A stretch of DNA of 64,000 bases, from NCBI RefSeq assembly GCF_029360665.1, contig NZ_JARDUB010000003.1, positions 496,001 to 560,000 of the forward strand, read 5' to 3'. The DNA is from Eudoraea chungangensis (lineage in GTDB: Bacteria; Bacteroidota; Bacteroidia; Flavobacteriales; Flavobacteriaceae). A program made the translations under genes and the position numbers. Shown piece after piece: positions 1 to 64,000 of this stretch. The notes beneath the pieces are model-generated. The model was not told the DNA's origin and made no database searches. It saw only the letters and a program-made list of their open reading frames with translations. How positions within the stretch are numbered: the stretch's first letter is position 1; every line of letters starts with the position of its first letter.

Positions 1-1
1 T

Positions 2-445
2 GACGGCCTATATGCCAGCTATTACTCTTTTGACGAAAACAACTACGTAACCCTAGAAGCTCCGGATAATACGGTTGAGATGATAGATGAAATGAATTTG
101 CGCTTTGGTTTTCAATTCCCAGCCGCTGATTTTTTCTACCCGTCATTTACAGACGACATATTGGATAGCTTTGATACCCTAGAATTCTTGGGTAAAACTG
201 TAATTGATGGGGAAGAGTGCTATTATATAAGAGCATTGAATGATAAAATGAATTTTCAACTTTGGGTTTCCAGTAGTAATTGGAATTTGCCGAAACGTTT
301 TGTTATTCTTCAAAAAGGAGAGCAAACCCTGCGTATTGAATCGGTCTTTAATAAATGGGAGTTAAACCCCACCATTCCATCTTCGGTATTTGAATTTTTA
401 CCTCCTAAAAGTGCTAAATTAATCGACATTCTTGAAAAATCGTAA
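2..445 (+). CDS. DUF2092-like periplasmic protein, N-terminus outside the window
   Basis: The frame is open from the first bases of the window, so the N-terminus (and any signal peptide) is missing; 147 residues remain. The fragment is a series of alternating beta strands with short motifs DGEECYYIRA, FQLWVS, PKRFVI and a C-terminal FEFLPP, the pattern I associate with DUF2092 predicted periplasmic proteins, which resemble LolA/LolB-type lipid-binding folds. It is followed after 22 nt by the DUF6515 gene on the same strand; these two families are often neighbours, which supports the call. Molecular function is unknown. The assignment rests on recall of the family pattern and gene pairing, not on a search. 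Confidence 0.6.
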   Translation, partial: DGLYASYYSFDENNYVTLEAPDNTVEMIDEMNLRFGFQFPAADFFYPSFTDDILDSFDTLEFLGKTVIDGEECYYIRALNDKMNFQLWVSSSNWNLPKRFVILQKGEQTLRIESVFNKWELNPTIPSSVFEFLPPKSAKLIDILEKS

Positions 446-467
446 CTCACCATTTTAAAAAAACAAT

Positions 468-1604
468 ATGAATTCCTATAACCTAAAAACAAAAATTAGT
501 GCAGGACTTATTGTCATGCTTCTTGCATTACTATTACCTGTAGAATCCTTAACTGCGCAACGCATGGGGCATGGAGCCTCTCGAGGTGGAGGTAGAAGCA
601 TGTCTAGGCCAAGTGGAGCAAGTCATAGCAGATCTGCCAGACCTTCTACCAGTAGAACCACAAATAGGGCCACTAACAATAGAGCTTCGTCTTCAAGATC
701 TATAAATGGGGGCCATAATAAGTCTACCAATAGGAGTACCAGACCTTCCAGCAGCAATAAATCTGCGACCAATAGAAGTACCAATAGGTCTACCAACAAC
801 CAAGCTTCTTCAAGAGACAGAAGTGGTACTGCCAATAAGAATACCCGTGAAGTTAGCAGACCCTCTACAGGTAATACCAATAAGAGGACTTCAGATGTAA
901 GGAGTAACAATGGCAATCGTTCCCGCGATAATATTGGTAACAATTCTGGAAACAGAACTAAAAATGTAGATCGCAGTAAAAGAAATATCAATATTGATAA
1001 CAGCACCAACATCAATGTTCGGAATAATCGTAATACTTATGTAAGAGGAAGTTCCAGAGCCTATGTAAGGCCTCCTTATAGATACGGAGGCTTTGGCTAT
1101 TATTGCCACCGACCTTATTTCTATCACCCTTATAGACCATTTTATTATGGCCCTTATTATCATCCATGGGGATTCTTCGTAGCAACTTTGGCTACTACGG
1201 CTATCATAGTAAGCATAACTAGCGACAGTAATGATAGTAGTTCCGAGGAGGAAGAATATCATTATGACAATGGCACCTATTATTTGAAAACTCCAGAAGG
1301 TTTTGTGGCGGTCCAGGCTCCTGTTGGCGCACAGGTCCCAGATATTCCCAAAGAAGCAGAAAAGGTAGAGGTCAACGAAACAAATAATTACTACTATGCG
1401 GGTGCCTTTTATGAGGAAAACGCTGATGGATATATTGTAGTACCAGCAACCGCAGGCACGATTGTTCCTAATCTGCCGGAAGGAGGAGAAGAAGTTAAAG
1501 TGGGAGAACAAACCTTTGTGAAATTTGGAGAAACCTACTACCAGCCTATTCAGGTTGACGGTAAAGACATGTACGAAATAGCAGAGGTAAAAGAAGAAAG
1601 TTAA
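468..1604 (+). CDS. DUF6515 family protein with low-complexity basic region
   Basis: 378 residues with an N-terminal signal peptide (hydrophobic stretch at about 11-30 ending LTA-Q). Residues about 35-195 are low complexity, rich in Ser, Arg, Asn and Thr, with repeated short units such as NRSTNRS. A Tyr/His/Pro/Gly-rich stretch (about 200-235) and one hydrophobic segment (about 236-255) follow. The C-terminal 115 residues carry two similar modules, each with a YY...G.Y/F pattern followed by a 'V.AP.G..VP.(I/L)P' motif, which is the DUF6515 signature. The role is unknown; the architecture suggests an exported, envelope-associated protein with a flexible basic stalk. It lies between the DUF2092-like gene and an outer-membrane-like protein, and probably shares their transcript. 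Confidence 0.75.
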   Translation: MNSYNLKTKISAGLIVMLLALLLPVESLTAQRMGHGASRGGGRSMSRPSGASHSRSARPSTSRTTNRATNNRASSSRSINGGHNKSTNRSTRPSSSNKSATNRSTNRSTNNQASSRDRSGTANKNTREVSRPSTGNTNKRTSDVRSNNGNRSRDNIGNNSGNRTKNVDRSKRNINIDNSTNINVRNNRNTYVRGSSRAYVRPPYRYGGFGYYCHRPYFYHPYRPFYYGPYYHPWGFFVATLATTAIIVSITSDSNDSSSEEEEYHYDNGTYYLKTPEGFVAVQAPVGAQVPDIPKEAEKVEVNETNNYYYAGAFYEENADGYIVVPATAGTIVPNLPEGGEEVKVGEQTFVKFGETYYQPIQVDGKDMYEIAEVKEES

Positions 1605-1637
1605 TCTAAAATCGGCTTAATATTTTAAATTACAAAG

Positions 1638-2603
1638 GTGAAATTTAGGACCTATATACTGGGGATTACCAGTATAATTTGGACAGGGTATCTTACTGGC
1701 TATGCCCAAGGTGATGGTCCAAGAAGCAATCTTCTGGCCCCAGTTGGTGTCTGGGGCTTAAACCCAAAATATCTTAATTTAGACCAGAACTTGGCACCGG
1801 CAGGAAACATTTTAGTGGAAGGTGCCCGATTTAAAATTGACGTTTTTCCGATAACTCTTTTTCACACTTTTGGCATTGGAAACCGCTATGCCAGAGTCTT
1901 GGCAATGGTTAATCCGGGAAGCGGCTCTGCGAAAATAGATCCAGAAAATAATTTGCCTGGATTTCCTTCAGAAGTAGTTCCTGAAATCAACTTTAGCGGA
2001 TTTTCTGATGGTTTTGTGGCCTTCGAAATTGGACTCTTAAACGCTAACGCTTTAACTCTAGAAGAATTTAGTCAGAACAAACCTGAGGTATCTCTTTTGG
2101 GGCAACTTAGACTATGGTATTCTGGCAGCTATGATAGTGAAAAGTTGGCCAATTTAGGAACAAATAGGTTTGCTATAGAAGTTAGATCTTCCTTGTTAAT
2201 TCCTTTACACAAAGAACTAAGCGATAAGGCAACTTGGATTGAACTAGTCCCTAAAATTCAAATGTTTACCGATAATAACGATCCTGCTAGAAGCTCCCGC
2301 GCCAACAAAACAGAACAAAAGCCACTTTTTTGGTTAGAATCGCACCTTAGTCATAATTTTTCAAAAAAGTTATGGGGAAGCGTAGATTTGGGTTACCAAG
2401 TAGGAGGGGAAACAATTGTAGATGGCAATAAAGATGGCAATCAAATAAACTATCTGGGCGGTGGCCTAAGTTTAGGCTACCAATTTCTGCCCTATTTATC
2501 GGCATACACCTCTTATGGCCAAAACCTATTTAGTAATAGCAATGCCGAAACTACTATGCTTAGATTAAATCTGGTATTTACTTATATGAACCTTAATAAA
2601 TAA
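1638..2603 (+). CDS. outer-membrane beta-barrel-like protein (phenol MetA/transporter-like)
   Basis: 321 residues starting at GTG; the start is chosen because it gives an immediate signal peptide with cleavage expected after YAQ (about residue 24). The mature protein is built of alternating hydrophobic/polar strands with Gly and aromatic residues and finishes with an amphipathic strand ending in LVFTYMNLNK, as expected of an outer-membrane beta barrel. It resembles proteins annotated as transporter or 'MetA-pathway of phenol degradation' (PF13557-like) barrels, but that match is tentative. It lies 4 nt upstream of the first DUF3604 gene, so the two are probably co-transcribed and may handle the same substrate across the envelope. 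Substrate unknown. Confidence 0.55.
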   Translation: MKFRTYILGITSIIWTGYLTGYAQGDGPRSNLLAPVGVWGLNPKYLNLDQNLAPAGNILVEGARFKIDVFPITLFHTFGIGNRYARVLAMVNPGSGSAKIDPENNLPGFPSEVVPEINFSGFSDGFVAFEIGLLNANALTLEEFSQNKPEVSLLGQLRLWYSGSYDSEKLANLGTNRFAIEVRSSLLIPLHKELSDKATWIELVPKIQMFTDNNDPARSSRANKTEQKPLFWLESHLSHNFSKKLWGSVDLGYQVGGETIVDGNKDGNQINYLGGGLSLGYQFLPYLSAYTSYGQNLFSNSNAETTMLRLNLVFTYMNLNK

Positions 2604-2607
2604 AACG

Positions 2608-4467
2608 ATGAAATATTTCTTCAATTTTTTAGTCTGTCTTGGTACTATATGTTTTTTGGGATGTAAAGAAGGAAGCAAAGCTGCTGCAGAAGCGGATACT
2701 TCTTTAGCCGATCAAAGAAAAGAGGTAATTCCTTTTTTCGAGAATAAAGAAGCCTTCTTTGGAGAAACACATTTGCATACAAAGTATTCGCTTGACGCCT
2801 TTATTGGCGGAAATAGATTAAGTGCCGGACAGGCCTTAAAGTTTGCACAAGGCGAAGAAATACTCCTTGAGTCTACCGGAAAAACGATGCAACTAAAAAG
2901 GCCACTAGATTTTGCAGCAGTCACAGATCATGCGGAATATATTGGGGAAATGTACTCGGTATTAAACCCTAATGCACAAGCTTATAATAACGAGCAGGCT
3001 AAATCCTTGCGTGAAGTAGATGGTCTTGAAGAAGGCCTCAAACTGTTTGTAGAATTGGTAGTAAAAAATAATCGCAGTTCAAAACCACAGCATTTGGAAT
3101 TCTTTGAAGGATCAATGTCTACTATGAGTGCATGGGAAATTATGAATGAGCAAACAGAAGCTAATTATATTCCTGGAAAATTTACAACCCTACACGCCTT
3201 CGAGTGGTCTGGCGCTCCCAACGGGGGCAATTTGCATAGAAATATCATTTTTAGAGATACGATAGTACCAGATTTACCGGTTAGCTACATTGAAGCTAAT
3301 AGAGAGACCGATCTATGGAACTGGTTAGAAGAAATTGGGCACAATGGATCAACCGCATTGGCCATTCCTCATAATTCCAATGCTAGTAAAGGAATGATGT
3401 TCGACGAAAACATGCCTAATGGGGAGCCTATTACGCAAGGATATGCCGAAATGCGTCAAAAATACGAACGGACTATAGAAATAATGCAAATAAAAGGGGC
3501 ATCAGAAGTTCATCCCAACTTTTGGCCAAATGATGAGTTTGCCAATTTTGAAAATGCACAATCTCTAGAAAACTACAGCGGGCGTTCCTTTGAAGAGAAA
3601 AATTTTGTTCGTTATGCATTGAAAAGAGGTCTGCAATACGAAGATGAATTGGGTGTTAATCCTTATAAACTAGGATTCAATGGCGGCACAGACAATCACA
3701 ATGGCTTAATGAGTAATGTGGAAGAAGACAATTACGCTACTGGAAGTCATGGATATGTAGATGCAACAGCCGAAAATCGTGTTAAAAATACCGTAGATGG
3801 ATGGGCCAAGGCCTATGATATAAACCCAGGATCTATAACCGGTGTTTGGGCACAGAGAAATACCAGAGAAGATATTTGGGATGGTTTGTATAAGAGAGAA
3901 ACCTTTGCCACTAGCGGCCCAAGGATAAAAGTACGGTTGTTTGCAGGGTACAACTACAAAGAAAGCTACGAGACCTATGATGATTTTATTGAGGACGGAT
4001 ATGCCAAAGGTGTTCCCATGGGGGGCGATTTAAAACTAGACAAGGGGCAAGAGCCATCATTTTTAGTTTGGGCATTAAAAGACCCTATGAATGCAAATTT
4101 AGATAGAGTACAGATTGTTAAGGGATGGTATGAAAACGGCAAATTAAAAGAGAAAATTTTTAATGTTGCCGCATCAGACAACAGAAAAAAAGCTGATGGC
4201 ACGGTAACACCAACGGATGCGCAAGTAGATTTACAGACAGGTGCTTTTGACACCTCCAAGGGCAATTCTGAATTTATGACAAAATGGAGAGATCCTGATT
4301 TTAATCCTTCCAATAGAGCATTTTATTATGTAAGAGTACTGCAATTGCCAACGGCTCGCTGGAATCTATACGATGAAATAAGGGAAGGTGTAAAATTTCC
4401 AGGAACGGTAGCCAAAACCGTTGTAGAAAGAGCCTGGAGTAGTCCAATATGGTATAAACCAAAATAA
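2608..4467 (+). CDS. DUF3604 lipoprotein, PHP-like predicted metallohydrolase (first copy)
   Basis: 619 residues. The N-terminus is a lipoprotein signal with lipobox FLGC (Cys19), so the protein is probably anchored to a periplasmic or surface membrane leaflet. Metal-binding-type motifs are GETHLHT (His55, His57), VTDH (Asp107, His108), PHNSN and GGTDNHNG, the layout of the PHP/amidohydrolase-like DUF3604 family. Near the C-terminus come a GVWA..NTRE.IWD block, a GVPMGGDL motif and a final RAWSSPIWY, all shared with the second copy at 6818-8686. The length is normal for the family. The reaction is not established; metal-dependent hydrolysis of a phosphate or sulfate ester is only an inference from the fold. 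The neighbours suggest a role in the envelope. Confidence 0.85.
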   Translation: MKYFFNFLVCLGTICFLGCKEGSKAAAEADTSLADQRKEVIPFFENKEAFFGETHLHTKYSLDAFIGGNRLSAGQALKFAQGEEILLESTGKTMQLKRPLDFAAVTDHAEYIGEMYSVLNPNAQAYNNEQAKSLREVDGLEEGLKLFVELVVKNNRSSKPQHLEFFEGSMSTMSAWEIMNEQTEANYIPGKFTTLHAFEWSGAPNGGNLHRNIIFRDTIVPDLPVSYIEANRETDLWNWLEEIGHNGSTALAIPHNSNASKGMMFDENMPNGEPITQGYAEMRQKYERTIEIMQIKGASEVHPNFWPNDEFANFENAQSLENYSGRSFEEKNFVRYALKRGLQYEDELGVNPYKLGFNGGTDNHNGLMSNVEEDNYATGSHGYVDATAENRVKNTVDGWAKAYDINPGSITGVWAQRNTREDIWDGLYKRETFATSGPRIKVRLFAGYNYKESYETYDDFIEDGYAKGVPMGGDLKLDKGQEPSFLVWALKDPMNANLDRVQIVKGWYENGKLKEKIFNVAASDNRKKADGTVTPTDAQVDLQTGAFDTSKGNSEFMTKWRDPDFNPSNRAFYYVRVLQLPTARWNLYDEIREGVKFPGTVAKTVVERAWSSPIWYKPK

Positions 4468-4607
4468 TGAGCATAAAACAAAACTAAGAGGCAACTAATC
4501 TCTTCACTAATTGGCACAAATTTTAGATATTTCTTATCTTCCAAAACTTACTTATCAGAAATAGAAATATAGAAGCTGTAATGTTTTATTAATATTCAGA
4601 AGCATAG

Positions 4608-6821
4608 ATGAAATTAAAAAAAATACTTCTTTGGGTAGTGGCTGGGATTGCCGGGCTAGTCATATTATTCCTACTATTTTCTCCAGTTATTGCCAAAAAC
4701 TATATCATTAAAAATAGTAAAGAACTGTTTGGACGACAGCTGGAAATGCAAAAATTGCGTGTCAATTATTTTACCGGAACCGTTAAAGTTTATGGTTTTC
4801 AAATGTTAGAAGCAAATGATAAAGATGTCTTTGTATCCTTTGATACCCTAATTGTGGATTCAGAACCATATCGTTATATAAAGGATGAAATTGTATTGGA
4901 ACGTTTTTTACTCCAGGGCTTGGATGTCCAAATCACTCAAAAAGATTCTGTATTCAACTTTGATGATCTTATAGCCTTCCATACCGAAGCAGATAGTATT
5001 CCCAAAGACACTCTGAATGAAAAACCTTTAAAATACAGTCTTTCCAATCTAGAACTGAAACAGTCCTATTTCACCTATGATGATCAGAATGTGGGAAAAG
5101 TGACAAACATTGATGATTTTTCATTTTTTATACCCTTTATTGGCTGGGATCAAAACGACAAGAGTAATGCCGATTTTAAATTTAAATTTAAGAGAGGGGG
5201 GTATTTCGCCTCTACTTTAAATATCAATCCGGCAAGTGGAGAATTTGACTGTGAAATAAGCATTAATGACCTTTACTTAGATCCGTTTTACGAGTATGTT
5301 GCAGAGTACGCTCATATCAATTCATTTGAAGGCAGAATGAATAGTGAATTATTGATCACGGGAAATATTAACGAACCTAAAAAGGCTCTACTTTCGGGAA
5401 CTACCGATATTTTTGATTTTGCCATGACGGATAAAACAGATCAAAAATTTCTAGGTACCAAAAGTATTCATAGCAGACTAGAAGAAATTAATTATGACCA
5501 AGAGTCTTATAAAATAGATTCCCTTCGAATATCGGAAGGATATGTAAAATTTCAGTTAGACTCTATTTCCAATAATCTCTTTAGGATTTTTAAGTTGGAT
5601 GCAGTGCGGGAAATGGAGGAAACAAAGTATGAAAAGGAAGAAAATCCTGATATAGACATAGATTCAACCGCCGTAACAAACCTTTATTATCAAATTAATA
5701 ACCTCAATGTAAATAATACCGTTTTAGACTACACCGATAATTTAACCGGCCAAGCCTTCGATTATCACCTAAGCGAAATAGAAATTGATTCCGACAGTAT
5801 TGCTAGTAATTCTGATTGGATTGATATTTATTCACAGATGTTGCTTAATGAAAGAGGCACCTTAGATGCCAAGGTAGGTTATGACCCATCTAATTTGCTT
5901 ACTATGTCTATAGACATTACAGTAGAACGCTTTATGTTGTCTGATCTGAATATTTATGCCAGCTACTATACGGGTCATAATATTTTACAAGGAGATATGT
6001 TTTATTACAGCAATTCTAAAATCACCAACGGAGATATTGTCAGCGAAAACCGGCTTTTAGTAAAAAATGTATCTGTAGACAGTGAGGCTAAAGGTTTGTA
6101 TAATCTTCCTCTAAAATTTGCCATATTTCTATTAAAAGATAAAAACGGGGATATTAATCTAGACGTACCTGTACGAGGAGACCTCAATGACCCAGAAGTG
6201 GATGTTGGTAAAATTGTATGGACAACTTTTAAAAATATGATTGCCAATGCCGTGGCCAAACCTGTAAATTTTCTCGCTGGACTAGTAGGTGGCGATCCAA
6301 AAGAGTTAGAATCTATAGAATATACGTATTTGGATACTATCCCAACAGAAAAACAAATCAGACAATTTGATTTATTGCTGGATTTGGAAGAGAAAAAAGA
6401 AGGTTTAGAAATAGATATGGTATACTATGTAGATCCAGTACTCCAAAAAGAAGCCCTTGCTGAAGCTACAGTTGGTGAGCTCTATTGGAAGAAAGAGAAA
6501 AAAGACTACCTAAAAGACCAAGATGGTTTTTATGCCTATGTAAGAAAACAAATAGACAAAGACTCTTTGGATATAAAGCAGGCTATCTTAGAATTAGCAA
6601 ATCCCACAGAAATGGATTCATTATCTAGTCAATACAATAAGGCAAGAATAAGGAATGCCCAAGATTATCTCTCAGCAATAAATGATTCTACACAGATTAT
6701 TATACGCAGTGCAGATCCAAAGGAACCCTTAAATAATGGCTCCATTCCTGTATTTCAGCTAGAATATTCTATGCTCGACGATAATAGTGCCATAGCAAAC
6801 GACAGTATTAACAAACCATGA
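4608..6821 (+). CDS. DUF748 / AsmA-like envelope protein
   Basis: 737 residues with a single N-terminal transmembrane anchor (about 5-27) and a long periplasmic region of repeated beta strands, the architecture of DUF748 and AsmA-like proteins. These are members of the bridge-forming or lipid-handling superfamily. The start is followed by the typical 'NYIIKNSKELFGR..E...L..NYFTGTVKV' arrangement of DUF748 proteins. The C-terminal part carries the OmpA-like-related segment seen in several family members (KARIRNAQDYL). Its stop overlaps the start of the second DUF3604 gene by 4 nt (ATGA), so translation is probably coupled. The function here is unknown; placement between two DUF3604 lipoproteins suggests a shared envelope process. 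Confidence 0.75.
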   Translation: MKLKKILLWVVAGIAGLVILFLLFSPVIAKNYIIKNSKELFGRQLEMQKLRVNYFTGTVKVYGFQMLEANDKDVFVSFDTLIVDSEPYRYIKDEIVLERFLLQGLDVQITQKDSVFNFDDLIAFHTEADSIPKDTLNEKPLKYSLSNLELKQSYFTYDDQNVGKVTNIDDFSFFIPFIGWDQNDKSNADFKFKFKRGGYFASTLNINPASGEFDCEISINDLYLDPFYEYVAEYAHINSFEGRMNSELLITGNINEPKKALLSGTTDIFDFAMTDKTDQKFLGTKSIHSRLEEINYDQESYKIDSLRISEGYVKFQLDSISNNLFRIFKLDAVREMEETKYEKEENPDIDIDSTAVTNLYYQINNLNVNNTVLDYTDNLTGQAFDYHLSEIEIDSDSIASNSDWIDIYSQMLLNERGTLDAKVGYDPSNLLTMSIDITVERFMLSDLNIYASYYTGHNILQGDMFYYSNSKITNGDIVSENRLLVKNVSVDSEAKGLYNLPLKFAIFLLKDKNGDINLDVPVRGDLNDPEVDVGKIVWTTFKNMIANAVAKPVNFLAGLVGGDPKELESIEYTYLDTIPTEKQIRQFDLLLDLEEKKEGLEIDMVYYVDPVLQKEALAEATVGELYWKKEKKDYLKDQDGFYAYVRKQIDKDSLDIKQAILELANPTEMDSLSSQYNKARIRNAQDYLSAINDSTQIIIRSADPKEPLNNGSIPVFQLEYSMLDDNSAIANDSINKP

Positions 6822-8686
6822 TCATGAAAAAAATAATCATACTCTTTTGTTTATCATGCTTTCTGGCGTGTAAGCAAAAGACAGAAGAAACGGTGGTGAA
6901 AGATCCTGAAAACAAAGTCAAAGGAAGTCGAACCAAGGACTATAACCCTTTAAAAAACCCTTATTTCGGTCAAACCCATCAGCACACTGGTTGGTCTTTT
7001 GATGCTGCCATTTTAGACGTTAAATTAGGACCTGAAACCGCCTATAAACATGCTAGGGGAGACAAGGTTACTCATCCTTCTGGCTATGAGGTGCAACTAA
7101 AAATACCCTTAGATTTTCTCTCTGTAACAGATCATTCGGAATACTTAGGAGTGTTATTACAAATGTACGACCCAAATAATCCGGTCTCCAAAAATCCCTT
7201 AGCCGCTCCAATTATTGCTTCAGGAAAGGACGTAGACAAATCCATGAAAGCTTTTTATGGGCTGGTGGCCAATACCATTCAACCAGATGGAACTACTAAG
7301 CCTGATCCCGATTTAAGTTCCCCAGAAATTAAAAAAAGTGCTTGGAAAGAAATGGCCAAGATAACCGATGCCTACTACAAACCAGGAACATTTACCACGC
7401 TTATAGGCTATGAGTGGTCGTCGCAACCCAACATGGGAAATCTTCATCGAAATGTTATCTTTCGTGATACCAAAAACATTCCGGAATATCCTTTTTCCTA
7501 TTTCGACTCTGAGAAACCGGAAGATTTATGGACATGGATGGATGTACAAAGAAAAAATGGTGCCGAGCTCTTAGCCATATCCCATAATGGGAATCTAAGC
7601 AATGGCACCATGTTCGCTACTACCGATTCTGATGGAAACCCACTCAACAAGGCATATGCGGCAAGTAGAATGCGTAATGAACCATTGACCGAAATAATTC
7701 AGACCAAAGGGCAATCGGAAACCCATCCACTTATGGCACCAAATGATGAATTTGCAGGTTTTGAGATTTGGACTAAGCCCGTTGCAGGCCCCGGAGTAGT
7801 TAAAGTATTGGAAACCAATTATGTCAGAAACGCCTATAAAAATGGTCTAAAACTAGAAAGGAAAATAGGTGTAAATCCGTTTAAATATGGCGTTGTTGGT
7901 GGAGGTGATATTCATACAGCAATTGTATCCCATGAAGAATATGCTCATAGTGGTGAGCATAATCTAAAATCCGGAACTCCACACAACAGGCTGCTGGAAT
8001 TACGTCCTGGAGAACCCTCTAAAATTGAACAAGGGACAGCCGGACTGTCTTGTGTATGGGCAGAAGAAAACACGAGGGAGGCCATTTTTGATGCCATGGC
8101 ACGAAAGGAGTCTTGGGCTACTAGTGGTTCTCGAATTACGGTCAGGGTATTTGGAGGGTATGATTTTAATACTCTACCAGGAGAAGAAAATTGGGTAGAA
8201 ATTGGATACAAAAAAGGAGTGCCCATGGGAGGGGATATCCCAAAGAATAATAACCGTAAACCAGTGGAGTTGATGATTTGGGCCCTAAAAGGTCCCAATA
8301 GCGGAAATTTAGATAGAATACAGGTGGTAAAAGGTTGGATTGATGAAGAAGGGAACAGCCATGAAAAAATCTATAACGTTGTTTGGAGCGGCGATAGAAG
8401 TTTAAATGAGGACGGCAGTTTACCGCAAGTAGGAAATACCGTTAATATTCCAGAGGCTACTTATTCAAATACCATAGGAAGTGCTGAGCTTAAAACACTT
8501 TGGATAGATCCGGATTTTAACTCGAAACAATCTGCGTTCTATTACATAAGAGTCCTTGAAATCCCTACACCACGATGGTCTACCTATGATGCCAAAGTGT
8601 TGGGAATAGAACCCCCAAAAGACTTTCCTGCGACCATTCAGGAAAGGGCCTGGACCAGCCCTATTTGGTATCAAACAGAAAATTAG
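6818..8686 (+). CDS. DUF3604 lipoprotein, PHP-like predicted metallohydrolase (second copy)
   Basis: 622 residues, with Met codons at 6818 and 6824; either gives a lipoprotein signal ending FLAC (Cys18 from the first). Metal-type motifs match the first copy: GQTHQHT (His54, His56), VTDHSEY, SHNGN and GGGDIHT, followed by VWAEENTREAIFD, KGVPMGGD and a C-terminal RAWTSPIWY. It is a diverged paralogue, not a recent duplication: the cores correspond but side chains differ throughout, including Gln for Leu between the first two histidines. It is probably a second metallohydrolase of different specificity. The start overlaps the DUF748 stop (ATGA). The reaction is unknown. Confidence 0.85.
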   Translation: MIMKKIIILFCLSCFLACKQKTEETVVKDPENKVKGSRTKDYNPLKNPYFGQTHQHTGWSFDAAILDVKLGPETAYKHARGDKVTHPSGYEVQLKIPLDFLSVTDHSEYLGVLLQMYDPNNPVSKNPLAAPIIASGKDVDKSMKAFYGLVANTIQPDGTTKPDPDLSSPEIKKSAWKEMAKITDAYYKPGTFTTLIGYEWSSQPNMGNLHRNVIFRDTKNIPEYPFSYFDSEKPEDLWTWMDVQRKNGAELLAISHNGNLSNGTMFATTDSDGNPLNKAYAASRMRNEPLTEIIQTKGQSETHPLMAPNDEFAGFEIWTKPVAGPGVVKVLETNYVRNAYKNGLKLERKIGVNPFKYGVVGGGDIHTAIVSHEEYAHSGEHNLKSGTPHNRLLELRPGEPSKIEQGTAGLSCVWAEENTREAIFDAMARKESWATSGSRITVRVFGGYDFNTLPGEENWVEIGYKKGVPMGGDIPKNNNRKPVELMIWALKGPNSGNLDRIQVVKGWIDEEGNSHEKIYNVVWSGDRSLNEDGSLPQVGNTVNIPEATYSNTIGSAELKTLWIDPDFNSKQSAFYYIRVLEIPTPRWSTYDAKVLGIEPPKDFPATIQERAWTSPIWYQTEN

Positions 8687-8746
8687 GAAATATTACAGGG
8701 TGAGATTTATACCTAATTCTTCTCAATTCAAATCAATAATCCATAC

Positions 8747-9634
8747 ATGAAATCTATATTAAAACAGCCCTTAGTTCACTTCTTACTAATAGGTTTGGTA
8801 TTATTTATCCTATTTGCCCTAGTAAATAATGGGAAGGATGCAGAAAATACAATTGTCATAGACCAAAGCGATCTGGAAAGAACTATTGCTACCTGGGAAA
8901 TGCAGTGGAACCGGCCACCAACAGCCGAAGAATTAACTAATCTATTAAAATCGAATATCAGACAGGAAGTCTTTTACCAAGAGGCCCTAGCCATGAACCT
9001 AGATCACAACGATGAAATTATTAAAAGACGTCTTTCACAAAAGATGGAATTTTTATCCAATGATCTGGCCAATATGAATCCTCCAACAGAAGAAGAACTA
9101 AGGAAATATTATTCGGAAAATCAATCGAAGTATTTAACCCCATATCGATATAGTTTGTTTCAGATAGTTTTTACAGCCGATAAAAGTGGAAGAGACTATT
9201 GGACAATTGCAGAAAACATTTTAAAAGAATATTCTGAAGTTAGCATTCAAGACATGGAAACCAAAGGAGATGCCTTACCTTTTCCATTTGCCTTCGACAA
9301 AATAAACGAAGACCAATTGAGAATTCAGTTAGGAAGTGATTTTGCACAATCCCTGCGAGAATTACCAAATAACAAGTGGGTTGGACCTATCGCCTCGGGT
9401 TATGGTGCGCATTTGGTTTATATCTCAGAAAGAACAGAGCCGCAGGAGCAGGCTTTTGAAAGCATTAAAAATGACCTTTTTAGAGATTTTGAATACGAAA
9501 GAGAACAGCAGGTATATCGGGCAATTTATGAGGAGTTAAAAAAACGATACAAGATAGAAGTGGACATTGTTCCTACTGAAATTATTTCAGACACTTTTCT
9601 TATTGAATTACAGAAACAGCTTAATACCAATTAA
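8747..9634 (+). CDS. membrane-anchored parvulin-type peptidyl-prolyl isomerase
   Basis: 295 residues with one N-terminal transmembrane helix (about 8-26) and a periplasmic body. Residues 35-110 are helical and SurA/PpiC-like (RQEVFYQEALAM); residues about 130-230 form the parvulin domain, ending in the family-typical GPI.SGYGAHLVYI strand. It would isomerise prolyl bonds or act as a chaperone for exported proteins. It sits 60 nt after the second DUF3604 gene and 2 nt before the HupE/UreJ gene. Peptidyl-prolyl isomerase, HupE/UreJ and DUF3604 genes are found together in many marine bacteria as far as I recall, so this isomerase probably serves that system instead of general outer-membrane biogenesis. 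Confidence 0.85.
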   Translation: MKSILKQPLVHFLLIGLVLFILFALVNNGKDAENTIVIDQSDLERTIATWEMQWNRPPTAEELTNLLKSNIRQEVFYQEALAMNLDHNDEIIKRRLSQKMEFLSNDLANMNPPTEEELRKYYSENQSKYLTPYRYSLFQIVFTADKSGRDYWTIAENILKEYSEVSIQDMETKGDALPFPFAFDKINEDQLRIQLGSDFAQSLRELPNNKWVGPIASGYGAHLVYISERTEPQEQAFESIKNDLFRDFEYEREQQVYRAIYEELKKRYKIEVDIVPTEIISDTFLIELQKQLNTN

Positions 9635-9636
9635 GT

Positions 9637-10632
9637 ATGCGGAGACTTGCTGTTTTTTTATTCTTCCTTTTATCGCTACTTCCTGTATCCCGTCTGCAAG
9701 CACACGAGATACGCCCCGGATATTTACAAATCCAACAGGTTAGCGAAAAAGAATACCATGTTTTTTGGAAAATTCCCAGAATGGGAGATGCCGTCCCTAA
9801 AATTTATGTCGACTTCCCAAAGTCCTTTAAAGTAGAAGAATTAAAACAGCCCAATCCAATTCCCGGCTTTGTGGTATACGCCTATAAGATTAGCTCTGGC
9901 AGTCCTCTTTTCGGAACTGAGATAGGCATTCTAGGCCTAAACAAAACCTTAATAGATGTTTTGGTTAATATAGAATTTTTAAATGGGGAACGTATTCCAT
10001 TTATGTTGCAACCTGATAAGACACATCAATTAATTCCAGCAAAAGAAACTTTATGGGGAACTGTAAAAACCTATTTTATCTTAGGAGTGGAGCATATTTT
10101 ATTAGGGATAGACCATTTGCTTTTTGTACTTGCTTTAGTTCTCATTACCTCAGGTTTTTGGAAACTTTTTAAGACCATCACCGCTTTTACAATTGCACAT
10201 AGTATTACCTTGTCACTTGCATCTTTAGGGTTTGTAGGCCTCCCAGGGCCTCCGGTTGAAGCGGTAATTGCCCTGAGCATTGTCTTTTTAGCACTAGAAT
10301 TAATAAAGTATAACAAAGGAGAGCTAAGCCTTACCGCCAAATATCCCTGGATAGTAGCCTTTACTTTTGGACTACTGCATGGTTTTGGCTTTGCGGGGGC
10401 TTTAACCGATATTGGACTTCCACAGACCACTATTCCAGCGGCCTTACTTTTTTTTAACCTTGGGGTAGAAATAGGTCAGATACTTTTTGTCTTTTTTATT
10501 CTCTTCTGTCTTTGGGTCTTGAAGAAAACCGAATTAAAATTCCCAAAATGGGCACCAAATATTCCTATATATATCATAGGGGGCGTCGCCTCTTTTTGGT
10601 TAATCGAAAGGGTTTTATCGTTTTGGGCCTAA
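9637..10632 (+). CDS. HupE/UreJ family membrane protein (predicted metal permease)
   Basis: 331 residues: cleavable signal peptide (about 1-22, ending LQA-HEIRPG), a soluble beta-rich domain (about 25-135), then six or seven transmembrane helices. The membrane part has the HupE/UreJ hallmarks GVEHILLGIDHLLF (His153, Asp159, His160), AHS (His188) and HGFGFAGAL. Members of this superfamily (HupE, UreJ) are linked to nickel or cobalt uptake. The form with an N-terminal periplasmic domain is the HupE_UreJ_2 type, whose cargo is not established. As last gene of the plus-strand block it may supply the metal for the two DUF3604 enzymes, which is inference. A short palindrome before a T tract follows the stop. 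Confidence 0.85.
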   Translation: MRRLAVFLFFLLSLLPVSRLQAHEIRPGYLQIQQVSEKEYHVFWKIPRMGDAVPKIYVDFPKSFKVEELKQPNPIPGFVVYAYKISSGSPLFGTEIGILGLNKTLIDVLVNIEFLNGERIPFMLQPDKTHQLIPAKETLWGTVKTYFILGVEHILLGIDHLLFVLALVLITSGFWKLFKTITAFTIAHSITLSLASLGFVGLPGPPVEAVIALSIVFLALELIKYNKGELSLTAKYPWIVAFTFGLLHGFGFAGALTDIGLPQTTIPAALLFFNLGVEIGQILFVFFILFCLWVLKKTELKFPKWAPNIPIYIIGGVASFWLIERVLSFWA

Positions 10633-10649
10633 GTATTCCAGCAAAATTT

Positions 10650-10677
10650 GTCTAATTAGACTAGCCTTTTTTATTTT
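10650..10677 (+). terminator. possible terminator after the HupE/UreJ gene
   Basis: A perfect 12-nt palindrome GTCTAATTAGAC (10650-10661) is followed by a T-rich tract, CCTTTTTTATTTTC, in the space between the convergent HupE/UreJ and Wzc-type genes. The T tract lies inside the last codons of the opposing gene. The stem is short and AT-rich, so this is a weak call. Confidence 0.3.
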
Positions 10678-12997
10678 CAGAGCCATAGCCATAACCATGC
10701 CCGTAATTGTAGTGCTTGGCATTGCCATAGCCCACATCGTTTAAGACATAAGCCATGTGGTTTACCCTTCCCTTTGTTGCCAAGTCTTTAGAGTATTCCA
10801 ACAATTTTTTATCTGTAAAACCAGCCCTTAATACAAAGAGTGTTAAATCTGCATGCTTAGAAATAAGCAAGGTGTCTGTAACCAATAGGCTCGGGGCGGT
10901 GTCTACAATAATATAATCGAACTCTTTTTTAACGGCCTTTAAAAAATTAAGAAAACCATCTCCCGCTAATAATTCGGCCGCATTTGGTGGAATTTGACGG
11001 CTATAACACACCTTGATATTAACATCATTTACGAAGCCCTCATTTATTACATCTTGCCAGTTCATAGACTGGTCCGAAAGAAATTCGGGGAGACCTTTCG
11101 ACTTTTTAAGAATATCCAACTGTTTATGAAGCTGCGGATTACGAAGATCGCCACCAACCAATAGAACTCGTTTCTTCAGGCTAGAAAATGCCATTGCAAG
11201 ATTAATGGAAATAAGCGTTTTCCCTTCTCCTTTAATAGCAGAATTAACATAGATAACCTGTCCTTTATTCTTTTCTTTTGGAGGTAAATGATAATTTACA
11301 TTAGTACTGAGCATCCTAAAAGACTCTGCCAGAATAGAACGGTCGTGGAGACCTTTGATACTCTTGTTCTTTTTAAGAAAAGGGATTTCGCCAAGAAGAG
11401 GAATTTCCGGACTCACTTTTTCGATATCCCTTCTCCCGTGTATTTTAGTATCTAAGGAAAACTTTATATAGAGGGCGAAAAAGGGAATAACAAATCCCAG
11501 TATCAAGCTAAGAGGGTAAACTATTAATTTCTTTGGGGAGATAGGTTTAGAATCTGTAAGACTATAATCTACTACTTTAATAGAAGGCGTTGTCGTAGCC
11601 AGATTAATGGCAGCCTCTTCTCGTTTTTGAAGCAACAATAGATAGAGTTGTTCTTTAATAGTTTGTTGCCGCTCTATAGAGCGAAGCATTTTCTCTTGCT
11701 CCGGGAGTTCAGAAAACACTGCCCCTGCCCTACTATATTCCAGGCTCAGCTGACTCAGAGAAGTTCTCAGTTGGGCCTGATAGATGTTAACCGATTTTAT
11801 GATATTTACCTTCCCACGTTCTAACTGCCCTGAAATAGCCCGTAATCTGGGATGGTTAATTCCAACATTTGGCAATAGCTTGTCACGTTCTAAAGCCAAT
11901 TCGTTATAACCGGCAACCAAGGCATTCAGGCTTTGGTTTTCTAAACCAATGTCCGCCGGAAGGAGACTGTATTCTGCCTGGTTTATTACGGTTGTTTTTA
12001 GAAGTTTGGAAAGAGAAATTTGATTTTCCAAAAGCGCCACCTCATCTTCCACTTCCGATTTTCGCTGTAAGGTAACTCCGGCATCTGCTTCAATATAGGA
12101 AAGTCTATTGGTCTGTTTAAAATCTTGTTTCCCAACTTCAATAGAATCTAGTTCCGAGGCAAGGTCTACAAAACGTTTATCTATAACTTCCATGGTACGT
12201 CTGGAAACCAACTGCCGGTCTAATATGCCATCCTCATTAAATTTCGTAATAAGGGTATTTAAGATAGCCTCCGAACGTTCTACACTCTCCCCTTTTATGG
12301 AAAGGGTGAGGATTTCGCTTCTTTTTTTAGCTTCTCTTATTCCCAATGCCAGTTGCAGTTGTAAAACTGCTCTTTTAAACGGATTAATTACTACTTCATA
12401 GGTAAGGCCTTCATATTTCTCTATTGCAATTTCTTCCGGTATGACCAAAGAAATCGGTAAACCTTGTATTGAATCACCTACTGAATTTAAATTTATTACT
12501 CTGGTAAAATCATTTTCATCTGTAATTATCAAGTTTGGGTTTTCCACTGTAATTCTTAAGACTTTCTTGATTTTTAGACTATCCTCTTCAACAGTTTTTA
12601 TTGCCGTAAAAGGAGCATTCCAAACCTGGGCGGTTTTTATATTACCGACTTCAAAATATCCAATATCTAAATGTAGATCTTCAACTACTTGACTAAGTAG
12701 CCGATAGGATTTTAAAACTTCAATCTCATTATCCAGATTAATTTTGGAAGTACCATTTAAGAGAGCCATAGCATCCGAAGCTACATTTAATTCTTTACTT
12801 TCATCTACTATCTTAATCTTAGCAACAGACAGATATGTAGTTGGTGCATATCTCATATAGGCCAAGCCTAACAACAATGAAATAATAATTGAAATCAAAA
12901 AAAACGGCCAAAATCTTAAATATTTGGCCAGCATTTCCGTTAAAGTCGAGGGCTCATCAATTTCTTGTAAACTTGATAAAACAGATGAATTTTCCAT
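10661..12997 (-). CDS. Wzc-type polysaccharide co-polymerase / tyrosine autokinase
   Basis: 778 residues, the usual length of a fused Wzc. Two transmembrane helices (about 31-49 and 491-511) bracket a large periplasmic domain with coiled coils (about 270-460) containing the family NHPRL motif. The C-terminal cytoplasmic BY-kinase has Walker A (SAIKGEGKT, 586-594), Walker A' (LVGGDLRNP, 613-621), Walker B (VDTAPS) and a Tyr cluster at the tail (Tyr757, 763, 765, 769, 771), the autophosphorylation site of the family. It controls chain length and export of the polysaccharide assembled by the upstream minus-strand genes. It is last in the operon. A Wza-type export channel, its normal partner, is not in this window. 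Confidence 0.95.
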   Translation of the reverse strand: MENSSVLSSLQEIDEPSTLTEMLAKYLRFWPFFLISIIISLLLGLAYMRYAPTTYLSVAKIKIVDESKELNVASDAMALLNGTSKINLDNEIEVLKSYRLLSQVVEDLHLDIGYFEVGNIKTAQVWNAPFTAIKTVEEDSLKIKKVLRITVENPNLIITDENDFTRVINLNSVGDSIQGLPISLVIPEEIAIEKYEGLTYEVVINPFKRAVLQLQLALGIREAKKRSEILTLSIKGESVERSEAILNTLITKFNEDGILDRQLVSRRTMEVIDKRFVDLASELDSIEVGKQDFKQTNRLSYIEADAGVTLQRKSEVEDEVALLENQISLSKLLKTTVINQAEYSLLPADIGLENQSLNALVAGYNELALERDKLLPNVGINHPRLRAISGQLERGKVNIIKSVNIYQAQLRTSLSQLSLEYSRAGAVFSELPEQEKMLRSIERQQTIKEQLYLLLLQKREEAAINLATTTPSIKVVDYSLTDSKPISPKKLIVYPLSLILGFVIPFFALYIKFSLDTKIHGRRDIEKVSPEIPLLGEIPFLKKNKSIKGLHDRSILAESFRMLSTNVNYHLPPKEKNKGQVIYVNSAIKGEGKTLISINLAMAFSSLKKRVLLVGGDLRNPQLHKQLDILKKSKGLPEFLSDQSMNWQDVINEGFVNDVNIKVCYSRQIPPNAAELLAGDGFLNFLKAVKKEFDYIIVDTAPSLLVTDTLLISKHADLTLFVLRAGFTDKKLLEYSKDLATKGRVNHMAYVLNDVGYGNAKHYNYGHGYGYGSENKKG

Positions 12998-13025
12998 ATA
13001 ACTAAATAGGTCCTAAAAAATATTT

Positions 13026-13805
13026 CTACTTTTTATTAATTCTTGTATTTACATAATACTTTTTAAAGCCGTTAATTGACCAAAGAATCAGTAGATAAAA
13101 GGATTGTAAAATACTCAATTTTTCCACATCCCTATATACTTTCCAAACATAAGGAATTAGTTTTAATTTACTTCTTGAAACAGAATTCTTTCGCATTCTA
13201 TATATGGCTAAAGGCTCTTCAATACCGTATGCATAGTCTACTTTTTTCAAAACAGCCAACCAAAGCCCCCAATCTTGTCTTTTATCTAGATTTGGCATAT
13301 ACAATTTACCTATACGCCGGATATCTATAAAGGCGGTTAAACAAGAAATTGGACAAGTTTTTAAAACACTTTGATAGTTGACCTTATTAGGTACAATAAA
13401 ATCACTAATCAAAGGGTTCAATGCTTCGTCAAATCTCCTATACGATGCAAAAACAAACTCATAGTTATTATTTAAACAGGTTTGTAAGGAAGTTTCTAAA
13501 AACAAAGGCAACCATAGATCGTCACTATCTAAAAAGGTAATAAACTCACCTTTGCTTTCAAAAATTCCTATGTTTCGGGATATTCCAGGACCTGAATTGA
13601 CCGAATTATTTAAAAGCCTAATCCTACTATCTTTTTTTTGAAATTCTCTTATAATATTTAACGAATTGTCATTCGAACAATCATCAATCAAGATCATCTC
13701 CCAGTTGGAATAACTTTGCTCTTGAACAGATACGATAGTTTCAGAAATATATTTCTCCGAGTTAAAAACCGGAGTCACAATAGAAATAAGAGGTTTTTTC
13801 ATCAA
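13026..13805 (-). CDS. glycosyltransferase family 2
   Basis: 259 residues with a GT-A fold signature: SIVTPVFNSEKYI at the N-terminus, LIDDCSNDNS, then SRNIG and the metal-binding DSDD motif (FLDSDDLWLP), typical of inverting GT2 enzymes. Two Met codons open the frame (MM); the second may be the real start. It should add one sugar to the lipid-linked repeat unit on the cytoplasmic face. It lies 28 nt before the Wzc-type gene, inside the polysaccharide operon. Donor and acceptor cannot be read from the sequence. The local sequence is markedly AT-rich. Confidence 0.9.
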   Translation of the reverse strand: MMKKPLISIVTPVFNSEKYISETIVSVQEQSYSNWEMILIDDCSNDNSLNIIREFQKKDSRIRLLNNSVNSGPGISRNIGIFESKGEFITFLDSDDLWLPLFLETSLQTCLNNNYEFVFASYRRFDEALNPLISDFIVPNKVNYQSVLKTCPISCLTAFIDIRRIGKLYMPNLDKRQDWGLWLAVLKKVDYAYGIEEPLAIYRMRKNSVSRSKLKLIPYVWKVYRDVEKLSILQSFYLLILWSINGFKKYYVNTRINKK

Positions 13806-13877
13806 TGAATGAATAATTTAATATTTAACTCAAAAGGTCTAATGATCTCTATATGGTATAGGAATAAGTTGTTAATA

Positions 13878-14918
13878 TTAAGACATAAGACCGTCCTTAA
13901 ATGTTTCCCATACTTGCTCTCGGCTATATTCTCTACTTTTCAACAATGCACCTTTCCTTAAAGAAACTAATTTATTAGGGTTACGTATAAGATCTATGAC
14001 ATTTGCTACGAAATCTTGTTCATTATCAAAGTCTGTAATAACGCCTGAGGTATTATCTATAAATTCTGATGCATACATCCACTTAGTCGCAATAACAGGG
14101 AGACCCGAAATATAAGCATCAAGTATGGAACCAGGAAAGCCTTCGGTATAATACAGAGTAGGAAAAAGCATAAGATCATACTCAGTTAAGACTTGATAGA
14201 TTTCATTAGGCTGTAACACGCCTTTGTAAATTAAGTTCTCTGAAGAATTCTTACATTCTTCTTCAAATTCCTTAAGATACTCATTGTAAATAGGTCCATA
14301 GATATCTATTTTGACCTGTTCTAATTTTAGTTCAATTAGTTTTTGACTAAGCCTAAAAATGGTACTTATTCCTTTTAGTGGGTGTACACGTGCCATAAAA
14401 ACTAATCTTGTAATTTTAGTTTGTGATCTCTTTTTAGGCAAAAAGCGAATATTTCGAAAGTTATTTAAGCGTTTGACGTTGTCAAAACCAAAATCATTTT
14501 TCAAAATCGTACTTAAATAGTCGGTCTCGGGATAAATTCGATGAATACGCGATAACATAAAGGCATATAGTGGTTTGCGTTTTAAATAGTCCCCAAGCCA
14601 ACCGCCTATAACAACAAGCTGTATCTTTTGAGAAAACAATTTTGAGAACATATATAAGAAAGGAAAAATAACATTAAGACTTCGCGTTGCCGGAAGATAA
14701 ACCCATATGTCCACTTTCGTTGACTTAATGAAAGTTTTAAAAGACCCAATTTCTCTTAGGCTATGAATTTCAGAATCCAAATAATCTACTTTTGAAAAAA
14801 AAATATCCTCTTTACTCTTAAGAAGTTCATAAACATTTCTAGTTTTTATGGTCTGTCCGCATACCTTATTGCTATGATAATTAAAATTCCCAAATACAAT
14901 TACTTTAAGTCTATCCAT
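13878..14918 (-). CDS. glycosyltransferase family 4 (GT-B)
   Basis: 346 residues. The C-terminal half has the GT4 Rossmann pattern: VFMARVHPLKGI strand-loop, the KIDIYGPI segment, YKGVLQPNEI, and the donor-binding stretch TEGFPGSILDAYISGLPVIATKW, corresponding to the EX7E region, with Glu in the first position and Asp where the second Glu is expected. The N-terminal half is less conserved, as usual for the acceptor domain. It is a retaining transferase presumably acting on the undecaprenyl-linked repeat unit. It lies between another GT2 gene and a GIPC-transferase-like gene within the operon. Confidence 0.85.
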   Translation of the reverse strand: MDRLKVIVFGNFNYHSNKVCGQTIKTRNVYELLKSKEDIFFSKVDYLDSEIHSLREIGSFKTFIKSTKVDIWVYLPATRSLNVIFPFLYMFSKLFSQKIQLVVIGGWLGDYLKRKPLYAFMLSRIHRIYPETDYLSTILKNDFGFDNVKRLNNFRNIRFLPKKRSQTKITRLVFMARVHPLKGISTIFRLSQKLIELKLEQVKIDIYGPIYNEYLKEFEEECKNSSENLIYKGVLQPNEIYQVLTEYDLMLFPTLYYTEGFPGSILDAYISGLPVIATKWMYASEFIDNTSGVITDFDNEQDFVANVIDLIRNPNKLVSLRKGALLKSREYSREQVWETFKDGLMS

Positions 14919-14997
14919 TTTATCCTTCTCATTTAAATCAATTAAATAACGGCCTCAATTTATTTCATCTACCTGTATAATTATCGCCTATTATTAT

Positions 14998-16644
14998 TTA
15001 CTTCCACTTTTGAAATGCCGCATCAATAACAAAATAATCTTCAATTTGATGTAAATGGTGCACTGACATAAGACCTTTCTGGAAATCAGGCTCGAAAACA
15101 ATAGCTCTTTCTTCAATAAAAGAATCAATAGTTAGTTCGTGAATCTTATTAATATTAAGAGCCTTGCCATATACACCGTCGATATTTCTTTGTGACGGTC
15201 TGAATATATCATTTTTGTAACGAAAAATGCCCCCGCCATTTCTTGCTACTCTTGAATCGATATAAACAGGATTCTCAGTGTGTGGCAATAATACATTTAA
15301 TTTTGGACCATCAGTCTTATAAATATATAGCTCACTATTAATTGGTAAATAATCAGTTTTCTTTTTGTTAATAAATAACCAATTTTGATTCATTTTATCA
15401 TTATAAAAAAAAGCATCGGCCACCATTTCACCTTCAAAAGCAGTCGAAATGAGTTCCCATTTATTAGGGAATTGCACACATCTATAGACTTCTAATCTCA
15501 TGTTTTCTAGAGTTTCTGGCATCAAATATATCTCGCCATCCTCTTCAAATATATAAGGATACGATAGGTGATAATCCAAATTCAGAACATCTACTACATT
15601 TGTAATGTCGCCATCTTCTAATACCCCACATGATATCTTTCCTTTTTTTGTATGATACTCGTAAGTTTCATAAAAAACATAGGTTATCCCTTTATACATG
15701 AAAAGAAATGGATCAGCCCAAAATTCATTCTTAGGTGGTATTATAGGCTTCAACTCTTTGAGGTCTGAATTCAGGAAATTACCTTTCCCAAAAAATAAAA
15801 TCCAGTGTTGGTATCTAATTCCAAAAAGAATCCCAGTTATAATCTTCCAAGCCTTATCATACAGAGTAATGTAGAAGAAAAATAAATACTTGACTAGATA
15901 ACTATAATGAAGACAACTGTCTGAAGGAGTATGTATGCTAGGTAGGCTTTTTTTAATATTGATTCTTCCACTTAGTTTCCTTAAGTTCTTAGTCCATAAG
16001 GTGACTGATCCTTCTAAAAGAATATCGTTTGTTCGGGCTAATGACCAATGCGGATTAAAAAATGCTGTTTCTACTATTTCATAGGCGTTATTTTTAACTC
16101 CAAATTGGACTAAACCTACTTCAATAACAGATTTTTTATTACATATTTCCCACAATCCTGCCATATCATTATGTCCCTTATAATTACAATTAGTTAAAAT
16201 AGACCATAATCCATACTTAGTTATTCCGACTAGGTTAAAATTATATATACAGACTTCTAGATGAAGGATAATATCTAAGTAGTAACTTTGAATTCTAATT
16301 TCTTCACCATCCTTTAAGATTACTACTTCGTCCAATATTGACGGATGTATCAGTAAAGAAGGCACCTCATTAGCATAACTCAGGACTAACGATTTATCAG
16401 CTGACTGAGGTTTTTTAAAAAGGATTTTCCTCTCGATAAAAATTTGTAATTGGAAAAGAAATTTGATTAAAGAGTTAAACCAATTATTCTCCTTCTTAGT
16501 ATTTTTTATTCTTCTTTCTTTTGAATTTTTTTCTTCAATGACAAGAGATAATGTGAGATTTGGATCAGCAATAATCGATTGAACTATTCTAACTTGCCAA
16601 TTTTCTAAACCCTTAAGGCTATTAACCCATATCCCGATCTTCAT
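14998..16644 (-). CDS. glucosamine inositolphosphorylceramide transferase-like protein
   Basis: 548 residues in two parts. The N-terminus (MKIGIWVNSL..L..WQ.RI) resembles the formyltransferase-like start of this family. From about residue 310 comes a five-bladed beta-propeller-like region with the markers FWADPFLF, YVFYETYEY, YPYIFEEDGEIYLMPET and VADAFFYN, which proteins related to plant GINT1 / glucosamine inositolphosphorylceramide transferase share. In bacteria such proteins occur in polysaccharide loci and are presumed glycosyl- or acyl-modifying enzymes, but I know of no firm activity. Neighbours on both sides are glycosyltransferases, so it probably decorates or extends the repeat unit. 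Confidence 0.7.
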   Translation of the reverse strand: MKIGIWVNSLKGLENWQVRIVQSIIADPNLTLSLVIEEKNSKERRIKNTKKENNWFNSLIKFLFQLQIFIERKILFKKPQSADKSLVLSYANEVPSLLIHPSILDEVVILKDGEEIRIQSYYLDIILHLEVCIYNFNLVGITKYGLWSILTNCNYKGHNDMAGLWEICNKKSVIEVGLVQFGVKNNAYEIVETAFFNPHWSLARTNDILLEGSVTLWTKNLRKLSGRINIKKSLPSIHTPSDSCLHYSYLVKYLFFFYITLYDKAWKIITGILFGIRYQHWILFFGKGNFLNSDLKELKPIIPPKNEFWADPFLFMYKGITYVFYETYEYHTKKGKISCGVLEDGDITNVVDVLNLDYHLSYPYIFEEDGEIYLMPETLENMRLEVYRCVQFPNKWELISTAFEGEMVADAFFYNDKMNQNWLFINKKKTDYLPINSELYIYKTDGPKLNVLLPHTENPVYIDSRVARNGGGIFRYKNDIFRPSQRNIDGVYGKALNINKIHELTIDSFIEERAIVFEPDFQKGLMSVHHLHQIEDYFVIDAAFQKWK

Positions 16645-16731
16645 AATACCATGTTAGTTTAAAACCCAATTAAGCCAACGATCAAAACTATGTAATAATA
16701 GCTCATATCATTTAAGATTCTTTCTAAGGAT

Positions 16732-17700
16732 TTAGTTTATCCTTTCATATTCCAATTTATCAAATACTTTTGGCCAGAAAAAAAAGAAGGCCAATAATGT
16801 TCCTAAATCGAACACTATATATCTGAAGTACAGAGAAACCATGTTGGCATCTATTTTATTCTTCTTATAAAAGGTTTTAACTAAGATTATGAAAAAATAT
16901 AAACAAAGATAGTACGGATTCTTTAGATAGATTGCTAAAAAAACAAACCCTAAAAGAGAAAACAATGTCACCTCACGAATTAAGAGTCGATACATATATT
17001 TGTTGTGGATATGACTCCTGTATAATAAGGCCTTATAATATAAAAAATCACCCTTTAATACATCTGCCCAAAATCTATCCTTACTATTGTAGGATTCTGT
17101 ATGGTGGAATGCCAGAACCTCCTTTACACGATACAATCTATTATCTTGGAAAGCCATTCTTAACCCTAAATCCCAGTCTTCTGAGATTCTAAAATGGCAC
17201 TTCATACCACCTATATGATTCCATAACTTTCTGGTAATTAAAAATAATCCACCAGTCGTAGTTTCGTAAATATTCTCTTGTAGGTTATAATGCAATCTTC
17301 TATTTATAAATTTTCCGTTTTTGGAATAATATTGATTTTCAAAATCCCCTGAAGTAAAATTATTGAGTAATCCGTACTTATTATTATATAAAATACCCAC
17401 GGTTTCAGCTATTATTTCCATATCACCATCAATAAAAAAAAGCACATCCTTTAAAGACTCCTTGGCTCCAATATTTCTCGCAATTGCAGCATTTGTTTTA
17501 TTTATAATTGAATATATTTTGACTTCCTTGTATTTCTTAACTCTTTCTATACTATCGTCATTCGACTGAGAGTCTACATATATAATTTCGTAATTAGAAA
17601 TTCTATTTTTCTCTATACAAGAATATATACTATCCAAACATTTGGAGATCTTCCAACCTTCATTTTTACCAATTACTATAAACGAAATTCCAGTATTCAT
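16732..17700 (-). CDS. glycosyltransferase family 2 with C-terminal membrane helices
   Basis: 322 residues. GT2 motifs are SFIVIGKNEGW at the start, YVDSQSNDDS, ARNIGAKES and the DxD site FFIDGDME; a later SEDWDLGLR segment matches the catalytic region of GT-A enzymes. Two or three hydrophobic helices (about 245-310) follow, so the enzyme is probably held at the inner membrane. The stop-to-start spacing from the Wzy-like gene is 3 nt, showing they share a transcript. The sugar specificity is unknown. Confidence 0.88.
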   Translation of the reverse strand: MNTGISFIVIGKNEGWKISKCLDSIYSCIEKNRISNYEIIYVDSQSNDDSIERVKKYKEVKIYSIINKTNAAIARNIGAKESLKDVLFFIDGDMEIIAETVGILYNNKYGLLNNFTSGDFENQYYSKNGKFINRRLHYNLQENIYETTTGGLFLITRKLWNHIGGMKCHFRISEDWDLGLRMAFQDNRLYRVKEVLAFHHTESYNSKDRFWADVLKGDFLYYKALLYRSHIHNKYMYRLLIREVTLFSLLGFVFLAIYLKNPYYLCLYFFIILVKTFYKKNKIDANMVSLYFRYIVFDLGTLLAFFFFWPKVFDKLEYERIN

Positions 17701-17703
17701 GAC

Positions 17704-18810
17704 TTAAAACGTTATAAAGGTATAAGGCGAGCAACCATTCTCTCCAACATAAATTCCATAACAATACAGCATTATAAAAAATACCAAAACAGAATTAGCA
17801 AGTAGTAATTGATTGGAAACAAACAAATAACGGATTATAAAAGCCAATGCAAAGGTGCTAAAAAGTAAAAAGTAATAATTAATCCTCGTCATGAACAAGA
17901 TATGTGAGAATGAATTATATAATATAATACCAATTAGCGCAAGAGTGAAATATGGCAAACTTGAAGGCTCAACCTTTATTAACTTCGAATAAAACGACAA
18001 TATAAAAAAGCCAATTCCCACTCTTATTAGATAGCCCAATGTTAGGCTCCCAGCTTCATTAGCATTTTCAGTTAGTCCCATTGCAAAATTTCCGTAGTCC
18101 ACTTGTGTACCGGATAATATTTCTGAAAGCAAATATAAGTCGACTAAATTATCAAATGGAACGAAATGAAGTAACAGACTTATTCCAAAAGCCAAATACC
18201 AAAAAAGACTTGAAAATCGTATTTGATTTATTACAAAATATAGAGGAATAAATAAAAAAAGACTTTTATGCATTAAGCCACCCAAGAGAATAACAACTAA
18301 GTATAAAACTATTTTGCGTTCTTGGGCAAACATAACAGCTACTGATAAAGCACTCATTGCAATAGCTTGCCTTACACCATTAAATGAATAAAAATAAAAT
18401 CCATAGGTAATATAAAAGAAAATCCCTAAATAGAGAATTGGCTTATACTTATTAAAACTATAAAAAAACAATATATAAGTCAGAAAAGCGGAAATCATAA
18501 AAAAAGACCAAACTTCAAGATTTAGATTATTTAAAAATTCTACAAGTACCGTGTATCCAATTTCCATGTCTAATTCAGCAGTATTATCCATGAACTGTAC
18601 TTCTTCATACAGATAAGAATAATTTTGATAATCCTTCCCCGTATCATAGCGAAGGCCCGAAACCAACACTAAAACAAGTAGACTACAGCCAACAATAAAG
18701 TAATTACCCCTATCGTATTTTAGCTTATTTAAATGAAAACCATTTCTAGCTAGTAATACACTAGAAAAAAGAGTTGCTAAATACACAAAAAAAGTAAAGA
18801 ATTCTGTCAT
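17704..18810 (-). CDS. EpsG/Wzy-like polysaccharide polymerase
   Basis: 368 residues that are almost entirely hydrophobic, with about ten transmembrane helices. The motif GLRYDTGKDYQNYSYLYEE after the second helix, followed by E.GY..L, is the EpsG family signature, as is FNGVRQAIAMS in the middle (the 'R-Q-A' loop). EpsG/Wzy proteins polymerise lipid-linked repeat units at the periplasmic face of the inner membrane. Together with the flippase at 19884-21350 this defines a Wzx/Wzy-dependent pathway. Confidence 0.9.
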   Translation of the reverse strand: MTEFFTFFVYLATLFSSVLLARNGFHLNKLKYDRGNYFIVGCSLLVLVLVSGLRYDTGKDYQNYSYLYEEVQFMDNTAELDMEIGYTVLVEFLNNLNLEVWSFFMISAFLTYILFFYSFNKYKPILYLGIFFYITYGFYFYSFNGVRQAIAMSALSVAVMFAQERKIVLYLVVILLGGLMHKSLFLFIPLYFVINQIRFSSLFWYLAFGISLLLHFVPFDNLVDLYLLSEILSGTQVDYGNFAMGLTENANEAGSLTLGYLIRVGIGFFILSFYSKLIKVEPSSLPYFTLALIGIILYNSFSHILFMTRINYYFLLFSTFALAFIIRYLFVSNQLLLANSVLVFFIMLYCYGIYVGENGCSPYTFITF

Positions 18811-18858
18811 GCTCGATGAGTTGATATGTGACTTATTCTATCGATCATTTTATTAGTA

Positions 18859-19785
18859 TCACTTGAAATATTTATCCAATACACGAAAAGGGGCTACATT
18901 TATAAGGTCCTGTTGGATTTTTGAAAGATCATTCTTAATTAAGGTAACATCTTCATATAATTCAAACTGTTTTATGGTCCTATCTATTTGAAAATCCCTT
19001 ATAGACAATTCAAAAGGCTCATACTTGTCTATTCCCACAGACGAAAAATAGTCGTAAAATTTAATACTATCTCCTGTTAATGGTTTTTCTAAAATCCTAT
19101 ACCAAAGACTAGGAATTTTATAGGCCTGTGAAACAATAATTCCGTGTAATGAAGTTGAAATTGTAAATTCACATGATAGAATTTGATTAAGAACTTTCTC
19201 TATTGGATCTAACAAATTAACAATTAAAACAGAACTTGAATTAATCCCATTCTTAATCCTATCATAGTGAATATAATGGGGTATTATCCCTAGTTTAAAC
19301 TTAGCCCTGGTTTTAACCTTATAGAGAAGTGGTAATAATAGTGCTGGATCTCCAATTACTTCTGGTGAATTTCTGCCAAGTTCTTTCAATCTATTTTGCG
19401 TATAAACTCCCCTAACTGCTAAGAATTCTGCTTCTGTTATCAAATCATCTCTTCTAATGATTCCGCTTCCCCAAACTTTTGCACTAGAATTTCTATTTAG
19501 TGCAATTACACTTCCTATTCCGATAATAATATCCTTCATAAAAAACTGTTCAATCAAAATTGGAATCTCTCTCAGGGATATATTCCTATTATAAAATCCA
19601 CTCAGACATTTATAAATAAAATCAATTCCCGAAGAAGGAATCAATATTCGATTAATTTCGCAATCTGTCAATCTGGACACAATAAAATGATTTAATTCGT
19701 CACCGAAATTGCCATTCCCAGTTGAAGTCTTAAACCAATATAAATTTATCCTTTGCATAATATTTCTGATAGTAATCTTAAACAA
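18859..19785 (-). CDS. polysaccharide pyruvyl transferase family protein
   Basis: 308 residues. The N-terminal GNGNFGDELNHFIV is the glycine-rich opening of the polysaccharide pyruvyl transferase family (CsaB/WcaK-like); GSGIIRRDD, VRGVYTQNRL and VIGDPALLLP follow, and STSLHGIIVSQAYKIP marks the conserved C-terminal His-containing loop. These enzymes transfer pyruvate from phosphoenolpyruvate to a sugar as a ketal, adding negative charge to a polymer. It is embedded between the flippase and polymerase genes of the operon, so the mature polysaccharide is probably pyruvylated. The acceptor sugar is unknown. Confidence 0.85.
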   Translation of the reverse strand: MFKITIRNIMQRINLYWFKTSTGNGNFGDELNHFIVSRLTDCEINRILIPSSGIDFIYKCLSGFYNRNISLREIPILIEQFFMKDIIIGIGSVIALNRNSSAKVWGSGIIRRDDLITEAEFLAVRGVYTQNRLKELGRNSPEVIGDPALLLPLLYKVKTRAKFKLGIIPHYIHYDRIKNGINSSSVLIVNLLDPIEKVLNQILSCEFTISTSLHGIIVSQAYKIPSLWYRILEKPLTGDSIKFYDYFSSVGIDKYEPFELSIRDFQIDRTIKQFELYEDVTLIKNDLSKIQQDLINVAPFRVLDKYFK

Positions 19786-19883
19786 TTAGTAATTTATTCC
19801 AGTTACTTTTTTTGAGATATATTTACTCAATACCCATTATGAAACAAACTAATCTAATCTCATCATTAACTTCAAAACTATTA

Positions 19884-21350
19884 CTATAAAGCTTCTTTAG
19901 TTGTTTTTTTATACAAAAATACAATTGCTAAGAACAAAGATATTACTAGAAAAGTCGTTATAAAAATTCTATAAACATAACCAATGAATGTAATTTGATT
20001 GACAGTAATTAAGGTTAAAATTATACCCCAAACTATCCACACCCATCGATTATAAAATATATGTGATGGAGATATTTTTTTTTGAATAAAAAAGGGTAAA
20101 AACAGGATGTAATTTGTAACAAATCCAATTAAAAATGAAAGAGCCAATCCAATAGCTCCATGGTCTTTAAGAAAGTAAAATGCAATTAGGATAGTCATAT
20201 AACACTGACCCATACTTAATACGCTTAACCACATCTTATTTTTCATTATTAGATCCCTACTTATACCTCCTTTACTTGAAGTTATTAAAGTATACAAAAT
20301 ACAAATTGACAAAATAGCAGTTACTAATCCGTCATCATATTTACTTCCTAAAATTAACAGGATTATCTCTGGGTAAATAATTAGTGGTAGAGACAATATT
20401 ATTGAAATAATCCAAGGACCATAATAATTAAAAAACTCGGCATTAACACTTAATTTTTCAGTTCTAGATAAAAATAATGGTAATAGCACCTCATTAATAG
20501 ACCCATTAAACATTTGAATCGCAAGTATAAAAATGAGTACCGCATTAAACAACCCTAGCTCCTCATATCCATTAGTTTGATTCACTAGAATTGTATTTAA
20601 AATCCATATTGATGGTGCTATAATAATAGAACTTAACGAGGCTGGCAAAGCGAACTTGTATATTTTTTTTACACTGGATTTCCAATTCTCTAAATTTATG
20701 AATACATCTATTTTTTTAGCCTCTGATCGCAATAAAGCTTGTAATACAAAGGTCACCAAAACAAGCGCAATTAAATTGCCCGTTAACGCACCTGTGACAC
20801 CATATAAATAACCCCCGACACATAATCCAAAAAACATTAAAACACCTCGAATAAGATTTGATATTGAGGTTTGTTTATAAGACTGCATACCCAACAATGC
20901 TCCCATTTGTGTGCTATTGATAGCAATAAAGACTAAACTAAAACTCCCAATAATTAACGGTATCTGAATTGAGCTATTATTTAATAATCGGATAGTAATA
21001 TCCTTAGAAAATACAATAACCAAAGTCGCAATAAGTATACTTAAGATAAGTACCAAAGAAATAGCAGCACCAATTAACGATGAGGTATTTTCTTTATCAA
21101 AATCTTTCAATTCTGATATATACTTTGTAGTGGTCAATCCGATTCCCATTGAGGCAAAAACTAAAAAACTATCAATTGTAGACTTCACCATACTGTATTC
21201 CCCATACTCAAGAATACTCAATATTCTAGCTAAAATAATAGATGCAAAAAAAAGTAAGCCTTTAGACAATATTGAACCTATTGAAATCCAAAATGTACCT
21301 TGTATTACCTTTTTAAAAAAATCGGAAGTGCTAAAATCAAATAGTGTCAA
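19884..21350 (-). CDS. Wzx-like oligosaccharide flippase
   Basis: 488 residues with 12-14 predicted transmembrane helices. The opening 'F.K...GTFWISIGSILSKGLLFFASIILARILSILEYGEYSM' arrangement is the standard start of MATE/MOP-superfamily polysaccharide flippases (RfbX/Wzx). It would move undecaprenyl-linked repeat units from the cytoplasmic to the periplasmic leaflet for the EpsG/Wzy-like polymerase. It follows the asparagine synthase gene after 176 nt of AT-rich non-coding sequence in which I see nothing specific; this is the longest gap inside the operon, so an internal promoter is possible. Confidence 0.92.
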   Translation of the reverse strand: MTLFDFSTSDFFKKVIQGTFWISIGSILSKGLLFFASIILARILSILEYGEYSMVKSTIDSFLVFASMGIGLTTTKYISELKDFDKENTSSLIGAAISLVLILSILIATLVIVFSKDITIRLLNNSSIQIPLIIGSFSLVFIAINSTQMGALLGMQSYKQTSISNLIRGVLMFFGLCVGGYLYGVTGALTGNLIALVLVTFVLQALLRSEAKKIDVFINLENWKSSVKKIYKFALPASLSSIIIAPSIWILNTILVNQTNGYEELGLFNAVLIFILAIQMFNGSINEVLLPLFLSRTEKLSVNAEFFNYYGPWIISIILSLPLIIYPEIILLILGSKYDDGLVTAILSICILYTLITSSKGGISRDLIMKNKMWLSVLSMGQCYMTILIAFYFLKDHGAIGLALSFLIGFVTNYILFLPFFIQKKISPSHIFYNRWVWIVWGIILTLITVNQITFIGYVYRIFITTFLVISLFLAIVFLYKKTTKEAL

Positions 21351-21526
21351 CTATACATAAATTTAAATTTTAAAAAGACTATTTATCCTTTAAGATTTCT
21401 TGTCAGATTGTTTATAAAAAATTAATTGTTTTATTTGTCTATTTGTACAATTCTGTTTCAGTGTTCCCTGAATAAATAGTATTAATATTATAAAAACTTT
21501 TCTTAGCATCTATTTTCCATCATAAA

Positions 21527-23368
21527 CTAATTCACATTCTGTCTATACCATTCTTCTAGAACTATTATGCTCCATAAAGCTAATGACCTATCTCTCCTGC
21601 CTGAATGATGCTCTTTTAGGAGTTCTGAGACAAACTTAAAATTCATTCCCCTTCGCTCTAGACTTTCTTTAGACAAATAAGAGGAAACAAATCCTTGCAG
21701 ATCATTTTTTAACCACATACCCATGGGTGGATTTAACCCTAATTTGGGTTTATTGATAATTTCGTCTGGAACTTTCCCCTCCAATAACTTTTTCATCAAA
21801 TATTTCGTCTTTCCAGATCGAATACGATAGTTTGAAGAAATTGAAGTCATGAATTCTACAAGTCGATGATCAATTAAAGGAGTTCTTACTTCAAAACTAT
21901 TTGCCATACTCATTGAATCTCCATAATATAATAGATTATTAACCAAATAAGTTTTCAAATCTGTAATTGACGTTTTAATAATTAGATTTTTTGTAGGTAT
22001 TGAATTAAATACTTCGGTAACCGCCTTATTAAAATCTAATTGAGTCTTCAATAATAATCTTATCTCCTTAAATGAAAAATAAGCAACCCAATCGTCGTAC
22101 ATTTCATCTTCAGGCTTAGACAAAGAACTAATAAAGGTCTTTACTCTTCTGAACCTGTGATTCCCTGAAGTATCTTCGGAAATCAATTTTAACGCAGGAT
22201 TCAAAACCTTCCAAAAAAACCGAGGTACAAACTTTATTCTATCAAACAAAAGAGTCGCCTCATATCTAGGATAACCTCCAAAAATTTCATCACCACCATC
22301 TCCCGCCAAAGCCACAGAGACATACTTTTTTGTTTCCTTGGTAAGTTCATGAATTAGTATTGCAGTTGGATTCCCAAAAGGCTCATCGAAATGATGTACC
22401 ATTTTGGGCAGCAAACTAGCTACTTTAGGATGTATTATTATTTCAAGATGATTTGTATTAAAGTAATTGGCTATCATCTTTGCATCTCCAGTTTCATCGT
22501 ACTTCTGTGCCCCTTCAAAACCAAGCGTAAATGTATTAATTGGCTTATTGGAGTTTTTTGTCATATAATACAATATGGTTGACGAATCAATGCCTCCAGA
22601 AAGAAATGATCCTAAATCTACATCAGCAATCATTCTATAATTAATTGCCTCATTTAATAGAAAGTCTAATCTATCAAGAACTTCACGCTCTTTTAAATGC
22701 AAATTTAATCCAATAGAATCATCACAATTCCAGTATCTAGTGATTGTTAAGGTCCCTTTTGAAAAATTAAAGAAGTGAGCCGGTTCTAGTTTGCTTATTT
22801 CATTATAAATAGAGTCAGGTGAGGAAACATATAAATATCTCAGATACTGCCCTACAGCATGAAAATTAAGAGATAAACCACTTATTAACTCCTTAATTAC
22901 TTTGATTTCAGATGCAAAGGCGAAATTTTTACCTCGTGTATAATAGACAAAAGGTTTAATTCCTAATCGATCACGAGCTCCAAAAAGTATATCATTTTTG
23001 ATATCATAAACAGTAAAAGCAAACATGCCTATAAAATCTTCCAGACATTTTTCTTTTTTCTCAATGTAATTGTAAAGAACAACTTCAGTGTCTGAAGTTG
23101 TTCTAAATGAATACTTGGTTTGTAATCGTTTCCTTATTTCTTTATGATTATATACTTCCCCATTATAAACAATTACAAAATTTCCGCAAGTCGATACGAA
23201 TGGTTGATGAGCTTCCTCTGATAAATCAATAATTGAAAGTCGATTATGACCTAAAGTAAATTTACCAAAACGTTGTGCAAATGCATTATCAGGCCCTCGA
23301 TAGCTAGCCACATCTAAATAGCTAGTGGCAAGGCCCACATTAAAATTAAAACCTATTATTCCACACAT
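21527..23368 (-). CDS. asnB: asparagine synthase (glutamine-hydrolysing)-like amidotransferase
   Basis: 613 residues, full length. Class II glutaminase domain with catalytic Cys2 (MCGIIGF), RGPD (24-27), RLSIIDLS (43-50) and NGEVYNH; C-terminal synthetase domain with the ATP pyrophosphatase loop SGGIDSS (257-263) and GDGGDEIFGGYPRY. In a polysaccharide locus such homologues probably amidate the carboxyl of a uronic acid in the repeat unit, although plain asparagine synthesis cannot be excluded from sequence. The context (second gene after the WecA-like transferase, flippase next) favours the former. The symbol reflects family, not proven function. Confidence 0.9.
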   Translation of the reverse strand: MCGIIGFNFNVGLATSYLDVASYRGPDNAFAQRFGKFTLGHNRLSIIDLSEEAHQPFVSTCGNFVIVYNGEVYNHKEIRKRLQTKYSFRTTSDTEVVLYNYIEKKEKCLEDFIGMFAFTVYDIKNDILFGARDRLGIKPFVYYTRGKNFAFASEIKVIKELISGLSLNFHAVGQYLRYLYVSSPDSIYNEISKLEPAHFFNFSKGTLTITRYWNCDDSIGLNLHLKEREVLDRLDFLLNEAINYRMIADVDLGSFLSGGIDSSTILYYMTKNSNKPINTFTLGFEGAQKYDETGDAKMIANYFNTNHLEIIIHPKVASLLPKMVHHFDEPFGNPTAILIHELTKETKKYVSVALAGDGGDEIFGGYPRYEATLLFDRIKFVPRFFWKVLNPALKLISEDTSGNHRFRRVKTFISSLSKPEDEMYDDWVAYFSFKEIRLLLKTQLDFNKAVTEVFNSIPTKNLIIKTSITDLKTYLVNNLLYYGDSMSMANSFEVRTPLIDHRLVEFMTSISSNYRIRSGKTKYLMKKLLEGKVPDEIINKPKLGLNPPMGMWLKNDLQGFVSSYLSKESLERRGMNFKFVSELLKEHHSGRRDRSLALWSIIVLEEWYRQNVN

Positions 23369-23499
23369 AGTTACAATAATGATTCAACATACCATTCCAA
23401 TTAAAAATGTATGTCGGATATAAGAACTCAATGATTTTAATGAAAAAATCTAATAGTCAATTATTATAAATGTGATAAGAGTTTATAAAAAATCAAATC

Positions 23500-24852
23500 T
23501 TAATAATCGGTCTCCACTGACTTTCGTCCTTTTAAAATTTTTACTTCTCTTAAATTTCTTTCTTTAGACTTTACTAGCTCTTTGATCCGCTTATCACCTA
23601 TTAGCCAGGTTTTGACTTTATCTGCATTTAATACCGTTGGGGTATACTTCTTTTTTCTGTTTAATTTAGATAAGGACTTAGTTGCACCTTCTCTTACTAA
23701 ACTATCCTGAGGTTTTAGACTTATAACTTTACCCTGATTAATTTTAGTTGAAACGACATCTGGTGATTTGGTCCATTTATTTACAGAATTCACCCTATAA
23801 AGCGCCGTATACAAGAATGAACCAAGAAGTACAGTAATAACTAATTGGAGGTTTATTTCTAAATCTTTTACAAGAATAGCCAGTTCTATCACTAAGACAT
23901 TGGCAATCGCTAAAAAAATCGTCGCCTGCTTATGATTTAAGCCGCCATCTATCAAGATGTGATGAATATGATTCCTGTCTGGGCTAAATGGACTTCTGCC
24001 TTCTCTGGCTCTTATAATAAATACTCTCAGAGTATCCAATAGCGGAAATGACAAAACTGCCAATAAGACTATTGGTGCATTAGAAATGCCAAATACATCC
24101 GTAAGCTGGTTTAGCTGTAAAAAATAAACGCCCTGATAAGCCAGTAAAAATCCTAATACCATAGAACCTGAGTCTCCCATAAAAAGCTTACGGGATTTGG
24201 ACAAATTAAATAGTAAAAATCCAACTACTGCCCCAAAAGCACTAAAAGAAACTATAGCCGAAAAGAATTGGTCATTAAGCACAGAAAACACCCCAAATGT
24301 TGCACAGGAAATAAGCGCTATAGTGCCGGCCAAACCATCTATACCGTCGATTAAATTAAAGGCATTGATAACCAGTATAAAAACAAAAAGTGTAAATAAA
24401 ACAGAAATAACATAAGGCAAAGTCCCAACACCTAAGAGTCCTTCAAGACTTTCAATACGGATATCCGTAATAAAGATTACCATTGCCGATACGGTAAGCT
24501 GTCCTAAAAACTTTTTCTTAGGTGCAAGGGCAATAAGATCGTCCTTAATTCCCAAAAACAAAAGAATCATAGTCGCAAGACCCAAGGTGACTAACTTTAT
24601 AAGCTCTGCCCGTTGTAAATCTGCTAAAATTGCAATTAACACCGCAGATATAAAAAAAGCAACATATAACCCTACACCCCCAAGAGTTGGTGTTTTAAAA
24701 CTATGACTGCTCCTTTCCTCTGGTTCATCCATTAAATTCTTAGTCCGTACCGTATAAATAATTACCGGGTATATCCTAACCGCCAGTACAAAGGCTAAAA
24801 TAGCCGACAGGGAAGAGAGTAGGTATAGGTTGGTCGTTAATTCGCTTAACAA
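23500..24852 (-). CDS. WecA/MraY-type undecaprenyl-phosphate sugar-1-phosphate transferase
   Basis: 450 residues, with about eleven membrane helices. Family motifs: GGVGLYVAF (after helix 1), GIKDD (101-105), the NAFNLIDGIDGLAG block (163-176), FMGDSGS (224-230) and the basic DRNHIHH loop (about 290-297). It transfers an N-acetylhexosamine-1-phosphate (GlcNAc by analogy with WecA) to undecaprenyl phosphate, starting repeat-unit synthesis. A cytoplasmic, Lys/Arg-rich C-terminal extension of about 90 residues beyond the last helix is longer than in typical WecA. It is the first gene of the minus-strand polysaccharide operon. Confidence 0.92.
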   Translation of the reverse strand: MLSELTTNLYLLSSLSAILAFVLAVRIYPVIIYTVRTKNLMDEPEERSSHSFKTPTLGGVGLYVAFFISAVLIAILADLQRAELIKLVTLGLATMILLFLGIKDDLIALAPKKKFLGQLTVSAMVIFITDIRIESLEGLLGVGTLPYVISVLFTLFVFILVINAFNLIDGIDGLAGTIALISCATFGVFSVLNDQFFSAIVSFSAFGAVVGFLLFNLSKSRKLFMGDSGSMVLGFLLAYQGVYFLQLNQLTDVFGISNAPIVLLAVLSFPLLDTLRVFIIRAREGRSPFSPDRNHIHHILIDGGLNHKQATIFLAIANVLVIELAILVKDLEINLQLVITVLLGSFLYTALYRVNSVNKWTKSPDVVSTKINQGKVISLKPQDSLVREGATKSLSKLNRKKKYTPTVLNADKVKTWLIGDKRIKELVKSKERNLREVKILKGRKSVETDY

Positions 24853-25430
24853 GATTATTTAAAATTTAAGGCTCTATTTAATTCGGACAAAAAACTTATC
24901 CTCAACTATTCTGGTCTTTTTACAATCGAATTTTCACTTATTACCTAAACAAAAACCAATCTAATTCCTTTTCCAGGGGATCTAAAAGGAAAATTAATCC
25001 ATTTATTATCAAGGGTTTATATTTATTCGACAACTCGGAGGGCAATTCCGTTTAGTTGTATCACAAAACCCGGACAAACTGTATTAAACACGAATTCAAA
25101 AGACTTCTAGACAATAGTAAATACTATATCAACATTCCGAAGTTCTCGTTTTATCGCCGTGTAAAATTATTCATTAATCAACCAAATTGTCTAAAGAGAA
25201 GGAAGCTTTTATAAACAACTTATTAAGAGGTTTTGGATAAATACCGTAGCTCCATTTAAAAATAAAAAAATGCTACGGTTCTTTTCAATTTTCGGCTTTT
25301 AAAAAAAATTAAGATCCTATAAATCAACACTCTACACAATAAATTCATCCATCTATACAATTCTGGCTTAAGCTAACTATCTATGGTATTTATTTGGTGT
25401 AGAAAACTATAATTAGCATAAAACACTAAT
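24853..25430. other. 578-nt intergenic region between divergent genes
   Basis: This is the longest gene-free stretch in the window, separating the start of the polysaccharide operon (minus) from a small exported protein (plus). It is AT-rich and I found no open frame worth reporting, no tRNA-like fold and no exact TAnnTTTG promoter element on either strand. One clear inverted repeat is present (25243-25279). The length suggests a long leader or several regulatory sites ahead of the polysaccharide operon. Confidence 0.6.
25243..25279. repeat. 8-bp inverted repeat in the polysaccharide operon upstream region
   Basis: ACCGTAGC (25243-25250) and GCTACGGT (25272-25279) are perfect reverse complements separated by a 21-nt A/T-rich loop. 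Read on the plus strand the second arm is followed by TCTTTTC, weakly terminator-like; no plus-strand gene precedes it. It may be an operator or leader hairpin about 390 nt upstream of the WecA-like start. No function is shown. Confidence 0.4.
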
Positions 25431-26156
25431 ATGAAAACTACTCTTCTAAGCTTTGCCTCGCTCTTTATTTGCGTCATCCTTAATGCTCAGAATAGCCTCA
25501 GTGGAACTCTGGCAGATTGGGACAATCCAAAGGCAGAAATTATTACAGGAATGCATAAGCCTCTTGCTATTGGAGACATAGACGACAAAGGAAATTTTTT
25601 GATTGAATTAGATGCGGCTTTAGCCCAAAGCATTAGAAAAGATATTAAAGGATTCAATGAAGCATCGGATGAATGGAAGACTAGTCTAAACTCCATTGAC
25701 CAAAGTTTTAAGTGCCATACGGAAACCGTTGAAACCTTGAATGGCGAACAGCTAATTTTAAGTCTAACCACCTTTGGTATGTTTAATATAGCTGATATTC
25801 CTGCTCAAAAAATGTATGGTAGCTTTATGATGGTAAATTCTAAATCCTTTGCTGAAGGAGTCAAAGCCTTTGGAAAATACCAAAACAAGGAGGGCTACTA
25901 TATTGATATGTACTATTTTGAAGAGGCTGCAACAGTGAAAGGCTCTTGTGGGATGGATTCCTATACCATATCCGGCGAAATGTATGAGGCTAAAAACGTT
26001 TACGAGCTTAACTTTAAACCTGGATGGAACATTGTTCAATATCAGGTTACGGAGATATTTAGGGATAAAGATGGCCTGACTTATGAAAAAACCATCGTGT
26101 GGAAGACCCTAGATAAATTACCCAAGGATCTGCAGTTTGTATATTTTCCTAAATAA
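25431..26156 (+). CDS. exported protein of unknown function
   Basis: 241 residues with a clear signal peptide (about 1-20, ending LNAQ). I do not recognise a family. The mature part opens with a short beta-rich stretch containing GDIDDKGNFLIELD, reminiscent of the carboxypeptidase-regulatory-like opening of many Bacteroidota secreted proteins. It then has two Cys residues (CHTETVE and GSCGMDSY) that could pair after export, and ends in a strand-rich region (EIFRDKDGLTYEKTIVWKTLD). Its last 8 nt overlap the end of the convergent hydroxyacid oxidase gene, so the two transcripts must run into each other. It stands alone on this strand. Confidence 0.75.
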   Translation: MKTTLLSFASLFICVILNAQNSLSGTLADWDNPKAEIITGMHKPLAIGDIDDKGNFLIELDAALAQSIRKDIKGFNEASDEWKTSLNSIDQSFKCHTETVETLNGEQLILSLTTFGMFNIADIPAQKMYGSFMMVNSKSFAEGVKAFGKYQNKEGYYIDMYYFEEAATVKGSCGMDSYTISGEMYEAKNVYELNFKPGWNIVQYQVTEIFRDKDGLTYEKTIVWKTLDKLPKDLQFVYFPK

Positions 26157-27306
26157 GATGCTTGGGTAAATCGCTTACCTGGGTACAGCCCAATTGTTCC
26201 ATTACTTGGGACAATTGTGTCTGAAGCAAAGAAATAGTATGATCTCCTCCTTTTTTGCCTAAAGCAGATACACCATACATAAAAGACCTGCCCATAAAGG
26301 TGAATTGAGCTCCACTGGCCAAAGACCGCGCTACGTCCGGTCCCGAACGTATACCGCTGTCCATCATTACCTTAATATCCGAACCGTACTCTTTGGCAAT
26401 GCGAGTTAAGGGTTTTATGGTAGACTCTCCGGCGTCTAGCTGTCTGCCGCCATGATTAGAGACAATAATACCATCTAAACCAAGCTTAATTGCCTTTGCT
26501 GCATCTACTTCTGTAGCCACTCCTTTTAGTACAATCTTCCCTTTCCAGCTATCTCGTATAGGTGCAATTTTTTCTTCGTTCATTCGCTTGGAAAACATAG
26601 CGTCCATAAAAAGTCCTAAATGTTTTAGATTTAAGTTTTTGGGCATATACGGCTTCAAAGTTTCAAAATTAGGTTGGCCGTTAAGCAATGTCTCCCATGC
26701 CCATTGTGGCCTTCCAAATATCTGGACAAAATTAGATAGAGTCATTTTTGGAGGCATCGACAAGCCGTTCTGGATTTCCTTGGCTCTAAATCCAAAGGTT
26801 GGCACGTCACAAAGCAAAACCAACACCTCACATCCTGCTGCTTCTGCCCTCTTTAACATATCATTCCGAACCTCATTTTCTGTGGGATGGTATAACTGAA
26901 ACCATGCTCTTCCTTCTGTTATTTCCGACGCTTTTTCTATGCTCATTGTAGTCACTGTACTGAGAATAAAAGGAATGTTGTAATCCAAAGACGCTTTGGC
27001 CAATATTTCTGAAGCCTTAGGCCACATAAGCCCTTGAAGTCCTACTGGAGCAATACCAAAAGGAGAATCATAAGTCCGCCCAAAAAGTTCAGTTTGTAAG
27101 GAGAGACCCGGATATTTGGTTAAATAATCCGGTTTTAATTCTACCTGTCTTATTTCATCGGTATTCTTTTTTATATTGACTTCTTCATTGCATCCACCAT
27201 CCAGATAATCAAAAGCAAATCCGGGAATTCTCTTCTTGGCTTTCGCCCTTAAGGCTTCTATTGAGGGATATCTCGAATCAAATTTAATACGTTTGGCGTT
27301 TCTCAT
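26149..27306 (-). CDS. FMN-dependent alpha-hydroxy acid oxidase/dehydrogenase (L-lactate dehydrogenase-like)
   Basis: 385 residues, the normal size for the LldD / glycolate oxidase family, a TIM barrel binding FMN. Visible markers: FDYLDGG near the N-terminus, the FGIAPVGLQGL strand, FQLYHP, and the catalytic signature SNHGGRQLD containing the proton-abstracting His, followed by MDSGIRSG and FMGR for FMN phosphate binding. It oxidises an L-2-hydroxyacid. As last gene of the deoxysugar operon, its likely substrate is L-lactate, one product of the non-phosphorylated L-fucose route; that assignment is inferred from context. Confidence 0.88.
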   Translation of the reverse strand: MRNAKRIKFDSRYPSIEALRAKAKKRIPGFAFDYLDGGCNEEVNIKKNTDEIRQVELKPDYLTKYPGLSLQTELFGRTYDSPFGIAPVGLQGLMWPKASEILAKASLDYNIPFILSTVTTMSIEKASEITEGRAWFQLYHPTENEVRNDMLKRAEAAGCEVLVLLCDVPTFGFRAKEIQNGLSMPPKMTLSNFVQIFGRPQWAWETLLNGQPNFETLKPYMPKNLNLKHLGLFMDAMFSKRMNEEKIAPIRDSWKGKIVLKGVATEVDAAKAIKLGLDGIIVSNHGGRQLDAGESTIKPLTRIAKEYGSDIKVMMDSGIRSGPDVARSLASGAQFTFMGRSFMYGVSALGKKGGDHTISLLQTQLSQVMEQLGCTQVSDLPKHLI

Positions 27307-27344
27307 AATACCGACTGATTTTTCATCTTAATTATACATCCAAT

Positions 27345-28667
27345 TTAGCTTTTTTCTCCAAAATTTATACTGGTACGATAACCATATAAGGCTACCACTA
27401 AAAAACAAATTAATGGAAGTATAAAGGAAAAATTGACTTCCGCAACGCCTAAAATCGTTGTATCCGCGTAATTAGGACCACCAATATCTAATATAAGGCC
27501 TTGTAAAATAGGCATAAAAGCGCCTCCAACAATTGCCATAACCAAAAAAGCAGAAGCTGGTTTGGCATCTTCCCCCAAACCCTGCAAGGCAATTCCATAG
27601 ATTGTAGGAAACATTAAAGACATACAAAAGGAGATTAAAACTAAACTATAAAGCCCCGTTATTCCTTCTATAAAAATAGCCCCGATGGCGAAGACAACTG
27701 CTCCAAAAGATAAAATCATTAGTAATTTTCCCGAATTCATGAAATTTAAAAGATAGGTACACAAAAACCGACCTAACAAAAATATCCCCAAAGCTATATA
27801 GGCGTAATTTACGGCCTGTTGATTACTAATTCCAATATTTTCTGCATATTGATAAATATAGGTCCAGCACATAATTTGTGCTCCCACATAAAACAATTGT
27901 GCCAAAACTCCTCCATAAAAGCGTTCCTTTTTAAATATTCGCTGAATGGATTCTTTCATACTTGGGCCGTCTGCCTCCTTTTTTTCTGGCATTTTTACAA
28001 TACTGATTAGCATAAACATAAGGAGAACAAAAAATCCTAAAGCCACATATGGGTCCCTGATAACGAGTAAATCCGAAGTTTTTATAGCCGCCTTGGCCGT
28101 TGCGGAAAGGCTATCATAAATTGGCTGTCCGTCTGCGTCTAAATTATCAGACTGAAGAGCTCCTAAAATAAATGTTTGTGCTACAAATAATCCTGAAAGG
28201 GCACCGATGGGATTAAAGGCCTGAGCAAGATTTAATCTCTGGGTAGCAGTTTCTTCTGTTCCCATAGATAAGATAAAGGGGTTTGCAGTGGTCTCTAAAA
28301 ACGCCAACCCAAAAGTTAAGATATAAAGTGCCAGTAAAAAGAATATATAACTCTCCATGGAGGCGGCCGGATAAAAAAGTAGGGCGCCGAGGGCGTAAAG
28401 TGCAAGTCCCACCAGAATCCCTATTTTATAAGTAAACTTCTTAACCACATAAGCCGCCGGCAAGGCCATAGTGAAATACCCCCCATAAAATGCAGCCTGC
28501 ACCCAGGAAGCCTGTGTATTATTCAATTCTAATATTTTTTTAAATGCCGATACCATAGGATTTGTAATATCATTGGCAAACCCCCATAGCGCAAAAAGTG
28601 AGGTTATTAGGATAAAGGGTAATAGCATTTGTCTTGATACTATAGGGCTCTTGTTCACTGAGTTCAT
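27345..28667 (-). CDS. fucP: FucP-like sugar:proton symporter (MFS)
   Basis: 440 residues with 12 predicted transmembrane helices. The opening 'LLPFILITSLFALWGFANDITNPMVSAFKKILELNN.QASWVQAAFYGGYF' order, in particular WGFANDITNPMV, is the FucP (L-fucose permease) subfamily signature of the major facilitator superfamily. The second half shows LMFPTIYGIALQGLGEDAKPASAFLVMAIVGGA, also FucP-like. It would import L-fucose or a related 6-deoxy or galactose-type sugar across the inner membrane. It is flanked by a short-chain dehydrogenase (17 nt) and a hydroxyacid oxidase (38 nt) in one operon. Confidence 0.9.
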   Translation of the reverse strand: MNSVNKSPIVSRQMLLPFILITSLFALWGFANDITNPMVSAFKKILELNNTQASWVQAAFYGGYFTMALPAAYVVKKFTYKIGILVGLALYALGALLFYPAASMESYIFFLLALYILTFGLAFLETTANPFILSMGTEETATQRLNLAQAFNPIGALSGLFVAQTFILGALQSDNLDADGQPIYDSLSATAKAAIKTSDLLVIRDPYVALGFFVLLMFMLISIVKMPEKKEADGPSMKESIQRIFKKERFYGGVLAQLFYVGAQIMCWTYIYQYAENIGISNQQAVNYAYIALGIFLLGRFLCTYLLNFMNSGKLLMILSFGAVVFAIGAIFIEGITGLYSLVLISFCMSLMFPTIYGIALQGLGEDAKPASAFLVMAIVGGAFMPILQGLILDIGGPNYADTTILGVAEVNFSFILPLICFLVVALYGYRTSINFGEKS

Positions 28668-28684
28668 TGGAATTATTGGTTAAT

Positions 28685-29464
28685 TTATAGTGCTCTGTCT
28701 AGATGGGTATACCCCCCGTCAACATACAGTAATTGCCCCGTGGTATGACTAGATTTAGGAGATAATAAAAACGCAACGGTATTGCCTATTTCCTCGGCTG
28801 ATGTCATCCTATTTTCTAAAGGGATTTTTTCACATATCTCTTTTAATTTCTTCTCAGGCTGCTCGAAGCTTTTTATCCATTTTTTATAAAGCGGGGTATA
28901 ACATTCTGCTACGATTAAGGCGTTTACTCTTATACTATAAGGCAACAATTCAACTGCCCACTCTCTGGTTAGGGCATTTCTACCTCCATTTGCCGCAGCA
29001 TATCCCGATGTCCTTCCCTGCCCAGTACTTGCAGTTTTAGAACTGATGTTCACAATGCTTCCCTTAGTTTTCTTGAGCTCTGGCAATGCGTAATGCGCCA
29101 TCATATAATAATGGGTTAAATTCCGATTAATAGAGCGGACAAAATCCGCATAATTTCCATTTTCCAGACTAATTCCGTCATTGATGCCGGCATTATTAAC
29201 TAAACCATCAATCCTTCCGACTTCCTCTACTACCTTTTCTATTGCCGCTTTGCATTCCTCCGGCTTGGTTAGTTCTGCAATAGCATAGTATACCTTGGCA
29301 CCCTCATACTGCAAGACTTCTTGAGCCTTTAAGACATCCTTTTTTGTTCTCCCTATGATTACAGGAATGGCTCCTTCTTTACAGAGCACTTCGCAAATTC
29401 CGTAACCAATTCCCTTGGAACCTCCTGTTACTACAATTACTTTATTTTCTAATTCCAAGTTCAT
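28685..29464 (-). CDS. short-chain dehydrogenase with altered YxxxK site (L-fucose dehydrogenase-like)
   Basis: 259 residues with the classical SDR fold: nucleotide loop TGGSKGIG (14-21), NNAGIND, IVNISSK and a C-terminal GQLLYVDGGYTHLD. The expected catalytic YxxxK reads Tyr-Ala-Ala-Ala-Asn (codon AAT), so the lysine is replaced by Asn in an otherwise standard sequence (LTREWA.EL follows). By context, between FucP and a lactonase-like amidohydrolase, it may oxidise L-fucose to the lactone. With the Lys missing it could use another proton relay, or have lost activity. Spacing to fucP is 17 nt. Confidence 0.82.
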   Translation of the reverse strand: MNLELENKVIVVTGGSKGIGYGICEVLCKEGAIPVIIGRTKKDVLKAQEVLQYEGAKVYYAIAELTKPEECKAAIEKVVEEVGRIDGLVNNAGINDGISLENGNYADFVRSINRNLTHYYMMAHYALPELKKTKGSIVNISSKTASTGQGRTSGYAAANGGRNALTREWAVELLPYSIRVNALIVAECYTPLYKKWIKSFEQPEKKLKEICEKIPLENRMTSAEEIGNTVAFLLSPKSSHTTGQLLYVDGGYTHLDRAL

Positions 29465-29549
29465 TATTCATATTTTGTTGCTTAAGCTTCGATATTTTCT
29501 TTTTCACCGTGGTAAAATGATACGCTAATAAACCTGAACATTCTAGTAA

Positions 29550-30377
29550 TTATAGCTCATAAAACCGCTTCGCATTTAATCCCATTATATTATCCTGCTC
29601 TGATTTTGTAAGGGTTGAAACGAACTTTTGTACTATATTAATTACCTGCGGGTATTTAGCCGCTAGAAGACACACAGGCCAATCTGAGCCATACATTAAT
29701 CTCTCCGAACCAAAAGCTTCTAAAACTACCTCCATAAAGGGTGTAAATTCTTCTTCGGACCACTGAAAGTCTTTTGTCTCAGTAACCATTCCAGATATCT
29801 TACAGCTTACATTGTCACAAAGACTTAATTCTTTTATTTGAGAAGACCAATTCCTACTTACACCTTCTGACAATTTTGGTTTTGCGATATGGTCTAAAAC
29901 AAACTTTTGATTAGGGAAGGCTCTTGCCAGTAAAACGGCCGCTGGTAGCTGAAAATCATAGATTAAGATATCATAGGTAAGGTTAAAGTTAGCAAGGCAT
30001 TGAATTCCATTTTGAAACTCTTTCTCTAACATAAATTCCGGATCTGGTTCATCTTGAACAACATGCCTAATTCCTTTAAGGTTCTTATCTGCGGCAAAAT
30101 AAGCCAGTCTGTCTTCTCTATTGGCTCTCTTAAGATCTATCCATCCCACCACTCCTTTAATAAATTCATTTTCAGAGGCGCATTTTAGAAGAAAATCGGT
30201 CTCCTTTTCCGATTGGTCTGCTTGCACAGCCACACATGCATCTACTCCATTTGCTTTTAATAGCGGATAAAGAATCTGAGGCAAATAATCTGCCCGCAGA
30301 ATTTTCATATCTTCTGTTATCCAAGGATAGGTCTCAGGCTTGTATTTCCATAAATGGTGGTGACTATCTATAATCAT
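29550..30377 (-). CDS. amidohydrolase family lactonase (L-fuconolactonase-like)
   Basis: 275 residues, a compact TIM-barrel amidohydrolase of the COG3618 type. It starts MIIDSHHHLWKY, the family's metal-binding HxH, and also shows GWIDL, KGIRHVVQDEPD, FVLDHIAKP and MYGSDWPVC near the C-terminus, where the Asp completes the site. Characterised relatives hydrolyse L-fucono- or L-rhamnono-1,5-lactones in the non-phosphorylated deoxysugar pathway. It sits between the sulfatase (11 nt) and the SDR gene (85 nt). Substrate is inferred from the FucP/SDR context. Confidence 0.87.
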   Translation of the reverse strand: MIIDSHHHLWKYKPETYPWITEDMKILRADYLPQILYPLLKANGVDACVAVQADQSEKETDFLLKCASENEFIKGVVGWIDLKRANREDRLAYFAADKNLKGIRHVVQDEPDPEFMLEKEFQNGIQCLANFNLTYDILIYDFQLPAAVLLARAFPNQKFVLDHIAKPKLSEGVSRNWSSQIKELSLCDNVSCKISGMVTETKDFQWSEEEFTPFMEVVLEAFGSERLMYGSDWPVCLLAAKYPQVINIVQKFVSTLTKSEQDNIMGLNAKRFYEL

Positions 30378-30388
30378 ACTCCGCTCTT

Positions 30389-31897
30389 TTATACCGCGTT
30401 ATCTTCTTTAAATATAGATTCAAAAATTGGATGTAGATCGAGGCGATCTCCCATAGCTTCTTGTAATTCCATCAATTCGAGGAACATCTTCCTTAACAAT
30501 GGCGTATTTCTAGGGTCTGAAGACAAATCTTCTAATTCTAAAGGGTCTGCCCTTAAATCAAATAGCAAAAGTTTTTCAATTTTTGGATAAACAATCAGTT
30601 TATAATTATCTTTTCGAATCATCCTTTGGGAAGCTTCTTCGTAACAGCCATACACGGCCGGGTAATTCCCTTTTGACGTTTTGGAGGTAGCAAGGTCTAG
30701 TAAACTGTTAAAATCTACATAGGTGGGTTTGTTCACCCCTGCAAGTTCTAAGGAGGTTGCCATGATATCTTGCAGATAAATATCGGTACTTATCTTCTTA
30801 TCTTTAGGCACATTAGGACCCAACATCACAAAGGGTACCCGAATGCTGTGATCAAACATATTTTGTTTTCCTAAAAGCCCGTGTTCGCCAATGGCCAGAC
30901 CGTGATCAGATGTAAAAAAGATAAAAGTATTTTCTCTGAGGTTATGTGTTTCTAAGGAATTTAAAATCTTACCAATTTGTTCATCCAGATGGGTGACTAG
31001 GGCATAGTATTCTTGTCTATTTACTTTTACTGAATACTCCGTTCGAGGAAAAGGCGCTAGCATTTCATCGCGTAGCTCTCTGCCAGATCCCATTGCCTCT
31101 GCAAAAGGGTATTCTGGCATAAAAGATTTAGGGATAGCAATACTGTCCAAATCATATGCATCTACATAAGACTTTGGGGCCTGTCTAGGGTCGTGAGGGG
31201 CATTAAAAGCCACATACATAAAAAAGGGTTTAGTACTGCCGGAAGCATGACTTATAAAACTAAGGGCATCGTCTCGTACTAATTCGCTCCAGTGCTGCCC
31301 TCCTTCCCAATATCCTCCGAATTCCTTTTTCCATGGCTGCCAAAGAGTATCTTTCTTATTTAACGGTCTATTATAGCCTTCAGGAGTATCTTTTGGCATC
31401 CCGCTAAGAACACTTTTTACATGATTAAAAATACTATCTGGGGGGATAGAAATATGCCATTTCCCTGTCATATAGGTCTCGTAGCCTTGTTGTTCCATTA
31501 ACTTTGGCCAGGTCTTATTTGATTCTTGATTTTTCGATAAGCTTTCTGAAAACTCCTGGGCACGCCAAATATTACGGCCGCTAATCATCATTGCTCTGGA
31601 AGCTAAACAAATTGCACCATTCCATCCGCCCATATTATATGCATGTGTAAAAGTAGTTCCCTCCTTTACCAGTTTATCCATTATTGGGGTGTTGATCTCT
31701 GGATTGCCTAAGGCTTGTAAGGCCCTAAAACTCTGATCATCCGTATAAATAAGTAAAATATTTGGCTTCCCCTCCAGAGCGAGGTCGATATCTACTTCTT
31801 GCTTTTTTTCTTTGCAGCCAACAAAAAGTAAAAAAGAAAATAAAGTAAAGAGAATTACTTTTGAACTTCTATTCATATTATATTTTTTGTTATCCAT
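30389..31897 (-). CDS. type I sulfatase lipoprotein with CxAxR maturation motif
   Basis: 502 residues. A lipoprotein signal (FVGC, Cys28 from the first Met) puts the enzyme in the periplasm or on the surface. If translation starts at the second Met (31876) the signal peptide is of more usual length and the 8-nt overlap with the upstream SDR gene disappears. Alkaline-phosphatase-fold motifs: PNILLIYTDDQ (Asp53, Asp54), the maturation site CLASR (97-101), GKWH, and TSDHGLAIGEHGLLGK. Ala replaces the usual Pro in CxPxR. It should remove sulfate from a sulfated, possibly fucose-containing glycan before uptake by FucP. Confidence 0.9.
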   Translation of the reverse strand: MDNKKYNMNRSSKVILFTLFSFLLFVGCKEKKQEVDIDLALEGKPNILLIYTDDQSFRALQALGNPEINTPIMDKLVKEGTTFTHAYNMGGWNGAICLASRAMMISGRNIWRAQEFSESLSKNQESNKTWPKLMEQQGYETYMTGKWHISIPPDSIFNHVKSVLSGMPKDTPEGYNRPLNKKDTLWQPWKKEFGGYWEGGQHWSELVRDDALSFISHASGSTKPFFMYVAFNAPHDPRQAPKSYVDAYDLDSIAIPKSFMPEYPFAEAMGSGRELRDEMLAPFPRTEYSVKVNRQEYYALVTHLDEQIGKILNSLETHNLRENTFIFFTSDHGLAIGEHGLLGKQNMFDHSIRVPFVMLGPNVPKDKKISTDIYLQDIMATSLELAGVNKPTYVDFNSLLDLATSKTSKGNYPAVYGCYEEASQRMIRKDNYKLIVYPKIEKLLLFDLRADPLELEDLSSDPRNTPLLRKMFLELMELQEAMGDRLDLHPIFESIFKEDNAV

Positions 31898-32663
31898 TTA
31901 GCCTTATAAAGCCCCCATCTATGGGGAAATCTGTTCCGGTAATAAACGATGCCTCATTAGAGCATAGGTAAACTACTAAATTTGCAATTTCTTCTGGTCT
32001 TCCCATGCGACCAATAGGCTGTGTTTTAGAAAGAGCTTCAAACATTTCCTCTTCTCTTCCTGGATAGGTTTTCTTGAGATAGCCATCTACAAAAGGAGTA
32101 TGTACTCTTGCTGGAGATATACTATTACAGCGTATCCCAAAATCTAAATAATCTTTAGCTACGGAATAAGTCATGGTTAATACAGCTCCTTTGGTCATGG
32201 AATAGGCGAATCTTTGTGAAATTCCTACGGTAGCCGCTACAGATGCCATATTAATAATTACCCCGCCATTTTCTTTCATTGCTCCAATACTGGCGTTTAT
32301 ACAATTATAAACCCCCTTGATATTTACATTATAGACGCGATCCAAATCTTCTTCAGATGTGGTCTCCACATCTCCAATATGTGCAATCCCCGCATTGTTT
32401 ATAAGAATATCGAGTGCTTTTGTTTTCGTTATTTCACCAATGAGTTTTTGTACTTCCTTTTGGTTAGATACATCACAAGAATATGCTATGGCACTTCCAT
32501 TTCTCTGGTGAATCTCCCTAGCAGTTTCCTTGGCCGGGCTTTCATTTAATTCTAAAATATGCACCAGAGCTCCCTGATCGGCCAACGCAATGGCAATAGC
32601 CTTCCCAATACCACTGCCTCCGCCGGTGATTATGGCGTTTTTTCCTTCTAAATTAAATTTCAA
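31890..32663 (-). CDS. short-chain dehydrogenase (2-keto-3-deoxy-L-fuconate dehydrogenase-like)
   Basis: 257 residues, classical SDR: ITGGGSGIGKAIA (12-24), NNAGIAH, INMASVAAT, catalytic YSMTK (intact YxxxK) and C-terminal TGTDFPIDGGFIRLNG. Its closest recognisable relatives are NAD-dependent dehydrogenases of sugar acids. In the non-phosphorylated fucose route one SDR oxidises the sugar and another the 2-keto-3-deoxy acid; this one, with an intact active site, could be the latter, but the two SDRs cannot be assigned firmly. Its end overlaps the annotated sulfatase start by 8 nt and it is 17 nt after the AGE epimerase gene. Confidence 0.87.
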   Translation of the reverse strand: MKFNLEGKNAIITGGGSGIGKAIAIALADQGALVHILELNESPAKETAREIHQRNGSAIAYSCDVSNQKEVQKLIGEITKTKALDILINNAGIAHIGDVETTSEEDLDRVYNVNIKGVYNCINASIGAMKENGGVIINMASVAATVGISQRFAYSMTKGAVLTMTYSVAKDYLDFGIRCNSISPARVHTPFVDGYLKKTYPGREEEMFEALSKTQPIGRMGRPEEIANLVVYLCSNEASFITGTDFPIDGGFIRLNG

Positions 32664-32680
32664 AATATTTGTCCTTTTGG

Positions 32681-34084
32681 TTATTCTTTATGCGTTACTT
32701 CGTAAGTACCTTCTAACATATTTATACAATTTATGAGCGCTCTTACATTGTGATAATTCACTTTCCAGTTATGTGCTTTGGAAGCCTTCCTAATTTCCTC
32801 ATTCCCTTCTACTCCTTCTATAAACCAACCCCCATAAATGTCATCTACTAACTCTTTCTGGATATAGGACCATTGCTCTATAAATAGTTTTTTGTAATTC
32901 TCTTCCTCAGGATATAAAGTTGCCATTAATAGAAGTGCATTAAGTCCTTCTGCTTGGGTCCACCATATTTTTGCCGGATTTAAGATAGTGCACTCATCTG
33001 TCCCATCCAAATAATATCCCCCATCGAAAAATCCTCCGCGATTATAATCCCAGCCTTTGGCGATTCCATGGTCTATCATTTTTTTTGCTTTTGCTCTCGT
33101 GACAGTATCGTTCTTACTATGTAGCACATGTGATGCTTCTAATAATAAAAACCCCGTTTCAACATCATGTCCAAAAGAAACATGATCTATCCAAAAATTA
33201 TCTTTCCGATATTTTTCGCTGGAATCTTTTAAGACTACCGGGGTCCAGTCTCTATCTAAATGAAGATACAAGTAGCCTTTTTGAGAAGTTATCGTATCTC
33301 TTATTAGCAATTTCAATTCGCGTAGTTTTATTTCAAGACGTTTATCAGGCCAAACCTCATAAAGCGCAGTAAAGGCTTCCATTAAATGAATAGATGAATT
33401 TTGATCTTTCCAATCTTTACGAATCCAATTTTCAATAGCTTCATCATTTGTTTCTACATTTAGCAAATTGGAGCCATCTAGCTGCAGCACATCAAAATAC
33501 CCTTTATGCAGCGTATCATAAGCATTTTGATCTAACCATAGAAAGGTCTTTTTTGCCAGGCTAAGTGCGCTTGTGTCTCTCGATACTTTGTAATAGGTTG
33601 CGAGACCATAAATAGCAAAAGCATTGGCGTAAGCACTTTTAGTTTTACTTACGGGGACATAGTTCTTACCGTTAGATTTTAACAGCGTATAAAACCCTCC
33701 TTGATCTACATCTTGCATCTCCTGGCTTAAATATTGAAAAGCATGTACAGCTAATTCGAGGTAGGTCGAATCTTTAAAGTGCGAAAAAAGGGTAGAAGTA
33801 GTCCATAGATGCCTGGCCTGAGTAACCAGCATTTTAGACTGTTCCCCTTTTAAGTCCCATTTATAGTTAAAGTCGGCATAAAATCCCCCTCGTACGGAAT
33901 CTACGGTTCTGGGGTACCAGGTATTTGCCAAAACCTCTAATGAACTTTGTAATTCTCTTAAGACCATATCTTCTTTCTGAACATTATGATCTTTTGAATT
34001 ACAGGAAAGAATAAGTGCTGAGATACAACATAAGATTCCAAAAACCCCGATATTCTTTAAAACTATATTCTGCATATGATCCAT
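32681..34084 (-). CDS. AGE family (N-acylglucosamine 2-epimerase-like) protein with lipoprotein signal
   Basis: 467 residues. The body is an (alpha/alpha)6-barrel of the AGE family: NTWYPRTVDSVRGGFYADF, KMLVTQARHLWTTS (with the conserved RHLW His), SVFGH-type FGHDVETGFLL, and IWWTQAEGLNALL. Relatives epimerise N-acylglucosamine, cellobiose or mannobiose at C2. Unusually the N-terminus is a hydrophobic signal with lipobox LILSC (Cys28), so the protein appears to be exported and lipid-anchored, whereas characterised AGE epimerases are mostly cytoplasmic. The start could also be the second Met (34075). It is the first gene of the deoxysugar operon. Confidence 0.83.
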   Translation of the reverse strand: MDHMQNIVLKNIGVFGILCCISALILSCNSKDHNVQKEDMVLRELQSSLEVLANTWYPRTVDSVRGGFYADFNYKWDLKGEQSKMLVTQARHLWTTSTLFSHFKDSTYLELAVHAFQYLSQEMQDVDQGGFYTLLKSNGKNYVPVSKTKSAYANAFAIYGLATYYKVSRDTSALSLAKKTFLWLDQNAYDTLHKGYFDVLQLDGSNLLNVETNDEAIENWIRKDWKDQNSSIHLMEAFTALYEVWPDKRLEIKLRELKLLIRDTITSQKGYLYLHLDRDWTPVVLKDSSEKYRKDNFWIDHVSFGHDVETGFLLLEASHVLHSKNDTVTRAKAKKMIDHGIAKGWDYNRGGFFDGGYYLDGTDECTILNPAKIWWTQAEGLNALLLMATLYPEEENYKKLFIEQWSYIQKELVDDIYGGWFIEGVEGNEEIRKASKAHNWKVNYHNVRALINCINMLEGTYEVTHKE

Positions 34085-34227
34085 TTAGGCTATTCATCTA
34101 AATGTAATCAATATTTAGTTTATTCTTATGTCTTCCCAATGTTATTCATCCACCAAATGCAGAAGTCTTTGGAGATGTGCAATAATTCTTAGTAACTTTC
34201 CCTTTCAATAAATTAAATGCATATCTA

Positions 34228-35601
34228 TTGTACGCTATTGTAGACATCGAGACCACTGGAAATGGAATTAAGGGTAATAAAATTACCGAAATTTCAATTT
34301 TTATTTTTGATGGCAAGGAAATAGTAGATGAGTACACCACTCTGGTTAATCCCAATTGTGAGATTCCTTATTTTATTACCGGACTTACGGGTATTGATAA
34401 TGACATGGTAAGGGATGCACCTTCTTTTGAAGAAGTTGCCCCTAAGATTTTAGCACTCTTAAAAGAAAATATTTTTGTTGCTCATAGCGTAAATTTCGAC
34501 TATAATGTGATTAAAGAGGAATTAAGGAGAATAGGTCAAACACTTGCTTTAAAAAAACTGTGCACTGTTAGACTATCGAGAAAACTTCTACCAGGCTATA
34601 GCTCGTACAGTCTTGGAAAGCTTTGCTCCTCTTTAGGCATCCCCTTAACGGACAGGCACAGGGCTAGAGGAGATGCTGCCGCGACTGTTTTGCTGTTTAA
34701 ACAGCTCTTAGATAATCCAAAGGCAGAACCCGTTTTTACTTCTTTTTTAAATGCAAGATCTCAGGAAATAACCCTTCCACCGGGCCTGTCAAAGTCTAGC
34801 TACGAATCCCTGCCAAACGCAGCTGGCATCTACTATTTTAAAAATACCAAGGGAGAAATTATTTATGTAGGTAAAGCTAAAAACATAAAGAAGAGAGTGC
34901 TAAGTCATTTCTATGACAAGTCGAAAAAGGAATTAAAATTGTGTGAAGACACCAGCGATATTGATTTTAAATTGTCAGGAAATGAACTATTGGCACTTTT
35001 GATGGAATCTACGGCCATAAAACGGCACTATCCGCTATACAACAGGGCACAAAAAAGGAATGTAATACCTTATGGTGTCTTTAGTTATGAAGACCGCCAA
35101 GGCATCTTACACTTAGCGTACAACAAACAAAAACTAGCACCCAACCCTATAGTTACTTTCTACAATACCACAGATTGCAGACTATTTATTGAACAACTGT
35201 GTAAGTCTTTTAATTTATGTCCAAAATATTGTCATTTACAAGATACAACTGGTCCATGTTCTCATTTCAGAATTAAGGAATGTAAGGGTATATGTAGGGG
35301 TGAAGAAGAAGCAGAAAACTACAACAGTCGTGTTATCAATGCCATAAAACATAGCCTAGATGCCAATGTAACCTATCTGATTAAAGACAAAGGTCGAACA
35401 AGAGAAGAGGACGCTGTAATTTTGGTAAAGGATGGTACCTATGCTGGTTTTGGCTTCGTTCCAAAAAACCTTGAATTGCCTACTATAGAAGATGTTCTCG
35501 CCTTTTTACAGCCTCAAAAAAACACCATAGAAACAACGCGTCTTGTTAGAACACACACTCTAAAATATCCAAAATCAGTTGTTCTCCTCAACAACAGATA
35601 G
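34228..35601 (+). CDS. DnaQ-like 3'-5' exonuclease fused to GIY-YIG nuclease
   Basis: 457 residues in two domains. Residues 1-165 are a DEDDh exonuclease (DIETTG with Asp6 and Glu8, HSVNFDY with Asp91, HRARGDAA with His144 and Asp149), as in DNA polymerase III epsilon. Residues about 196-275 are a UvrC/Cho-like GIY-YIG endonuclease (GIY at 200-202, YVG at 213-215, Arg223), followed by a Cys-rich stretch (LCPKYC, GPC, ECKGIC). The start codon is TTG: no ATG lies in frame, and the family normally begins right at 'MYAIVDIETTG'. It is a DNA repair or processing enzyme of a known fused type. It is monocistronic, diverging from the AGE epimerase gene. Confidence 0.88.
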   Translation: MYAIVDIETTGNGIKGNKITEISIFIFDGKEIVDEYTTLVNPNCEIPYFITGLTGIDNDMVRDAPSFEEVAPKILALLKENIFVAHSVNFDYNVIKEELRRIGQTLALKKLCTVRLSRKLLPGYSSYSLGKLCSSLGIPLTDRHRARGDAAATVLLFKQLLDNPKAEPVFTSFLNARSQEITLPPGLSKSSYESLPNAAGIYYFKNTKGEIIYVGKAKNIKKRVLSHFYDKSKKELKLCEDTSDIDFKLSGNELLALLMESTAIKRHYPLYNRAQKRNVIPYGVFSYEDRQGILHLAYNKQKLAPNPIVTFYNTTDCRLFIEQLCKSFNLCPKYCHLQDTTGPCSHFRIKECKGICRGEEEAENYNSRVINAIKHSLDANVTYLIKDKGRTREEDAVILVKDGTYAGFGFVPKNLELPTIEDVLAFLQPQKNTIETTRLVRTHTLKYPKSVVLLNNR

Positions 35602-35641
35602 AAAAATAGAAGGGCCTAATAAGTCAAAGCTAAGGACTAAG

Positions 35642-35740
35642 CTATTTGTTTAAACGGTTGTACATAAGTATAACGAACCATAACCATATAACAAATACGA
35701 TTGCAACTATCACGGAATATGTCAGAATTAGTTCGTTCAC
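35642..35740 (-). CDS. very small single-span membrane protein (32 aa), unknown
   Basis: A 32-codon frame starting at GTG and ending TAG. It is N-terminal NELILTYS, a single hydrophobic segment rich in Val, Ile, Trp and Phe (about residues 8-26), then the polar tail YNRLNK, the look of a one-span inner-membrane peptide. Its GTG overlaps the TGA stop of the upstream small membrane gene (35737-35919) as GTGA, a common sign of translational coupling. It lies at the distal end of the minus-strand sulfur-related group. I do not recognise the family; short length keeps confidence modest. Confidence 0.5.
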   Translation of the reverse strand: MNELILTYSVIVAIVFVIWLWFVILMYNRLNK

Positions 35741-35919
35741 TTCCTATACTTCAAATAGTTCATAAACCCTAATATTGTTGGTGCCCAAAAAGCGATAAAA
35801 ATAGCCTCCAATTTATTACCGGATAAAAACATTATCTCGGATACTACAATTATGGAAAGCACCACTAACAGCATAACTGCGTTCATTATGCCTATGCCAA
35901 GAATAAACTTTTTAATCAT
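35737..35919 (-). CDS. small membrane protein (60 aa), unknown
   Basis: 60 residues with two hydrophobic spans (about 4-28 and 38-54), a short polar link SGNKLE and a basic C-terminus YLKYRK, so a two-span inner-membrane protein is expected. No known domain is recognised. The stop overlaps the next minus-strand small frame (GTGA). It lies downstream of another tiny membrane protein (36035-36160) and DUF2892, all on the minus strand, suggesting a run of small membrane proteins expressed together. Confidence 0.6.
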   Translation of the reverse strand: MIKKFILGIGIMNAVMLLVVLSIIVVSEIMFLSGNKLEAIFIAFWAPTILGFMNYLKYRK

Positions 35920-36034
35920 TTTATTGCAAATTCTGAGGAAAGATACTAAATAAAATATTTAAGAACACAACGAAACCCTGACTACCTCCATTGTGCATTA
36001 AAAGATACTAATTAGCAATCTAATTTATGTACGG

Positions 36035-36160
36035 CTATTTATTCCCACTATTTAAAAGGCTAAGGAGGATTGCGACCAAGGCAACCACGACGATCGCAAA
36101 TACGGCAATCATAATAATGCCATTGTTCCAGTTAACCAAAGGAATTATTGAAGAAATCAT
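36035..36160 (-). CDS. very small membrane protein (41 aa), unknown
   Basis: A 41-residue frame with ATG start and TAG stop. It opens MISSIIPLVNWNNG, then one strongly hydrophobic span of about 22 residues (Ile/Val/Ala rich) and a short tail LNSGNK. The motif 'PLVNWNNG' ahead of a membrane span recalls small unnamed membrane proteins next to DUF2892 genes in related flavobacteria, though I cannot verify this here. It begins 21 nt after the DUF2892 stop on the same strand, so it is probably the next gene of that operon. Confidence 0.6.
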   Translation of the reverse strand: MISSIIPLVNWNNGIIMIAVFAIVVVALVAILLSLLNSGNK

Positions 36161-36181
36161 AAGCAAGCAAATTGGTGAATA

Positions 36182-36391
36182 CTATGTTTTTTTAACCTTA
36201 CATGTGTTTAGTCCCACCAGGCCATAAACTGGGCAAAAACTTATCAAACTAGTTAGGATAAAAACGGAGGCCATTGCCAAGAGAACATAGGCAAATGTAC
36301 CTTGCACCACATCAAAATAAACCAAGAGGGCTGCAATAATAGCGAGAGCTACTCTAACTATCTTATCGGTCTTTCCCATATTTCGTTTCAT
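36182..36391 (-). CDS. DUF2892 (YgaP-like) membrane protein
   Basis: 69 residues. The opening MGKTDKIVRVALAIIAA followed by two hydrophobic spans and the terminal FCPVYGLVGLNTCK is the DUF2892 signature, including the conserved CP.Y.L.G..TC end. In YgaP a rhodanese domain is fused to this type of membrane unit; here the rhodanese domains lie in the adjacent CstB-like protein (stop 126 nt upstream), a split version of the same association. The start may be the first or the fifth residue (both Met). A perfect 11-nt palindrome ACTATAATAGT abuts the start codon (36392-36402). Likely role: sulfur or persulfide handling at the membrane; mechanism unknown. Confidence 0.88.
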   Translation of the reverse strand: MKRNMGKTDKIVRVALAIIAALLVYFDVVQGTFAYVLLAMASVFILTSLISFCPVYGLVGLNTCKVKKT

Positions 36392-36517
36392 ACTATAATA
36401 GTTTTAGTTATTCCTAGTCTTTAGGTTGGGTGTTTTTATAACACCAGCTTGGTCTGTCTGTTAAAACTTCTCCAAAAATAGCACCAACACCCTAAATATT
36501 AAATGATAAAAGTCATA

Positions 36518-37927
36518 TTATAATGTAGATGGACAAACATAGTTGGTTACCTCAGCACCCTCTTTTTTTAGAGCACCAAAGCCTCCAGCCAAATCTATCA
36601 AATTGTGAATTCCTCTGCTTTTAAGTATAGACGCGGCGATTACCGATCTGTATCCGCCGGCACAATGCACATAAAAATCTTCATTTTCCGGAAAGCTGTC
36701 AATAAAAATATTTAGTTGATCTAAGGGTGTATTTGTGGCATCTACCAAATGTTCTGCCTTAAATTCACTCTCCTTACGAACATCAAATACCGGAGTTGCG
36801 TTTTTCTCCATTTGTTGTTTCGCCAAACCAGCCTCTATTGAGCGTACAGAATCAATCTCTTTACCTGCATTTTGCCATGCCTGGAACCCCCCTTCCAATA
36901 CACCCAGAGTATTGTCGAACCCAACTCTTGACAACCTTGTAACCGCTTCTTCTTCCATGCCTGCTGGGCAGACCAGAAGTAAAGGTTGTTTTACATCAGC
37001 AATAAGGGCACCTACCCAAGGAGCAAAATCGCCATTTAGACCTATAAAAATAGACCGGGGTATGTGTCCTTTAATAAAATCACTCTGTGGCCTAACATCT
37101 AGCACCAAAGCTCCGGTATCATTCGCTATCCTTTCAAAATCGTCTGGTGATACGTTGTTGGTTCCTCTTTTAAGAATTGTATCGATATGTTCATAACCTT
37201 CCTTATTCATTTTTACATTTAAGGGAAAATACTTAGGTGGAGGCAGTAGGCCATCGGTTACTTCCTCGATGAACTCTTGCTTTGTCATGTTGGCCCTAAG
37301 CGCATAATTCATACTTTTCTGATTACCCAATGTGTCTACAGTTTCCTTCATCATATTCTTCCCACAAGCAGATCCAGCCCCATGAGCAGGATATACAATG
37401 ACATCGTCTGCCAATGGCATAATCTTTGTCCTTAAACTATCAAATAAAAGTCCGGCTAAGTCCTCTTTGGTCATATCCGAGGCCTTTTGTGCCAGATCCG
37501 GCCGTCCAACATCCCCTAGGAACAACGTATCTCCTGAAAAAATGGCATAGTCCTTACCCTCTTCATCTTTGAGGAGGTAGGTAGTGCTTTCCATTGTGTG
37601 GCCAGGTGTGTGCATGACCTTAATTGTTATTTTTCCTAAGACGAACTCCTGTTCATCTTTAGCGATTATTGCCTTGAAACTAGGATTTGCATTTGGGCCA
37701 AAGACTATGGGTGCACCAGTTTCTTTAGACAAAGTGACGTGCCCGCTAACAAAATCGGCATGAAAATGTGTTTCAAATATGTACTTTATTTTTGCACCAT
37801 TTTTTTTTGCCCGATCTATGTAAGGAGATATCTCTCTTAATGGATCTATGATAGCGACCTCTCCGTCACTTTCAATATAATATGCACCTTGTGCAAGACA
37901 TCCCGTATAAATCTGTTCTACTTCCAT
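36518..37927 (-). CDS. persulfide dioxygenase-rhodanese fusion (CstB-like)
   Basis: 469 residues in three domains. Residues 1-235 are a metallo-beta-lactamase-fold dioxygenase of ETHE1 type (THFHADFVSGH with His54, His56, Asp58; GHT with His110; SGDTLFLGDVGRPDL with Asp133; PAHGAGSACG). Residues about 255-360 are a first rhodanese with Cys320 in a CPAGMEE loop, lacking the usual loop Arg. Residues about 370-469 are a second rhodanese with a standard active loop CAGGYR (Cys422). This is the CstB order, which oxidises persulfides to sulfite/thiosulfate. Neighbours are a SulP transporter, DUF2892 and a Crp/Fnr regulator, fitting sulfide or persulfide detoxification. Confidence 0.9.
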   Translation of the reverse strand: MEVEQIYTGCLAQGAYYIESDGEVAIIDPLREISPYIDRAKKNGAKIKYIFETHFHADFVSGHVTLSKETGAPIVFGPNANPSFKAIIAKDEQEFVLGKITIKVMHTPGHTMESTTYLLKDEEGKDYAIFSGDTLFLGDVGRPDLAQKASDMTKEDLAGLLFDSLRTKIMPLADDVIVYPAHGAGSACGKNMMKETVDTLGNQKSMNYALRANMTKQEFIEEVTDGLLPPPKYFPLNVKMNKEGYEHIDTILKRGTNNVSPDDFERIANDTGALVLDVRPQSDFIKGHIPRSIFIGLNGDFAPWVGALIADVKQPLLLVCPAGMEEEAVTRLSRVGFDNTLGVLEGGFQAWQNAGKEIDSVRSIEAGLAKQQMEKNATPVFDVRKESEFKAEHLVDATNTPLDQLNIFIDSFPENEDFYVHCAGGYRSVIAASILKSRGIHNLIDLAGGFGALKKEGAEVTNYVCPSTL

Positions 37928-37956
37928 ATTTTCATGCTTATATTTAGCAAAATTAA

Positions 37957-37980
37957 TACTAAAAGTTTTACTCTTTAGTA
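37957..37980. promoter_or_regulatory. possible operator upstream of the CstB-like gene
   Basis: Inverted repeat TACTAAA-N10-TTTAGTA lies 30-53 nt upstream of the CstB-like start, between the SulP stop and that gene. It shares TACTA/TAGTA ends with the dyad before the SulP gene. A role as a Crp/Fnr-family site is conjecture; the AT content makes chance dyads common. Confidence 0.3.
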
Positions 37981-37983
37981 ACT

Positions 37984-39714
37984 TTAGTTACCGGTATTAT
38001 TCCGTTGCAAAGCTACTTTCCCGTATACTTCTACCCTTTCTTCTAGATTATCAAAAAAGGCAACCGCTTCTTGAATTTTCACAAAAAGATATTCTTTAGG
38101 CAATACTTTTGCAATATCACTACGAAATATTATATCGCGCGTTGGACCAATTGCTCCGACAATATGAAACTCTATTCCGCTTTTTTGAATTTGTGAAATA
38201 GTTTTCACCAACATCCTGGTCGCCGTAGAATCAATATAATTAATTGCTTCTGCATTTAAAATTATTCCTTTTAGCGCGGGTCCTTTTTGGTCTATATGTT
38301 TCTGAAGTTCTTTCCTAAAATAATTGGCATTCGCAAAATACAACTGTGAATCGAATCGTACAATAAGAAGATCGTCGCGCAAACTAGCTTCATCCGAAAA
38401 GCGATTTATATTTTTATAATATTCTGTCTTCCTAATATTTCCTAGTTCTGGAAAATGAGGTTTTGAAGTTCTATAAACCATAAGTAAAAGACTTGCCAAA
38501 ACTCCAATTAAGATTCCCTGAGGAATCCCCACAAAAATGGTTATTAAAAAAGTAAAGAGTAATACTATAAACTCATCTTTTCTATATTTCCACAGGCGTT
38601 TGGCATACTGTAAATCAATTAACTTAAAAACCGATACGACAATAATACTTGCCAGAATAGTCTTTGGCAAATAATAGAATAAAGAAGTAAGAAAAAGTAG
38701 CGTTAAACCAACTAAAAGAACACTTATCCCAGAAGATAAATTGGTTTGCACCCCAGAATCTTCTTTAACAGCCGAGCGGGAAAAACTTGCTGAAACAGGA
38801 TAGGACTGGAAAAAAGAGCCAAAAATATTCGCAGTCCCCAGAGCTATTAATTCTTTATTTGCATCCAATGTGTCTTCCTCGCTTTTTTCTTCAAAATTCT
38901 TGGATATAGAAATAGCTTCTAAATACCCAATTAATGAAAGCGTTAAAGCAATTGGCCATAGTTCCATAAAATGACTAACAGAAAAGGAAGGCCAAATAAA
39001 ACTAGGCAGCCCTTTGGGTACTTCCCCAACAATTTCCATCCCATAAGTATTCAGTTGAAAGAAATAGGTCACCAATATTCCAATTATAACAACAAAAAGA
39101 ATCCCTGGAAGTTTTCTAGTCCATTTCTTAAACGCTATTAAAAGTATAATGCCTGAGAAACCCACTAAAAATGTAATCCAGTTAATAGAATCTAATGCCA
39201 AAAATAAATTCTGAATTAAAAGATGAAACTTATTGCTCCCTGCTGCGGACATCCCCAGTAAATGTTTAATTTGACTACATATTATTATAATTGCTGCGGC
39301 AGAAGTAAACCCACTAATGACCGGCTTGGACAAGAAATTTACCAAATATCCCATTCGCATAAGCCCCAGTAAAAACTGTATGCTTCCAACCATAAATGCC
39401 AGCACCATTGCCATGGCAATATAGTTTTCAAGGCCAGTAATTGCTAAAGTCCCCAAACCTGCTGCAACTAATAAAGAATCCATGGCCACGGGACCCACGG
39501 AAAGAGGTTTTGAGGTTCCCAGAAACATATAAACCAAAACTGGAATCAAGGAGGCATACAGACCATAGACAGGGGGTAAACCTGCTATCATTGCGTAAGC
39601 CATTCCCTGGGGAATCAGCACTATGCCTACGGTAAAACCCGAAAGAAGGTCTTTTCCAAAAGTTCTTTTATTATAGCCTTTAAGGCTCTTAAACAAAGGA
39701 AAAATAGACTGCAT
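37984..39714 (-). CDS. SulP family inorganic anion transporter with STAS domain
   Basis: 576 residues. N-terminal membrane domain of 12-14 helices with the SulP signature 'DLLSGFTVGIVLIPQGMAYAMIAGLPPVYGLYAS' arrangement and GTSKPLSVGPVAMDSLL; C-terminal cytoplasmic STAS domain (about 440-560) with the ILNAEAINYIDSTATRML strand carrying a DST site as in anti-sigma antagonists. It would carry sulfate or another anion such as bicarbonate; specificity is not visible. Position between the Crp/Fnr regulator (63 nt) and the CstB-like enzyme suggests sulfur oxyanion transport linked to persulfide oxidation. Confidence 0.92.
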   Translation of the reverse strand: MQSIFPLFKSLKGYNKRTFGKDLLSGFTVGIVLIPQGMAYAMIAGLPPVYGLYASLIPVLVYMFLGTSKPLSVGPVAMDSLLVAAGLGTLAITGLENYIAMAMVLAFMVGSIQFLLGLMRMGYLVNFLSKPVISGFTSAAAIIIICSQIKHLLGMSAAGSNKFHLLIQNLFLALDSINWITFLVGFSGIILLIAFKKWTRKLPGILFVVIIGILVTYFFQLNTYGMEIVGEVPKGLPSFIWPSFSVSHFMELWPIALTLSLIGYLEAISISKNFEEKSEEDTLDANKELIALGTANIFGSFFQSYPVSASFSRSAVKEDSGVQTNLSSGISVLLVGLTLLFLTSLFYYLPKTILASIIVVSVFKLIDLQYAKRLWKYRKDEFIVLLFTFLITIFVGIPQGILIGVLASLLLMVYRTSKPHFPELGNIRKTEYYKNINRFSDEASLRDDLLIVRFDSQLYFANANYFRKELQKHIDQKGPALKGIILNAEAINYIDSTATRMLVKTISQIQKSGIEFHIVGAIGPTRDIIFRSDIAKVLPKEYLFVKIQEAVAFFDNLEERVEVYGKVALQRNNTGN

Positions 39715-39724
39715 ATATCAAAAA

Positions 39725-39744
39725 TACTATTATTAAAAATAGTA
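39725..39744. promoter_or_regulatory. perfect 7-bp dyad upstream of the SulP gene
   Basis: TACTATT-ATTAAA-AATAGTA is a perfect inverted repeat (7-6-7) ending 11 nt before the SulP start codon and beginning 34 nt after the stop of the Crp/Fnr gene. It could be an operator for that regulator or a weak hairpin ending its transcript; no T tract follows on the minus strand, favouring the former. Confidence 0.35.
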
Positions 39745-39777
39745 GCAGAACGTATAGGGGTTAATAAATACGTAAAA

Positions 39778-40428
39778 CTAAAGTGCTAAAACCTTTATAC
39801 TACTTCTTCCCAACTCTAACTTACCTGCTTTTTCTAGGCTCTTAAGTATCCTAGATACAACAACTCTTGAGGTGTGTAAATCATTTGCTACCGCTAGATG
39901 TGTGGTCGTAATGACGTCATTTTGAGTGACCATGGCCCTATCTTTTAAATACTTCATCAGTCTTTCGTCCATTTTCATAAAAGCCAGCGTATCTACTGTC
40001 TCCATTAACTCAGAAAGTCTGGTATGATAGCTATCCAGAATAAAGGCTCTCCAACTACTGTATTGCACCATCCATTCGTCCATTTTATTAACAGGGAGTA
40101 AAAGTAATTCTGAGTCGGTCTCCGCTATTGCTCTTATATCACTTCTACCTGTACCCATACAGCAAGAAAAAGACATGGCGCAAGTATCCCCTTTTTCAAT
40201 AAAATACAACAACAATTCTTCTCCCTCTTCGTCCTCTCTTAGAACTTTAATGGCACCAGAAAACAGTAAAGGCATTTCGCTTATATGCTGCCCTATCTCC
40301 ATTAGTTTATCTCCTTTACGGATAACTTTGTACTTACCTGCCGATGCAATTTCTTCTAGCAAAGCCGGATCAAACAGATATCCATAATGTAGATCTAATA
40401 ATTCCTTGACACTCATTTCTTTCATCAT
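39778..40428 (-). CDS. Crp/Fnr family transcriptional regulator
   Basis: 216 residues: N-terminal cyclic-nucleotide-binding-type beta roll (about 25-130; 'GDKLMEIGQHISEMPLLFSGAIKVLREDEEGEELLLYFIEKGDTCAMS'-like order), a long dimerisation helix, and a C-terminal winged helix with TTHLAVANDLHTSRVVVSRILKSLEKAGKLE, in which SRVVVSR is the recognition helix. No Fnr-type N-terminal Cys cluster is present, but a CC pair (FSCCMGTG) lies in the effector domain and might sense sulfur species. It is likely the local regulator of the SulP/CstB-like/DUF2892 genes immediately downstream. The nearest upstream gene is 15 nt away. Confidence 0.9.
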   Translation of the reverse strand: MMKEMSVKELLDLHYGYLFDPALLEEIASAGKYKVIRKGDKLMEIGQHISEMPLLFSGAIKVLREDEEGEELLLYFIEKGDTCAMSFSCCMGTGRSDIRAIAETDSELLLLPVNKMDEWMVQYSSWRAFILDSYHTRLSELMETVDTLAFMKMDERLMKYLKDRAMVTQNDVITTTHLAVANDLHTSRVVVSRILKSLEKAGKLELGRSSIKVLAL

Positions 40429-40443
40429 GAAACCATAAATAAC

Positions 40444-41238
40444 TTACTTGCACTCACTTTTTTCCTTAAACTCCATCACTACCTTAAAGGTAACCGGGCC
40501 GTCATCCAAATAGGCAAAACCTTCATGTAAAAGAGATTGAGGCAGGGCATAGGGATAAAAAGTGATTGGTTCTATACACAACATATTAGGCACTTCTGTC
40601 CACAGCATAAAATGTTTAAAACCCGCAGTCGATATTTTTAATTCGTAATCATCTATTAATTCTATGTCTTGGCAGTCGGCTATTTCCATTGCACGATTCC
40701 CAACCGCCAGTATTTCTGTTAAAGAAATGATTTTGTCCTTACTTTTTATCTGCGGTTTAATGGTATTAATTTTAAAGGCTGGATGATAGCCTATCATATA
40801 AGGCATTTCTTTATCCCCTCTGATAGTGAAACTTATCTCTACGGCAGCTTCACTAACTGAAATGGACTTTTCAAATTCAAAGCTATAAGGCCAAACCAAT
40901 AAGGGTGAATCAGATTTATCTGGGAATTTGGAATTTTTTACTACCGTACCAGCCTTATACGTTTTGCCGAAGATTGCATTGGTTTCAGTTCTGGATTTTA
41001 AAACATATTGTAGTTCTCTTAATAGTCCATGCTGATCCTGTATGGCATTACCTTTTGGTACCTGTATCCTATTTTGGGTTTCAGAAGTTGGGCCGATTAC
41101 GGGAAACATTTCGGTATCCGAATTTCTCCATCCTGGGCTTCCCTTTTGGTGAATAAGTTCTTTTTTGTTTACTTGGAAACTTACTAATTCTCCCGCCTCA
41201 ATACTAAGCTGGGTATGTCCAAAAACCAGTGTTTCCAT
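40444..41238 (-). CDS. aldose 1-epimerase-like protein
   Basis: 264 residues of galactose mutarotase-like beta-sandwich type: the opening strand order, WRNSDTEMFPVIGP, QDQHGLLRE (with the conserved His), YMIGYHPAFKI (second His) and MLCIEPITFYPYALPQ (Glu and the family end) match the aldose-1-epimerase / glucose-6-phosphate 1-epimerase superfamily. It would interconvert sugar anomers in the cytoplasm; no signal peptide is present. It ends 15 nt before the Crp/Fnr gene and starts 2 nt after the M20 peptidase gene, so it may belong to either transcript. Substrate not known. Confidence 0.82.
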   Translation of the reverse strand: METLVFGHTQLSIEAGELVSFQVNKKELIHQKGSPGWRNSDTEMFPVIGPTSETQNRIQVPKGNAIQDQHGLLRELQYVLKSRTETNAIFGKTYKAGTVVKNSKFPDKSDSPLLVWPYSFEFEKSISVSEAAVEISFTIRGDKEMPYMIGYHPAFKINTIKPQIKSKDKIISLTEILAVGNRAMEIADCQDIELIDDYELKISTAGFKHFMLWTEVPNMLCIEPITFYPYALPQSLLHEGFAYLDDGPVTFKVVMEFKEKSECK

Positions 41239-41240
41239 TC

Positions 41241-42533
41241 TTATTCATTAATTAGTCTATAAAGAAATAAGGCCGTTCTCTTTGTCAGGGCTTCTACCGT
41301 CTTGAGATTAACGGTTTCCTCAGGTGTATGGGCTCCAGTGCCCATGGTTCCCAAGCCATCTAAACAGGCAACATATGCAGCTACAAAGGAAGTATCCGCA
41401 GCACCTCTTTTACCGGGATCATATGCCTTCACCTCACCCTGGCCCAAATCTAAACTCACCTTGTTCAGTTCTGCTAATAATTCCTGGTTACTTTCTGAAG
41501 GAGGCATGGCCGGGTAACTGTCAGTAAAACTTATTTCCGCCGAAGTATGTGGCAGGTTTTCATTTACAATAGCTCTCATTTTATCTCTGGCGGCCTCCTT
41601 CTGTTCTTCCGAGATGAATCGCAGACCACCTTTTACCACAGCCGTTTGCGCCACTACATTACTTTTACCAAATACCTCCCCTTTACTTGTTGCAGCATCG
41701 AATTCTACAAAGGTTCCTCCCATCATTACCCCTGGATTAAAGGTTAGAAACTCCTCCCCCCTAACATCTTCATAAAAGCCATTCAGAATCCTTGACATTT
41801 CAAAAATAGCCCCTGCCCCTACTCTTTCGTTGAAAACTCCGGACGAATGTGCTCTTTTTCCTTTAACTTTTACTTCCCATCCCGAAGCACCTCTTCTCGC
41901 TACCGTAGCATAGTTAAATCCGGTAGAAGTTTCAAAACCCAAGGCAATATCGGATCGTTTCGCAGCATCGACTAGATCTTTCCTACTAATACTTAAGGGT
42001 TTCCCCGTACTTTCTTCATCTCCGGTAAAGGCTACAATAATCTGTGCGTCTTTCAATAAACCCTGTTGATACAGAGCTTTTAATGCATAGAGTACAATTA
42101 CGTCCCCGCCTTTCATATCATTCCCTCCAGGAGCATGTGCCGTACTATCATTTATTCTTTTAAACTCTTGAAAAGGACTATCCTCCTCAAAAACCGTATC
42201 CAGATGCCCAATCAGCAGTAACTTTTTTCCTTTCTTACCAGTTGTCTCGGCAAAAAGATGTCCAGCCCTATTCATTTCATTGGGCATTTCAATCCATTTG
42301 GAATCAAATTCTATTTGTTCAAAGGCAGTTTTAAAGATTGTACCCACCTTTTTTACGCCTTCTTTATTAAGGGTGCCGCTGTTTATATTTACCACTTTCT
42401 CTAAAAAAGCAATGGCCTCCGTGTTATTTTTCTCTACGGTTTTTATTAGTTTTTTCTCTACGTTTGTCAGTTTCTGCGACATAAGAGAAAGACCAAAACA
42501 GAGGCTAATACAAAGGGTTAAGCTATTTTTCAT
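41241..42533 (-). CDS. exported M20 family metallopeptidase (carboxypeptidase G2-like)
   Basis: 430 residues with a signal peptide (about 1-19, ending LMS-Q). Two-zinc peptidase motifs are complete: LIGHLDTVF (His110, Asp112), APGGNDMKGG (Asp139), GDEESTG (Glu173, Glu174) and GTGAHTPEE at the C-terminus (His). The dimerisation domain begins near KGKRAHSSG. The arrangement is that of glutamate carboxypeptidase/ CPG2-type enzymes acting in the periplasm on small peptides or N-acyl amino acids. It lies 10 nt after the CBS-like gene stop on the same strand. Confidence 0.9.
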   Translation of the reverse strand: MKNSLTLCISLCFGLSLMSQKLTNVEKKLIKTVEKNNTEAIAFLEKVVNINSGTLNKEGVKKVGTIFKTAFEQIEFDSKWIEMPNEMNRAGHLFAETTGKKGKKLLLIGHLDTVFEEDSPFQEFKRINDSTAHAPGGNDMKGGDVIVLYALKALYQQGLLKDAQIIVAFTGDEESTGKPLSISRKDLVDAAKRSDIALGFETSTGFNYATVARRGASGWEVKVKGKRAHSSGVFNERVGAGAIFEMSRILNGFYEDVRGEEFLTFNPGVMMGGTFVEFDAATSKGEVFGKSNVVAQTAVVKGGLRFISEEQKEAARDKMRAIVNENLPHTSAEISFTDSYPAMPPSESNQELLAELNKVSLDLGQGEVKAYDPGKRGAADTSFVAAYVACLDGLGTMGTGAHTPEETVNLKTVEALTKRTALFLYRLINE

Positions 42534-42543
42534 TTTATTCCTG

Positions 42544-43524
42544 TTAATCTATAAAACCTTGTTCTTTCATCCATTCATCATTGTAAATTTTCCCAACATA
42601 CCTACTTCCATGGTCGTGGAATAAGACTACTACTACATCCTCTTTACTAAAATGCTCCTTTAATTGTAAAACTCCTTTTATTGCAGCTCCTGCCGAATTT
42701 CCTAAAAACATACCTTCTTCTTTAGCAAGGCGTTGGGTATAGACCGCAGCATCTTTATCAGTAACCTTTGTAAAACCATCTATAAGTTCAAAGTTTACAT
42801 TTTTAGGCAGGATGTCTTCGCCGATACCTTCAGTTATATAGGGGTATATCTCGCTTTCATCAAATATACCTGTTTCGTGGTATTTCTTAAAAACAGAGCC
42901 ATAGGTATCTACGCCCCACACTTTTACTTTTGGGTTTTTCGATTTAAGGAAGCCTCCCACACCAGAAATAGTACCTCCGGTACCAACTCCTACAACAAAA
43001 TGGGTAACCTTTCCCTCCGTTTGTTCCCATATTTCCGGACCAGTACTTAAAAAATGAGCCTTGGTATTAGACAGGTTATCGTACTGATTTACGTACCAGG
43101 AATTGGGTATTTCGGTAGACAGCCGACGGGCTGTAGAGTAATAACTTCTAGGGTCGTCTGGGGTAACATCCGTAGGACAAACATAAACTTCACTTCCAAC
43201 AGCCTTAAGAATATCTATCTTTTCCTTGGATTGTTTATCACTGATGACGCAAATCATCTTATAGCCTTTTACAACGGCCGCCAGGGCCAATCCCATCCCC
43301 GTGTTCCCAGAAGTCCCCTCAATAATAGTACCTCCCGGTTGTAAGAGACCAGCTGCTTCTGCATCCTCAACCATCTGCACTGCCATTCTATCCTTGACAG
43401 AGTTGCCAGGATTGAAGGTCTCATATTTGGAAAGGACAAGACAGGGTAATTCTTCAGTAAGTTTATTTAGTTTAACCATTGGAGTTTGCCCAATAGTTTC
43501 TAGTATATTCTTTGCGTATTTCAT
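42544..43524 (-). CDS. PLP-dependent cysteine/cystathionine synthase
   Basis: 326 residues, fold-type II PLP enzyme. ETIGQTPMVKL at the N-terminus, Schiff-base lysine in NPGNSVKDRM (Lys44), phosphate/substrate loop TSGNTGMG (71-78), GVGTGGTISG for PLP phosphate, and a C-terminal HDHGSRYVGK. The last, together with the GIGEDILPKN loop, resembles the catalytic core of cystathionine beta-synthase more than CysK/CysM; the regulatory CBS pair is absent. It would make cysteine or cystathionine from serine derivatives. Both activities remain possible. It is followed after 10 nt by the M20 peptidase gene. Confidence 0.9.
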   Translation of the reverse strand: MKYAKNILETIGQTPMVKLNKLTEELPCLVLSKYETFNPGNSVKDRMAVQMVEDAEAAGLLQPGGTIIEGTSGNTGMGLALAAVVKGYKMICVISDKQSKEKIDILKAVGSEVYVCPTDVTPDDPRSYYSTARRLSTEIPNSWYVNQYDNLSNTKAHFLSTGPEIWEQTEGKVTHFVVGVGTGGTISGVGGFLKSKNPKVKVWGVDTYGSVFKKYHETGIFDESEIYPYITEGIGEDILPKNVNFELIDGFTKVTDKDAAVYTQRLAKEEGMFLGNSAGAAIKGVLQLKEHFSKEDVVVVLFHDHGSRYVGKIYNDEWMKEQGFID

Positions 43525-43590
43525 AGACCTAACAAAGATACTATTTTCATTCCTCAGAAGTGGGAAAATAGATCAGCATATAGCTATTTA

Positions 43591-44841
43591 CTATTCAAAT
43601 TTTATAGCCTTAACCGGAGAAATTTTAGTAATAATATAAGAAGGTACCAAAAGCATAAGCAAACACAGGACTAAAACCCCAAGATTGAGGCCGAGGACCG
43701 CGGACATACTAATATGCACTGGTATATAGTCTATATAATACTCTTTTGGGTTTGGAAAGCGAAATACCTTGAAACGGTCCTGAACCCAAATAAAGCCAAT
43801 ACCAATAATATTGCCCCATAATAAACCAATCCCAATTAAATAGGTCGCATTGTACAAAAATATTTTTCGAATTCTCCAATTAGACAAACCTAATGCCTTT
43901 AAAACTCCTATCATCCGCGTTCTTTCCAATATCAGAACTAAAAGGGCAGTAATCATATTTATTCCTCCCACAAAAATCATAATACCAATAATTAAGGCAA
44001 TATTAAAATCAAAGAGCCCAATCCATTCGAAAATCTTATAATACTTGTTTTTTATGTTTTGTGTATCTAAATTACTAAGAGTTGAGCCATATATTTCGGC
44101 CGTTTTAACATCGATTGCGTCAAAGTCATCTAAGAATATCTCAAAATTTCCTACCTGCGTTTCTTCCCATTTATTCATCCTTTGCAAATGTCTTATATCC
44201 GTAAAGACGTACTTAGCATCAAACTCCTCAAACCCGCTGTCGTACAAGCCGACTATGGTAAATCTGCGTTGATTTGGGGTCTTGGACGGGTCTTCTTCTT
44301 TAAGAAAGAAAGTGTAAAAATCGTCTCCGACTTCCTTTCTTAATCTATTGGCCATAAAGGTCGACATTAATACCTCGGTATTTAATTCCTCGGAATAATC
44401 CGGAAGTCGCCCCTCTTGAATAAATTCTTCAAAAACGTTCCAATTATAATCCTGGCCTACCCCTTTTGCAATAAAGCCTTCAAAGGTATCTTCGGTCCTT
44501 ATAATACCTGCCTTACTAGCCACTGCCTGAATGTGATTTACACCCTCAACGGCGGTGAAATCTGGATAAAAATCTTGTTCAAGAGATACTGGTACAAGGG
44601 AAACTTCAGAAACATTATTATCGTAGTTGTAGATCTGAATATGCCCATTAAAAGCTGCTACTTTTTCGCGAATTTTTTCTTTTAAACCCACCCCGGTAGC
44701 TATGGCAATTAGCATCATTAAAATTCCCAAAGCGATTGCCGCAATAGCTATTTTTATTATTGGTGCGGAAATACTAATTTTATGTTCCTTACCCTTAATT
44801 AAGCGTTTTGCTATAAAAAATTCAAAATTCAATAGATGCAT
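43591..44841 (-). CDS. LolC/LolE-like FtsX-family ABC transporter permease
   Basis: 416 residues with four transmembrane helices: one near the N-terminus (about 28-50), a large periplasmic MacB-PCD-like domain (about 55-265), then three helices in the C-terminal FtsX domain (MITALLVLILERTRMIGVLKALG, the FtsX signature). The family releases lipoproteins or other substrates from the inner membrane; the ATPase is not adjacent. The ATG at 44841 forms ATGCAT with the start of the divergent gene. A TTG three codons in (44832) would give a start at LNFEFFIAKRL, matching the usual family N-terminus, and is an attractive alternative. Confidence 0.88.
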   Translation of the reverse strand: MHLLNFEFFIAKRLIKGKEHKISISAPIIKIAIAAIALGILMMLIAIATGVGLKEKIREKVAAFNGHIQIYNYDNNVSEVSLVPVSLEQDFYPDFTAVEGVNHIQAVASKAGIIRTEDTFEGFIAKGVGQDYNWNVFEEFIQEGRLPDYSEELNTEVLMSTFMANRLRKEVGDDFYTFFLKEEDPSKTPNQRRFTIVGLYDSGFEEFDAKYVFTDIRHLQRMNKWEETQVGNFEIFLDDFDAIDVKTAEIYGSTLSNLDTQNIKNKYYKIFEWIGLFDFNIALIIGIMIFVGGINMITALLVLILERTRMIGVLKALGLSNWRIRKIFLYNATYLIGIGLLWGNIIGIGFIWVQDRFKVFRFPNPKEYYIDYIPVHISMSAVLGLNLGVLVLCLLMLLVPSYIITKISPVKAIKFE

Positions 44842-46095
44842 TATTTATACAACTTCAAAAATACATTTTTCTGTTATCTTTTATTAGTAATAAGCTGTGG
44901 AAACCATCCATCTAAGGAAAAGCTTGGCGAACTCTCCAGTAATTCTAAAGAGGTTGTCCGAGAAAATCCTGGAATTATCGTTGGCGCAAATAAGGTATTC
45001 TCCTATTTACCAAGTCTAAAAGGAAAAAAAATAGCAATTGTTGCCAACCAAACCTCCGTGATTTTTAAATCTGAATATGGCTCAGAATCGAAAGATGAAT
45101 ACACGCATCTGGTAGATAGTCTGCTTAGCTTAAACGTGCAAATTGAAAAAGTCTTTGCTCCCGAACATGGTTTTAGAGGTATGGCAGACGCCGGAGAACA
45201 TGTAATGGATGGGATAGACACAAAAACAGGTCTTTCAATAATTTCATTGTACGGAAAAAACAGAAAACCATCCAAAGAACAGTTAAAGGGAATCGATGTT
45301 GTACTATTTGACATACAAGATGTTGGCGTGCGATTTTACACCTATATAGCAACCTTACAGCTGGTGATGGAAGCCTGTGCAGATTTAAGTATCCCAATAA
45401 TTGTTTTAGACAGACCTAACCCGAATGCAAACTATGTAGACGGGCCTACGATGGAAAAAGAACACCTAGGGTTTTTAGGTCTAACTACTATCCCACTGGT
45501 ATATGGAATGACCATTGGTGAGTATGCGGAAATGATAAATGAAGAAGCCTGGTTAAATGATAAATTAAAAGCACAACTAAGTGTAATACCCTTAGAAAAT
45601 TATACCCATAACTCAAATTACGTTCTACCTATAAGACCCTCCCCTAACCTGCCCAATCAGCAGTCTGTAAAGTTATATCCAAGTTTAGGTCTTTTCGAAG
45701 GAACCAATGTAAATGCTGGGCGAGGTTCCGAAAACCAATTTCAGCGCTTCGGCGCCTCTTTTTTAGATGCCACGTATTTTGATTTTGACTATATCCCTAT
45801 TCCCAATTTTGGCTCTAAAAACCCTAAACAACTAAATAAAACTTGTTACGGAAGGGATCTATCCACAATAAAACCTCCAAACGAAGTGACCTTAAAATGG
45901 ATTATAGAGGCATATGATCACAGTACAGATAAGGCTTTATTTTTTAACGAAAGTGGGTTTACAAAACACGCAGGCACTCGAAAATTACAGCAACAAATCA
46001 CGGCTGGTTGGAACGAAGAGCGCATAAAGAATGCATGGGCAACAGATATAGCAAAGTTTAAGAGTATTCGGGAGAAATACCTTCGCTATCCTTGA
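44836..46095 (+). CDS. DUF1343 lipoprotein (NamZ-like exo-N-acetylmuramidase family)
   Basis: 419 residues. N-terminal lipoprotein signal with lipobox VISC (about Cys21). Conserved blocks: GKKIAIVANQTSV, APEHGFRGMADAGE, YGKNRKPS, DVVLFDIQDVGVRFYTY, VLDRPNP, MTIGEYAEM and RPSPNLPNQQS, a clear DUF1343 protein. A characterised member, NamZ, is an exo-beta-N-acetylmuramidase that releases MurNAc from peptidoglycan fragments, so a role in periplasmic peptidoglycan turnover is likely. Its start codon touches that of the divergent permease. The end is 4 nt from the convergent sterol desaturase-like gene. Confidence 0.9.
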   Translation: MHYLYNFKNTFFCYLLLVISCGNHPSKEKLGELSSNSKEVVRENPGIIVGANKVFSYLPSLKGKKIAIVANQTSVIFKSEYGSESKDEYTHLVDSLLSLNVQIEKVFAPEHGFRGMADAGEHVMDGIDTKTGLSIISLYGKNRKPSKEQLKGIDVVLFDIQDVGVRFYTYIATLQLVMEACADLSIPIIVLDRPNPNANYVDGPTMEKEHLGFLGLTTIPLVYGMTIGEYAEMINEEAWLNDKLKAQLSVIPLENYTHNSNYVLPIRPSPNLPNQQSVKLYPSLGLFEGTNVNAGRGSENQFQRFGASFLDATYFDFDYIPIPNFGSKNPKQLNKTCYGRDLSTIKPPNEVTLKWIIEAYDHSTDKALFFNESGFTKHAGTRKLQQQITAGWNEERIKNAWATDIAKFKSIREKYLRYP

Positions 46096-46099
46096 GCAC

Positions 46100-46939
46100 C
46101 TATTTAGAAGATTCCATACTGGTGGGTTTTCGATATTTATGAAAAGGCTGTTTTAATAGGCCACCTATACTCGCATTGGTAACCTTATCGGGAAAAGTAT
46201 CTACACCATATACTATCCTTTCCCGGTCGAATTTCATATAGGTGCCTAAAAGACGATCCCAAATGGAGAATATATTTCCATAATTAGAGTCTGTATAAGG
46301 CAGTTTATAATGGTGGTGAACCTTATGCATATCTGGAGATACCACTAACCAACTAATGGCTTCGTCTACCTTTTTTGGGAGTTTAATATTGGCATGACTA
46401 AATTGTGTGGCTACAATAGATAATGATTGGTACAGCATTACAATACCTATAGGTGTACCTACAACAAAAACCCCTAATAGCGTAAAGGTAAAACGGACTA
46501 AACTTTCTAGTGGATGGTGTCTATTCGCCGTGGTGGTATCCACTTCATGATCCGTATGGTGCACCAAGTGAATCATCCATAAAGGTTTTACTTTGTGTTC
46601 TACAAAATGTGCTAAATACGCTCCAAAAAAATCTAATAACATTACTCCCAAAACTACATAGGCCCAAAGAGGAAGGTTAGGAATCCAGTTTATTATGCCA
46701 AAGTTATTTAGCTGAACCCAATCGCTTGTTTTTAGCAATAAAAAAGCAAGAGAAAAATTAACTAATATAGTAGTGAACGTAAAGAATAAATTAGGTAGTG
46801 CGTGCCGCCATTTTTTATATTTAAAATTAAAAAGAGGCAAAATTCCTTCGAGTAACCAAAAGAAAGTGATACCCAAAACTAATATCAGACTTCGATGACT
46901 GGAAGGGATATTTTCAAAATAGCTAATAATTGCATCCAT
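46100..46939 (-). CDS. sterol desaturase / fatty acid hydroxylase superfamily membrane protein
   Basis: 279 residues with four or five membrane helices and the di-iron histidine clusters of the family: HFVEH, HLVHHTDH, NRHH and MHKVHHHY, in the expected order on the cytoplasmic side. It would insert oxygen or a double bond into a lipid; the substrate in this organism is unknown (bacterial members act on carotenoids, sphingolipids or ether lipids, among others). It is not linked by spacing to the genes on either side. Confidence 0.9.
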   Translation of the reverse strand: MDAIISYFENIPSSHRSLILVLGITFFWLLEGILPLFNFKYKKWRHALPNLFFTFTTILVNFSLAFLLLKTSDWVQLNNFGIINWIPNLPLWAYVVLGVMLLDFFGAYLAHFVEHKVKPLWMIHLVHHTDHEVDTTTANRHHPLESLVRFTFTLLGVFVVGTPIGIVMLYQSLSIVATQFSHANIKLPKKVDEAISWLVVSPDMHKVHHHYKLPYTDSNYGNIFSIWDRLLGTYMKFDRERIVYGVDTFPDKVTNASIGGLLKQPFHKYRKPTSMESSK

Positions 46940-46995
46940 TGCCTAAAGTTATTAATTTTTAAGAATACCACAGCTAGTAAAAGAAGATGGTAAAC

Positions 46996-47490
46996 TTAAA
47001 ATTTGATATTTTTTTTCATTTCTTCCACGATATTAAAGGCTGCAGGGCAAATAGCAACGTTTTTAAGAGTAAGAGCGGAAATTTGTTGAAATTTTTTTCT
47101 GTCTGTATGAGGAAACTCTCTACAGGCCTTAGGCCTTACCTCATAAATAGAGCAGTAGTTGTCTTCCCCCAAAAATACACAGGGTACATTTTGTAAAACA
47201 TAGTCTTGATCTTCATCTATTTTCAAATACTGTTTAATAAAAAGCTGTGGTTTTAATCTTAAATGTTTTGCAATTCTCACTACATCATTGTCTGTAAAAA
47301 GCGGGCCGGTAGTTCTACAACAATTTGCACATTCTAAACAATCCGTTTTTGAGAACTCCTTTTCGTGCAATTCGGACATTAGATAATCAAGATTCTTTGG
47401 TGGCTTTTTTCTGAGTTTGCCAAAGAATTTTCTATTTTCGGAATGTTTTTCTTTTGCCTTTTGTGGCAAGTTCTTAAGTTCTTCTTTCAT
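46996..47490 (-). CDS. YkgJ family cysteine-cluster protein
   Basis: 164 residues. Cys pattern DCLECANCC, then CVFLGEDNYCSIYEVRPKACREFP, the YkgJ (CxxCxxCC / zinc- or iron-chelating) signature; an additional Cys lies in VAICPAAF. The N-terminus is Lys-rich. Family members are presumed metal-binding, possibly Fe-S, with no settled function. It diverges from the methyltransferase gene, with 84 nt between starts. Confidence 0.9.
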   Translation of the reverse strand: MKEELKNLPQKAKEKHSENRKFFGKLRKKPPKNLDYLMSELHEKEFSKTDCLECANCCRTTGPLFTDNDVVRIAKHLRLKPQLFIKQYLKIDEDQDYVLQNVPCVFLGEDNYCSIYEVRPKACREFPHTDRKKFQQISALTLKNVAICPAAFNIVEEMKKNIKF

Positions 47491-47574
47491 TGCATAAGAA
47501 ATCGACGTCCCATTACTGAAACTATTTTCAGCAGTTATTAAAAAAGGTAAAGAGCTTATAAATCTACAAATAAA

Positions 47575-48294
47575 ATGAACGATGATTTGCTTGGTGAGGC
47601 AGTACTGGACTTTTTGAATAAAAACGGTCCAGAAAACATTAAAACCTATTCGTCTTTGAACGAAAAAGACGAGCTACCCATAGCCTATCTCTTTCGGAAG
47701 TATAGGGAAATGCCTCTTATAGAAAAAAAAGCGCTACAGCTTTGTTACGGAAAAGTTTTAGACATTGGTTGTGGAGCAGGCAGCCATAGTATATATCTAC
47801 AGAAAAAGGGTCTAGATGTCACTGCCCTAGATAGTTCTTTAGGAGCTACAAAGGTCTGTTGGGCTAGGGGAATTAAAAAGGTTGTCCACAGCCCTATACT
47901 AGACTACTCTGGTTCTAAATTTGATACCCTACTACTGCTAATGAATGGCATTGGCCTTGCTGAAACCCTTGGTAATCTATCAGAATTTCTTATGCACCTA
48001 AAAGGTTTAATTCATAATAAAGGTCAAATTCTCCTCGATTCCAGTGATATTATTTATATGTTTGACAAAGATGAAGACGGAGGGTACTGGGTTCCAAATA
48101 ACGGAGCATATTATGGCGAAGTAGAATTTACTATGACTTATAAAGGCATAACTACTGCTGCATTTCCTTGGCTTTACATAGATTTTAATAGACTAAAAGA
48201 AGTGGCCTCCTTAATAGGTTTAGATTGTGAAATGATAGTTGTAGGAGATCATTACGACTACCTAGCAAGATTACGCTTATTTGATACTATTTAA
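47575..48294 (+). CDS. class I SAM-dependent methyltransferase
   Basis: 239 residues. The SAM-binding motif I is VLDIGCGAGSHSIYL (about 61-75), followed by the acidic motif II ALDSS and a motif IV-like LLLMNGIGLAETL. There is no signal peptide. The post-motif region NGAYYGEVEFTMTYKG suggests a small-molecule or protein substrate that cannot be named. The start is the ATG within AAAATGAACG; no better upstream codon is visible. It precedes a secreted metalloprotease gene by 43 nt. Confidence 0.88.
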   Translation: MNDDLLGEAVLDFLNKNGPENIKTYSSLNEKDELPIAYLFRKYREMPLIEKKALQLCYGKVLDIGCGAGSHSIYLQKKGLDVTALDSSLGATKVCWARGIKKVVHSPILDYSGSKFDTLLLLMNGIGLAETLGNLSEFLMHLKGLIHNKGQILLDSSDIIYMFDKDEDGGYWVPNNGAYYGEVEFTMTYKGITTAAFPWLYIDFNRLKEVASLIGLDCEMIVVGDHYDYLARLRLFDTI

Positions 48295-48337
48295 GTAATT
48301 TGCACGTTTAACTTTAAGTCTTAACAAAAAAGATCTT

Positions 48338-49126
48338 ATGAAAAATTATAGAACAATATTCTTCCTGCTTTTTATAGGATTTACGTTAAGTTGTGCGGAT
48401 GACGATGCCAACCCGGGTGAAGTGATCAAGTCTGCTAATTTATTAACCACAGGAGCTTCTGCAAACGATATTCTCTCCAATGCTAGTTTCACCAGGCTTC
48501 ATGTTGAAATGGCCTATGTGGTAGGTTTTAGACCAACAGATGAGGCTATAAGCAATTTAGAAACATTTTTAAGGGAACGAACCTTTAAGGATGAAATAGA
48601 AATTATCCTGAGACCTTTAGGATCGCCAGAGGAGGAAGACCTTACTATTACCGAAATTGTTGAATTGGAAAGTGACAATAGAACACTTTACAACCTAGAC
48701 GATATGCTGGCCATTTACATTTATTTTGCCGATGCCCCGTCCGAAGGAGACGATCCTGATGAAGGTTTATTCACTTTAGGTGCAAGTTATAGAAATACTT
48801 CTATGATAATTCATGAGTCTACTTTAAGAGAATTCGCTACGCGGAGTGTTTTGGTTAGCCTGGCAGATATAGAATCGGCCACTTTGATGCACGAATTTGG
48901 TCACCTTTTTGGTCTTGTGAACCTAGGTACAAATCCTGTAAATAATCATATAGACCCAGATTCTCCAAGCCATTGTAATGAAGCAGTTTGTTTAATGCGA
49001 GCTGAATTAGAATTTGGCATGGGAATGATGAGTATAATGGAAAAAAACATGCTAGCAAAAGGAGCTATTGTTCCTGACTTAGATGCAGAATGCATCTTAG
49101 ACTTACAAAATAATGGTGGCAGGTAA
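48338..49126 (+). CDS. lipoprotein zinc metalloprotease ('membrane metalloprotease' type)
   Basis: 262 residues. Lipoprotein signal with lipobox TLSC (Cys19). The zinc site is HEFGHLFGLVNLG, a HExxH followed by Gly as in metzincins, but the usual third ligand position (residue 11 of the motif) is Asn; the NNHIDP...SHC and following CLM segment may supply the third ligand and Met-turn. This is the pattern of proteins annotated 'membrane metalloprotease' in flavobacteria. It should act at the cell surface or in the periplasm. A 9-bp inverted repeat follows the stop. Confidence 0.8.
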   Translation: MKNYRTIFFLLFIGFTLSCADDDANPGEVIKSANLLTTGASANDILSNASFTRLHVEMAYVVGFRPTDEAISNLETFLRERTFKDEIEIILRPLGSPEEEDLTITEIVELESDNRTLYNLDDMLAIYIYFADAPSEGDDPDEGLFTLGASYRNTSMIIHESTLREFATRSVLVSLADIESATLMHEFGHLFGLVNLGTNPVNNHIDPDSPSHCNEAVCLMRAELEFGMGMMSIMEKNMLAKGAIVPDLDAECILDLQNNGGR

Positions 49127-49130
49127 GCAT

Positions 49131-49158
49131 TTTATAGGTGAAACTAAAAACCTATAAA
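49131..49158. terminator. possible bidirectional terminator between convergent genes
   Basis: TTTATAGGT (49131-49139) and ACCTATAAA (49150-49158) form a perfect 9-bp stem with a 10-nt loop, in the 42-nt space between the metalloprotease and queE stops. The stem is AT-rich and lacks a clear T tract on either side, so efficiency is uncertain. Confidence 0.4.
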
Positions 49159-49168
49159 CGAGACCCGC

Positions 49169-49801
49169 TTATGGGATATTCAAATATTTATGGGTTTGCA
49201 AAGAAATTTTCCATTTAGGATTAGCCATTACATAGTCTACAATCATAGGGGTTACTTTGTCCCTTACACTCCATTCTGGCTGGAGAAATAGCATACATTC
49301 TTTTCCGACTTTAGCAGCCTGTTCTTCTGCAAAAACCAAGTCGTGCTTGTTATATACGATCATCTTTAACTCATGCGCTACCGAATATACTTCTTTCATG
49401 GGAAGCTTATTTTTTTTGGGGGAAAGACATATCCAATCCCATGTGCCTGTTAAGGGATAGGCCCCGGAAGTCTCTATATGAATATTTAATCCTTTCTCTT
49501 TTAAGGCAGTCGTAATAGGATTCATATTCCACGTCAGTGGTTCCCCTCCGGTTATTACAATTGTATCGGAATACTTGCTTGCATTATTAACAATAGCCTC
49601 AATAGCCGTTGGAGGATGGGTAGCTGCATTCCAACTTTCCTTTACATCACACCAATGGCAGCCAACATCACAGCCACCTACTCTAATAAAATAAGCTGCA
49701 GTTCCTTTGTGAAAACCTTCCCCTTGAATGGTATAGAATTCTTCCATTAGAGGTAGCATAGTACCCTTTTCTACCAAATCCATTATTTCCATTTCTGACA
49801 T
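49169..49801 (-). CDS. queE: 7-carboxy-7-deazaguanine synthase QueE
   Basis: 210 residues, radical SAM. The N-terminal LMEEFYTIQGEGFHKGT is the QueE substrate loop, and the cluster-binding Cys are C44-x3-C48-x2-C51 (GGCDVGCHWCD). VITGGEPLTW follows, as does IHIETSG. It converts 6-carboxytetrahydropterin to 7-carboxy-7-deazaguanine in queuosine precursor synthesis. The other queuosine genes are not adjacent. No preQ1 riboswitch-like structure was noticed upstream, although the gap is only about 100 nt. Confidence 0.93.
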   Translation of the reverse strand: MSEMEIMDLVEKGTMLPLMEEFYTIQGEGFHKGTAAYFIRVGGCDVGCHWCDVKESWNAATHPPTAIEAIVNNASKYSDTIVITGGEPLTWNMNPITTALKEKGLNIHIETSGAYPLTGTWDWICLSPKKNKLPMKEVYSVAHELKMIVYNKHDLVFAEEQAAKVGKECMLFLQPEWSVRDKVTPMIVDYVMANPKWKISLQTHKYLNIP

Positions 49802-49907
49802 CCGACAAAGATACGTTATACTATTTAGGATATCCCAGAGTTTTTTGGAAGATAAACTGAGCTAGGTAGTAGCAGAAACGAGTTTTATCTCATATAGTAG
49901 CTAGACT

Positions 49908-50357
49908 CTATTTGGAAGCAATAACATCTATTTCAACGCTGGCGTTTCTAGCCAAGCCTTTTGCAGCAAATGTAGTTCTGGCTGGTTTCTTTGTAAAGTG
50001 TTTGGAATAAACCTTGTTAAAGGCTGAAAAATCCTCCATAGAAGCTAAAATTACTGTACATTTCACCACATTGTCAAGAGTTAAGCCGTGTTGTTCAAGA
50101 ACTTCTTTGATATTCTTAATGGCCTGTTCTGTCTCTGTCACTATACCCGCTTCAACCATAGTTCGTGTAGTATGATCCATCCCTATTTGACCGGCTAAAA
50201 AGAAAAGATTGCCAACCTCAACTACGTCGCTATAAGGAGCTGATTGTTTTTTTATCTCGTGTGAAGGGTGAAATACAATGGGGGACTTCTCCTGTCCAGT
50301 TAAAGTAGTAATAGAAACGGACAGGAGACAGAGGTATATACACAGCTGCTTTTTCAT
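49908..50357 (-). CDS. exported RidA family protein
   Basis: 149 residues: signal peptide (about 1-21, ending TLTG-Q) followed by a complete RidA/YjgF/UK114 domain. VEVGNLFFLAGQIGMD, the middle TVILASMEDFSAFN and the substrate-binding Arg in KPARTTF (Arg127) are visible, as is the terminal ASVEIDVIA. Cytoplasmic RidA deaminates reactive enamine/imine intermediates; an exported version must act in the periplasm, where the substrate is unclear. It diverges from the HerA-like gene. Confidence 0.88.
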   Translation of the reverse strand: MKKQLCIYLCLLSVSITTLTGQEKSPIVFHPSHEIKKQSAPYSDVVEVGNLFFLAGQIGMDHTTRTMVEAGIVTETEQAIKNIKEVLEQHGLTLDNVVKCTVILASMEDFSAFNKVYSKHFTKKPARTTFAAKGLARNASVEIDVIASK

Positions 50358-50414
50358 AAATATTAGTTTTTAATGTTGAATAAAATTACCCTATTTTTAT
50401 CAAAAATAGAAGGA

Positions 50415-51935
50415 ATGAAGACCAAAGACGATTTCTATACCCATATTATTGATGGTTATTCTACCAAGGGCGATGCTATAACCCTAGGAGCGGCCATGCT
50501 CAATGAAGAGGCGGTAGAGAATGCCTTGGTTAAAATACCTTTAAAAACACTCAATAGACATGGCTTAATTGCAGGTGCTACTGGGACTGGCAAGACAAAA
50601 ACGCTGCAAATCCTGGCGGAGAATCTTTCTGACAAAGGCATTCCTGTTCTTTTGATGGATTTAAAAGGAGACCTCAGCGGATTAGCGCAAGCAAGTCCGG
50701 GACATCCAAAAATTGATGAGCGGCACAGCAAAATTGGTATTCCATTTACTGCAAAGAGTTTCCCGGTTGAAATTCTATCTCTCTCAGAGCAAGCAGGTGT
50801 AAAAATGAGGGCAACCGTGTCCGAATTCGGGCCGGTGTTATTGTCTCGAATATTAGATTTATCAAAAACCCAGGAAGGCATAGTCGCGGTAATTTTTAAG
50901 TATTGTGATGACCATAGTTTGCCCTTGCTAGATCTAAAAGACTTTAAAAAGGTCTTGCAATATGCCACCGGAAATGGTAAGGCAGAATTCGCCAAGGAAT
51001 ACGGACGGATTTCTACAAGTTCTACCGGTACTATTTTGCGGAAAGTTATTGAACTTGAACAACAAGGAGCGGATCTGTTTTTTGGAGAAAAATCCTTCGA
51101 AGTAGATGATCTAACCCGTATAGATGATCAAGGAAGAGGTATCATAAATATTGTTCGGCTAACAGATATCCAGGACAGGCCTAAATTGTTTAGTACTTTT
51201 ATGCTGAGTCTTCTTGCCGAAATTTATGCCACATTTCCGGAACAAGGAGATAGTGACCAGCCAGAATTGGTATTCTTCATAGATGAAGCGCATTTAATTT
51301 TTAAGGAGGCGTCAGATGCCTTATTAGACCAGATCGAAAGTATTGTAAAACTGATCCGATCAAAGGGAATTGGACTTTATTTTGTAACCCAAAATCCAAC
51401 GGATATTCCGGATGCAGTTTTGGCCCAGTTAGGACTTAAAGTGCAACATGCCCTTCGAGCGTTTACTGCGAAAGACAGGAAAGCAATTAAATTAGCTGCA
51501 GAAAATTATCCTCTTTCCGATTTTTATGACACAAAAGCTGTCCTTACTTCTTTAGGAATTGGAGAAGCCTTAATTACTGCATTGGATGAAAAAGGAAGAC
51601 CTACGCCATTGGCAGCTACCTTACTTAGAGCTCCAATGAGCAGAATGGACATTTTAACTTCGGAAGAATTAAACGAAGTCTTGGAAAATTCTACCCTGAG
51701 TAAAAAATACAATAAAACTATTGACAGAGAAAGTGCATACGAACTATTGAATAGAAAAATTGCAATAGCCGAAAAAGAAGCAGAAGAAATACAGAAAAGA
51801 GAAGTTACTAAAAAGCGCAGAACAACTTCAGGCAGCGGGCGAAAAAGTACACGAATGAATCCAGTGGTTAAAGTTTTGACCAGTGCTACATTTATTAGGG
51901 GGGTGATGGGGGTCTTAAATAAAATGATGCGATAA
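50415..51935 (+). CDS. HerA-like / DUF853 family ATPase
   Basis: 506 residues from the chosen start. I prefer the ATG at 50415 to one at 50373 because it is preceded by AGAAGGA and gives the family-typical opening MKTKDDFYTHI. Walker A is GATGTGKTKT (54-63), Walker B LVFFIDEAH, with an Arg-finger region downstream (LRAFTAKDRKAI). It belongs to the DUF853/YjgR branch of HerA-FtsK-like hexameric ATPases, of unsettled role. Residues near 470-490 are rich in Lys/Arg. No nuclease partner is next to it, so a HerA-NurA type pair is not suggested. Confidence 0.88.
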   Translation: MKTKDDFYTHIIDGYSTKGDAITLGAAMLNEEAVENALVKIPLKTLNRHGLIAGATGTGKTKTLQILAENLSDKGIPVLLMDLKGDLSGLAQASPGHPKIDERHSKIGIPFTAKSFPVEILSLSEQAGVKMRATVSEFGPVLLSRILDLSKTQEGIVAVIFKYCDDHSLPLLDLKDFKKVLQYATGNGKAEFAKEYGRISTSSTGTILRKVIELEQQGADLFFGEKSFEVDDLTRIDDQGRGIINIVRLTDIQDRPKLFSTFMLSLLAEIYATFPEQGDSDQPELVFFIDEAHLIFKEASDALLDQIESIVKLIRSKGIGLYFVTQNPTDIPDAVLAQLGLKVQHALRAFTAKDRKAIKLAAENYPLSDFYDTKAVLTSLGIGEALITALDEKGRPTPLAATLLRAPMSRMDILTSEELNEVLENSTLSKKYNKTIDRESAYELLNRKIAIAEKEAEEIQKREVTKKRRTTSGSGRKSTRMNPVVKVLTSATFIRGVMGVLNKMMR

Positions 51936-51941
51936 ATACTT

Positions 51942-52496
51942 ATGAAAAAAATTCAAATACTCTTTATTTTGGCTTTAAGCCTTACCCTTTTGTTTTGCAA
52001 AAAAGAAAAGGACACCACATTTTTGATTAACAAGGAACGTGTGGGCAAGTTGCTAAGAACCAGTAAAGCAACAGAAATCGATTCTATCTTTCAGGGAGAT
52101 TCTATAGTACGAGAAGAAACCCAGATTGCCATTGGATCTTTCCCTCCCCGTTTTAATATTTATGAAAAAGGCGGCAAGCATTTACTTACCTTAACGCCAA
52201 ATAAGGATAGCCTCGCAACTATAGGTCTTGTACGCGTATATGACAATAGATATCTTACAGAAGAAGGAATAGGACTCTTGAGTACTTTTAGTGATATAAA
52301 AAAATCTTATGAAATAAAGAAGATTGTAACATCCTTAAATAACGTAGTAATATTTATAGAAAATAAAGATTTTTATTTTACCATAGACAAAGAAGAACTC
52401 CCAGCCAGTCTTCGATACGATACATCCTTGAACATTGAAGCAGTTCAGATTCCTGACGTGGCAAAAATAAAGTACTTAATGGTAGGTTGGGACTAA
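51942..52496 (+). CDS. lipoprotein of unknown function
   Basis: 184 residues with a lipoprotein signal (LLFC, Cys19). No domain recognised. The mature protein is beta-rich with motifs VGKLLRTSKATEIDSIFQGDS, IAIGSFPPRFNIYEKGG and a GLVRVYDNRYLTEEGIGL stretch that looks like a periplasmic ligand-binding or chaperone module of Bacteroidota. It begins 6 nt after the HerA-like stop and is followed after 13 nt by an alpha/beta hydrolase, so it shares their transcript. Confidence 0.75.
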   Translation: MKKIQILFILALSLTLLFCKKEKDTTFLINKERVGKLLRTSKATEIDSIFQGDSIVREETQIAIGSFPPRFNIYEKGGKHLLTLTPNKDSLATIGLVRVYDNRYLTEEGIGLLSTFSDIKKSYEIKKIVTSLNNVVIFIENKDFYFTIDKEELPASLRYDTSLNIEAVQIPDVAKIKYLMVGWD

Positions 52497-52509
52497 CTTT
52501 ATACTTGCG

Positions 52510-53355
52510 ATGAATAAGGTTATTTTCCAAATACTGGCCAAATCCTATGGCCTGTACATAAATTTTATAGCACTCTTTTCTCCTAAGATAGCTGCTGAAA
52601 AAGCTTTTACTTTGTATTGCAGTCCACGAAAGGGCAGAGTAATAGATATACAGGCGTACTTTTTAAATAAGGCAAAGGACCAAGTCATAAATATAGGAGG
52701 CTTAGACATACAAGTGTATCGGTGGAATGGCAGTGGAGAAACTGTATTACTTATGCACGGATGGGAAAGCAATAGCTTTAGATGGCGGTATCTAATCCAA
52801 TACCTTCAAAAAGAAAACTACAATATTATAGCTTTAGATGCACCTGCCCATGGAAACTCTTCTAATAAGTCATGGAATGTACCACTATATGCAGAATGCG
52901 CCTTTAGGGTTTGTGAACTATATAAGCCAGAATATCTTATTGGGCATTCTTTAGGTGGAATGGCAGCATTATTTATGCAGTATACGTATCCAAAAAATAG
53001 TATTGCCAAAATTATCACCATTGGCGCTCCCTCAGAATTTACTCAGTTGATGAACCACTTTAAAAGTTTACTTGGACTGAGTTCAAGAGTTATGAATGCT
53101 CTAAATGAATATTTTATATTTCATTTTGGCATGGCCATAAGTGATTTCTCAACAGCCATATTTGCTCGAGAAATAAAGGTTAGAGGTCTTCTTTTTCATG
53201 ATACGCAAGACCCAATTACCCCTTATATCTCCTCTGAAAAAGTCCATGCAAATTGGAAAGATAGCACTTTGGTTAGTACAAAAGGTTTTGGGCATTCCAT
53301 GCAACAGGCCGAGGTTAATTTAAAAATTATTGATTTTTTGAAGTCGACCAAATAG
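52510..53355 (+). CDS. alpha/beta hydrolase
   Basis: 281 residues of the standard fold: oxyanion-loop LMHGWESNSFRW, a Gly-Asn-rich turn LDAPAHGNS, nucleophile elbow GHSLGG (Ser147), an acidic FHDTQDPITPY and the C-terminal GFGHSMQQ with the catalytic His. The acid is likely Asp in DPITP. Substrate unknown. It has no signal peptide, though the first helix (LAKSYGLYINFIALF) is hydrophobic and could associate with the membrane. It is the third gene of the cluster begun by the HerA-like ATPase. Confidence 0.9.
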   Translation: MNKVIFQILAKSYGLYINFIALFSPKIAAEKAFTLYCSPRKGRVIDIQAYFLNKAKDQVINIGGLDIQVYRWNGSGETVLLMHGWESNSFRWRYLIQYLQKENYNIIALDAPAHGNSSNKSWNVPLYAECAFRVCELYKPEYLIGHSLGGMAALFMQYTYPKNSIAKIITIGAPSEFTQLMNHFKSLLGLSSRVMNALNEYFIFHFGMAISDFSTAIFAREIKVRGLLFHDTQDPITPYISSEKVHANWKDSTLVSTKGFGHSMQQAEVNLKIIDFLKSTK

Positions 53356-53378
53356 ATTAATTTTAACAAAAAAAATTT

Positions 53379-53801
53379 ATGCCTTCTATTGCACCTTTTC
53401 ATATTGCCATTCCTGTTCATAACCTATCCGAATGTAGGGAGTTTTATCGAAACGTATTAAACTGTGAGGAGGGTCGTAGTAGTGAACATTGGGTAGACTT
53501 TAATCTGTTCGGCCATCAATTGGTTATACATTACAAACCGAAATCAGAAGAAAATATACACACGAATCCGGTTGATGGAAAAAACGTTCCTGTACCCCAC
53601 TACGGGGTGGTCTTACCATGGGATGTTTTTGAAAGTTTTTCGAGGGAACTGCTAGAGAAGGGTGTAAATTTTGTTATTGAACCGTACGTCAGATTCAAAG
53701 GAGAGGTTGGTGAACAAGCTACCATGTTCTTCCTTGATCCTGCCGGCAATGCATTAGAGTTTAAAGCTTTTAAAGACTTAAATCAACTTTTTGCTTCCTA
53801 G
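53379..53801 (+). CDS. VOC (glyoxalase-like) family protein
   Basis: 140 residues with the vicinal-oxygen-chelate beta-alpha-beta-beta-beta fold: [22 protein letters not shown] at the start (metal His within FHIAIPV), a central HYGVVL, and the C-terminal [15 protein letters not shown] with the Glu ligand. Homologues are glyoxalase- or dioxygenase-like enzymes; the exact reaction cannot be read. It follows the hydrolase by 23 nt and its stop lies 2 nt from a convergent small gene. Confidence 0.9.
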
Positions 53802-53803
53802 GA

Positions 53804-53992
53804 TTATTTTCTTTTCTTGTAGGCGTAATAGCCCCAAGTACCTATTCCATATAAAACCCCAAATACTAGTCCAAGCACAGCCTTACTTAAAAGGGTATCC
53901 AAGGAAAAATCTCTTTCAAGAATACAGGAAAACAAAACAAATAGTACAATTGCAGCTATACTCCGTGATATAATATTTTTTATTTCCATCAA
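53804..53992 (-). CDS. small membrane protein (62 aa), unknown
   Basis: 62 residues with two hydrophobic spans (about 10-27 and 35-55), a link containing ERDFS and the basic tail YYAYKKRK. Two Met codons open the frame. No family recognised. Spacing to the aldo/keto reductase gene upstream on the same strand is 6 nt, so it probably sits on the same mRNA. Confidence 0.65.
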   Translation of the reverse strand: MMEIKNIISRSIAAIVLFVLFSCILERDFSLDTLLSKAVLGLVFGVLYGIGTWGYYAYKKRK

Positions 53993-53998
53993 TTAGTA

Positions 53999-54976
53999 CT
54001 ACTGAGACCAAGAAGTAGGTTTTCGATCCCAGCGATGTTTTCTAAGTTTATTATATAAGTCTTTGGCTAATTCTTTTCCATCGCTCGTTGCGGTATTAGA
54101 CAATACGTTTCTGGCCTTTCGCATTCCAGGTATAGTGGTACTTACATCATCGTTCATTAGAATAAAGCGAAGTGCCATTTCCGCCATGGTCATATTTTCG
54201 GGAATCAGGGGTCGCAATAAGTCTGCCTTTGCCGCACTAGCTTCTAGGTTTTCGGGTACAAAATAACTCGATCTCCAATCACCTTCAGGAAAAACGGTTT
54301 CCTTGGTAATATTTCCAGTAAGTGTGCCCTCATCAAAAGGTACACGGGCAATTACTGCGATATTCAGGTCTCTACACAAGGGAAAAAGTGAATCCTCCGG
54401 AGCCTGATCAAAAATATTATAAATCACCTGAACGGCATCAATTAGCCCCGTCTTTATAGCCTTGATTCCGTTTTCTGGTTCCCATCGGTTTAAACTTAGG
54501 CCAATTGCAGCTATCTTGCCACTTTTCTTAAGGTCTTCCACGGCTCTTTGCCATTCTTCCTTATCTGTCCAGCCATCATCCCAGGTATGCAACTGTATAA
54601 GGTCTATTTGCTCCTGTCTAAGGTTTTTTAGTGTTTTATCCGTAAAATCCTTTATGTGTTCTGCAGGATAAGAATCTTCTAAGGTATACCCCGGCATGGC
54701 CGGCCATTTAAAGTTCTTTGGTGGTATTTTACTGGCTGTAAACAATTTCGTGGAGGGGTGTCTCTTCACCAAATTACCCAGTAATTTTTCGCTATGTCCT
54801 TCGCCATATCCCCATGCTGTGTCAAAAAAGTTAATACCATTTTCCACAGCAAGATCTAAAGAAGCTTCGGACTGTACATCGTCAGATTCTGTCCATCCGC
54901 CCATACCCCACATTCCATAACCTATTTCACTTACTTCCCATTGGGTTCTTCCAAATATTCTTTTTCTCATTTTCAA
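53999..54976 (-). CDS. aldo/keto reductase
   Basis: 325 residues. TIM-barrel AKR with INFFDTAWGYGEGHSEKLLG (catalytic Asp and Tyr), the lysine in FTASKIPPKN, and LIQLHTWDDG (His), giving an intact D-Y-K-H tetrad; RVPFDEGTLTG corresponds to the NADP-binding loop. It would reduce an aldehyde or ketone using NAD(P)H. It stands between an esterase gene (29 nt upstream on the minus strand) and a small membrane protein; no pathway is implied. The start may be the third residue (Met). Confidence 0.9.
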   Translation of the reverse strand: MKMRKRIFGRTQWEVSEIGYGMWGMGGWTESDDVQSEASLDLAVENGINFFDTAWGYGEGHSEKLLGNLVKRHPSTKLFTASKIPPKNFKWPAMPGYTLEDSYPAEHIKDFTDKTLKNLRQEQIDLIQLHTWDDGWTDKEEWQRAVEDLKKSGKIAAIGLSLNRWEPENGIKAIKTGLIDAVQVIYNIFDQAPEDSLFPLCRDLNIAVIARVPFDEGTLTGNITKETVFPEGDWRSSYFVPENLEASAAKADLLRPLIPENMTMAEMALRFILMNDDVSTTIPGMRKARNVLSNTATSDGKELAKDLYNKLRKHRWDRKPTSWSQ

Positions 54977-55004
54977 TTCTAAATTTATCTATTCCAAAAT
55001 AACA

Positions 55005-56741
55005 TTACTTATACCTCCAACTGTTTAGGTCTGCTCCTTCGGGAGCACTTTCCGCAATTCGCTTCATAATTTTTGGCACGTACATACTATTATAGCGTAA
55101 TCTGGAAATATGGTTTGGCTGATCCGGATCTCCATTCCAACAATGTTCTGCTCGGTCTCCATAAGTAACTTCCCCGTCGTAATAAGGGTCGGTTGTACTT
55201 TCTAGAAAATCTTCCATCATATAAACCGCATTATTTAGATAGTAATTATCCATATCACCGCAGTAAATATGAATTTTCCCTTTTAATTTTTCGCCCAGTT
55301 TGTCCCAATCTCTTTCTAGAATATGTCTCAAATCGTAATTCTCCTTCCAGTATTCGGCAACCTCAAGATCTATTTCTCCGCTTCTCTTGTCCCATATTCT
55401 CTTAGGATATCCTTCTTCATTTTGAGGAGAATAGGTTGCTTCCCAAATATCCCATTGCTGTCCGGACCTGGATTTATCACCTAGTACCAATTCTAATTGA
55501 TTTTCTTCGCGTATGGTGCTTTGAATTTGCCCCAAATAATCTCTATGCGCAGGCACCTCCAGGGTCTTATGATCACTTTCATAATAATAGGCATTGTTAT
55601 CTTCGTAAATATTAGTTAAACAGTAAGCCCTAAAATCTATAGGATCGGGACAAGCAGCAAAACAACCGTTGTATTCATCAGGATACTTAAGCTGTACCGC
55701 AAGAGCCTCCCAGCCTCCTGTTGAACCTCCATAAAGAAACCGAGCCCACCCTTCTCCTAAACCTCTAAACTCTTCCTCTATATATGGGATTAATTCATGT
55801 GTGATAGCATCACCGTAGGGGCCCTGACTTGCAGAATTAACGGCATAGGAATCGTCATAATAGGGTGTGGGATGCTGAATTTCAATAATCAAAAACCGTG
55901 GATAATCTGGATCATTCCATCTGCTGTAAAAATCATAAGCCTCTTGCTGTTGTATTATATTGTAACCCTTCACCTTAAACCTAGCGGCATAGTCTGGTTC
56001 TAAATTCGGATCAGGTGGAATTGTTCTAAATCCGCCAAAATCGTTAGGGAAATGTCCGTGAAAAATCATCAGAGGATATTTAGCTTCCGGGTGCTCCTCA
56101 AATCCTTTAGGCAAAAGTACATGTGCCCCTAGATACATGTCTCTTCCCCAAAAATTAGATAATTTTTCGGATCGAATTTTTATATGCTTAATCCATTCTG
56201 TGTCTTCCGGCTCTTCTATTGCAGGAATTATCTGATCCATAACCAATTCAAAGGATTCCGAAGAATTCGAGGGAATTGTAATCCTAACAGGTTTACTGTA
56301 TAGATTTCCCGGCGATCTATTCCATTGTTGTCCCTCTCCATTATCCATGGGCAGTTTTACGGTATGGCCGGTACTTAAATTAAACGTCTCATAAACATGC
56401 AACAGTCCCTGTACCCAATAGTCTCCTGGAGGTACTTCCGACATACTGGCATAAGGAAATCCAAGAGCATCCGCCTCCATCACAACGGCTTCCTTTGGCT
56501 GCATTCCCTCTATATTCTGACCAAAAATTAGCTGCGTATTGAGACCAGAACTAATTTGAAATCGCGGCTCTTTTTCATTATTACTAGAAAGCATTAGTAA
56601 TAATCTACCATCTTTAGCGGTTGTACTCACATTTTCAGTAAAAGAAATACTAAAGTTTACCGTATTTTGCTTCGTGGAATCTTCCTTACAACCTAGTAGG
56701 ATAGTAAGGCATAATAGTAGGAGGAAATATCTATTTTTCAT
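55005..56741 (-). CDS. esterase-like lipoprotein (alpha/beta fold, Ser nucleophile)
   Basis: 578 residues counted from the Met at 56741, chosen because it begins a lipoprotein signal (MKNRYF...LLGC); an earlier ATG at 56759 adds six residues of no signal-peptide character. The N-terminal 180 residues are beta-rich with no known family. The C-terminal domain is a PF00756-type esterase: MIFHGHF, GPYGDAITHELIPYIEEEF, nucleophile YGGSTGGW, and a late His in a 'DRAEHCWNGD' loop. It probably hydrolyses an ester on a surface glycan or exogenous substrate. Convergence with a carbohydrate gene is not seen. Confidence 0.85.
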   Translation of the reverse strand: MKNRYFLLLLCLTILLGCKEDSTKQNTVNFSISFTENVSTTAKDGRLLLMLSSNNEKEPRFQISSGLNTQLIFGQNIEGMQPKEAVVMEADALGFPYASMSEVPPGDYWVQGLLHVYETFNLSTGHTVKLPMDNGEGQQWNRSPGNLYSKPVRITIPSNSSESFELVMDQIIPAIEEPEDTEWIKHIKIRSEKLSNFWGRDMYLGAHVLLPKGFEEHPEAKYPLMIFHGHFPNDFGGFRTIPPDPNLEPDYAARFKVKGYNIIQQQEAYDFYSRWNDPDYPRFLIIEIQHPTPYYDDSYAVNSASQGPYGDAITHELIPYIEEEFRGLGEGWARFLYGGSTGGWEALAVQLKYPDEYNGCFAACPDPIDFRAYCLTNIYEDNNAYYYESDHKTLEVPAHRDYLGQIQSTIREENQLELVLGDKSRSGQQWDIWEATYSPQNEEGYPKRIWDKRSGEIDLEVAEYWKENYDLRHILERDWDKLGEKLKGKIHIYCGDMDNYYLNNAVYMMEDFLESTTDPYYDGEVTYGDRAEHCWNGDPDQPNHISRLRYNSMYVPKIMKRIAESAPEGADLNSWRYK

Positions 56742-56825
56742 GGAAGGTAATTTAGCCATAAAAGGTAGCTAATTCCCCATTAGCCTCAAAAACTCTTGAC
56801 AAGAATTCTCATCAATACCTATAGA

Positions 56826-57713
56826 CTAGTTGCCAGAAGTCAATTTTCTCTTTCTGGCAAGAAGAGTATTTTGCAAAAGCATGGCAATAGTCATGGGTCC
56901 TACCCCTCCTGGGACCGGAGTGATATAAGAGGCTTTTTTAGACACCTCATCATAAGCAACATCCCCAGTTATATAATAGCCTCTTTCCCGGGAGGTATCA
57001 GGCACTCTGGTAATTCCCACATCAATTATTACAGCACCATCTTTCACCATGTCTTCTTTCAGGAATCCTGGTACTCCTAATGCCGAAACAATAATATCTG
57101 CCTGAAGGGTTATTGCCTTTATATCTTTTGTTCTACTATGGGTTAAGGTTACCGTAGCATTTGCGCCAGCCCCCTTTCTACTTAGTAGAATGCTCATTGG
57201 TCTCCCTACAATGTTACTGCGGCCTATAACCACAGCGTGTTTTCCTTCGGTCTTTACCTTATACCGCTTTAAAAGTTCCATGATTCCGAAAGGTGTGGCC
57301 GGAATAAAAGATTCCATATCCAAAGCCATTTTACCAAAGTTGGTAGGGTGAAATCCATCAACATCTTTTTCCGGATCTACGGCCATCAATACTTTTTGCT
57401 CATCAATATGCTTGGGTAAGGGGAGTTGAACAATATAGCCGTCTATTTCAGGATCTTGGTTCAGTGCATTTACTAATGTTAATAATTCTTCCTCCGTCGT
57501 CTCCTCTGGCAAATGTTTAAGTGTTGACTCAAAACCAATTCTATTACACGATCTCACTTTACTTCCTACATAAGTTAGACTAGCCCCGTCGTTACCTACC
57601 AGAACAGCGGCTAAATGCGGCACTTTTTCCCCTCTTGCCTTTATCTCGGCAACTTCTTCTGCTATCTCTTCTTTTATTTTATTGGAAGTTTCTTTCCCGT
57701 TCAGTATGGTCAT
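56826..57713 (-). CDS. folD: FolD, methylenetetrahydrofolate dehydrogenase/cyclohydrolase
   Basis: 295 residues, normal length. Lys in YVGSKVRSC (catalytic Lys of the cyclohydrolase), DVDGFHP, the [13 protein letters not shown] loop (PATP where many FolDs have PCTP), [15 protein letters not shown] for NADP, and [11 protein letters not shown] at the C-terminus are all present. It interconverts 5,10-methylene- and 10-formyl-tetrahydrofolate in one-carbon metabolism. It starts 21 nt after ffh on the same strand, and the two are probably co-transcribed. Confidence 0.95.
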
Positions 57714-57734
57714 AAATCTTGATGTTTATTGCCT

Positions 57735-59063
57735 TTATTTCATGTTTTGCATCATCTGCATCATTTTCTTACCGCCCCCTCCTTGCATCATCTTCATCAT
57801 TTTACTCATTTGATCAAATTGCTTAAGTAACTGGTTAACTTCTACAATAGTTCTTCCACTTCCCTTAGCAATACGCTTTTTTCTACTAGCATTGAGTACT
57901 GCAGGATTAGAACGTTCCCCTGGCGTCATGGAATGAATTATAGCTTCTACATGCTTAAAGGCATCATCATCTATATCTAAACCTTTCAGCGCCTTCCCTG
58001 CACCTGGAATCATTCCCATCAGGTCCTTCATGCTCCCCATCTTTTTTATCTGCTGGATCTGTTTTAAGAAATCGTCAAAGCCAAACTTATTTTTGGCAAT
58101 TTTTTTCTGAATTTTTCGTGCCTCTTCTTCATCAAATTGCTCTTGAGCTCTTTCTACTAAAGAAATAACATCGCCCATACCCAAAATCCTGTCTGCCATC
58201 CTGGACGGGTGAAAAACATCTATGGCATCCATCTTTTCGCCGGTACCGATAAACTTTATTGGCTTGTCAACAACAGACTTTATGGATATGGCTGCTCCTC
58301 CTCTAGTATCTCCGTCGAGCTTTGTCAAGATTACGCCATCAAAATTAAGAATGTCGTTAAAGGCTTTCGCTGTATTAACTGCATCCTGTCCGGTCATGGA
58401 ATCTACCACAAAAAGGATTTCCTCTGGTGAAATTGCCTTGCGAATATTAGCAATTTCTGTCATCATTTCCTCATCCACTGCAAGTCTACCTGCCGTATCT
58501 ATGATAACTACATCCAAACCTTTTTCCTTGGCAAACGAAATTCCTGCCTCTGCTATCGCTACTGGATTATTATTCTCTCTATCCGAATATACGTCAATCC
58601 CAATCTGTTCTCCAACCACATGAAGCTGATCAATTGCTGCCGGTCTGTAAACATCACAGGCCACTAATAACGGTTTCTTCGCTTTTTTGGTTTTTAGGTA
58701 ATTGGCAAGTTTCCCCGAAAAAGTAGTTTTACCAGACCCTTGTAAACCAGACATCAAAACAACGCTAGGATTTCCGGAGAGTCTAATTCCTTCGGCATCT
58801 CCTCCCATTAGCTCTGTAAGCTCGTCCTTAACAATTTTGACCATTAATTGGCCAGGCTGCAGGGAGGTCAAAACATTCTGACCCAGAGCTTTTTCTTTAA
58901 CCCGGTTGGTAAACTCTTTGGCTATTTTAAAATTAACATCTGCATCTAGTAGGGCCCTTCTAACTTCTTTGGTCGTTTCTGCAACATTTATCTCGGTTAT
59001 CTGACCGTGACCCTTTAATACATGTAGTGCCTTATCTAACTTCTCACTTAAATTATCAAACAT
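57735..59063 (-). CDS. ffh: signal recognition particle protein Ffh
   Basis: 442 residues. N-domain helices (MFDNLSEKLDKALHVLKG), GTPase G1 GLQGSGKTTFSGKL (about 106-119), DTAGRL (G3), TKLDGDTRGGA (G4/G5 region) and a C-terminal Met-rich M-domain ending MMKMMQGGGGKKMMQMMQNMK, which binds the signal sequence and SRP RNA. It targets membrane and secreted proteins co-translationally with FtsY; the SRP RNA gene is not in this window as far as I can see. A strong hairpin separates it from the upstream lipoprotein gene. Confidence 0.96.
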   Translation of the reverse strand: MFDNLSEKLDKALHVLKGHGQITEINVAETTKEVRRALLDADVNFKIAKEFTNRVKEKALGQNVLTSLQPGQLMVKIVKDELTELMGGDAEGIRLSGNPSVVLMSGLQGSGKTTFSGKLANYLKTKKAKKPLLVACDVYRPAAIDQLHVVGEQIGIDVYSDRENNNPVAIAEAGISFAKEKGLDVVIIDTAGRLAVDEEMMTEIANIRKAISPEEILFVVDSMTGQDAVNTAKAFNDILNFDGVILTKLDGDTRGGAAISIKSVVDKPIKFIGTGEKMDAIDVFHPSRMADRILGMGDVISLVERAQEQFDEEEARKIQKKIAKNKFGFDDFLKQIQQIKKMGSMKDLMGMIPGAGKALKGLDIDDDAFKHVEAIIHSMTPGERSNPAVLNASRKKRIAKGSGRTIVEVNQLLKQFDQMSKMMKMMQGGGGKKMMQMMQNMK

Positions 59064-59150
59064 TTGAACTATTTCTTACGTGTATAGAATTGCAAATTTA
59101 ACAATAAGAATGGGAAGTGGGAAGGTCTTGACCAGAAATAATAAACAGTA

Positions 59151-59183
59151 AAAAGGGTAACTTCCACTGGAAGCTACCCTTTT
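59151..59183 (-). terminator. strong hairpin terminator after the modular lipoprotein gene
   Basis: AAAAGGGTA-a-CTTCC-ACT-GGAAG-c-TACCCTTTT: a 14-bp stem with one mismatch and a 3-nt loop. On the minus strand it ends in TTTTTA just after the 59206 stop, as in a rho-independent terminator; on the plus strand it also ends TTTT, so it may work both ways. Confidence 0.8.
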
Positions 59184-59205
59184 CAAAAAAATGTGGGGCA
59201 AATGC

Positions 59206-60972
59206 TTAAATAATTCTTACTAATTCAAGCTGGTCATAACCTCCCCCATCATTCTCGTGCTTCAAATCTACACGCATCTCATCTATTTCCAAGATACTGT
59301 AGTCATTGGCTAAGGGATAGAAGTTGCTTCCCTGCTCGAAGGCAAGTATTAATTCTAATTTATTATTGGCATTTCTGAAAACAAACCATCTTCCGGAACT
59401 TATCACCATGGAATTCATGTCTCTCACCTCAAGAAGTCCATTTGTATTCATGACTAATGAATAGTCACTATATCCAGAAGTGGTTTCGTCTTCATTTTCA
59501 GCAAAGTAGGAAATCGCCCATTCTGTATCTCCAAATATATCTTTGATATAACTCACATCTTCATCGTTATTGTAATCCTGCTCACAATTTCGAATTAAAA
59601 CAAGCTCATAAAAGGTACCTTCTACGTTAAATTTTAATAATCTATCTTTTAAATCAGACAGCAACCATTCAAAGCTCACTCCAGGTTCGTCGCCCATAGT
59701 TATTGCCAAGACTGCTCTACCTGCATTATTCAGTTCTACTGCCCAGGTCCCTTCTATTACATTATTTTCATTACTCAACAAAACAACCCCGCCTTCATTG
59801 AATTCAAAAGAATAACCTAATAGTCTATTTAGGTGATCACCATTATTTTTTATTCGCTTAATGATCCATTCACATTCACCTAATATTTCTCTCAAAGTAT
59901 CCGGATTAGCTTCAAACAATTCACAAGCACTAACCATGATGATTTTGTTTCCTCCTTCGGCAAAAAGCTTAATTTTTCCCTGCTCCAATTCGTAAACCAA
60001 CCATTCCAGATTGAAATCAACCAAAACATCAAACTCTAGGCTAATTAATACCCCATGATCGGTCATACGTGTAGCCCACTGGCCCATTAAATTGTTCCCT
60101 GTTCTATCTTTAACAGTTACAGATCCATTTTCATTGAAATTCATTATGTAATCAAAGAACTGGTCTGTTTGATTAATTTCATCTCTAATAATCTCTTTAA
60201 TTAACCAAGGACACTTTACCAGTAATTCGTCTAAACGTTCTTTAGTAAAATCATCATCGTTATAATCGTTATCATCGTCTTCATCACAAGCTGCCTTTGT
60301 AGTTTCAATAGCATTCGCTAATTCGGCATTAGAGGTAACTTCCAGTTTAGAACCATCATATAATTCTAAGGTTATAGGGAAGTCTATACTAATTAGATCG
60401 CTTTCCTGAAGGTTAGCAAAAAATAACCTCAAGTCTTTGTCAGAAGTTACCGTTACAGAACCAGTTTCAACCTCGTTAAGATCAAAGGTGTACAAGGTAA
60501 TAGGATAGACAAAATCTATACATTCAATATCATCATCCTCTCCTCCTTCAATACATTCCTTAGCCAATGCAATTAGCTCTTCAGAATTATTTATTTCAAC
60601 TTCTGTAAAATCGGCCAGGGTAATAACTATTGGAAATATTATTTCTAAGATGTCATTGTCATCTTCCAATTCTTCAAATACCTCTTCTATAATTTGCAAA
60701 CCCTCTTTAGAGTCTACGGTTATTTCAATGCCATTGGCACGAACAGAATAGGGAAACTCAATTGCAAGACAGCTAGCGCCATCTACAATATTGTCATAAG
60801 ACCCGTCTCTAGAAACTGTCTTTTCCATAAGAAGGGCTGTGGTAGAATTTGCAACAATGGTCTGATTTTCATCGGCCTGAGGCAATTCTTCAAATTCGTC
60901 CTGACATCCTGTAAGGGTAAAAAACAAGATGAAAGCAAAAGCATGTAGGAAATTTTTAAAATAATTTTTCAT
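59206..60972 (-). CDS. modular repeat lipoprotein of unknown function
   Basis: 588 residues. Lipoprotein signal with lipobox TLTGC (Cys23). The body is two sets of internal repeats. Four copies of about 40 residues (about 68-108, 109-149, 151-193, 194-229) share '(I/F)xFP' then hydrophobic strands and 'VxSxxEL'. After an acidic Asp/Asn linker come three copies of about 100 residues (about 248-350, 360-463, 478-588) sharing CxW(I/L)IK, a FxFNxxG strand, GxW, LEF/..EWL and a closing Cys, resembling small lipocalin-like sandwiches. Paired Cys (C254/C350, C367/C463) suggest disulfides. It is divergent from the ECF sigma gene and carries a matching promoter. No function is known to me. Confidence 0.85.
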   Translation of the reverse strand: MKNYFKNFLHAFAFILFFTLTGCQDEFEELPQADENQTIVANSTTALLMEKTVSRDGSYDNIVDGASCLAIEFPYSVRANGIEITVDSKEGLQIIEEVFEELEDDNDILEIIFPIVITLADFTEVEINNSEELIALAKECIEGGEDDDIECIDFVYPITLYTFDLNEVETGSVTVTSDKDLRLFFANLQESDLISIDFPITLELYDGSKLEVTSNAELANAIETTKAACDEDDDNDYNDDDFTKERLDELLVKCPWLIKEIIRDEINQTDQFFDYIMNFNENGSVTVKDRTGNNLMGQWATRMTDHGVLISLEFDVLVDFNLEWLVYELEQGKIKLFAEGGNKIIMVSACELFEANPDTLREILGECEWIIKRIKNNGDHLNRLLGYSFEFNEGGVVLLSNENNVIEGTWAVELNNAGRAVLAITMGDEPGVSFEWLLSDLKDRLLKFNVEGTFYELVLIRNCEQDYNNDEDVSYIKDIFGDTEWAISYFAENEDETTSGYSDYSLVMNTNGLLEVRDMNSMVISSGRWFVFRNANNKLELILAFEQGSNFYPLANDYSILEIDEMRVDLKHENDGGGYDQLELVRII

Positions 60973-61004
60973 AACGATTTGGATTATTTGTTGTTCCCCT
61001 CTAA

Positions 61005-61032
61005 AACAATTAGGTTTTGAGAAACCCTACCT
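61005..61032 (-). promoter_or_regulatory. candidate ECF-sigma promoter for the modular lipoprotein gene
   Basis: On the minus strand AGGTAGGGTTT (61032-61022), 8 nt, CTAATTGTT (61013-61005), then 32 nt to the ATG at 60972. The same two boxes with identical 8-nt spacing precede fecR (61629-61656). Two matching sites aligned to two genes around an ECF sigma gene suggest they are its -35 and -10 elements. Confidence 0.6.
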
Positions 61033-61053
61033 CATTTTTAATTTTTTTTGAAA

Positions 61054-61061
61054 TATCTTTG
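61054..61061 (+). promoter_or_regulatory. Bacteroidota housekeeping -7 element before the ECF sigma gene
   Basis: TATCTTTG matches the TAnnTTTG -7 box of the primary sigma factor in Bacteroidota; no good TTG at -33 was found at the usual distance. A start about 7 nt downstream would put the transcript's 5' end near 61068, upstream of the ATG at 61093, and so argues against a TTG start at 61048. Confidence 0.45.
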
Positions 61062-61092
61062 GCAAAAACCATCCCCTTTAATAAATCGTATT

Positions 61093-61590
61093 ATGGACAA
61101 TGTATGTGAGGATGAAGTATTTAGCAACCTCTTTTCTACTCATTCTAAAACGGTATATAACTATATATATTATAAGTTCGGCAATGAAGAGAAAGCATAT
61201 GATGCCGTGCAAGAGGCTTTTATTAAACTTTGGGAGAATTGCGCCAAAGTTATTCCTGAAAAGGCCAAATCCTATGTTTATACGGTAGCCAATAACCTTT
61301 ATCTAAATGTAATCAAGGCAGAAAAAGTACGTTTAAAATATGCCAAACCTACCTATGAGATTTCTCACGAATCACCAGAATTTCTTTTAGAAGAGAAAGA
61401 ATACCAAGCTAAATTAGATGCAGCCTTAAACCGTCTACCTGAAAGTCAAAGAGCTACCTTTTTACTTAATCGAATTGATGGAAAAAAATATGCTGAAATA
61501 GCCGAAATGGAAGGTGTGAGTGTAAAAGCTATAGAAAAGAGAATGCATTTGGCCTTAAAAAGCCTAAGGGAAGAAATACATGGCATTTAA
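61093..61590 (+). CDS. ECF RNA polymerase sigma factor (FecI-like)
   Basis: 165 residues from the ATG at 61093. Region 2 is visible in 'F..LFSTHSKTVYNYIYYKFGNEEKAYDAVQEAFIKLWEN' and region 4 in LPESQRATFLLNRIDGKKYAEIAEMEGVSVKAIEKRM, with a short linker; this is a minimal sigma70 of the extracytoplasmic-function group. A TTG at 61048 would add 15 residues but lies ahead of the likely -7 element. The sigma factor should be held inactive by the FecR-like protein encoded 89 nt downstream, with the receptor as signal input. Region 4 DNA contacts cannot be read from sequence alone. Confidence 0.92.
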   Translation: MDNVCEDEVFSNLFSTHSKTVYNYIYYKFGNEEKAYDAVQEAFIKLWENCAKVIPEKAKSYVYTVANNLYLNVIKAEKVRLKYAKPTYEISHESPEFLLEEKEYQAKLDAALNRLPESQRATFLLNRIDGKKYAEIAEMEGVSVKAIEKRMHLALKSLREEIHGI

Positions 61591-61628
61591 AATTTGAACC
61601 AAGGATTACCTAATTTTTATAATCCTCT

Positions 61629-61656
61629 AGGTAGGGTTTTTTATATGCTACTTGTT
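61629..61656 (+). promoter_or_regulatory. candidate ECF-sigma promoter for the fecR-receptor pair
   Basis: AGGTAGGGTTT (61629-61639), 8 nt, CTACTTGTT (61648-61656), then 23 nt to the fecR ATG. The two boxes and spacing match those upstream of the divergent modular lipoprotein gene, and several positions between them also agree. Confidence 0.6.
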
Positions 61657-61679
61657 ATAAAGATATAAAGATAGAAATC

Positions 61680-62594
61680 ATGCAAGAGAATTACCTGGCA
61701 AAATGGCTTGCTAATGAACTAACAGAGGAAGAACTGGAGCTATTTAAAAAGTCTCCAGAATATGAGTCCTATGTGAAGTTAAAGAAGGCTTCTGCTTCTT
61801 TGAAGGCTCCAGATTTTGACAGTAGTAGAGTTTTACGGGCTGTAGAAGCCAGAAAGGATAAAAAGGAGACAAAAGTAATCTCCATTGCTAAACATCCTAA
61901 ACTATATCGGTATGCTGCGGCCATAGTTATATTGGTTGCCACCTCTTATTTCTATATTTCTACTTTAGACGACAAAGTAAGCACTCAATACGCAGAAAGA
62001 GAACAAGTTGTTCTCCCGGATCAATCGGAAATAATCCTTAATGCGGACTCTGAAATAAGCTACAGCAAAAAAGACTGGTCTAGGAAAAGAAAGATTGCAT
62101 TAGAGGGAGAAGCTTTCTTTAAGGTAGCAAAAGGGAAAAAGTTTACCGTACATACATCACAGGGACAGGTTGCGGTTCTTGGCACCCAGTTTAATGTAGA
62201 AAACAGAAAGGACTTCTTTGAAGTAAGTTGTTATGAAGGACTGGTGCAAGTGTCCTATAAAGGTGAAAAAATTGAACTTCCAGCCGGATCTTCGCTTGTA
62301 GTAATAAACGGATCTATTACACATACTGAAGTGCCAAAAAATGCCAGCCCATCCTGGTTGTTAAACGAGAGTACTTTTAAAAGTATTCCACTTCTTTATG
62401 TGTTGGATGAATTGGAAAGACAATATGATCTTGAAATTAGCACGCAAAATATTGATCTAAATCAGGCATTTACAGGATCTTTTAGCAACACAAGTTTAAA
62501 TTTAGCGTTACAGAGTATTAGTACTCCCTATCAAATAGCCTATTCTTTGGAAGGGAACAAAGTGCTATTTTATGCTGAAAGCGCCACGAAATAA
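61680..62594 (+). CDS. FecR-like anti-sigma/regulator protein
   Basis: 304 residues. Cytoplasmic N-terminal region (1-78) with the WLANELTEEELELFKKS opening common to Bacteroidota FecR, one transmembrane helix (about 81-97), then a periplasmic FecR domain (about 105-205; LPDQSEIILNADSEISY, LEGEAFFKV, VLGTQFNV) and a C-terminal DUF4974 region (about 230-300; FKSIPLLYVLDELERQYDLEI). It senses the receptor's STN domain in the periplasm and controls the sigma factor. Its last 23 nt overlap the start of the receptor gene. Confidence 0.92.
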   Translation: MQENYLAKWLANELTEEELELFKKSPEYESYVKLKKASASLKAPDFDSSRVLRAVEARKDKKETKVISIAKHPKLYRYAAAIVILVATSYFYISTLDDKVSTQYAEREQVVLPDQSEIILNADSEISYSKKDWSRKRKIALEGEAFFKVAKGKKFTVHTSQGQVAVLGTQFNVENRKDFFEVSCYEGLVQVSYKGEKIELPAGSSLVVINGSITHTEVPKNASPSWLLNESTFKSIPLLYVLDELERQYDLEISTQNIDLNQAFTGSFSNTSLNLALQSISTPYQIAYSLEGNKVLFYAESATK

Positions 62595-64000
62595 CATACT
62601 ACTCTTTTGTCTTTTCCTTTTAACACTTGTCTTCTCCGGGAATTCTCAGGATGGCAGTACAAAGGAGCAAATTAAACTTAATCTTTATCTTTTAGAGATT
62701 GAATCGGAATACGATATTAAGTTTTCTTTCGCGGACAAGGATTTGGCCAATCTGGAAATCACCGTTCCCAAGCAAGAAACTCTCGAGGAAATTCTGAATG
62801 AGATCAGGGCCCAAACCCAACTAGAAATAAATCAACTCAACAATCGCTACTATACAATCTCAAAAACTAAGGAAATTAATATCTGTGGTTATATTTTAAA
62901 TAACTACAATGAACTAACTGCCTCAGCGGCAACAATTGAGGTATTAAACAGCGATGTGAGCGCTTTGACAGATGCGAATGGCTATTTTTCCCTAAAAACC
63001 ATCCCAAGGGAAAGTACTATAAGAATTAGACATCTGGGTTTTAAGACGAAATACATCTCGGCAGAAAAGCTTTTATCAGAGAGACCCTGTTCAACTATTT
63101 TGTTAAGCTTAAACTACCAACAACTGGAAGAAGTTGTGGTATATAAGTTCCTGACCTCCGGGCTAGCTAAGGAAAAAGATGGTAGTATAAGTCTTCTCAC
63201 GGATGAGTTTGGAATAATACCTGGTTTAATTGAACCCGATGTACTGCAATCCATTCAGGCATTACCCGGAATTAAGAGCATTGATGAAAGAGTATCAGAT
63301 ATTAACATTAGAGGAGGAACCAACGATCAAAACCTAATTCTATGGGACGAAATTAAAATGTATCAATCTGGTCATTTTTTTGGTCTTATTTCGGCCTTTA
63401 ATCCTTATTTAACCGGAGAAGTAAGTATCGTTAAAAGTGGTACAAGTGCAGCCTATGGAGATGGGGTTAGCGGAATAATTAATATGAAGTCTAAAGACAG
63501 CATAGGAGGCAGACTAATGGGTGGTGCAGGTGTTAATCTAATTAACATGGATGCTTATGGTCAGATACCACTAAGTGAAAAATTAGCATTGCAGTTTTCA
63601 GCCAGACGATCTGTCACCGATTTTCTAAATACGCCAACCTATAATCAATTCTCGAAGAGAGTCTTTCAAGACACCAAAATACAGGAATTTGGTAATACGC
63701 CTAATCCAGAAGATGTTACTAGCGATGAAAACTTTTATTTCTATGATTTTACAGCCAAGATTTTATATGACATCTCCGAGGAACACAAAGCCAGATTTAG
63801 CTTTTTGGCCATCCATAATAATTTGGATTATTTAGAAAGCCAGGCACAATCAGGTAGAACCGATAAAAGTGGTTTAAACCAAACGAACCTTTCTTTTGGA
63901 GGTAACCTTTCTAGTGAGTGGTCTAACCGATTCTCCTCTAATTTAAATGCCTATTACAGCAGATATAATTTAGATTCGGAAAATGTAATTAACAACGGAG
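62572..64000 (+). CDS. STN-domain TonB-dependent receptor, 3' end outside window
   Basis: The reading frame opens at ATG 62572 inside the fecR tail and stays open to the window end (about 476 residues seen). Signal peptide (about 1-25, FSGNSQ); STN domain (about 30-85) as in FecA-type transducers; carboxypeptidase-regulatory-like domain (about 95-175; GYILNNYNELTASAATIEVLN, TDANGYFSLKTIP); plug domain (about 205-305; DVLQSIQALPGIKSIDERVSDINIRGG, GDGVSGIINM), then the beginning of the 22-strand barrel. It should take up a substrate and signal through FecR to the sigma factor. Ligand unknown; no SusD-like partner in view. Confidence 0.9.
   Translation, partial: MLKAPRNNILLFCLFLLTLVFSGNSQDGSTKEQIKLNLYLLEIESEYDIKFSFADKDLANLEITVPKQETLEEILNEIRAQTQLEINQLNNRYYTISKTKEINICGYILNNYNELTASAATIEVLNSDVSALTDANGYFSLKTIPRESTIRIRHLGFKTKYISAEKLLSERPCSTILLSLNYQQLEEVVVYKFLTSGLAKEKDGSISLLTDEFGIIPGLIEPDVLQSIQALPGIKSIDERVSDINIRGGTNDQNLILWDEIKMYQSGHFFGLISAFNPYLTGEVSIVKSGTSAAYGDGVSGIINMKSKDSIGGRLMGGAGVNLINMDAYGQIPLSEKLALQFSARRSVTDFLNTPTYNQFSKRVFQDTKIQEFGNTPNPEDVTSDENFYFYDFTAKILYDISEEHKARFSFLAIHNNLDYLESQAQSGRTDKSGLNQTNLSFGGNLSSEWSNRFSSNLNAYYSRYNLDSENVINNG

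Follow-up and report, generated by a model that had tools for sequence, protein, structure and literature searches.

One ECF sigma factor in a group of marine bacteria appears to drive its own inhibitor and a TonB-dependent receptor, a lipoprotein, a tiny membrane protein and a small RNA (sRNA) from matching promoters. The case starts from two sites in a 64,000-nucleotide stretch of Eudoraea chungangensis DNA, here called the window. We consider it highly probable that these sites are promoters of the ECF sigma factor encoded between them—a sigma factor held by a FecR-type protein, with an sRNA and small proteins among its further targets. The explanation rests on sequence comparison, from which the sites, their conservation, their co-variation with the sigma factor and the additional targets can be read directly; the promoter pair would be the visible edge of the circuit. 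What would be new is that a FecR-type sigma factor governs a conserved sRNA and micropeptides. No description of a FecR system with an sRNA, or of GTAGGGTTT, was found in the literature searched, which left most subscription journals outside.

To our knowledge, ECF sigma factors are numerous in Bacteroidota and few have a known promoter or regulon. A genome-unique promoter type, confirmed over tens of genera, provides a short and directly testable target list for one of them; the outputs of FecR-type systems, in turn, gain a previously unrecorded conserved sRNA and two families of tiny membrane proteins.

A probable promoter pair around one sigma gene

The preliminary description of the window had reported the same two boxes twice with exactly 8 nt between them, and had named the frequency of the boxes across the genome as a check that could refute their significance. 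The description holds, and the check did not refute it. The pair AGGTAGGGTTT-N8-CTANTTGTT is present without mismatch at 61005-61032 on the minus strand and at 61629-61656 on the plus strand, the spacer being 8 nt each time, and these remain the only two sites at zero to two mismatches in the whole genome (3,725,850 bases, 17 contigs). Shuffling the window gives an expectation of 0.06 matches with three mismatches allowed, and none of 100 shuffles has a match with two; the reversed pattern, used as a control, has no match in the whole genome. Near-matches elsewhere in the same genome (L066-L070 and L003) were rejected as chance, since they lie inside reading frames.

The sites sit one on each flank of a sigma gene and both are directed away from it. 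On the minus side lies a gene for a lipoprotein of 588 amino acids (59206-60972, minus strand), with the lipobox LTGC and a predicted outer-membrane location; its putative promoter, AGGTAGGGTTT-N8-CTAATTGTT, ends 32 nt before the ATG. The sigma gene (61093-61590, plus strand; start picked from conserved homologs) satisfies the criteria for an ECF factor, with sigma regions 2 and 4 (PF04542, 42.7 bits; PF08281, 60.6 bits) in 165 amino acids; regions 1 and 3 were not found in it by domain search. TIGR02985, a Bacteroidetes ECF subfamily, scored best of 92 families, at 121.4 bits against a cut-off of 126.4. The second putative promoter, AGGTAGGGTTT-N8-CTACTTGTT, ends 23 nt before the ATG of fecR (61680-62594, plus strand), which encodes an anti-sigma factor or sigma regulator of 304 amino acids with PF04773 (E 1.8e-22) and FecR_C domains. 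This FecR-type regulator, the only one in the genome, adjoins the sigma factor and so satisfies the criterion for cell-surface signalling of the FecI/FecR/FecA type.

A TonB-dependent receptor gene follows (62572-64000, plus strand) and extends beyond the window end; its complete reading frame (L071:2573-5161) encodes 862 amino acids. The Plug and CarbopepD_reg_2 domains exceed their Pfam cut-offs, and the STN domain is weak (19.8 bits, cut-off 28.4). Because the receptor gene overlaps the fecR stop, the two are probably co-transcribed, and because the next gene is convergent (an arginyl-tRNA synthetase by its sequence), the operon would consist of fecR and the receptor gene. With the motif preceding fecR and the overlap at its stop, the receptor gene meets the description of a gene under a putative sigma-dependent promoter. 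Iron-uptake genes were not seen in the block, and haem, ABC transporter and hemophore genes are absent from it.

Conservation of the block and its core motif

We used the lipoprotein as query against 149 genomes of Flavobacteriaceae. In the best 30 loci the neighbouring sigma gene is divergent to the lipoprotein gene, and fecR comes next after the sigma gene in 29 of the 30. Both promoters, with exactly 8 nt spacing, are present in all of eighteen genomes (L007-L024): that of E. chungangensis itself, 16 in which the sigma factor is 73-86% identical and one in which it is 55% identical. The site ends 23-26 nt before the ATG of fecR and 32-39 nt before that of the lipoprotein gene.

This comparison also refines the boxes. 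GTAGGGT in the first and TGTT in the second, as originally defined, are invariant in all 36 sites of the 18 genomes; the CTA assigned to the second box does not stand, for relatives have TGG, TCA, TAA, ATA and others in its place. The leading AG of the first box is purine-rich among relatives, and the spacer varies. The true core is GTAGGGT-N14-(T/C)TGTT (36 sites, 18 genomes), in which GTAGGGT would be the -35 element and (T/C)TGTT the -10 element—an assignment that forms part of the explanation favoured here and shares the high confidence we place in it as a whole.

The strict form of this pattern stands on both sides in 67 of 80 further named loci, where 0.003 would be expected per ~10-kb locus; at least three of the 13 loci that fail end at contig ends. 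The 80 include Flagellimonas/Allomuricauda, Eudoraea, Maribacter, Zobellia, Arenibacter, Cellulophaga and Robiginitalea. As judged from these genomes, the divergent lipoprotein/ECF sigma/fecR block is conserved in a large marine branch of the Flavobacteriaceae, comprising tens of genera. Since the relatives belong to one branch of one family, the counts are not independent events.

Could the two sites nevertheless be alike by chance, or through a recent duplication of DNA? They share an identical 11-mer and eight of nine bases in the second box, and they lie in one locus; but chance supplies only 0.06 expected matches in the window, the spacers and flanks differ, and the pair has been kept in tens of genera. 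We regard this reading as already refuted, its remaining probability being negligible.

Four distant sigma/fecR pairs, with sigma factors 52-59% identical (L040, L047, L053 and L065, from genomes G033, G002, G138 and G114), have the same motif before fecR, and the promoter type therefore reaches past the main clade.

Probable recognition by the neighbouring sigma factor

In twelve distant loci, with sigma factors ~50% identical, GGGTAGGAAWW...ACTGTT replaces GGTAGGGTTT...TTGTT. The changed motif can be made out on both flanks of the sigma gene in six of the twelve and on a single flank in four; under the scoring used, at least one flank has no recognisable motif in six of the twelve. The sigma factors of this distant clade have an altered stretch in region 4, close to the C-terminus (SVKAIEKRMHLAL versus STKAVEKRIYGAL).

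The sigma gene has a promoter element of another kind. It had been proposed to use a housekeeping promoter, and conservation bears this out: the putative sigmaA -7 box TATCTTTG (61054-61061, plus strand) is conserved as TAnnTTTG at the same place, and TAnnTTTG lies upstream in 76 of 77 loci, where shuffled sequence would give 3.2. In Bacteroidota, TAnnTTTG is the -7 element used by the housekeeping sigma factor (PMC9723704, PMC7366714), and ECF-linked promoters of Bacteroides thetaiotaomicron are reported to have TGTT near -10 (PMC12596196). We take the neighbouring sigma factor to be the reader of the sites because they change together with it, because FecR is single in the genome, because TGTT lies near -10 as in Bacteroides, and because the sigma gene has TAnnTTTG. 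The original proposal that the adjacent ECF sigma factor targets these sites as promoters, uniting the lipoprotein with the fecR/TonB receptor system, thus finds support in the conservation of boxes, spacing, polarity and start-codon distance, and in the co-change with the sigma factor; no transcript data are available.

The same features weigh on the idea that the boxes bind a transcription factor, activator or repressor, acting over both genes without any sigma promoter. Regulators, too, can have paired and phased sites, and the element is long, information-rich and conserved. A transcription factor would leave unexplained, however, why polarity toward the gene, the two-box spacing and the 23-26 nt to the fecR ATG are all fixed, why TGTT occupies the -10 place as in the Bacteroides ECF promoters, and why the motif changes together with the sigma factor; nor does the block hold any other regulator gene. 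We hold this reading to be very improbable and retain the sites as sigma-dependent promoters.

A putative small RNA beside pdxH

The lipoprotein and fecR sites, and no others, went into a sequence-only model (R2) that was applied to 17 whole genomes. In the E. chungangensis genome it returns the fecR site (E 5.6e-5), the lipoprotein site (1.1e-4) and one further site (2.5e-4), the next match reaching only 0.455. The further site (G000:C4:323934-323964, minus strand) has a pdxH-like gene on one side and a convergent gene on the other. Downstream of it come ~115 nt that hold no reading frame and end in a strong intrinsic terminator—a putative sRNA running on the minus strand of the same contig from ~323930 down to 323815.

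A covariance model (R1) made from the 3' part of the sRNA only, with the promoter excluded, was searched against the 149 genomes and gives 19 homologs with E values no higher than 2e-4. All 19 are preceded by the promoter, which matches at 16-18 of 18 positions, and in 18 cases pdxH is adjacent; four of the 19 had built the model and had themselves first been noticed via the promoter, and the other 15 are independent of it. The next 11 matches were rejected, having neither the motif nor pdxH. A twentieth sRNA, in genome G056, was recovered through its promoter. Control windows at unrelated places never reach 16 of 18 positions (0 of 1750). The sRNA is present in 20 of the 21 genomes with this sigma clade and in none of the 128 without it. 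Its terminator stems change in sequence and keep their pairing, TTCATGTGTTTAGGTTGGTTTTTGATT is almost unchanged, and a search of Rfam with four of the loci gave no match up to E 1.

With its own promoter, no conserved frame and an intrinsic terminator, the element meets the definition of a sigma-dependent small RNA, though a putative one. Expression data are lacking and a short ATG-containing stretch, ATGTGTTTAGGTTGG, is conserved, so that it might instead be a leader, part of a longer transcript or a very small protein-coding gene. Yet the reading frame of ATGTGTTTAGGTTGG is not maintained, for which reason it was rejected as a coding gene; the T-run is 4-7 long and the ATG is missing in some homologs. 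A covarying intrinsic terminator, moreover, ends the element, and the downstream gene is convergent. A regulatory sRNA remains our reading, and we think the alternatives unlikely.

Outside the sRNA gene itself, 10 genomes hold seven exact complements of the sRNA core (AACCAACCTAAAC). Five of them lie 2-9 nt upstream of a start codon, a permease gene and a peptide transporter gene being among those concerned. With one mismatch allowed, in four genomes, 10 of 33 sites fall in start regions, where a scrambled 13-mer has 4 of its 50 sites (p 0.01); nine of the 10 were assigned by the script's rule and one (L338) by eye. The excess could be an effect of composition, since A and C abound in the start regions of this family, and pairing of the sRNA over translation starts is no more than a lead. 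Trans-acting RNA control of mRNAs in a phylum without Shine-Dalgarno sequences is termed an open question in PMC7366714; the sRNA, whose promoter is fixed and whose single-stranded core is strongly conserved, is a good test case for it.

Two structural variants were seen among the homologs. About 80 nt past the sRNA terminator in L043 (genome G026), TTTAGGTTGG appears in a second stretch that is closed by a separate terminator, as if from a partial tandem duplication of the sRNA. Five homologs (L098, L103, L105, L101 and L095, from genomes G126, G129, G037, G120 and G108) have an extra hairpin-like insertion, ACTTCATCC...GGATGAAGT, that separates the conserved 5' end AAATTGCTATGAAAAAG from the 3' core, giving RNAs of ~170-260 nt.

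Small membrane proteins and other probable targets

A small membrane protein of 54-61 residues with one hydrophobic segment (MDVINEIIxxSAIGxLS...IQFGY) was found in 14 genomes by protein search alone; the strict motif lies 66-88 nt upstream in 12 of them and is weakened in two. Divergence at the three codon positions is 0.39/0.19/0.59, as a coding gene should show. The E. chungangensis gene (61 amino acids; G000:C6:285453-285635, minus strand) has a promoter site matching 16 of 18 positions, weaker than the other three sites of the genome and below the R2 search threshold.

The other family is a hydrophobic micropeptide of 26-40 residues (MxTFLSILLLLLLINTVLLAxSVN), whose gene is convergent with one for a peptidyl-prolyl isomerase (PPIase) of FKBP/cyclophilin type. 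Together with the motif it was found in seven genomes via the promoter model (L149, L150, L152, L154, L160, L161 and L166) and in 8 of 14 further genomes via the isomerase alone. It was not found in the E. chungangensis genome, though a relative of the same genus (G104) has one. In relatives, further sites precede genes for lipoproteins, secreted proteins and a few others, at a distance of 28-61 nt (97 nt in one case).

The distribution of these distant targets is relevant to the possibility that the sites are true ECF promoters read by some other ECF sigma factor of the genome. ECF specificities overlap, and further ECF sigma factors may exist in this genome (their number is uncounted); another reader is nonetheless hard to reconcile with a single FecR, with sites that flank the neighbouring sigma gene wherever that gene occurs, and with an sRNA and a small protein that follow the presence of its clade. 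We attach very little weight to this possibility, and keep the neighbouring sigma factor as the reader.

Lipoprotein genes with the sigma promoter were also observed in L162, L163, L164 and L168 (genomes G126, G056, G104 and G032), and three of the lipoproteins have related N-termini, LKLSAKxSxNxxSAK.

Proposed circuit and related systems

In the circuit we propose, RNA polymerase with the ECF sigma factor encoded between the sites would read both promoters, transcription starting ~7 nt after (T/C)TGTT; transcription itself is inferred, in the absence of start, expression or mutant data. The sigma factor would be made constantly from its housekeeping promoter and held by FecR in the inner membrane, the role of FecR as inhibitor rather than activator being likewise an inference. 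On a signal via the TonB-dependent receptor, FecR would free (or chaperone) the sigma factor. The signal route and the ligand are also inferred, and since the receptor STN domain falls below the Pfam cut-off, the FecA-like route is less certain than the promoters. The freed sigma factor would transcribe fecR and the receptor gene, a self-limiting feedback that re-caps the response; it would transcribe the lipocalin-repeat lipoprotein gene divergently, and elsewhere, from the same promoter type, the sRNA and the 61-residue membrane protein. The effects of these last two can only be inferred—envelope adjustment is the most likely role, with the sRNA perhaps acting by pairing over translation starts. 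A bolder version, which is possible and which we would sooner doubt than adopt, is that the FecR-controlled sigma factor commands an envelope-stress programme with an RNA arm, in which the sRNA would block the translation starts of mRNAs for inner-membrane transporters, in bacteria that have no Shine-Dalgarno signals, and in which lipocalin-type lipoproteins and the two membrane micropeptide families would remodel the envelope.

Enterobacterial sigmaE is an envelope-linked ECF sigma factor with an sRNA arm (MicA, RybB). It works with RseA instead of FecR, and its sRNAs rely on Hfq; compared with those sRNAs, the targets of the Eudoraea sRNA are unproven. ECF-driven sRNAs are already known for RpoE2 of Sinorhizobium (PMC6180224).

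The wiring proposed here is like that of HasI and HasS, since HasI of Serratia marcescens drives hasS and hasR, not itself, whereas FecI does not drive fecIR; in E. coli, fecIR is sigma70-controlled without autoregulation, and FecI acts at the fecA promoter (PMC9249621). As in the HasI/HasS/HasR system, the Eudoraea sigma factor would drive its own anti-sigma gene and a TonB-dependent receptor, but not itself, and the HasI -35 element, TTTACGGGTTT, has GGGTTT in common with GTAGGGTTT. Eudoraea differs in its phylum, Bacteroidota, and in the outputs that would be added: the lipocalin-repeat lipoprotein, encoded divergently, together with the small membrane protein and the sRNA. With FecI/FecR/FecA of E. 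coli it has in common an ECF sigma factor, a FecR-type regulator and a TonB-dependent receptor; a FecI/FecR system in the strict sense it is not, as fecR has its own sigma motif and the sigma gene stands separate with a sigmaA -7 box.

Nearer relatives offer partial parallels, here confined to the available portions of the sources. The ECF promoters of B. thetaiotaomicron and PM2 combine TGTT near -10 with another box near -30 (PMC12596196; PMC7366714), but those portions report no GTAGGGT-type -35 element, and the sigma factors and targets differ. SM5/SM6 of Flavobacterium psychrophilum come from the same family, and the sRNA Rfp11 starts at the ECF-type promoter SM6 (PMC9723704); SM6, in contrast, has a CGT box and serves secretion genes, and no GTAGGGT motif is described in the part available.

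The lipoprotein

No Pfam or NCBIfam family covers the lipoprotein in domain searches. Its predicted architecture comprises four short beta/alpha repeats, an Asp-rich linker and three lipocalin-like barrels (AlphaFold2 model, mean pLDDT 77.7, pTM 0.44). Foldseek matches to the whole model (e.g. TbpB, carboxylases) were discarded because their TM-scores were very low, and alignments of single barrels were taken instead. Single barrels align with Vibrio ToxS (8u2f; Z 12.2, 97 residues, 2.2 A), the Bacteroides lipocalin-like protein 4qrl (Z 10.6) and DUF4847 (4zgf; Z 10.5). A common fold does not establish the function of the lipoprotein, and binding of a hydrophobic ligand is a guess from the model. 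The Asp-rich linker that joins the N-terminal repeats to the barrels, CDEDDDNDYNDDDF (residues ~229-242; window 60240-60310, minus strand), is nearly invariant and is possibly a calcium site.
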